Shown here one piece after another: positions 1-26,099 of a stretch of 26,099 nt of DNA. Source of the DNA: a virus. The stretch lies in the IMG/VR virus record IMGVR_UViG_3300027754_000376, positions 1 through 26,099 of that record, one strand, 5' to 3'. Within the stretch, counting starts at the first letter, position 1; every line of letters starts with the position of its first letter. The notes under the pieces were generated by a model that had not been told where the DNA came from, made no database searches, and was given only the letters and a program-made list of their open reading frames with translations. The translations under genes were made by a program, and so were the position numbers.

Positions 1-1
1 A

Positions 2-1027
2 AGTGCATCTTTTACACGTACAGACCTAAAGGATTTGGTATTTAAAGTATTAACTCCTGCTCTTGCTGACCAGCGTGGACAATGCCTTATGATGGGTACG
101 CCTGATAACCGACGCATTGGCTTGTTTTATGAACTAACAAAAGATTTGCTTGTATCCCCTCCGCAGCAATATATGAAAGAAGGATGGAGCATGTGGAGTT
201 GGGATACTACACAAAATCCTTTTATGGCTAAGCAATGGGAAGAAACAATTAAGGATTTGCAAGCAAGCGACAGCAACATAGAAGAACAAAATTATTTCCA
301 GCAACATTATCGTGGCCGCTGGACAACCGAAGAGGATGCACTTATTTATCGCTATCGGGATGACCGCAATGGTTGGGATGGCAATCTACCAAAGTATGGC
401 GAACAACCCTATGAGTATAGTCTTGGCATAGATCTTGGATGGAATGATGCGTCTGCATTGGCCCTATTAGCATTTAATCGCTATGATAAAAATGTTTATA
501 TTGTACGTACATGGAAAGCACGTGGATTAACACTAACTGAATTGGCAGCTAAGATACGTGATTGGATGACTGACTACCCAATTAATTATTTTATTGTTGA
601 TGGTGCGGCCAAACAAAGCGTTATGGAACTTGTTAAGCATCATGAGTTACCACTGGTAGCAGCAGAGAAGGCAGATAAAGTTAATTTTATACGTATTATG
701 AATAGCGACTTTGTTGCTGGCAAGATAAAGGTAGATAAGGTTGCCGGTGCCAGCTTGATAGAGGAATACAGCAAGGCAATGTGGGATAGTCGTGCAATGG
801 AACGTGGTATATACAAAGAAGATTTTTCATTTCATCCTGATATTGCCGATGCTGCCCTGTACTCCTATCGTAATTGTTATCATTACTTGTCAGAACCTGA
901 TATATTTGCCAAGCAAGCTGCAATGACCGATTACGACCGCGAGATACAGGAGATGAATGCTCGCTATAGCCGTGAAAAGATAGAAATGGATGAGTTATTG
1001 TGGGGAAATGAACATTTATTTGAATAA
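2..1027 (+). CDS. terL: Terminase large subunit, 3' part (5' end outside window)
   Basis: This is the ATP-driven DNA packaging motor and headful or site nuclease that docks on the portal. Only the C-terminal part is present: the frame is open to the left edge, so the TTG at 35 is not the real start. The first visible residues hold the end of the ATPase domain, with a coupling-type motif LMMGTP near visible residue 30. An RNase H-like nuclease domain follows. Its acidic residues are seen in YSLGIDLGWND (about visible residue 144), FIVDGAAK (about 200) and HPDIADAALYSYR (about 280), in the usual order for TerL nucleases. Walker A and B motifs lie upstream of the window. Packaging genes just before portal, scaffold and coat are the standard phage order. 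The family call is based on motifs and context and is firm; the packaging type (headful, cos or terminal repeats) cannot be told. Confidence 0.9.
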   Translation, partial: SASFTRTDLKDLVFKVLTPALADQRGQCLMMGTPDNRRIGLFYELTKDLLVSPPQQYMKEGWSMWSWDTTQNPFMAKQWEETIKDLQASDSNIEEQNYFQQHYRGRWTTEEDALIYRYRDDRNGWDGNLPKYGEQPYEYSLGIDLGWNDASALALLAFNRYDKNVYIVRTWKARGLTLTELAAKIRDWMTDYPINYFIVDGAAKQSVMELVKHHELPLVAAEKADKVNFIRIMNSDFVAGKIKVDKVAGASLIEEYSKAMWDSRAMERGIYKEDFSFHPDIADAALYSYRNCYHYLSEPDIFAKQAAMTDYDREIQEMNARYSREKIEMDELLWGNEHLFE

Positions 1028-1059
1028 GTTTAGTATAGTAGACTAATTAATAGGATAAC

Positions 1060-1320
1060 ATGAAGATAAACGAACTGCAAGACCTACATATAGAAGATTT
1101 AATATCTATCCTACGGCGTCATGGCATCAGGACTATAACGTTTGGCGGTACCAGTATCACACTAGGTACAGCACCACTTAAAGAATCGCCTATAGAGGCC
1201 CTAGAACGTGATATAGAAGAAGAGAAACTATCCTGTGGACATTCCCTGTGGGAAGCTAACAGCATAGGTGAATGCTTGCATGGCTGTTTAAAAGAGTCAA
1301 GCCTTGAGGAAACTAAATAA
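1060..1320 (+). CDS. Small hypothetical protein between terminase and portal (86 aa)
   Basis: I do not recognise a family. The protein is acidic and mostly helical in its N-terminal half (IEDLISILRRHGI), followed by a short beta-like stretch (TITFGGTSITLG). A C-terminal part has CGHSLWEA and then ECLHGC, so Cys and His residues are spaced as in a small metal-binding knuckle; metal binding is inference. The ATG at 1060 follows TAGGAT at 1051. Its stop codon overlaps the portal start as TAATG at 1318-1322, so the two genes are probably translationally coupled. The position between TerL and portal suggests a packaging or head-assembly accessory role, but nothing in the sequence proves it. Confidence 0.75.
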   Translation: MKINELQDLHIEDLISILRRHGIRTITFGGTSITLGTAPLKESPIEALERDIEEEKLSCGHSLWEANSIGECLHGCLKESSLEETK

Positions 1321-3296
1321 TGGATTACACGAAGATAAAAGAAAAGCCCGAAAAGGCAATCAATCCCGATAAAAAGATTGCTGTTAATAGCCGTGATACC
1401 CAAAATGCAGAGCCACGTGCCCAATGGTGGTACGAAGAGGACACAGGTGCAGTATTAAGTGCTGTTAAAAGCATGATTGCACTATTAGAAAATAACTTAC
1501 GTAGTCGTATTGATCGTTATCGTGTTGAATCTCGCCTATATGGTATCCCTGATTACTACAGCAGTATGACCCGTGGATATAATACTTCATGGAATACAGC
1601 TGCAATCCTTCCTGAGAGATTACAATTTAATGTTGTTCAGTCCAACGTAGATACCCTTGTAAGTAAAGTTAGTCGCCTACGCCCACGTGCAAGATTCCTA
1701 ACCAATGCTGGAAACTTCCGTGCTGTTAAGGCTGCAAAGAAATTAGGATATATAAGCGATGGTATCTTTCAAGAAAATTCTATCTATGATATTAGCAGAG
1801 GTGTTATTCGTGATGCATTGGTGTTTGGCGATGGCTTTGTACACGTATACAATGATCATAACCGCGTCAGAATGGAACGTGTCCCAGCAGCAGAAATAAT
1901 TGTTGACGAACTAGAATGTGTAGGCGGTGGCAAACCATCGCATATGTATAGAATTAAACTTGTATCTCGTTCAGCACTAATGGAAATGTTTCCTGACAAG
2001 CGTGAAGAGATTGCCCGTAGTAGCCAGTTATTTAGTGTTAATTTGCATGTTACCAGCCCTGCTACCGACCAGATTGAGATTCTAGAATGTTACCACAAGG
2101 GCCTAGGCGAGTCAATGGCAGATGGACGCCATCTACTTGCTGTGCCTGATTGCGTGTTATCCTATGGTGAATGGACAGAAAAAGAATTTCCATTTATTCG
2201 TATAGCTTGGACACAACCATTTAATGGCTATTTTAGTCAATCGCTAGCAGAACAACTCAAAAGTACTCAATTAGAAATAAATAAATTGCTAGCTGTACAG
2301 CAAAGAAGTTATCACCTTATGGGCAGCTTTAAGATTCTTGTTCCCAATGGTAGCCAGATTCCAACAGAAAGCTTTAATAATAACATTGGTACTATTATCA
2401 AGTATGTTGGTGGACAAGCACCAAGTTATATTACGCCACCAATCCTACCACCTGAGTTCTATAAGAATCTTGAAAGTCTTATTGAACGTTCGTATAAGAT
2501 TAGCGGTATCTCAGAACTAAGTGCATTCTCTAATAAACCTGCTGGCTTGGACAGTGGCGTAGCTATTCGTGAATTTAATAATGCTGAAAGCATGAGATTC
2601 CTTGAGTTCTCACAAGACATAGAAAGTTTCTTTGTTGAGATAAGCAAAGGCGCTATGCGTCTTGCCAGCCGTATTGCTGAAGAAAATAGCGGAAGTTATC
2701 CTGTTAATATGCCAGGGCCAAAGAGTTTAACTAAGGTAGACCTTAAAGAAATTGCATTAGCCGAAGACGAATATTCAATCTCAGTATTCCCTGCATCTTC
2801 ATTGCCACAAGAACCTGCTGGACGACTAGCAGCTATTGATGATCTTGCAGCACGTGGATTAATTGACCCAACTGAGACCCGTGAATTACTTAATTTTCCA
2901 GACGTTGAAGCAGCTAATCAATTAAGCACTGCCCAAGATGAATATTTAAAAGAAGTATTTGAAAAGATGTTAGAGGATGGCGAGTATACAGCACCTGATC
3001 CATTAGATAACCTACAACTTGCACAAAAACTAGCAATGCAATATTATGCATTGGGTAAGAAACTAGGCGAGGATGAAGATAAACTAGAACTTATTCGTCA
3101 GTATATGCGTGATGTAATGGCATTACAAACTCCTCCACCAGCACCAGTTATTCCAAACCTCCCTCAACCTGAGCTTGGTGCCCAAATGAGTGAAGCAGAA
3201 CTTGGCCAATTATCATTACCAGCGGCCAGTGGCCCTCTTCCTGGAAGTGAAGCAGCGGTACAAGCCGCTGCTGGAGCACCATTACCCCCTGTCTGA
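1320..3296 (+). CDS. Portal protein
   Basis: The portal forms the ring at one capsid vertex through which DNA enters and leaves, and to which the tail adaptor binds. At 658 aa it is in the range of podovirus-type portals. The N-terminal region (about 55-80) is rich in Arg and Tyr. It is followed by LQFNVVQSNVDTLVSKVSRL (101-120) with RPRARF, a segment typical of this portal group, and then SRGVIRDALVFGDGFVHVY (159-177). A long helical middle would form the wing and stem. The last 59 residues (about 600-658) are rich in Pro, Ala and Gly and are probably flexible. The ATG overlaps the preceding stop (TAATG) and has GAGGA at 1306-1310. The family call rests on these motifs and on the place between terminase and scaffold/coat genes. 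Confidence 0.88.
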   Translation: MDYTKIKEKPEKAINPDKKIAVNSRDTQNAEPRAQWWYEEDTGAVLSAVKSMIALLENNLRSRIDRYRVESRLYGIPDYYSSMTRGYNTSWNTAAILPERLQFNVVQSNVDTLVSKVSRLRPRARFLTNAGNFRAVKAAKKLGYISDGIFQENSIYDISRGVIRDALVFGDGFVHVYNDHNRVRMERVPAAEIIVDELECVGGGKPSHMYRIKLVSRSALMEMFPDKREEIARSSQLFSVNLHVTSPATDQIEILECYHKGLGESMADGRHLLAVPDCVLSYGEWTEKEFPFIRIAWTQPFNGYFSQSLAEQLKSTQLEINKLLAVQQRSYHLMGSFKILVPNGSQIPTESFNNNIGTIIKYVGGQAPSYITPPILPPEFYKNLESLIERSYKISGISELSAFSNKPAGLDSGVAIREFNNAESMRFLEFSQDIESFFVEISKGAMRLASRIAEENSGSYPVNMPGPKSLTKVDLKEIALAEDEYSISVFPASSLPQEPAGRLAAIDDLAARGLIDPTETRELLNFPDVEAANQLSTAQDEYLKEVFEKMLEDGEYTAPDPLDNLQLAQKLAMQYYALGKKLGEDEDKLELIRQYMRDVMALQTPPPAPVIPNLPQPELGAQMSEAELGQLSLPAASGPLPGSEAAVQAAAGAPLPPV

Positions 3297-3394
3297 TAGG
3301 ACTAGTCACAAATGTTGTCAAGTGTTTTCTTTATCACGAAAGTGCTTGTTTCATAGAGGATCATAAAAATCGTACATCCAGTTCCTGAAAGTCG

Positions 3395-3403
3395 TGGTAT
3401 ACT
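3395..3403 (+). promoter_or_regulatory. Candidate extended -10 promoter in the portal-scaffold gap
   Basis: The string TGGTATACT fits an extended -10 element (TGn plus TATACT at 3398-3403) of a bacterial sigma70-type promoter. No good -35 box stands 16-18 bases upstream, which extended -10 promoters can tolerate. It lies in the largest gene-free gap of the window (3297-3530), ahead of the scaffold and coat genes, where a strong late promoter would make sense. This is a sequence match only, with no test of activity. Confidence 0.35.
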
Positions 3404-3431
3404 ACTCTTCCTCAGTTGGTACTGCGAAATA

Positions 3432-3448
3432 CAGCCCTTCGGGTGCTG
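3432..3448 (+). other. UUCG-capped hairpin in the scaffold leader
   Basis: CAGCCC, the tetraloop TTCG, then GGTGCTG can fold as a 6-bp stem with a single bulged T and an exceptionally stable CUUCGG-type loop. It has no downstream T-run, so it is not an intrinsic terminator. It sits downstream of the candidate -10 and would be in the 5' leader of the scaffold mRNA if that promoter is used. Role unknown; possibly RNA stability or processing. Confidence 0.5.
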
Positions 3449-3464
3449 GGTGTACGCATCTGCT

Positions 3465-3525
3465 AGATTAGATTAAAAAATGCCCACAGAGGCGGGAGGC
3501 AATCCCGCCGAATACCAAAGGAGAT
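3465..3525 (+). promoter_or_regulatory. Structured leader of the scaffold gene
   Basis: In order this segment holds the 9-mer AGATTAGAT (3465-3473), a perfect 7-bp hairpin GGCGGGA / TCCCGCC (3491-3497 and 3503-3509, 5-base loop), and the ribosome site CCAAAGGAGATA ending at 3525, with the ATG at 3531. The same order and almost the same spacing occur in front of the coat gene. The shared layout suggests a common signal for high expression, either mRNA protection by the hairpin or recognition by a phage factor. The structure is read directly; the function is inference. Confidence 0.55.
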
Positions 3526-3530
3526 AGGCA

Positions 3531-4451
3531 ATGTCAGAAGCAGAAGTTGTTAATACCCAATTAGCTGAAGGGTCAGTACAAGAAACACCAGTAGTAGAAA
3601 ACGTAGTAGCAAAGCCCACCAGTAATCAATTACTGGACTTGTCTAAAAGAGAGGCTACTTTTCGTAAGCAGGAAGTTGCCTACAAAGCCAAGTTAGCCGA
3701 GGCAGAGGAACAACTAAAAGAACTTCAGTATTTCCGTGGTGCTAAAGACACCTATAAAGATAATCCTGAGCAACTACTATCTAAATTAGGAATCACATAC
3801 GAAGAACTCACTAAAAATATCATTCAGTTTTATGAAAATGAAGAAGCTAATAAAAAACAACCCTCAGTAGATGAAATTCGTAAAGAAATTGCCAAGGAAT
3901 TTGAACAACGTGAGTCTCAGAAAGTATTTAAAGAGCAGGAACATGCCATTCTCCAGTTCCAGAATGAAATAAAAAGCTTTATTAAAGATAATGGCGAAAG
4001 CTTTCCACATCTTACCAAGTTAGGGCACACTCTTGCTGGCAGCGATAGTACTGATGCATTTATGTTCCAAGTTATAGGAGATTATTTTAATGAGACTGGT
4101 GAATTATTAGACCTACAAACAGCCGCTGAGAGCGCAGAAGCATATTTCCAGGAAGAATGGCAGAAACTTAATAGCGGATTAGGTAATAAAAAAGCCTCTA
4201 TTGCCGAAACCCCAGCTCAAAGTGAACAAGTTGCCCCTTCTCGTGCCTATAATAGCAATAACATTCCTGATATAGTAGCAACATCACCGCGAGCAAATAA
4301 ATTTCGTGAACGTACCCTATCAAGTCCATCATTAAATAATAGTATTCCTGTCAATAGTCCAGTATCATTTAAAACACGACGTTTAGAGCGTGAAGAACTT
4401 ATAAATAAAGCTATTCAGTCCTATGAGCAGGTAGCACGTGTTAAAAAATAA
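3531..4451 (+). CDS. Putative capsid scaffolding protein
   Basis: A scaffold guides coat protein into a prohead and then leaves. The 306-aa product is highly charged. Coiled-coil-like stretches (about residues 37-70 and 105-150) are rich in Lys, Glu and Gln, and a Ser/Asn/Pro-rich stretch (about 215-280) looks disordered. A short basic C-terminal helix ends in VARVKK; basic C-terminal helices are the coat-binding part of several known scaffolds. No protease or enzyme motif is seen. It sits directly between portal and coat genes, the usual scaffold position, and has a strong SD with a hairpin leader. Scaffold sequences diverge fast, so the call rests on position and composition. A minor head protein is the main alternative. 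Confidence 0.7.
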   Translation: MSEAEVVNTQLAEGSVQETPVVENVVAKPTSNQLLDLSKREATFRKQEVAYKAKLAEAEEQLKELQYFRGAKDTYKDNPEQLLSKLGITYEELTKNIIQFYENEEANKKQPSVDEIRKEIAKEFEQRESQKVFKEQEHAILQFQNEIKSFIKDNGESFPHLTKLGHTLAGSDSTDAFMFQVIGDYFNETGELLDLQTAAESAEAYFQEEWQKLNSGLGNKKASIAETPAQSEQVAPSRAYNSNNIPDIVATSPRANKFRERTLSSPSLNNSIPVNSPVSFKTRRLEREELINKAIQSYEQVARVKK

Positions 4452-4459
4452 ATAATGTC

Positions 4460-4495
4460 CCTATAAAATTATGATATTATAGGTAGTACTTTTTT
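4460..4495 (+). terminator. Weak AT-rich hairpin with T-run after the scaffold gene
   Basis: CCTATAA at 4460-4466 pairs perfectly with TTATAGG at 4477-4483 (10-base loop), and six T follow at 4490-4495 after a 6-base spacer. The stem is AT-rich and the T-run is displaced, so this would be a weak or leaky intrinsic terminator, or an mRNA 3'-end or processing site between scaffold and coat messages. The rest of the 4452-4634 gap holds no ORF of note. Confidence 0.35.
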
Positions 4496-4566
4496 CATAA
4501 GCACACTAGTTATATAAAACAGCATACCGAATGACACTGGCATAGTCAGGAGATAGAAATAATTAA

Positions 4567-4632
4567 AGATTAGATATCACGTAAGTAAATTTTCTCTGCC
4601 CAATGCGGCAGAACATCCAAAGGATATAAATA
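4567..4632 (+). promoter_or_regulatory. Structured leader of the coat gene
   Basis: AGATTAGAT stands at 4567-4575. A 6-bp hairpin TCTGCC / GGCAGA occupies 4595-4600 and 4607-4612 (6-base loop). CCAAAGGATATAAA, with the Shine-Dalgarno core AGGA, follows before the ATG at 4635. The hairpin-to-ATG gap is 22 bases here and 21 in the scaffold leader, and the 9-mer starts 68 versus 66 bases before the ATG. The hairpin arm sequences differ between the two sites while the layout is kept, which hints at selection on structure. Confidence 0.55.
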
Positions 4633-4634
4633 CC

Positions 4635-5858
4635 ATGAGTTCTACAAATTTTGATATGGTGGCTGCCGATGCAATGCTTAAGACCATTTACGACGCCCCA
4701 GGCGTTATGCAAGACCTTTCCTATTCAGATCGTCCTTTCTTCGCTCTTGTAACCAAGAGTGGCGGAATGGGTGGTCAGGGCGTTAAGATTCCACTATCTA
4801 TCGGCACCTCTGCTGGTTACGCCCCAACTGTTGCACAGGCGCAGGCAATTCTTGCTTCACAAACCCTTGAAGCATTCCTTGTTACTCCTGTTGTCCTATT
4901 ATCAGTTGCCCGTATCTCGGGTCTGACCCTAGAAGCATCACTTACCTCAAAAGAAGCGTTTGCCAAAGGTGCCAAACTTGTTATTGACAGCGCCATCAAG
5001 AAACTATCAAACAGCGTCTCAAGCGCCCTATTCCGTGATGGTTCGGGCGTAATTGGTTCAATCGGTACCGAATCCAGCGGCGTTATTACTCTTACCGACC
5101 CAGCGTCAGTTGTACAGTTTGAAGTAAATCAAGCCCTACAGTCTCTTGTTGGTTCAGCTCTACAACCCAACACCGCTTATGTTGTTGGGGTTAATCGTAA
5201 CCTTGGCACCATTTCAATTTCAGCCGCCCTCGGCGGAGTTGCTGCATCTGTAACTGGCTTTACTGTTGGTGGTACTGAATTGCTTGGTTATGGAACGCTA
5301 AATCTTGTTCACAAAGGTTTATCAGCGTGGCTAACCGACGTTTCACTTACAACTCCATTCTTTGGTGTTAACCGCTCAATTGATACCGAACGCCTTGCTG
5401 GTATCCTATATGATGGTTCAGCACTATCAGTTAAAGATGCTCTTGTTAACGCCATCAACCGTGTTGCTCGCGAAGGTGGTACGCCAGATTATGTTATCTG
5501 CAACTATGAAACCTATACTCAGCTTTCACAGGATCTAAATAGCAATGTTATTTATACCTCCCTTGAAGGCGACGGCAAAGTTTCATTCTCAGGCTTTAAG
5601 TTCAATGGCCCAAAGGGCCCAGTAACTGTCCTTGCCGACCGCGACTGCCCAGCTAATACCGCTTATCTCCTACAGATGGATACTTGGTTACTCCTACATG
5701 TAAATTCTGGTGAACCTATCTTCATTGATGACAACAACGGTAAGGGTATGTGGCGTACAGTTGAGAGCTATGACGGCTACGAAATTCGCGTCAAGACCTA
5801 CTCACAGCTTGCTTGCACCGCTCCAGGTTGGAACGCTAAAGTAACCACAAGCGCCTAA
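4635..5858 (+). CDS. Major capsid (coat) protein, HK97-type fold expected
   Basis: The 407-aa product has the traits of a phage coat protein. It has no signal peptide and few Cys (four). An N-terminal helical arm (DMVAADAMLKTIYD) is followed by beta-rich sequence with many small residues (about 40-100). A central region has ERLAGILYDGSALSVKDALVNAI-type helix sequence, then GGTPDYVICNYETYTQL (about 280-300). A late segment, PVTVLADRDCPANTAYLLQMD, resembles the conserved P-domain/A-domain end of HK97-fold coats. It lies after the scaffold, has the best leader of the window, and is followed at once by a strong terminator, all expected for the most abundant virion protein. By hand count 8 of 14 Phe codons are TTC, against 8 of 25 in the portal, in line with high expression. 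No prohead protease gene is present in the window. Confidence 0.88.
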   Translation: MSSTNFDMVAADAMLKTIYDAPGVMQDLSYSDRPFFALVTKSGGMGGQGVKIPLSIGTSAGYAPTVAQAQAILASQTLEAFLVTPVVLLSVARISGLTLEASLTSKEAFAKGAKLVIDSAIKKLSNSVSSALFRDGSGVIGSIGTESSGVITLTDPASVVQFEVNQALQSLVGSALQPNTAYVVGVNRNLGTISISAALGGVAASVTGFTVGGTELLGYGTLNLVHKGLSAWLTDVSLTTPFFGVNRSIDTERLAGILYDGSALSVKDALVNAINRVAREGGTPDYVICNYETYTQLSQDLNSNVIYTSLEGDGKVSFSGFKFNGPKGPVTVLADRDCPANTAYLLQMDTWLLLHVNSGEPIFIDDNNGKGMWRTVESYDGYEIRVKTYSQLACTAPGWNAKVTTSA

Positions 5859-5875
5859 TTCTGCTGTAAATGATT

Positions 5876-5924
5876 GGGAGCCGTTCTGCTCGTTATTGAC
5901 GGCGGGGCGGCTTCCTTTCTTTTT
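5876..5924 (+). terminator. Strong intrinsic terminator behind the coat gene
   Basis: GGGAGCCG (5876-5883) pairs with CGGCTTCC (5908-5915) as an 8-bp stem with one G-U pair, followed at once by TTTCTTTTT (5916-5924). An alternative inner pairing of GCCG with CGGC at 5900-5903 is possible. It begins 17 bases after the coat stop. Only 31 bases separate it from the next ATG, so no full promoter fits between. It resembles in position the T7 Tphi terminator behind gene 10. Confidence 0.85.
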
Positions 5925-5955
5925 ATCATCTACTTAAATAAAAGGAATATATAAA

Positions 5956-6456
5956 ATGGCAGAAATACTAAAAGCAGAAAGTTATACCGCCGTAATGAAA
6001 TCGGCAAAAGAAGAAGTTTATACTCTCTTCGCTAAAATAAATGTAATTGGTGATGGTGGAGAAGTTACGCTTGATTTATCAGAAGGTGCAAGCGTTGGTG
6101 CCTATGAAATAAGGGTAGATGGACTTATATATAGATTAACGCTTATCCCACCAGTAGGATTTAGACAATCTGAACAAGATAATCCTTCTTCGGGTGGATT
6201 GGGTGGTTTTAACGTGTTTTGGAGTTTTCTTGGAGCACCTGCAATTGTATGCAATCTTTCTGAAAGTGCGGGATTAGTTAATGGTGATGCAATCATTACG
6301 CAAGTCATAGCTCTTAACTTTGATGCAGAAAAGCGTCCATATGTTGAGTTTGGTTTCGTAAAGCGTGACGATAGCAATGTTTATAGTGCCGTGGTTCCGC
6401 CAGAAAATTCACAAATTCTTGTTACGTTGCATTATACAACTACAGATAAGAAATAA
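5956..6456 (+). CDS. Putative capsid decoration protein, single domain (166 aa)
   Basis: The sequence suggests a compact beta-rich domain. In order it shows LFAKINVIGDGGEV (about 24-37), EGASVGAYEIRVDGLIYRLTL (43-63), SFLGAPAIVCNL (90-101), YVEFGFVKRDDSN (129-141) and a final strand ILVTLHYTTT (154-163). The same order of segments appears twice in the next gene. Related small beta proteins are widespread next to phage coat genes and are usually taken as capsid decoration or virion surface proteins, though I cannot run a search to prove the match. SD AAGGAA precedes the ATG at 5956. It lies between the coat terminator and the 401-aa gene, 13 bases apart from the latter, so the two form a pair. 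Function is inferred from place and fold-like pattern. Confidence 0.6.
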   Translation: MAEILKAESYTAVMKSAKEEVYTLFAKINVIGDGGEVTLDLSEGASVGAYEIRVDGLIYRLTLIPPVGFRQSEQDNPSSGGLGGFNVFWSFLGAPAIVCNLSESAGLVNGDAIITQVIALNFDAEKRPYVEFGFVKRDDSNVYSAVVPPENSQILVTLHYTTTDKK

Positions 6457-6469
6457 GAGGAATACATAA

Positions 6470-7675
6470 ATGACTAATAAAACAGCAAAGAAAAATAAAA
6501 AAGTATTCCGCCAAGGCGTAGTACAAATCCACGGACGCTTTGTACTTGAAGACGAAGGAACTACTCCTGTATTAATTAAAACAAATGGAGCAAGCCGAGG
6601 TGTACATAGTGTTGTACGAGATGGCGATGCTATTCGCGTATTTCTTAATATGCCAAAAGCTACATTCCTAGGTACGCCAATTGTATCTTATCTAGATGAT
6701 GACGATGCAGCGGGTTCTATCTATCAGTTTATCGTATCTGATGTCGTTAGCACACCAGGTACCTATCCTGGGAATCTAGCCTATTTTGATATCTCAGCAT
6801 TTAATTATGACAACGAACTAACATCATTTCCAGGCACATGCCTTTTTACAGTAAATGTTACAACTGCTGTAGTGCCAAATGGTATGCTTCCAGTTGTGGA
6901 AGACCAAAATGGGCCAATTCCTCCAACTTGGGATGATGCAACTGCCTATGTCTTTGGTGAAAAAGTTGAATTAGACGACAAATATTATGTTGCTCTACAA
7001 GCAAGTACTGACATAGAACCAGGGGTAGCTGATGGTTGGGAAGAATATTGGGAAGAATATTCACTCTTTCCTTATGAATTTGCTGCACGTACTGCAATTG
7101 GGCCTACTGCAATTGTTCATACCCCAAAGGTTGAAAGCGTATCTGTATATGGTCGCTTTATGGGAATACCAGCTGCATGGAGCGATGCCTATACATACGC
7201 GGTAGGAAATTATGTATATATTGGTTTTAAAGTTTATAAGGCAATAGCAGAAAACCTAAATGTAGAACCAGGTGTTGATGTTGGTTGGGAAGCATCTTGG
7301 GAGGAAGCTGTATTGCTGATTTCAGAAAATGCTGAAAGCGAAGGAGTATCTAGCGTTGTACTAAATAACGATGGTCAATATCCAGATCTTCCAACAAATG
7401 TTTATATTGTAACACTAGACCCAGTTTCGCCAATTGTACAATTCCTAGGCGCTCCAACAATTACTCTAATCAGTCGCGATGGCCCTGTAGGAGTTTATTG
7501 GAGAGTTGCAAAGGTATTTTGTGAAGGTGCTAGTGCAACATATGGTACTTCTGCAAATCAAATTGTTTTTGCGTTCTATGATACCGAACCAGTTCCAGAA
7601 ATTAATTTGCTAGAAACTTCAGTAGCTGAAGTAGTTCATTTTACTCTACAATACACTACCAGTAACGTATTCTAA
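6470..7675 (+). CDS. Putative decoration protein: duplicated domain with two carbohydrate-binding-like inserts
   Basis: The 401-aa product looks like two copies of the domain of the preceding gene. Copy A has GRF (22-24), SRGVHSVVRDG (42-52), FLGTP (66-70) and end strand LFTVNVTT (125-132). Copy B has GRF (228-230), SEGVSSVV (290-297), FLGAP (325-329) and end strand HFTLQYTTS (390-398). Two 49-residue modules (150-198 and 233-281) match in register: Trp at 154/237, Tyr at 160/243, Gly at 163/246, Tyr at 173/256, EPG at 183/266, and Trp at 190/273 and 194/277. This Trp...Tyr-x2-Gly...Tyr...Pro-Gly...Trp pattern is that of CBM5/12 chitin-binding-type modules. Module 2 interrupts copy B; module 1 sits between the copies. 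The protein would show glycan-binding modules on the capsid surface. SD GAGGAA precedes the ATG, and a terminator follows the stop. Confidence 0.6.
   Translation: MTNKTAKKNKKVFRQGVVQIHGRFVLEDEGTTPVLIKTNGASRGVHSVVRDGDAIRVFLNMPKATFLGTPIVSYLDDDDAAGSIYQFIVSDVVSTPGTYPGNLAYFDISAFNYDNELTSFPGTCLFTVNVTTAVVPNGMLPVVEDQNGPIPPTWDDATAYVFGEKVELDDKYYVALQASTDIEPGVADGWEEYWEEYSLFPYEFAARTAIGPTAIVHTPKVESVSVYGRFMGIPAAWSDAYTYAVGNYVYIGFKVYKAIAENLNVEPGVDVGWEASWEEAVLLISENAESEGVSSVVLNNDGQYPDLPTNVYIVTLDPVSPIVQFLGAPTITLISRDGPVGVYWRVAKVFCEGASATYGTSANQIVFAFYDTEPVPEINLLETSVAEVVHFTLQYTTSNVF
6917..7063 (+). repeat. CBM5/12-like module 1 (coding repeat)
   Basis: It encodes residues 150-198 of the 401-aa protein, with key residues W154, Y160, G163, Y173, E183-P184-G185, W190 and W194. 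It aligns without gaps to module 2. The two copies are clearly diverged at DNA level, so the duplication is not recent. The chitin-binding assignment is from pattern only. Confidence 0.55.
7166..7312 (+). repeat. CBM5/12-like module 2 (coding repeat)
   Basis: It encodes residues 233-281 of the 401-aa protein, with key residues W237, Y243, G246, Y256, E266-P267-G268, W273 and W277. It lies inside the second decoration-domain copy, between its GRF strand and its SEGVSSVV strand, as expected for a module placed in a surface loop. Confidence 0.55.
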
Positions 7676-7682
7676 GATAGAG

Positions 7683-7709
7683 GGCTAGGACTGCAAACTA
7701 GCCTTTTTT
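7683..7709 (+). terminator. Intrinsic terminator after the 401-aa gene
   Basis: GGCTAG (7683-7688) pairs with CTAGCC (7698-7703), with a 9-base loop and six T at 7704-7709. It starts 7 bases after the stop codon. The next ATG is at 7724, so no promoter fits between; the downstream genes must be reached by read-through or from a promoter inside a gene. Confidence 0.85.
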
Positions 7710-7723
7710 ATAGGAAATGCAGG

Positions 7724-8878
7724 ATGAGCTTACAGGTATATATAACAAGCGATTTGCCATACCACGATGATTATCCTTATGTACAGGGTAATCTAGCTAT
7801 TCCTATTCAAATTGTGGTTTATAACGAAGATGAAGTTAATAGCGTACAATTAAAACAAATATACCTAACCGAAAACGATAGTGCTCTTGGTACAGGTGCT
7901 GCTCTATCATTGGGTATGCCTGTATTTAAATATATTAGCAGCCAGAATCCAACTACAAACAATGTTATACCACCTGATAGCGAGGTAATATATGACGTAC
8001 TCTATATTCCTCAAATAAACGCCCTACAAGCCCCTATTGTTGCTGAAGCAACCCCAACTGCACAATTAGGAAAGAATCGCTACAGCGTTGAATTACGGGC
8101 CATTGTGCAGGTTTATGGAAGCACCGAGATGTATCGTGGCGAGATAGCAAAGTTCTATGTTTATCCTGCCGCAAATGTTAGCTATAATATTGTAACTCCT
8201 GTTAAAGTTTGGAGCCTATACGATAACCAACGTCCTACCAATAACGATAACTTTGATTTTCAGATAATGGTAGAAGAAATATTAGAGAATGGTAATATTG
8301 TAAGTGTTCCACAAGACCAGTTGTATTTTACAACCAGTGCCCCGTCTATATTACAAGTTATTGGCGAAGGCGTTAATGGTGCCACAGAGGGCGAGAATAG
8401 TAAAATAATTGGTGGAGCAGGATGTTGCGTAGTAGGAACTTATAGTCCTACGGTACAAGCCGAAATAAGTGTTCGCAGATGGGGATATACTTTTCCTATA
8501 ATAGGAAGCGTTAAAATAGCTGTTGTAAATGCACTGCCAGTATCATTAGCTATAAGCCCACCATTACTTAATTTTACACGCGATCCAGCTTCTGTAAATC
8601 GCGTAAATTATGCAGCACGATTAACAAAAAGCAATGGTAGTGTTGAAGATGTCAGCAATAGCGAGGATATAGTATGGCTGGCAAATGGACAAGAAAGTAG
8701 TGCAGTAGGATATTTTATTCCAGGAGCTAGTATCAATCGTGGTAGATTATACGTAGAAGATGATTATAATCAGCTAAATCCATATTCGGCAGTACCAGCA
8801 GTTATAACAGCAACCTATTCGCCAGGATATAATACATTAACAGGTCAGGCGAATATCTTTGTAAGAAAAACAGTCTAA
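7724..8878 (+). CDS. Ig-like (BIG2-type) virion surface protein (384 aa)
   Basis: I recognise no exact family, but the sequence suggests beta-sandwich domains. The N-terminal part (about 20-150) has alternating strands. Two bacterial Ig-like stretches follow. The first (about 153-268) carries DQLYFTTSAPSILQV, which fits the BIG2 signature of a Ser/Thr-rich strand before a Val. The second (about 271-382) carries PVSLAISPP, DIVWLANGQ and ending strands AVITATYSP and QANIFVRK. NSKIIGGAGCCVVG (225-238) recurs in altered form in the next protein. There is no signal peptide or membrane segment, so secretion by itself is unlikely. Placed in the block behind the coat gene, it is best read as a head fibre or outer capsid protein; Ig-like domains on phage capsids are known to bind surface glycans. 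SD AGGAA at 7712-7716. Confidence 0.6.
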   Translation: MSLQVYITSDLPYHDDYPYVQGNLAIPIQIVVYNEDEVNSVQLKQIYLTENDSALGTGAALSLGMPVFKYISSQNPTTNNVIPPDSEVIYDVLYIPQINALQAPIVAEATPTAQLGKNRYSVELRAIVQVYGSTEMYRGEIAKFYVYPAANVSYNIVTPVKVWSLYDNQRPTNNDNFDFQIMVEEILENGNIVSVPQDQLYFTTSAPSILQVIGEGVNGATEGENSKIIGGAGCCVVGTYSPTVQAEISVRRWGYTFPIIGSVKIAVVNALPVSLAISPPLLNFTRDPASVNRVNYAARLTKSNGSVEDVSNSEDIVWLANGQESSAVGYFIPGASINRGRLYVEDDYNQLNPYSAVPAVITATYSPGYNTLTGQANIFVRKTV

Positions 8879-8907
8879 AGACTAATTAAATAAAAGAGGA
8901 TATAAAC

Positions 8908-10287
8908 ATGGCAATTAACGTAGATTTCTTAAGTGCTCCAGACAACTTAGAGACAGGCAAAAGCAAACCAGTTGCAATCTCAATAGAGAACGATACAGCA
9001 AATGATATTACTATTAGTGGTATTTCTGTGGTTGATAATAAAGGCATTTTTACTGGAGGTGCATTCATTCCCTGCTTTAAAGTTGCTGAAGATGTTTATT
9101 CAGTTGGCACTCCAGAACTAAACCCAGTTCCTGCTTGGGGAACTCCCGAACAAAGTAGCGAACGAACAAATGGCGATCCACTTATCTATTTCCCTGCCAA
9201 CTTAAGCGGAGTCTCTTATGTTCCTGCCGTTGAGGGAATTAACTATGCAAGCGGCTCATACGGTGGTCAAGCAGTTGGTATTCCTGCTCCTTCAGACCCA
9301 CTCATCAGCACTTCGGTACTTATTCCTGCTGGCGAAACATGCTATTACGCAACACAACTTACATCATTAACGCAAGGTTCGCTATTTCAACCACTTCCAG
9401 GTCAAGTACAACTTTATGGCGAGGTAGGTGTTTATGTTTTAGTAGAAGGCGATACCGAACCATTATGCACAGGTTTTGTCAATCCATATCTATACACAGG
9501 CACTTCAGTTGGATTAAGTGTTGTACCAGTTGGATTAAAGGGTTCAAGCAACGTCCTTGTTGGCAGCGGTGCAGATATTATTAATCTTGCTCAATATGGA
9601 CGCAATCCACAATATGCCGACTTTGATTTCCCACTTCGTGCACTATTAGATATTGATGATGGACGCCAAATTGACGTAACACGTTTTTGTACCTATACTT
9701 CATCAGACCCAGTACTTACCGTTGTTGCAGGCCCAAGTGCGTATGGAGCTACTCCTATTCCTCCTGCTGTACTTCCAACTGGGGGGAATAGTCAGACGAT
9801 TGGTGGCGGCGGTGCTTGTACTATTGATCCTGATGAAGCAGATGATTTTGAACCAATATACTCAATATTAGAGGCAACCATGCCTGGTCAGAGCGTTGAC
9901 CCTGCCACTACAAGTGTTGGCGTCTTACTGTATGTTGGTCTCCCAGTACAATTCCGTATCCTAGAAACATCACCAATTATTGCACGCTATACACCAAGTG
10001 CTATAACCTACACATGCACGCCAGTTATTATTTATGAAGATGGAACCGTAGAGGACGAAACTGGTGGCAGCTACGTGCTAATGGAGTTTGATACTGCAAC
10101 CAACCAAGGCGATGGCATAACAGGTGGTATCTTTACTTGGGACGACCAAGATGCTGGTTATTTTAACGTAAGCAACGTAGCGGTAGAAACAAGAACCTTT
10201 ATAAAAATTACTTGGATTGATACTGACTATCCATTACTAAAGGGTCTACCACCAATCTACGTTCCACTAATTGCAACCCCTAACTAA
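8908..10287 (+). CDS. Ig-like virion surface protein, paralogue of the preceding gene (459 aa)
   Basis: The order of segments follows that of the 384-aa protein. An opening strand pair (PVAISIENDTANDITISGIS, 21-40) is followed by LIPAGETCYYATQLTSL (138-154), which matches VIPPDSEVIYDVLYIPQI there. DFDFPLRALLDIDDG (238-252) matches NFDFQIMVEEILENG. TSSDPVLTVVAG (264-275) is a BIG2-type signature, and NSQTIGGGGACTI (294-306) matches NSKIIGGAGCCVV. The C-terminal Ig-like part (about 345-455) has EDGTVEDE and ends in short strands. An extra Gly/Pro/Tyr-rich stretch (about 70-130) is missing from the shorter paralogue. No signal peptide or enzyme motif is seen. It is probably a second head fibre or capsid surface protein, possibly forming a mixed assembly with its neighbour. 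SD GAGGATA before the ATG. Confidence 0.58.
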   Translation: MAINVDFLSAPDNLETGKSKPVAISIENDTANDITISGISVVDNKGIFTGGAFIPCFKVAEDVYSVGTPELNPVPAWGTPEQSSERTNGDPLIYFPANLSGVSYVPAVEGINYASGSYGGQAVGIPAPSDPLISTSVLIPAGETCYYATQLTSLTQGSLFQPLPGQVQLYGEVGVYVLVEGDTEPLCTGFVNPYLYTGTSVGLSVVPVGLKGSSNVLVGSGADIINLAQYGRNPQYADFDFPLRALLDIDDGRQIDVTRFCTYTSSDPVLTVVAGPSAYGATPIPPAVLPTGGNSQTIGGGGACTIDPDEADDFEPIYSILEATMPGQSVDPATTSVGVLLYVGLPVQFRILETSPIIARYTPSAITYTCTPVIIYEDGTVEDETGGSYVLMEFDTATNQGDGITGGIFTWDDQDAGYFNVSNVAVETRTFIKITWIDTDYPLLKGLPPIYVPLIATPN

Positions 10288-10296
10288 GGAAAAAAT

Positions 10297-10770
10297 ATGA
10301 GCACACTCAACGATATGAAATTTAAAAGTATAATGGCCAAACGTAAGAATCCTTACGAAGGCAATGAGAAGTTTAGCGACGAAATGGAAGCTGAAACTGC
10401 TAATGGTGGTAATTTTGCCAAAGGAGGCATGGTAAAATGTGCTTCTTGTGGTGGGAAGATGGCAATGGGCGGAATGAGCTGTGCCCAAGGCTGTAAAATG
10501 GCTGAAGGCGGCGCAGTTGATAAGAAAAAGAACGCTGTTATGGCAATTATCGCTAAAATCGGTAAAAAGCCTATGGATAGCGTAGGTAAAAGCCCTGATG
10601 AAATGATGGGTGGCGAAGAAGGACAGATGGAAGGTGAGATGTCTGCCAGTCATGAAGCTAAGATGGCAGCTGCTGATGAAGTTATGAGCGCTCTAAAAAG
10701 CGGCGATACAATGGCATTTGCAGGAGCATTAGAAAACTTTATCTCTTGCTGTGGCGATATGGACGATTAA
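10297..10770 (+). CDS. Met/Cys-rich hypothetical protein (157 aa)
   Basis: Not assigned to a named family. By count it has 19 Met and 6 Cys in 157 residues. Cys48-x2-Cys51 and Cys62-x3-Cys66 lie in a Gly/Met-rich stretch (42-72) that could hold a metal, and a Cys pair (151-152) stands near the end. It contains the short motif A-x-GG-x-V twice (FAKGGMV at 40-46, MAEGGAV at 68-74); the same motif occurs in the two large proteins at 19.3-23.7 kb. The C-terminal part is helical and acidic, with DEVMSALKSGDTMAFAGALENFI (about 127-149). The SD AAGGAA overlaps the stop of the previous gene, so the two are probably coupled. A hairpin and then a terminator follow. It is probably a virion or assembly protein; metal binding is untested. 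Confidence 0.7.
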   Translation: MSTLNDMKFKSIMAKRKNPYEGNEKFSDEMEAETANGGNFAKGGMVKCASCGGKMAMGGMSCAQGCKMAEGGAVDKKKNAVMAIIAKIGKKPMDSVGKSPDEMMGGEEGQMEGEMSASHEAKMAAADEVMSALKSGDTMAFAGALENFISCCGDMDD

Positions 10771-10776
10771 GAGCTT

Positions 10777-10800
10777 GATAGGTGCCTCTCCTCATCTATC
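10777..10800 (+). other. Hairpin between the 157-aa gene and its terminator
   Basis: GATAGGTG (10777-10784) pairs with CATCTATC (10793-10800) as an 8-bp stem with one G-U pair around an 8-base pyrimidine loop CCTCTCCT. There is no T-run behind it, so it is not itself a terminator. It may protect the 3' end of the upstream mRNA or be a processing site. Confidence 0.45.
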
Positions 10801-10809
10801 TAAGTTCGG

Positions 10810-10842
10810 GGCTGGTATGGTTTGCCCAGCCAGCCTTTTTTT
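10810..10842 (+). terminator. Intrinsic terminator before the adaptor gene
   Basis: GGCTGG (10810-10815) pairs with CCAGCC (10830-10835), followed by seven T (10836-10842). A second CCAGCC at 10826-10831 offers an alternative, tighter stem that lies farther from the T-run. Only 15 bases remain before the ATG of the adaptor gene. Confidence 0.82.
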
Positions 10843-10857
10843 ACGAGGTAAACATAA

Positions 10858-11616
10858 ATGGCAATTACATTAGGTGAATTAATAACTCAAATACGCAACC
10901 GCTGTGACCTTAATAGCAGTGAATTTATTACCGACGATGAGATGGCAGGTTATATTAATTTCTCATTAGGTGAACTATATGGCTTGCTTGTTAACAGCTT
11001 TGGAGGCGATTATTTTGCAACTAGTATTGTAAAAAATATTGCTGCCAATGGCACCGCATTAACAACCGACCTACCCGACGATCTCTATAAAGTGCTAGGA
11101 ATAGACCTACAGATTAGCCCCTCTCCAAGCACCAATCGCATTACCCTACAACCATATAACTTTAATGAACGCAATCGTGCTAACTCCAGCAATATGAGTG
11201 GCTATGCAACACAATATACAACCAATTATCGCTATAGACTCTTTAATCAAACACTACAGATTCAACCTCCAGCAGCAGGAGCATTGGAATTACTTGTTTG
11301 GTACGTTCCTGTAGCTCCACAATTTGATGTTACTCTCCCACTTGACCTAGAACAAACATTCCAAAATAACTCTAATTTAAATAATTGGCTTGAATACGTT
11401 ATTGTTGATGTCAGCATCAAATGCAAGGCCAAGGAAGAGACTGATGCTTCACTTTTTGTTCGTGCTAAAGCATTATTAACCGAACGTATCCGTAATGAAT
11501 CCCAAAATCGTGATATCGGTACACCTCCATCGGTAAGTGATATTTATGCTACTGGTGCTGTTACCGACCTTGGTTGGGGCAATGCTGGCGGAAGTTATTG
11601 GGGTTGGACGCCTTAA
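10858..11616 (+). CDS. Head-tail adaptor (connector) protein
   Basis: The 252-aa product starts with the pattern of podovirus adaptors and tail-tubular-A-like proteins: a helix LGELITQIRNRCDL, then EFITDDEMAGYINFSLGELYGLL (22-44), then a short beta part (ALTTDLPDDLYKVLGIDL). ELLVWYVPVAP (about 144-154) follows, with a long helix near the C-terminus (LNNWLEYVIVDVSIKCKAKEE, DASLFVRAKALLTERI). Such proteins form a ring under the portal and join it to the nozzle. Gene order (after capsid genes, before fibre and nozzle) agrees. SD GAGG at 10845-10848. Its TAA overlaps the ATG of the fibre gene by one base. The C-terminal tail is Gly/Trp-rich (GWGNAGGSYWGWTP), which may be a docking end; that is inference. 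Confidence 0.72.
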   Translation: MAITLGELITQIRNRCDLNSSEFITDDEMAGYINFSLGELYGLLVNSFGGDYFATSIVKNIAANGTALTTDLPDDLYKVLGIDLQISPSPSTNRITLQPYNFNERNRANSSNMSGYATQYTTNYRYRLFNQTLQIQPPAAGALELLVWYVPVAPQFDVTLPLDLEQTFQNNSNLNNWLEYVIVDVSIKCKAKEETDASLFVRAKALLTERIRNESQNRDIGTPPSVSDIYATGAVTDLGWGNAGGSYWGWTP

Positions 11617-14600
11617 TGCGAAATCGTAAAATACCAAATATACGCTTAAACGAACCACTTAAAGCTGTTGATGTTAACCGTGCTCTTGATAATATCATCA
11701 ACACAATAAATCCTTTTGTTGACGAGGCTACTGTAGCTATCAATGAAGGCGGTTCACCTGTACAAGATATAATTGGTGGTGTTGATATTGGCGTTACAAG
11801 CACCGCAGGAGGCGTTTATACCGTTTCCTTTACAGGAAGTCCAAGCGGTGTTAGCATCGTCCCAGGAACAGGTATAGGCGTTGTAGAGGCCCCTGTTGGA
11901 ACCTTTACGATCACCAACACGCTGCCCGAAGATACAAACGTCGTTGCTGGTACTGGAATCTCTATTGTAGAGGCACCAGCTGGTACCTTTACTGTTACCA
12001 ATAGCGATCCTGCAAGTGCTGTCAACGTTGTTGCCAGTACAGGTATATCTGTAAGCGAAAGCCCAACTGGCACATTTACAGTTACAAATACACTTCCTGA
12101 CCAAACAGTTGTATTAACAAATGGCACTGGTATTTCTAATACTGGCACCTATCCTAATTTTACAATTACCAATACACTTCCTGACCAAACAGTTGTATTA
12201 ACTCCTGGAACTGGCATTTCAACAAGCGGAACTTATCCAAACTTTACAATTACCAACACCGACCCTGCAAGTGCCATAGATGTAACAGCAGGAACAGGTA
12301 TTTCTGTTGTAGAGGCTCCCACAGGAACCTTTGCAGTTACCAACACGCTACCTGACCAAACAGTTGTATTAACCAATGGTACTGGCATAAGTAATACTGG
12401 CACTTATCCTAATTTTACTGTAACCAATACACTTCCTGACCAAACAGTTGTATTAACAAATGGTACTGGCATAAGTAATACTGGCACTTATCCTAATTTT
12501 ACTGTAACCAATACACTTCCTGACCAAACAGTTGTATTAACCAATGGTACTGGCATAAGTAATACTGGCACTTATCCAAACTTTACTGTAACCAATACAT
12601 TGCCAGATCAAACGGTTGTATTAACAAATGGAACTGGAATTTCAACAACTGGCACTTATCCAAACTTTACTATTACCAACACCGACCCTGCAAGTGCCAT
12701 AGATGTAACGGCTGGCACTGCAATCTCTGTTGTTGAAAGCCCAACTGGAACATTTGCAGTTACAAATACAGCTCCAGACCAAACAGTTGTCTTAACAAAC
12801 GGCACAGGCATAAGCAATACTGGTACCTATCCAAACTTTACTGTTACAAACACTCTGCCAGACCAAACAGTTGTATTAACAAATGGCACTGGTATTTCTA
12901 ATACTGGCACTTATCCTAATTTTACTGTTACAAATACAGCTCCAGACCAAACAGTTGTATTAACAAACGGCACAGGTATTACCGTAACTGGCACATATCC
13001 AAACTTTACAATAACAAATAGCAGTCCTGGTTCTTCTTTATTAGCTTCTAATAATGCTTGGACGGGAACAAATACATTTACTAATGCTGCTTTACCACTT
13101 AAAGCAACCAATACAACTGCTCTAAACTCGGGTGTCCTATCAACCTATGGATTTCATGCTCTAAATGCAAGCGGATATGGTGTTGCGCTTGGTGGAACCA
13201 CAGGCACAGGTCGTCTTGAAGTAATATCGCCAGCGTTAGGCTTTTCTGGCAATTTATACATGAATGTCCAGGGTGGTGGCGATCTTTATCTACCAAACGT
13301 CAATAGCCAACTAATTGTTGGAAGCACTACAAGCCCAAGTTCTACTGCTAAAGTTGCAGTAAATGCAGGTCTTTCCACTACAAATGCTTTTTATGCTAAT
13401 ATTGGAAGCCTACGACTTGACAATGGCGATGCAACAGTTTTAGGAACAATTACAGGAAATACTGTTTCAGCCACTACCTATACTGGTCTCCCAGTAAGTT
13501 CTATCTTAGCAGGAACAGGTATTAACGTAGGCAACGTTGCAGGGGCAGTAACTGTTACTAACTCTTTACCTGACCAAACAGTTGTATTAACCAATGGTAC
13601 TGGCATAAGTAATACTGGTACCTATCCAAACTTTACTGTTACAAATACGGCTCCAGACCAAACAGTTGTCTTAACAAACGGCACAGGCATATCAGTTACA
13701 GGCACGTATCCAAACTTCACTATTACCAACACCGATCCCGCATCAGGTGTTAATATCACTGGTGGCACAGGCGTAACCGTAACTGAACCTACAACAAATA
13801 ACTTTTCTGTAGCAATCGGGCAAGCCGTAGGAACTACAAGCGACGTAATATTTAATAAAACTACTGCGACAACAAGCGTATTAACTCCAACTCTTGATAC
13901 AGCAACTGCGGTTGCTCTAAATATTGGCACGACAAATGCAAATTCTGTTTCAGTAGGTCGTGCAGGTATCACAAGCACCATACTAGGAACGGCGAACATA
14001 AACACCGTAGTTCCCAGCGTTGGTTTAAATGTCACGCCAGCTTCGGTAGCGGGTGTTGGTGTATCAACGACCATAAATGGTGGTGCTAGCTCAGGTGCCG
14101 CTGGCGGAACCGTATCTATCTCAGGCGGTGCTGGTAATACTACTGCGGGTGGCGTTACTATTACTGGTGGCGCAGGTACAGACGGTGGGCCCATTACGGT
14201 CACCGCAGGACAAGGTGGTTTAAGTCCTGGTGGAGCGCTAACATTAAAGAGCGGTTTATCAACTGCCAATAACGGTGGCGAAGTCATTGTGCAGGCTAAC
14301 ACAGGCAATGCCGTTGGTTTCCGTGGTGGTCACGTTCAAATAGCCGCTGGAAACTCAACCTCTGGCACAGCAGGAAATGTTTATGTAGAAGGCGGCGATG
14401 CCGCTACTGACGGCACTATCAATATTGGTACAGGCGTAACACCATCAGGAGCAAGTATAATTGGTGCTACAAGTGCCGTAACTATCGGAAGAAGCACATT
14501 TAATACAACGGTAAATGGTGGCGTAACTACTCCTGTTGTTTTAGGAACTTATTTATATGCCGAAGGGCCATCATCAAACATTAATATTACAAATACATCT

Positions 14601-15041
14601 GCTCCTGCAACACTTGTTTATAACGGTTCGTCGGCAAATGGTATTTCGCTAAATAACGCAACTGGCGACTTTACGGTGCCAGTAACAGGCGTGTATAGAG
14701 TTGCATTTAACGGTATATTCCGTGCTACAACAGTGCCAGCAACAACTTGGTGGATTGCATTTGAGTTATATGATGCAACAACACCATCGGTTCTATACAC
14801 AACTTCTTGTTTTAAACAAGTTGCAACAGCTGGAAATAGCACTGCATATGCCGCTACAGACAGTTATGAATTTTCTTTTGATAGACCCGAAACACTAACG
14901 GCAGGACGCACATATCGTATCCGTGCAAGAAATAACACCGCCGCAGGAACTTTCGTAGCAACATTTGAGCCAACCCTATCTAACGCAAATACTTCGCGTG
15001 CAGGGCGTAAATATTTGCTATCAATAGAACGTAAGACCTAA
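11616..15041 (+). CDS. Large repeat-rich tail fibre / receptor-binding protein (1141 aa)
   Basis: I set the start at the ATG at 11616, which overlaps the adaptor stop as TAATG. An earlier in-frame TTG at 11574 would lie deep in the adaptor gene. No good SD precedes 11616, so translation is probably coupled. The N-terminus (1-70) may anchor to the tail. Residues about 82-471 are 14 tandem units of about 28 aa, with core LTNGTGISNTGTYPNFT, that probably stack as a beta-helical shaft. NNAWTGTNTF, a common phage fibre motif, begins a middle domain (472-630). Four more units follow (631-732). A Gly-rich GG-x-ISGGAG stretch (about 810-960) comes next. The end (about 970-1141) has FTVPVTGVYRVAFNG and resembles the trimeric C1q/TNF-like jelly-roll heads that bind receptors. 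Many copies are near-identical in DNA, so the length may vary between relatives. Confidence 0.8.
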   Translation: MRNRKIPNIRLNEPLKAVDVNRALDNIINTINPFVDEATVAINEGGSPVQDIIGGVDIGVTSTAGGVYTVSFTGSPSGVSIVPGTGIGVVEAPVGTFTITNTLPEDTNVVAGTGISIVEAPAGTFTVTNSDPASAVNVVASTGISVSESPTGTFTVTNTLPDQTVVLTNGTGISNTGTYPNFTITNTLPDQTVVLTPGTGISTSGTYPNFTITNTDPASAIDVTAGTGISVVEAPTGTFAVTNTLPDQTVVLTNGTGISNTGTYPNFTVTNTLPDQTVVLTNGTGISNTGTYPNFTVTNTLPDQTVVLTNGTGISNTGTYPNFTVTNTLPDQTVVLTNGTGISTTGTYPNFTITNTDPASAIDVTAGTAISVVESPTGTFAVTNTAPDQTVVLTNGTGISNTGTYPNFTVTNTLPDQTVVLTNGTGISNTGTYPNFTVTNTAPDQTVVLTNGTGITVTGTYPNFTITNSSPGSSLLASNNAWTGTNTFTNAALPLKATNTTALNSGVLSTYGFHALNASGYGVALGGTTGTGRLEVISPALGFSGNLYMNVQGGGDLYLPNVNSQLIVGSTTSPSSTAKVAVNAGLSTTNAFYANIGSLRLDNGDATVLGTITGNTVSATTYTGLPVSSILAGTGINVGNVAGAVTVTNSLPDQTVVLTNGTGISNTGTYPNFTVTNTAPDQTVVLTNGTGISVTGTYPNFTITNTDPASGVNITGGTGVTVTEPTTNNFSVAIGQAVGTTSDVIFNKTTATTSVLTPTLDTATAVALNIGTTNANSVSVGRAGITSTILGTANINTVVPSVGLNVTPASVAGVGVSTTINGGASSGAAGGTVSISGGAGNTTAGGVTITGGAGTDGGPITVTAGQGGLSPGGALTLKSGLSTANNGGEVIVQANTGNAVGFRGGHVQIAAGNSTSGTAGNVYVEGGDAATDGTINIGTGVTPSGASIIGATSAVTIGRSTFNTTVNGGVTTPVVLGTYLYAEGPSSNINITNTSAPATLVYNGSSANGISLNNATGDFTVPVTGVYRVAFNGIFRATTVPATTWWIAFELYDATTPSVLYTTSCFKQVATAGNSTAYAATDSYEFSFDRPETLTAGRTYRIRARNNTAAGTFVATFEPTLSNANTSRAGRKYLLSIERKT
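11859..13029 (+). repeat. Tandem 84-base coding repeats, block 1 of the fibre (about 14 units)
   Basis: The units encode [LTNGTGISNTGTYPNFT]-type 28-residue repeats. Copies starting at 12351, 12435 and 12519 are spaced exactly 84 bases and nearly identical. Other copies (for example at 12774) carry the same protein with many silent changes. Variant units with VVEAPTGTF in place of NTGTYPNF recur about every three to five units, giving a higher-order pattern. Confidence 0.9.
13506..13812 (+). repeat. Tandem 84-base coding repeats, block 2 of the fibre (about 4 units)
   Basis: Four further units follow 480 bases of unrelated fibre sequence. The unit at 13569 shares about 50 identical bases with those at 12351 and 12519, and that at 13653 shares about 40 identical bases with 12774. 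This points to copying or recombination between the two blocks. Confidence 0.85.
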
Positions 15042-15063
15042 TTAATATAAGAGGAAAATAAAA

Positions 15064-16158
15064 ATGCCAAATAGTATGAACATTGTTCCACCAGTACCAG
15101 GTACTACGCCAGGGCCAGAGTGGGCAAGTGATATAAATGATATTTTAACAACTACCATTGCCGAACACAATCACGTAGGCCCAAATGGTGGAGTTGCACT
15201 AACTCAGGCTGCAATTAATATTGACGATTCCGTTAATATGAATGGCGAATTGCTAGCAAATAGCAGAGCTGTTCAACTTGCTTCACAAGGATCCGCTCCA
15301 TCTGAAAATGGTACCGTGTATAATCAGGGCGGCAATCTTTATTATAAAAATAGCAGCGGTGCAGCTGTACAAATTACGAATGGAGCTGCCTTATCAGGAG
15401 TTTCAGTTGGTAGTATTACAGGTCTTGCTGCTAGCGATGGGCAAGCTTCTTATAACAGCGGCGTCTTTTCATGGGAGAAAACAAACGGTAATCAATATGC
15501 TGATATGAATGCAGGCACACTAAAAGTATTTAGTACTAGTGATATTAATCCTATTTATGGCACTGTAATATCTCAACCAAACACACTAACTGCCAATAAA
15601 GTATTACAATTACCTGATATTAATCTTTATCTTCCAACAGCATATCCCCTAATTCAAACGCAGGTAATGTCTATTGGTACTACAGGAATCATGGCAGCAT
15701 CTCCTGTTTATTCAGATATTGGTACAAATAATATCAGCACTAGCTTTACTACTACTGGCACAAGTCTTGTTAGTAGCAGTATTGTTGGCAGTGGTAAATG
15801 TATTATGTTTGTGCTGCGTCCTACTGATGGTGGTTCAAGTGCTTATCTATCATTAAAAAATAATGCTGTTAGTACTGAAGATACGCCAATTGATGTAACG
15901 CTTGGATTAAAAATAGGAGGCGCTTATACTGATGGTTTCGTACAAGCATATAGAGCTTATGACCCAGTTGTTTATACTAACGCTGCTGGAGGTGTCCGAA
16001 TTAGTCCTAACTTTACGTTCTTCTACCAGCCACCATCTGCGGGGACTGTTACCTATGAATTGGTAGGAACTAAATCAAGTAATAATTATACTGTTAACCT
16101 TACGTATTATACTCTTGACGTAATTGAAGTAATTGGTGGCTTAAACGGTGGTTTCTAA
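15064..16158 (+). CDS. Second fibre-type virion protein (364 aa)
   Basis: The N-terminus has the pattern of many phage fibre or baseplate-like proteins: a Pro-rich start, GPEWASDINDILTTTIAEHNH (17-37), then NGGVALTQAAINIDDSVNMNGELLANSRAV (41-70). The HNH pair (His35, His37) resembles H-x-H sites that bind a metal in phage fibre trimers; here that is inference. NLYYKNSSGAAVQI (91-104) is also a common fibre segment. The C-terminal half is beta-rich (about 225-364), with long alternating strands and Ser/Thr, and ends in GGLNGGF. It has SD GAGGAAA and sits directly after the large fibre and before the nozzle gene, so it is likely a tail fibre or fibre-linking protein. There is no enzyme motif. 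Confidence 0.65.
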   Translation: MPNSMNIVPPVPGTTPGPEWASDINDILTTTIAEHNHVGPNGGVALTQAAINIDDSVNMNGELLANSRAVQLASQGSAPSENGTVYNQGGNLYYKNSSGAAVQITNGAALSGVSVGSITGLAASDGQASYNSGVFSWEKTNGNQYADMNAGTLKVFSTSDINPIYGTVISQPNTLTANKVLQLPDINLYLPTAYPLIQTQVMSIGTTGIMAASPVYSDIGTNNISTSFTTTGTSLVSSSIVGSGKCIMFVLRPTDGGSSAYLSLKNNAVSTEDTPIDVTLGLKIGGAYTDGFVQAYRAYDPVVYTNAAGGVRISPNFTFFYQPPSAGTVTYELVGTKSSNNYTVNLTYYTLDVIEVIGGLNGGF

Positions 16159-16167
16159 GGAGATATT

Positions 16168-19100
16168 ATGGCATTAAATAAAAAGAGTCTTGAACTACCA
16201 CTTATCAATGGCTTGGATACAAAGACTGACGATAAACAAGTAAAAGTTGGTAAGCTCCTATCTGCTCAGAATTGTGAATTTCGCAAACCTGGCAAGATAA
16301 TGAAGCGTAATGGTTTTAATAACCTAAATAATGTTATTGCTGACAATGGCAATGAGATAGTTGATGGTCAAGCTATTATGACCTACAATAAAGAATTGCT
16401 CGCATTTGATAAAAGTAACGTTTATAGTTACATTGGGGGATTATCTCAGTGGAAAGATAAAGGTGACTTCCAGAGCATCTATCTACGCAGTAATACGGTC
16501 ACAAATGGTACGCTACGCGATTATATGAACGATAACGCCTTGCTGGATGGCTTGGAATGTTATGTCTTCTTACGAGACGATGGTACTACCAGCACAATGT
16601 ATTATCAGGTTAACGATATTGCAACAAAACAAATTGTAGTTGGGCCAGTAGCTGTTAGTACAACTGCATTATCTCCACGTGTAACACCAACAAGCAATGG
16701 ATTCCTTATTGCCTACTACAACCTTGCAGATGGTCGTCTTTATAAAGGTGTCTTACCAGTAGCCAATATCACTTCAACAATAGCATTTAATTTCTTTACA
16801 GACAACAGCGCCAATATTAACAGCGTTGACCCACAATTTCCTGTATATGATATTCTTTGTTGGACTGCTCCTGATGCTAGCTTTACAGACCGTGTTTATG
16901 TCGCCTATAACAATTATAATATTGTAGGTGACACAACTATCGCCTATTATGATGACCCCTATACAACAATCGCAGCAAATCAAATAGTTATAAGTACTGA
17001 TACTATGTTAAGCGCAACATTAGTTACTAATGATGCAAATTTTCTGTTAGGTGGAAATCCACTTATTGGCTTAGGTTGTACTCTTAAAAATGGCGCTGAT
17101 ACTATCCAATTCGTTGGGTGGTCAGACGATCTTGTTGTAGAGCAATGGAATGTTAATTTAATTGTAAAGAGTTCACCATTATCAGTTAGCGCCCGTCAAT
17201 TATCTATTAAAAGCCTCCCAGATGCAAGTAATGAGCTATTCTTTATAGCTGTTGATTATGTATTTGATACCGCACAAATGCATACAATGGCACTTACATA
17301 TGATGTATTTAATTCAACAAGCGAATACTTATTTGACATTCAGCAAACAGCTATTGCAGCAGATGCATTTATTTATAATTCTCGTGGTTATGTACCAGTT
17401 GTAGCTGCTGCTAATCTAATAACATATGATGTTACCTCTACTAGTACCTATTTTCTTATCAATGATGTAGGTGAAGCTATTGGTAGATGGAATATGAATA
17501 CTGCGGCAGGTTTAAATTACGTGGCATTTGACGTTGGATTTGGAGTCCCAATAGCAGTTGTATGGCGTCCACATACTGATACTCTATCAACTACAGAATT
17601 TATTACAGGTCTACGTAATGTTACGTCATTCCCATCTGTAAGTGGACAATTACAAACAGGTTTATTTAGCCCCCTGTTTGATTTCTTTGAACCCGAACGC
17701 AGTTATAGCCGTGCAGAGATTGCAAGCAGCCTATATGTAGGCGGTGGCATGTTATTTCAATATGATGGTCAGAATCTCGTAGAAGACGGATTTAACTGGA
17801 ATCCAGTACTCCAAAACGTTTCTACAAGCGCACCAGGAACAAGCTATGAGTATCAATACTGCGTTGTATGGGAATGGGTAGATAATATTGGTAATGTCCA
17901 TCGTAGTAGCCCAAGCAATGTTATTACAATTAATACAAGTGCCCCAATTGGTGCAGGAGCAACAGCTACAGATATTTCTATCTATCCACTATCCTTAACC
18001 TATAAAACAGCAGCCAACTCTCGCACTCCTGTTGTTGGAGTCGTATATCGTACAAAAGAAGATAATGCAGATGTGTTTTATCGCCTTCCAGTAACAAGTG
18101 CCAATCAAAATAGTACTACAAGCACCTATATCACTCCTGCTAATGATAATACGCTTGATGCAAACATAACAGTTCCACTTTATACAACTGGGAACGTGCT
18201 TGGTAATGATGCTCCTCCACCAGTAGGCGCAATGGTTGTTTATCGTGATAGACTTTTTGTTCTTGATAGTACCAATCCACTTGTTATCTATTACAGCAAA
18301 AAGGTTAATTTTGCATCAGCAGTAGACTTCTCAGATGGTCAGTTAATCAACGTAGATCCTACTGGTGGCCCTGTTACAGGTTTATCAGCAATGGATGATA
18401 AGCTTCTTATTTTTAAAGAAGATAGCATTCGCTATATTAGCGGACAAGGCCCAAATCCTGATGGCACTAACGATGACTATGGTAGCACTACGCTTATTAC
18501 TACCGATGCTGGCTGTGTTAATAGCCGTAGTATCGTAACAACCCCTGATGGAGTTATGTTTAAAAGTAGCAAGGGGATTTATTTTATAGATCGTGGATTA
18601 AAGGTTAGCTATCTAGGTGCTCCAGTTGAGAAGTTTAATAGTGATTTTATTACCAGTGCAGTGCTAATGAGTGATAATAATCAAATAAGATTTACTCTTG
18701 ATACCAATGTAATACTTGTTTATGATTACTTTATTGATACTTGGGCCACATTTACTCCATTAACAGCTGTTGATAGCGTTGTTTGGGACGATGCTCACAC
18801 TTTTATCAATAGCAATGGTCGTGTCCAGAAACAAGATAATACGATTTGGACAGATAATGGTACTGGCTACCAGATGGAATTAACAACTGGTTGGTTAACT
18901 TTTGGAGGTATACAAGGGTTCCAAAGGCTCTATAAAATTACATTATTAGGTAACTATAATAGTTCACATAACTTACAATGTAACTTATACTATGATTTTA
19001 ATAATGCTATAACACAAACAATAACGGTAGAACCACAAGTACCAAGCGTGTATGGCAGCGGTGAATATGGCGAAGAAAGCCCTTATGGTGGCGAATTTGA

Positions 19101-19284
19101 CCTTTATCAATATGAACTATATAATGCAAGACAGAAATGTATGTCAGTTAAGATGCAAATAAGAGATACAGCCGTAGAAGGCGAAACACTAGGTCGTGGC
19201 TATGAATTAAGCAATATGCGTTTATCATACGGCGTCATTGGTGGAAGTAATCGCATCAGAGCTGCACAAGGATTCGGCAATTAA
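16168..19284 (+). CDS. Tail nozzle-type (tail tubular B-like) large beta protein
   Basis: The 1038-aa product is beta-rich throughout. It opens with LPLINGLDTKTDDKQVKVGKL (10-30) and NCEFRKPGKIMKRNGF (35-50), an opening seen in podovirus nozzle or tail-tip proteins. The C-terminal half has AMVVYRDRLFVLD, YYSKKVNFASAVDFSDG, TGLSAMDDKLLIFKEDSIRYI and TPDGVMFKSSKGIYFIDRG. This is the series of strand pairs typical of beta-propeller nozzles such as T7 gp12 relatives, where fragments report the same turns several times. Length is longer than T7 gp12 (about 790 aa) but normal for large podovirus nozzles. Its SD AAGGAG overlaps the stop of the preceding gene. It comes after adaptor and fibre genes and before internal proteins, which fits. 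No enzymatic motif is visible. Confidence 0.65.
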   Translation: MALNKKSLELPLINGLDTKTDDKQVKVGKLLSAQNCEFRKPGKIMKRNGFNNLNNVIADNGNEIVDGQAIMTYNKELLAFDKSNVYSYIGGLSQWKDKGDFQSIYLRSNTVTNGTLRDYMNDNALLDGLECYVFLRDDGTTSTMYYQVNDIATKQIVVGPVAVSTTALSPRVTPTSNGFLIAYYNLADGRLYKGVLPVANITSTIAFNFFTDNSANINSVDPQFPVYDILCWTAPDASFTDRVYVAYNNYNIVGDTTIAYYDDPYTTIAANQIVISTDTMLSATLVTNDANFLLGGNPLIGLGCTLKNGADTIQFVGWSDDLVVEQWNVNLIVKSSPLSVSARQLSIKSLPDASNELFFIAVDYVFDTAQMHTMALTYDVFNSTSEYLFDIQQTAIAADAFIYNSRGYVPVVAAANLITYDVTSTSTYFLINDVGEAIGRWNMNTAAGLNYVAFDVGFGVPIAVVWRPHTDTLSTTEFITGLRNVTSFPSVSGQLQTGLFSPLFDFFEPERSYSRAEIASSLYVGGGMLFQYDGQNLVEDGFNWNPVLQNVSTSAPGTSYEYQYCVVWEWVDNIGNVHRSSPSNVITINTSAPIGAGATATDISIYPLSLTYKTAANSRTPVVGVVYRTKEDNADVFYRLPVTSANQNSTTSTYITPANDNTLDANITVPLYTTGNVLGNDAPPPVGAMVVYRDRLFVLDSTNPLVIYYSKKVNFASAVDFSDGQLINVDPTGGPVTGLSAMDDKLLIFKEDSIRYISGQGPNPDGTNDDYGSTTLITTDAGCVNSRSIVTTPDGVMFKSSKGIYFIDRGLKVSYLGAPVEKFNSDFITSAVLMSDNNQIRFTLDTNVILVYDYFIDTWATFTPLTAVDSVVWDDAHTFINSNGRVQKQDNTIWTDNGTGYQMELTTGWLTFGGIQGFQRLYKITLLGNYNSSHNLQCNLYYDFNNAITQTITVEPQVPSVYGSGEYGEESPYGGEFDLYQYELYNARQKCMSVKMQIRDTAVEGETLGRGYELSNMRLSYGVIGGSNRIRAAQGFGN

Positions 19285-19323
19285 TGCTATAACTAACTAA
19301 TTAAGATATAAGAGGATAAAAAT

Positions 19324-20466
19324 ATGGCAATGTATGGAGCACCAGGTACGGCTCAAAATGAAGCAAGTAGATTAGCTAATGAGCAATATTTAAGAGATGA
19401 AGAGGAAAAGAAGCGTAAGATAAGTCTAGCTAATGCTGCTAACGCTCAACCTACCGCTACTGAGGTTGGTAGAACAGAAGGAGGTATGTTTACAGATAGT
19501 ACTCCTATCAATGCTTATTACCTAGACCCAACCGCAGCAGGTAGTCAAAGTCAGTTCCAAACAGCAGATTTTTATGATTATCTTCGCCAAGCACAGCAAC
19601 AGGGACAAAATATCTATGGTCAGCAACAGGGGCTAGCAGATATCTTATTAGCTCGTAGCCAAGGTCGCGGTACCCCATCGCTTGCCCAACTACAGCTACA
19701 GCAATCATTAGAACAAAATAAACGTGATGCAGCAGGTGCTCTTGCCGCAGCAGGAAGAAGTATTAATCCTGCCCTTGCACAACGTCTACTCCTAAATCAA
19801 CAAAGTCAACTACAAGGCAAGACTGCTGGTGATGCAGCAATGTTACGTGCCAAAGAACAACTTGATGCTCAAGCTGCGTATGCTAATCAATTAGCCAATA
19901 TGCGTAATAGCGAAACAAGTATGTATGGCACAAGCGGACAACTTGGATTAGGACAAGAAAAATTAAGTGTTGAAACTCAAGAAGACCAAAAGCGTCGTGA
20001 ATTAGAGGTTGCCCGTGCTAACCAAGAAGCTGCTAAAGCTGCCAGTGGTCAAGCCGCAAATACTGCTATTGCCAATCAACGTGCAAACAATGAATTAGTT
20101 GGCGATGTTGCAGGCGGAGTTGGTACTGCAATTAATCAAAAAGCTGGTTCGTCTCCTGCTGCTCCTGCTGCTCCTGCGACTCCTAATGTTGCCGCTGCCT
20201 ATAATGGTGGTTATATTAAGCGTAAGAATTATGCCGAGGGTGGCAAGATTAATGCCGCAATGGGCAAACTAACTAAAATGGACAATGAGAAAAATGATAC
20301 AGTTCCAGCTATGTTAAGTCCTGGAGAGATTGTATTGCCACGTTCTATTGTTGCCGCCCCTAATGCTCCAGTAGCCGCTGCCCGCTTTGTTGAAGCCCTA
20401 TTAGCTAATCGTGATAAAAAAGATGCTAAAAAGGTTGCACTAATGGCTGCTCTTGGTAAGAAATAA
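19324..20466 (+). CDS. Putative internal / ejection protein with DTVPAMLSPGE motif (380 aa)
   Basis: The protein is rich in Gln and Ala and largely helical. A charged N-terminus (DEEEKKRK, 25-32) is followed by Gln-rich coiled-coil-like helices (about 85-255, with QQQGQ, LQLQQSLEQNKR, QEDQKRRELEVARANQEAAKA) and an Ala/Pro linker (277-291). The C-terminal part has YAEGGKI (303-309), then DTVPAMLSPGEIVLPRSI (325-342), ending in Lys-rich sequence. The D-x-VPAML-x-PGE-x-V motif is widely seen in tape-measure proteins of long-tailed phages and in internal proteins of short-tailed ones, all of which leave the virion with or before the DNA. The place after the nozzle gene fits an internal virion protein. 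The function is inferred; no enzyme domain is seen. Confidence 0.6.
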   Translation: MAMYGAPGTAQNEASRLANEQYLRDEEEKKRKISLANAANAQPTATEVGRTEGGMFTDSTPINAYYLDPTAAGSQSQFQTADFYDYLRQAQQQGQNIYGQQQGLADILLARSQGRGTPSLAQLQLQQSLEQNKRDAAGALAAAGRSINPALAQRLLLNQQSQLQGKTAGDAAMLRAKEQLDAQAAYANQLANMRNSETSMYGTSGQLGLGQEKLSVETQEDQKRRELEVARANQEAAKAASGQAANTAIANQRANNELVGDVAGGVGTAINQKAGSSPAAPAAPATPNVAAAYNGGYIKRKNYAEGGKINAAMGKLTKMDNEKNDTVPAMLSPGEIVLPRSIVAAPNAPVAAARFVEALLANRDKKDAKKVALMAALGKK

Positions 20467-20478
20467 TAGGAGATAAAA

Positions 20479-23400
20479 ATGATTGATATGAAAGCAGCTG
20501 AAAAAGCTCTACAAATGTCTAAAAAGCATAGAGGTTATGCTGATGGTGGCGAAGTTGATAGTCCTGAAACATCACCTTTAAAAAAGATGGATGTTCCAGA
20601 GTCTATTGCTCCTGTTGAGTTAGGAGGACGTAAAGAATATGCTTCTATCCAAAACTCTCCAACCCCACAAGTCCAAGATGTTGATAGTACTGGAATGGCT
20701 ATTGCTAAATCAGGAATACCTTTAGCAGCAGGAGCAATTGGTACTGCGTTAGGTGGCCCTATTGGTGGTATTGCCGCTAGTACCGTTGCTGGTTTGCTTA
20801 TGAGTCAACTTGCCGATGGCGGTCTTATCGGCAGCTTAGCTTCAATGGATCCTAATTTAAAAACAATGTATTTTGATGAGATTCCAACTGCTGCTACCTA
20901 TAAAGATGACATGCCAGGAAATTCAGTACCATTAACGCAACCTAAACGCATGGCTGATGGCGGTATTATGGATGGCAGTGGTACTGATACTGGTTCTGAC
21001 ACTGAAGCTAATCGTCAAAAAGCTGTATCTGATGCTCTTGCCGAAGTTGAAGCTTCTGATATTTCAGAAGAAGATAAAGTTGCATTACGCCAACGAGCTA
21101 CAAATTCACTAACATCTAAAGCTGTTGCAGTAACCGATATTTATCCTGCTGTTAAGCAAGAGATTAATGCAATTAAAGCAAAGAAATCAGCTACTCCAAC
21201 TAAAGTACAAGCAATCAAAGAAGGTGCTGATGCTGTGGGTAGGGCTAAAACAGCCGCTAGTGCCCCTACAAGCGCATCAAAGACTCCAGAGGCTGTCAAG
21301 GGCACCCCAACTGATATAACTGCACGCCCAGCCGCCGATATCAAAAAGGATACAAAAGATATTGCTGGCGAACTTGGAGGCACCTCATTCCCAGGTGGGG
21401 CAGATGCTAAGGGATTTGTTAATCCCGCTGGCGAGGGTCGTGGAGCATTAGGCGCACTTTATACAAATCTAGTGGAAAAAGCTACAAAAGATGAAATTGG
21501 TCGTCGTTATGGCAAAGACCGAGTTGAAGTTCTTTATCCTGAGTATGTTCGTCAGCGTGAAGCCGTAATGGCAGCTGGCGGTAAAGATGCACAAGACCCA
21601 AACAAACTTGAATCATTAAAAGCAAAAGCAGATGCTGCTGCTACAGATGCCCTACAAGTATATAATTTAAATCTATTAGCTGGCGATGCACGTACTGCTA
21701 TTGAAACTAAGCAAGCCGCTCGTATGGCTGCCCCTCAATCATCAACGCAAAGCCCAGGAGTCACAAATCTTAATGTTCCTGTTGCTGGCGATATTGCTGC
21801 TAGTACTCTTGTAGCGGCATCTCCATCAGGCATGGGGATGGGTGCAACTGCTCCTATTGCTAAATCTGCTCCATCAGGCGATGTCCAACTCCCATCCGAT
21901 TTCCAAGCAATGGTACAGAATCCTGAGACACGTTATACCCAGGATACATTTAATACACTAGCCACATTAAGTTCGCGTCCACAGATGGTTATGTCAACTG
22001 CTATTAGAGACGGCGTTGACCCAACTGCTGCACGTAAAATGGCTATTGATGATACAATTGCTGAATTGACTTCACCTAAACTAGGCGCGATGCCAGGTTA
22101 TGATGAAGCGGCTAATCTTGCACGCGAAACTCCCGAATTGCGGGCCATGCGTGAAGCTGCTCAAAATCAGGCAATGATACAATTACGTCAAAGTCAAATT
22201 GCTGATGATGAAGCTAGGGCAACAACTCAATTACGTCAAGCCCAAAGCGATTTACTATTACAAGAAGCTGTCTCCTCAGAAGCAGAACGTGCCAAATTAA
22301 AGGTTGATCGTGATCGTGTACGCAAGATGGTTATGGATGGCGTGGCTAACTTTGATACAATGGTTACCGATGTACGTGCCCGTAACACATTAACTGGATT
22401 ATCTCAGGTAATGGCATTTATTGGTACAGCTATTGGCGGTAAAGTTAATCCCTACGAGTTAGCTCGCGTTCGTGCCAACGATGAAGTTAATAACCAAATA
22501 AAGAAATTAGAAACTCAGGATACCTATCTTGGTAAGTTAATCGCTGAAGGCAAGAACTTTGAAGACGCTATTAAAGAAACAGATGCGTTTTATAAACAAT
22601 TATTTGGTTTCCAACTTGCAAAAGCTTCTATGTCACTACGTGATGAAAAAGCTCGTCTAGATGGTCTTGCAGCTGCAAATAAATTAATTTATGAATCTGC
22701 TAAGACACAAGAAGAATTGGTTGATAAGCAAGTTAAAACACGCTATGAACCCTATAAAGCCCAAGCTGCTGCTACGTTGCAACGTACACAAAGTATCTTC
22801 CAATACATCAAGGAAGGTGGCGATATTAAGAAGTTAGAAGCCGACCTTCAAGATAAGCGTGCAGAACGTCAAAGTAAAGCCGCTGACCGCAGTGTACGTA
22901 AGCAGGAATTATCCCTTGCAGAGCGTAAGTTTAATCTTGAATTGGATGAATATAACGACCCAATCCTACAAGGTGCCCTTGTTGGTCAGCCTGTTGCTAC
23001 ATCAGAATTATCCGAATTCATGAAACGTCATCCTAAACTACGTGAAACACTATCACGCCGTGTGGCTTTTGATGAGAAAACAGGAAAAGCAACAGAAATT
23101 CCTGGATATTCTCTAGCTAAAAGTGAACAAGATAAAAAAGCATACGATGATGGAGCTAAAGTACTTAAGCAAGCTGCACATCAAGTTCAAGAGTTACGCG
23201 ATGTTTATCGTGCGGCTGGTGGTGATTGGAATAAAGCAATTAGTGATGCCAAGTTACGTGCCCGTCTTGATTCGGGAGTCACATTCTTACGCGGATTATT
23301 ATCTAATAAAGAATTCCTTAATACTGGTGTTCCAAGCGGTCAAGAACGTGAAGACCTTACAGCGGCAACCCCAAGTTTAGATTCAATGAAACGTGAAGAA

Positions 23401-23700
23401 TATACTCTTGAGCAATTAAAAACGTATGATAGATTATTCGCATCTTCAGCAAAGAATCTAGAAGATGCATATCTATTTAGTCCTAATGCCGCATCCTCTG
23501 CACCTTCGCGTTATACTGGCGTTGCTCCAATTGAACCAATTCGTCGTGGTGGTACTGCCGCTGCTGCTGCTCCTGCTCCTCAATCAGCAACAATTAAAAT
23601 GATTAATATAAAAGATGGTAGAACTGGTAAGATAAAGCCTTTTACTCCCGAGCAAGCTAAAGCGATATTAGCCGACCCTAACTTCTCTGAGGTTCAATAA
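20479..23700 (+). CDS. Large putative internal / ejection protein with glycine-zipper segment (1073 aa)
   Basis: The N-terminal part has YADGGEV (20-26), LADGGLI (111-117) and MADGGIM (158-164). Between the first two lies a hydrophobic Gly/Ala segment (about 78-109) with a G88-x3-G92-x3-G96 glycine zipper that could enter a membrane. An Ala/Thr/Lys-rich disordered-like stretch follows (about 190-330). The middle and C-terminal parts are long charged helices (about 555-650 and 700-900, with AERAKLKVDRDRVRKM and ELSLAERKFNLELDEY), fitting coiled coils. No lysozyme or transglycosylase catalytic motif is seen. Size, helical build and place among the last virion genes match podovirus ejection proteins that line the DNA path through the cell envelope. 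SD AGGAGA before the ATG; the stop overlaps the next start (TAATG). Confidence 0.62.
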   Translation: MIDMKAAEKALQMSKKHRGYADGGEVDSPETSPLKKMDVPESIAPVELGGRKEYASIQNSPTPQVQDVDSTGMAIAKSGIPLAAGAIGTALGGPIGGIAASTVAGLLMSQLADGGLIGSLASMDPNLKTMYFDEIPTAATYKDDMPGNSVPLTQPKRMADGGIMDGSGTDTGSDTEANRQKAVSDALAEVEASDISEEDKVALRQRATNSLTSKAVAVTDIYPAVKQEINAIKAKKSATPTKVQAIKEGADAVGRAKTAASAPTSASKTPEAVKGTPTDITARPAADIKKDTKDIAGELGGTSFPGGADAKGFVNPAGEGRGALGALYTNLVEKATKDEIGRRYGKDRVEVLYPEYVRQREAVMAAGGKDAQDPNKLESLKAKADAAATDALQVYNLNLLAGDARTAIETKQAARMAAPQSSTQSPGVTNLNVPVAGDIAASTLVAASPSGMGMGATAPIAKSAPSGDVQLPSDFQAMVQNPETRYTQDTFNTLATLSSRPQMVMSTAIRDGVDPTAARKMAIDDTIAELTSPKLGAMPGYDEAANLARETPELRAMREAAQNQAMIQLRQSQIADDEARATTQLRQAQSDLLLQEAVSSEAERAKLKVDRDRVRKMVMDGVANFDTMVTDVRARNTLTGLSQVMAFIGTAIGGKVNPYELARVRANDEVNNQIKKLETQDTYLGKLIAEGKNFEDAIKETDAFYKQLFGFQLAKASMSLRDEKARLDGLAAANKLIYESAKTQEELVDKQVKTRYEPYKAQAAATLQRTQSIFQYIKEGGDIKKLEADLQDKRAERQSKAADRSVRKQELSLAERKFNLELDEYNDPILQGALVGQPVATSELSEFMKRHPKLRETLSRRVAFDEKTGKATEIPGYSLAKSEQDKKAYDDGAKVLKQAAHQVQELRDVYRAAGGDWNKAISDAKLRARLDSGVTFLRGLLSNKEFLNTGVPSGQEREDLTAATPSLDSMKREEYTLEQLKTYDRLFASSAKNLEDAYLFSPNAASSAPSRYTGVAPIEPIRRGGTAAAAAPAPQSATIKMINIKDGRTGKIKPFTPEQAKAILADPNFSEVQ

Positions 23701-26099
23701 TGGCACAAACAGCACAAGAATTATTTGATGCAGAACCAAACGCACAAGATTTATTTGATTCTGCTCCTGATGCACCACAGGCACCAACATTGGTACCTCC
23801 TGCCCCATCTGTAGCCGCACCTCCTGTAGAAGCAGGGGCGGCTGATTACGATGAGGGTACTGTAAAAAAGATAATTGATAGTGCCGCAAGTGTTGGTACT
23901 ACGGTTAGCCGTGAGGAAGCAATACGTCGTGCCCGTAATACGCAGGCATTAATGAAAGCTGGCCCTGACCAACAAGTACTACGTCAAGGTGAAGCTCCTA
24001 GTAGGACAAAAACATTCATAGAAGGTACTTTACAAGGAATGGTACCATTTGGTATTGGGCCACTTGTGCTGCCACCTATTGAAGGCGGATTTAGTTATTT
24101 TCCAGGACTAGAAGATTTATCAATGGAAGCGCAAGCACAACGTCGTGAAGAGAATCCAGGAACATTCCTTGCTGGCGAAGTAGCAGGTAGTCTTGTTAAT
24201 GCTGGTTCGTCAATACTTGCCAAAGGTGCCAGTAAAGCTGCCGAAAAAACAGCAGGATTTCTTGGTGATAAATTAGGGTATCTTGGATCTCCTATTGGTC
24301 GTTTTGGTGAAGGAGCGGTTGGAGGATCATTTCGTCTATTAGGTGCGCCATCAGTTGGTGAAAGATTAGGACAACGTGCCGCTGCCAGAGCATTTGATAA
24401 AATATTGCCAAGCGGTGAAAAAGTAAGTTTAACTATTGCTGATCAAGTAAATAAAGCAACCGTTCTTGCCGATGAACTTCTTCTTATGGAGGGCCGAGGC
24501 GAAGCGCTTTCAAAAGCCGAAAAAATATTATTAGATACTTGGAAGCGTCGTGCAACTCCCACCTTTGTTGAAAAAGGTTTAGAAAAAATACCACGTTTTG
24601 CAAAAGGTCGCAACGCTGCTGAGATATCACGTGATGCGGCAGATAGAGTATTAGCCGAACGTATGATGTCACAACAAGTCTCAGTTGGTCTTGAAAATCT
24701 TGGTTCAACTCCAGGTTTCCAAAAAGTCATAGACTATGGTAAGTTAACTCTTCCAAGACTTATTGCTCCTGCTGTTGATAGTGCAATCTATGCAGGTAGC
24801 AGTACGATACGTGATTTAAAGACAATGACTCCCGAAGAAGTTGCCAGTACTGGCGAGACATATACTTCTAAATTGCTTAAAGATACTCTAACCGCTGGTG
24901 GAGCAGGAGCGGGATTAGGTTTAGTTGTACCCTTTATTCCAGCTTCGCTACGCAGATTATCTCAAGGCGTCAATTATGGAATGGAAAAGATAACAGAAAA
25001 CTTATTGCCATTTCTAGGCTCTAAGGGTACTCGCGCAACATCAGGTGAAATACGTGCTGCTGTAGATGCAGTAACAGGTATTAATAAAATAAATGTTCGT
25101 AAAGCAGAGAAGCAATTAATTACAGGTCTACAAGCACAATACGATAATGCTGAGAGATATGCTGCTCATCTACAAGGCGTAGTTGATGATGCTATGCGTA
25201 CAATGACTCCCGAAGAACGTGATTTGTTAACTTTTGCTAGTGCACCACAAATTCTTGACCCTTTAGGTGGATTAAGAAAAGCATTAGACGATGTTCGCGA
25301 TGCACATATGACAAAGATAGGTGGTAAACCTGTTTTTAAAAGCCAAAGCGTTCTTGATGAAATTTATAAAGGCGAAGTAGTAGATAGCCCTGTATATGGT
25401 GGCCCAACTGGCGAAACAACTCCACGCCTTGTATTTCCAGCTGCTATCCAAAATCTACAAAATGAAATTAATAAACTAGAAAGATCTTTAGTATGGGTAA
25501 TGGAAAATATAAATGATATTGGTTCTGCGCCTACTGGTACAGGAATGCTTAATTTATTTAATGCTCGTAAAGCTGGTAGCACAATGATGCAAGCAGGTCT
25601 GTTGCCAGACCAATTAGGTTTTTCAGATAGATTACTTAATGTTACCACAACTGGTATATATCCTGCTGAGTTTACACAATTTCGTACTGGGTTCCCTACC
25701 GATGTAGCCGTAGCGGAATCACGTGCAGCAGAAGTTAAAAGTGGCACAAGAGGGCCAGTTGAGCTTGCGGGATTAACTGCTCTTGCAAGATTTTTATTTA
25801 CTAAAAGTAATTTAGCCGCTGGTGGAGGCGGTCTTGCTGCTAAGACTGCCATAGATATGATTTGGTTCCCTGGTAATGTTATTGATAACTATAGAAAGAT
25901 AGGCGGTGCTCTTAATCGTACAAGTGAAAAGATGGACTCCTTATCAAAATATCTAACTGCCACCAAACCATCATATACAGCTGCTCGTCCAATAGTATCA
26001 GGTGCTACAAAAAAGGAAACAAATCTTGGCATCAGTGCTGAAGAAGCAGCTACATATTATGCACAAGATAAAGATTTCCTGGATAAGTTAGAAGGCCCT
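23700..26099 (+). CDS. Large putative internal virion protein, 3' end outside window (at least 800 aa)
   Basis: The frame is open from the ATG at 23700 to the right edge with no stop, giving 800 codons. The ATG overlaps the previous stop (TAATG), with GAGG at 23689-23692. The N-terminus holds a 10-residue direct repeat (AQELFDAEPN at 5-14, AQDLFDSAPD at 15-24), then a Pro/Ala-rich linker. Hydrophobic Gly-rich stretches occur at about 108-135, 398-415 (TAGGAGAGLGLVVPFIP) and 720-745, and might contact membranes. Between them are charged helices (EEAIRRARN, SKAEKILLDTWKRR). No catalytic motif was recognised in the visible part; an enzyme domain could lie beyond the edge. Together with the two preceding genes it would form the set of ejection proteins. 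Length, place and composition support this; no family match was tested. Confidence 0.65.
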   Translation, partial: MAQTAQELFDAEPNAQDLFDSAPDAPQAPTLVPPAPSVAAPPVEAGAADYDEGTVKKIIDSAASVGTTVSREEAIRRARNTQALMKAGPDQQVLRQGEAPSRTKTFIEGTLQGMVPFGIGPLVLPPIEGGFSYFPGLEDLSMEAQAQRREENPGTFLAGEVAGSLVNAGSSILAKGASKAAEKTAGFLGDKLGYLGSPIGRFGEGAVGGSFRLLGAPSVGERLGQRAAARAFDKILPSGEKVSLTIADQVNKATVLADELLLMEGRGEALSKAEKILLDTWKRRATPTFVEKGLEKIPRFAKGRNAAEISRDAADRVLAERMMSQQVSVGLENLGSTPGFQKVIDYGKLTLPRLIAPAVDSAIYAGSSTIRDLKTMTPEEVASTGETYTSKLLKDTLTAGGAGAGLGLVVPFIPASLRRLSQGVNYGMEKITENLLPFLGSKGTRATSGEIRAAVDAVTGINKINVRKAEKQLITGLQAQYDNAERYAAHLQGVVDDAMRTMTPEERDLLTFASAPQILDPLGGLRKALDDVRDAHMTKIGGKPVFKSQSVLDEIYKGEVVDSPVYGGPTGETTPRLVFPAAIQNLQNEINKLERSLVWVMENINDIGSAPTGTGMLNLFNARKAGSTMMQAGLLPDQLGFSDRLLNVTTTGIYPAEFTQFRTGFPTDVAVAESRAAEVKSGTRGPVELAGLTALARFLFTKSNLAAGGGGLAAKTAIDMIWFPGNVIDNYRKIGGALNRTSEKMDSLSKYLTATKPSYTAARPIVSGATKKETNLGISAEEAATYYAQDKDFLDKLEGP

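Follow-up and report, generated by a model that had tools for sequence, protein, structure and literature searches.

A 401-aa protein encoded close behind the major capsid gene of a 26,099-base virus record carries two diverged copies of one domain together with two modules predicted to adopt a CBM5/12 fold, and one of these modules interrupts the second domain copy. On balance, we favour the view that this protein is an accessory part of the head in a podovirus-like phage and displays its modules outward for contact with glycans.

Layout of the 401-aa protein and its gene neighbourhood

The window, meaning the whole 26,099-base stretch that we analysed, has a podovirus-like order of head genes: terminase, portal, scaffold-like, SU10-type major capsid protein, a 166-aa, the 401-aa, a 384-aa and a 459-aa protein, adaptor, and nozzle-like protein, where the names scaffold, adaptor, and nozzle were assigned from position and weak matches. 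The 401-aa gene is the second gene 3' of the coat-protein gene, starts 13 bases past the end of its neighbour, and is intact with an ATG start. We refer to its repeated domain as the host domain. The features discussed here are listed below.

4635..5858, + strand: major capsid protein, SU10_MCP-like (Pfam PF17236, 28.6 bits with a cut-off of 24.1; PHROG major head protein)
5956..6456, + strand: 166-aa single-domain paralogue of the host domain, immediately 3' of the capsid gene (independent profile, E 3.5e-8)
6470..7675, + strand: 401-aa protein with two coat-adjacent (decoration-type) domain copies and two CBM5/12-like modules
6470..6874, + strand: host domain copy 1, residues 1-135 (window-free profile matches residues 1-78; hhalign; AlphaFold2 strands within 16-132)
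6917..7063, + strand: CBM5/12-like module 1, residues 150-198, in the linker between host-domain copies (Pfam, AlphaFold2, Foldseek)
7014..7057, + strand: DNA repeat common to both modules, 84% identical to its partner at 7263-7306
7088..7162, + strand: first strand of host domain copy 2, residues 207-231 (aligns with the N-termini of single-domain relatives in L049; AlphaFold2 strand 223-231)
7166..7312, + strand: CBM5/12-like module 2, residues 233-281, after the first strand of copy 2 (identity to module 1; phrog_18593; flanks align with insert-free relatives)
7313..7672, + strand: remainder of host domain copy 2, residues 282-401 (31% identity over 119 aa to a 140-aa relative in L039, E 2e-6)
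7679..7711, + strand: terminator-like hairpin and U run 3' of the 401-aa gene (folding -14.1 kcal/mol, z -2.78)
7724..8878, + strand: 384-aa neighbour, homologous to an L044/L047 protein with a ConA-lectin-like (Laminin_G_3) insertion

The hairpin, which is absent from the list produced by a consensus terminator scan, may mark the end of a transcript that starts at the capsid gene. Elsewhere in the window, a fibre-like 1155-aa ORF contains 84-nt tandem repeats (12075-13010 and 13572-13726) that encode a 28-aa repeat (DQTVVLTNGTGISNTGTYPNFTITNT...).

The two modules align without a gap, as the initial annotation of this DNA had reported, with 21 of 49 positions identical and a local score of 113, where 5000 shuffles reached at most 53. 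Because this alignment lies far above the shuffles and 44 nt of the coding DNA are still 84% identical, we regard the two modules as products of a duplication. The phrog_18593 profile matches two stretches of the protein. The host-domain copies, of about 135 aa each, are diverged (score 72 versus a shuffle maximum of 57), and a profile built without window sequences gave two domain matches, at residues 1-78 and 287-401, the second of which is weak when taken alone (i-E 0.7). The duplicated host domain described earlier was borne out by both measures.

Alignment with single-domain relatives places the beginning of copy 2 near residue 207 and module 2 between the first strand of that copy and the next conserved block. 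The C-terminal end of the protein, TTSNVF, resembles that of the relatives. In a full-length AlphaFold2 model that is poor overall, strands 223-231 and 293-299 flank module 2. The loop insertion proposed in the initial annotation can be assigned to module 2, which occupies the first loop of copy 2 and is the only interruption of the host domain; module 1 lies in the inter-domain linker. PDB matches of the full-length model were given no weight, since it was built from six sequences and reached a pLDDT of only 54.3. Searches of IMG/VR and cultured phages found no close relatives of the whole protein, and none were found with the terminase as query. A bacterial-genome search matched one actinobacterial MAG contig, which does not establish the host.

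The post-capsid domain family and its insertions

The profile made without window sequences selected exactly two of the 77 window ORFs, 6470-7675 (E 8.4e-8) and 5956-6456 (E 3.5e-8). Members of this family were found near the capsid gene in 61 of 68 surveyed loci and were the first listed ORF after it in 55, although the loci include near-identical ones and the profile already contained most of the matched proteins or their close relatives. Comparison by hhalign of the near family (single-domain relatives plus two window sequences, copy 1 among them) with 27 post-capsid proteins of wider relatives gave a probability of 97.9 and an E-value of 3.9e-13. Among relatives whose capsid region is sequenced, the closest have a capsid protein 60-64% identical to that of the window. 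Two of these related loci (L038/L039) carry single-domain genes in a tandem of three (140, 142, and 150 aa), and two others (L041/L044) carry just one, of 163 aa, in the same place; neither arrangement includes a CBM.

Two further observations concern related contigs. L045 has homologues of the window's terminase, portal, and scaffold genes but no recognisable capsid gene past the scaffold, which suggests a chimera, a genome end, or a replaced capsid gene. A tail adaptor homologue in L039 (10631-11626) has about 80 extra residues, at about 160-240, that are missing from the window adaptor.

The host family had no match at useful significance in the PDB and only isolated weak matches, none of them clear, in PHROGs and Pfam, and a search of 50,697 cultured-phage records with two of its members found nothing. 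Likeness in sequence to a known decoration protein was not found in any of these four sources. The 401-aa gene does lie where decoration-type genes lie, in the head cluster by the major capsid gene. Since no clear match was found, the term 'decoration protein' reflects gene position only. The earlier description of a capsid decoration type therefore agrees with the conserved place behind the major capsid gene but is confirmed by neither a solved structure nor a named family.

Relatives of the cluster carry other insertions. A 429-aa post-capsid protein (L020:4563-5849, on the same contig as L113) contains a Pfam Ice_binding domain (E 5e-38) between a C-terminal part that matches L067-type proteins at E 6e-23 and an N-terminus that matches them more weakly (E 0.002). 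In the L002 group, a domain of about 50 aa is inserted further along the post-capsid protein. The homologue of the 384-aa window protein in L044 (9303-11366) has about 330 extra residues between the positions equivalent to 88 and 90, and this region matches Laminin_G_3, which is ConA-lectin-like (E 9.9e-11). The coat-adjacent cluster thus varies through gain or loss of domains of a surface-binding type. Fifty related contigs, many of them fragments, gave no CBM5/12 match, and the module profile matched none of 10 near relatives, so the modules look like an addition by the window phage within the sampled group.

We tentatively consider a broader reading, in which the post-capsid family as a whole serves the shell as a general platform for display: its loops would take up surface-binding modules of unrelated kinds, and related phages would exchange these. 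Examples would be the paired CBM5/12-like modules here, the ice-binding-like domain of L020/L113, and the domain of about 50 aa in the L002 group, joined by the ConA-lectin-like domain that L044 has in a neighbouring head-cluster gene. The family also provides naturally occurring insertion sites within a single domain. If this reading is correct, shell-borne adhesion would be tuned to habitat through loop insertion, and a family with CBM5/12-like, ice-binding-like, and other loop modules would show such adhesion to be modular and diverse. We regard the variation by inserted domains among relatives, which extends past the original two-module observation, as the most interesting result of the analysis.

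Fold and ligand-contact residues of the modules

A CBM5/12 profile search and structure prediction, both proposed in the initial annotation, gave results for module 1. The Pfam CBM_5_12 profile matched the module at 17.1 bits in a single-sequence search, which is below its cut-off of 26.2. AlphaFold2, given an alignment of module 1 and ten other modules with no chitinase sequences among them, returned a three-stranded fold with a pLDDT of 96.7. Foldseek ranked the chitin-binding domains of the bacterial chitinases chitinase C and chitinase 60 best in the PDB, with ChiC chitinase as the top match (TMq 0.81, rmsd 1.5) and ChiA1 and phage tail-fibre modules further down the list; matches had probabilities of 0.99-1.00 and TMq values of 0.63-0.81, and the E-values were modest, as expected at 50 residues. 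A profile of the two modules had as its best PDB match 1ed7, the chitin-binding domain of chitinase A1 (E 0.09). When phage relatives were added, profiles that still included both window modules matched chitinase A1 and other chitin-active PDB proteins, with E-values as low as 1e-4 to 1e-6 for chitin-binding domains; phage tail-fibre modules were matched more weakly. The confident three-strand model and the best PDB matches to chitin-binding domains make the predicted CBM5/12 fold computationally well supported, despite the sub-cut-off Pfam score.

In ChiA1, a Trp before EP has a chitin-binding role. Chitin contact in CBM5 is made by a consecutive pair of aromatics (Y-W or W-W) plus a third one, and the core contains a Tyr and a Trp (PMC8449059). 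By alignment with the CBM5/12 pattern, the window modules retain the core Tyr (Y160/Y243) and the core Trp (W194/W277, or W190/W273, as the exact equivalence of the second Trp is our reading of the alignment). The consecutive pair is missing from both modules, which have ALQ and AIA at that place, and the ChiA1-type Trp is replaced by Ile and Val. The identification as chitin-binding type-3 modules thus holds for the fold but not for the chitin-contact residues.

Relatives of the modules were collected from IMG/VR with a DNA pattern for the motif EPGVxxGWE, which gave 17 loci. About 13 of them have plausible modules, and one and the same protein accounts for five of these. Retrieved relatives of this phage subtype likewise lack the CBM5 pair and the ChiA1-type Trp, and they share EPGVxxGWExxW with the window modules. 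EPGVxxGWE is invariant in all 11 aligned sequences, although the nine non-window ones were picked by this motif and the invariance is partly built in. W190/W273 probably lie near the third CBM5 contact. The modules appear to be of a phage-type 'EPGVxxGWE' kind rather than demonstrated chitin binders. A further non-fibre carrier is L130:4434-4982, which combines a sub-threshold match to Mu gp36 (connector) with an EPGVxxGWE module.

The missing chitin-contact aromatics, in both modules and in the retrieved relatives, could also mean that the modules serve as passive structural spacers, lengthening or stiffening the protein and keeping the CBM5/12 fold while binding no sugar. Similar modules also occur in proteins for which an adhesive role is less evident, namely a nozzle protein (Piluca) and a connector resembling Mu gp36 (L130), and these point the same way. 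However, a spacer needs no motif such as EPGVxxGWE, with its Trp near the third contact position and its conservation in 11 sequences (nine selected by motif), and the loss of one aromatic pair leaves room for another ligand face. We therefore consider this explanation unlikely.

Also improbable, in our judgement, is that the protein belongs to the neck or tail, or anchors fibres, and that its modules bind receptors at the tail. The best-known relatives of the modules are in tail fibres (PDB 8kec, 9rkv, and 8fqc; BFVD matches), and one host-domain relative weakly matches a tail-tube PHROG (E 0.0013). Yet in most relatives the host-domain family lies immediately 3' of the capsid gene, apart from the adaptor and nozzle genes, and it occurs in up to three tandem copies (L039). 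Direct binding of chitin or mucin, by which particles would stick to arthropod or fungal surfaces or to mucus, has a fold shared with chitin-binding domains in its favour, but we judge it very improbable, as the aromatic pair and the Trp before EP are missing whereas the CBM5/12 domains compared in PMC8449059 all have exposed aromatics and all bind chitin.

Proposed function and comparison with known systems

Under the reading that we favour, that of a head accessory protein, the two small beta-rich copies of the host domain would bind the outer face of the shell, and the modules would point outward, module 1 from the linker and module 2 from the loop of copy 2. From this position on the capsid exterior, they could attach through numerous weak and repeated contacts to a surface glycan, be it of the host envelope, of a biofilm, or an environmental polysaccharide, and sugar binding of this kind would benefit adsorption by concentrating particles near hosts ahead of tail engagement. 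The initial annotation had included chitin among the targets; with the CBM5 pair and the ChiA1-type Trp missing, chitin is an unlikely ligand. The ligand would probably not be crystalline chitin but may be a different glycan.

The adhesive domains known from phage capsids have mainly Ig-like folds. The decoration proteins Hoc, pb10, gp12, and gp8.5 enhance surface attachment via carbohydrates (PMC7602432), and Douge has glycan-binding domains on capsid and tail proteins (PMC13033339); we count these precedents for shell-borne adhesion in favour of an adhesive role. The window protein resembles Hoc (T4), pb10 (T5), gp17 (N4), and gp8.5 (phi29) in its proposed role as a surface-displayed attachment domain (PMC7602432). 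It differs in that Hoc, pb10, and gp17 have Ig-like folds, whereas sequence searches linked its host domain to no decoration protein of solved structure. The literature searched for CBM5/12 or ice-binding domains on capsids yielded no direct precedent; Peru-2 was considered as one and rejected, as its CBM is in the tailspike. Ma-LMM01 gp089 (21.5 bits) and Alistipes phage AS73P1 gp53 (18.9 bits) are similar in having a weak CBM_5_12 match in a gene near head genes, but these carriers are unrelated to the window protein, and AS73P1 gp53 may be a neck protein.

With CBM5/CBM12 (chitin-binding type 3; PF02839), the window modules share a small three-strand fold of about 45-50 aa and a W...Y..G..V...Y core, including the core Tyr and the C-terminal Trp. 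They differ from that family in scoring under the Pfam cut-off, in lacking the exposed Y-W/W-W pair and the ChiA1-type Trp, and in their carrier, which is an enzyme there and a coat-adjacent phage protein here. Closest in fold and profile are the CBM5/12-like modules of cyanophage A-1(L), Agrobacterium phages 7-7-1 and Milano, and Tunturi_5 gp29. Because such modules are common in phage virion proteins, the suggestion that a CBM5/12 pair is uncommon in a coat-adjacent gene survives only for the location, and because most of them are in tail fibres, their presence alone is no proof of capsid function. The phage modules named above are carried by tail fibres or baseplate receptor-binding parts, whereas the window carrier is encoded beside the capsid gene and, unlike the tail-fibre carriers, has a domain in common with single-domain post-capsid proteins.
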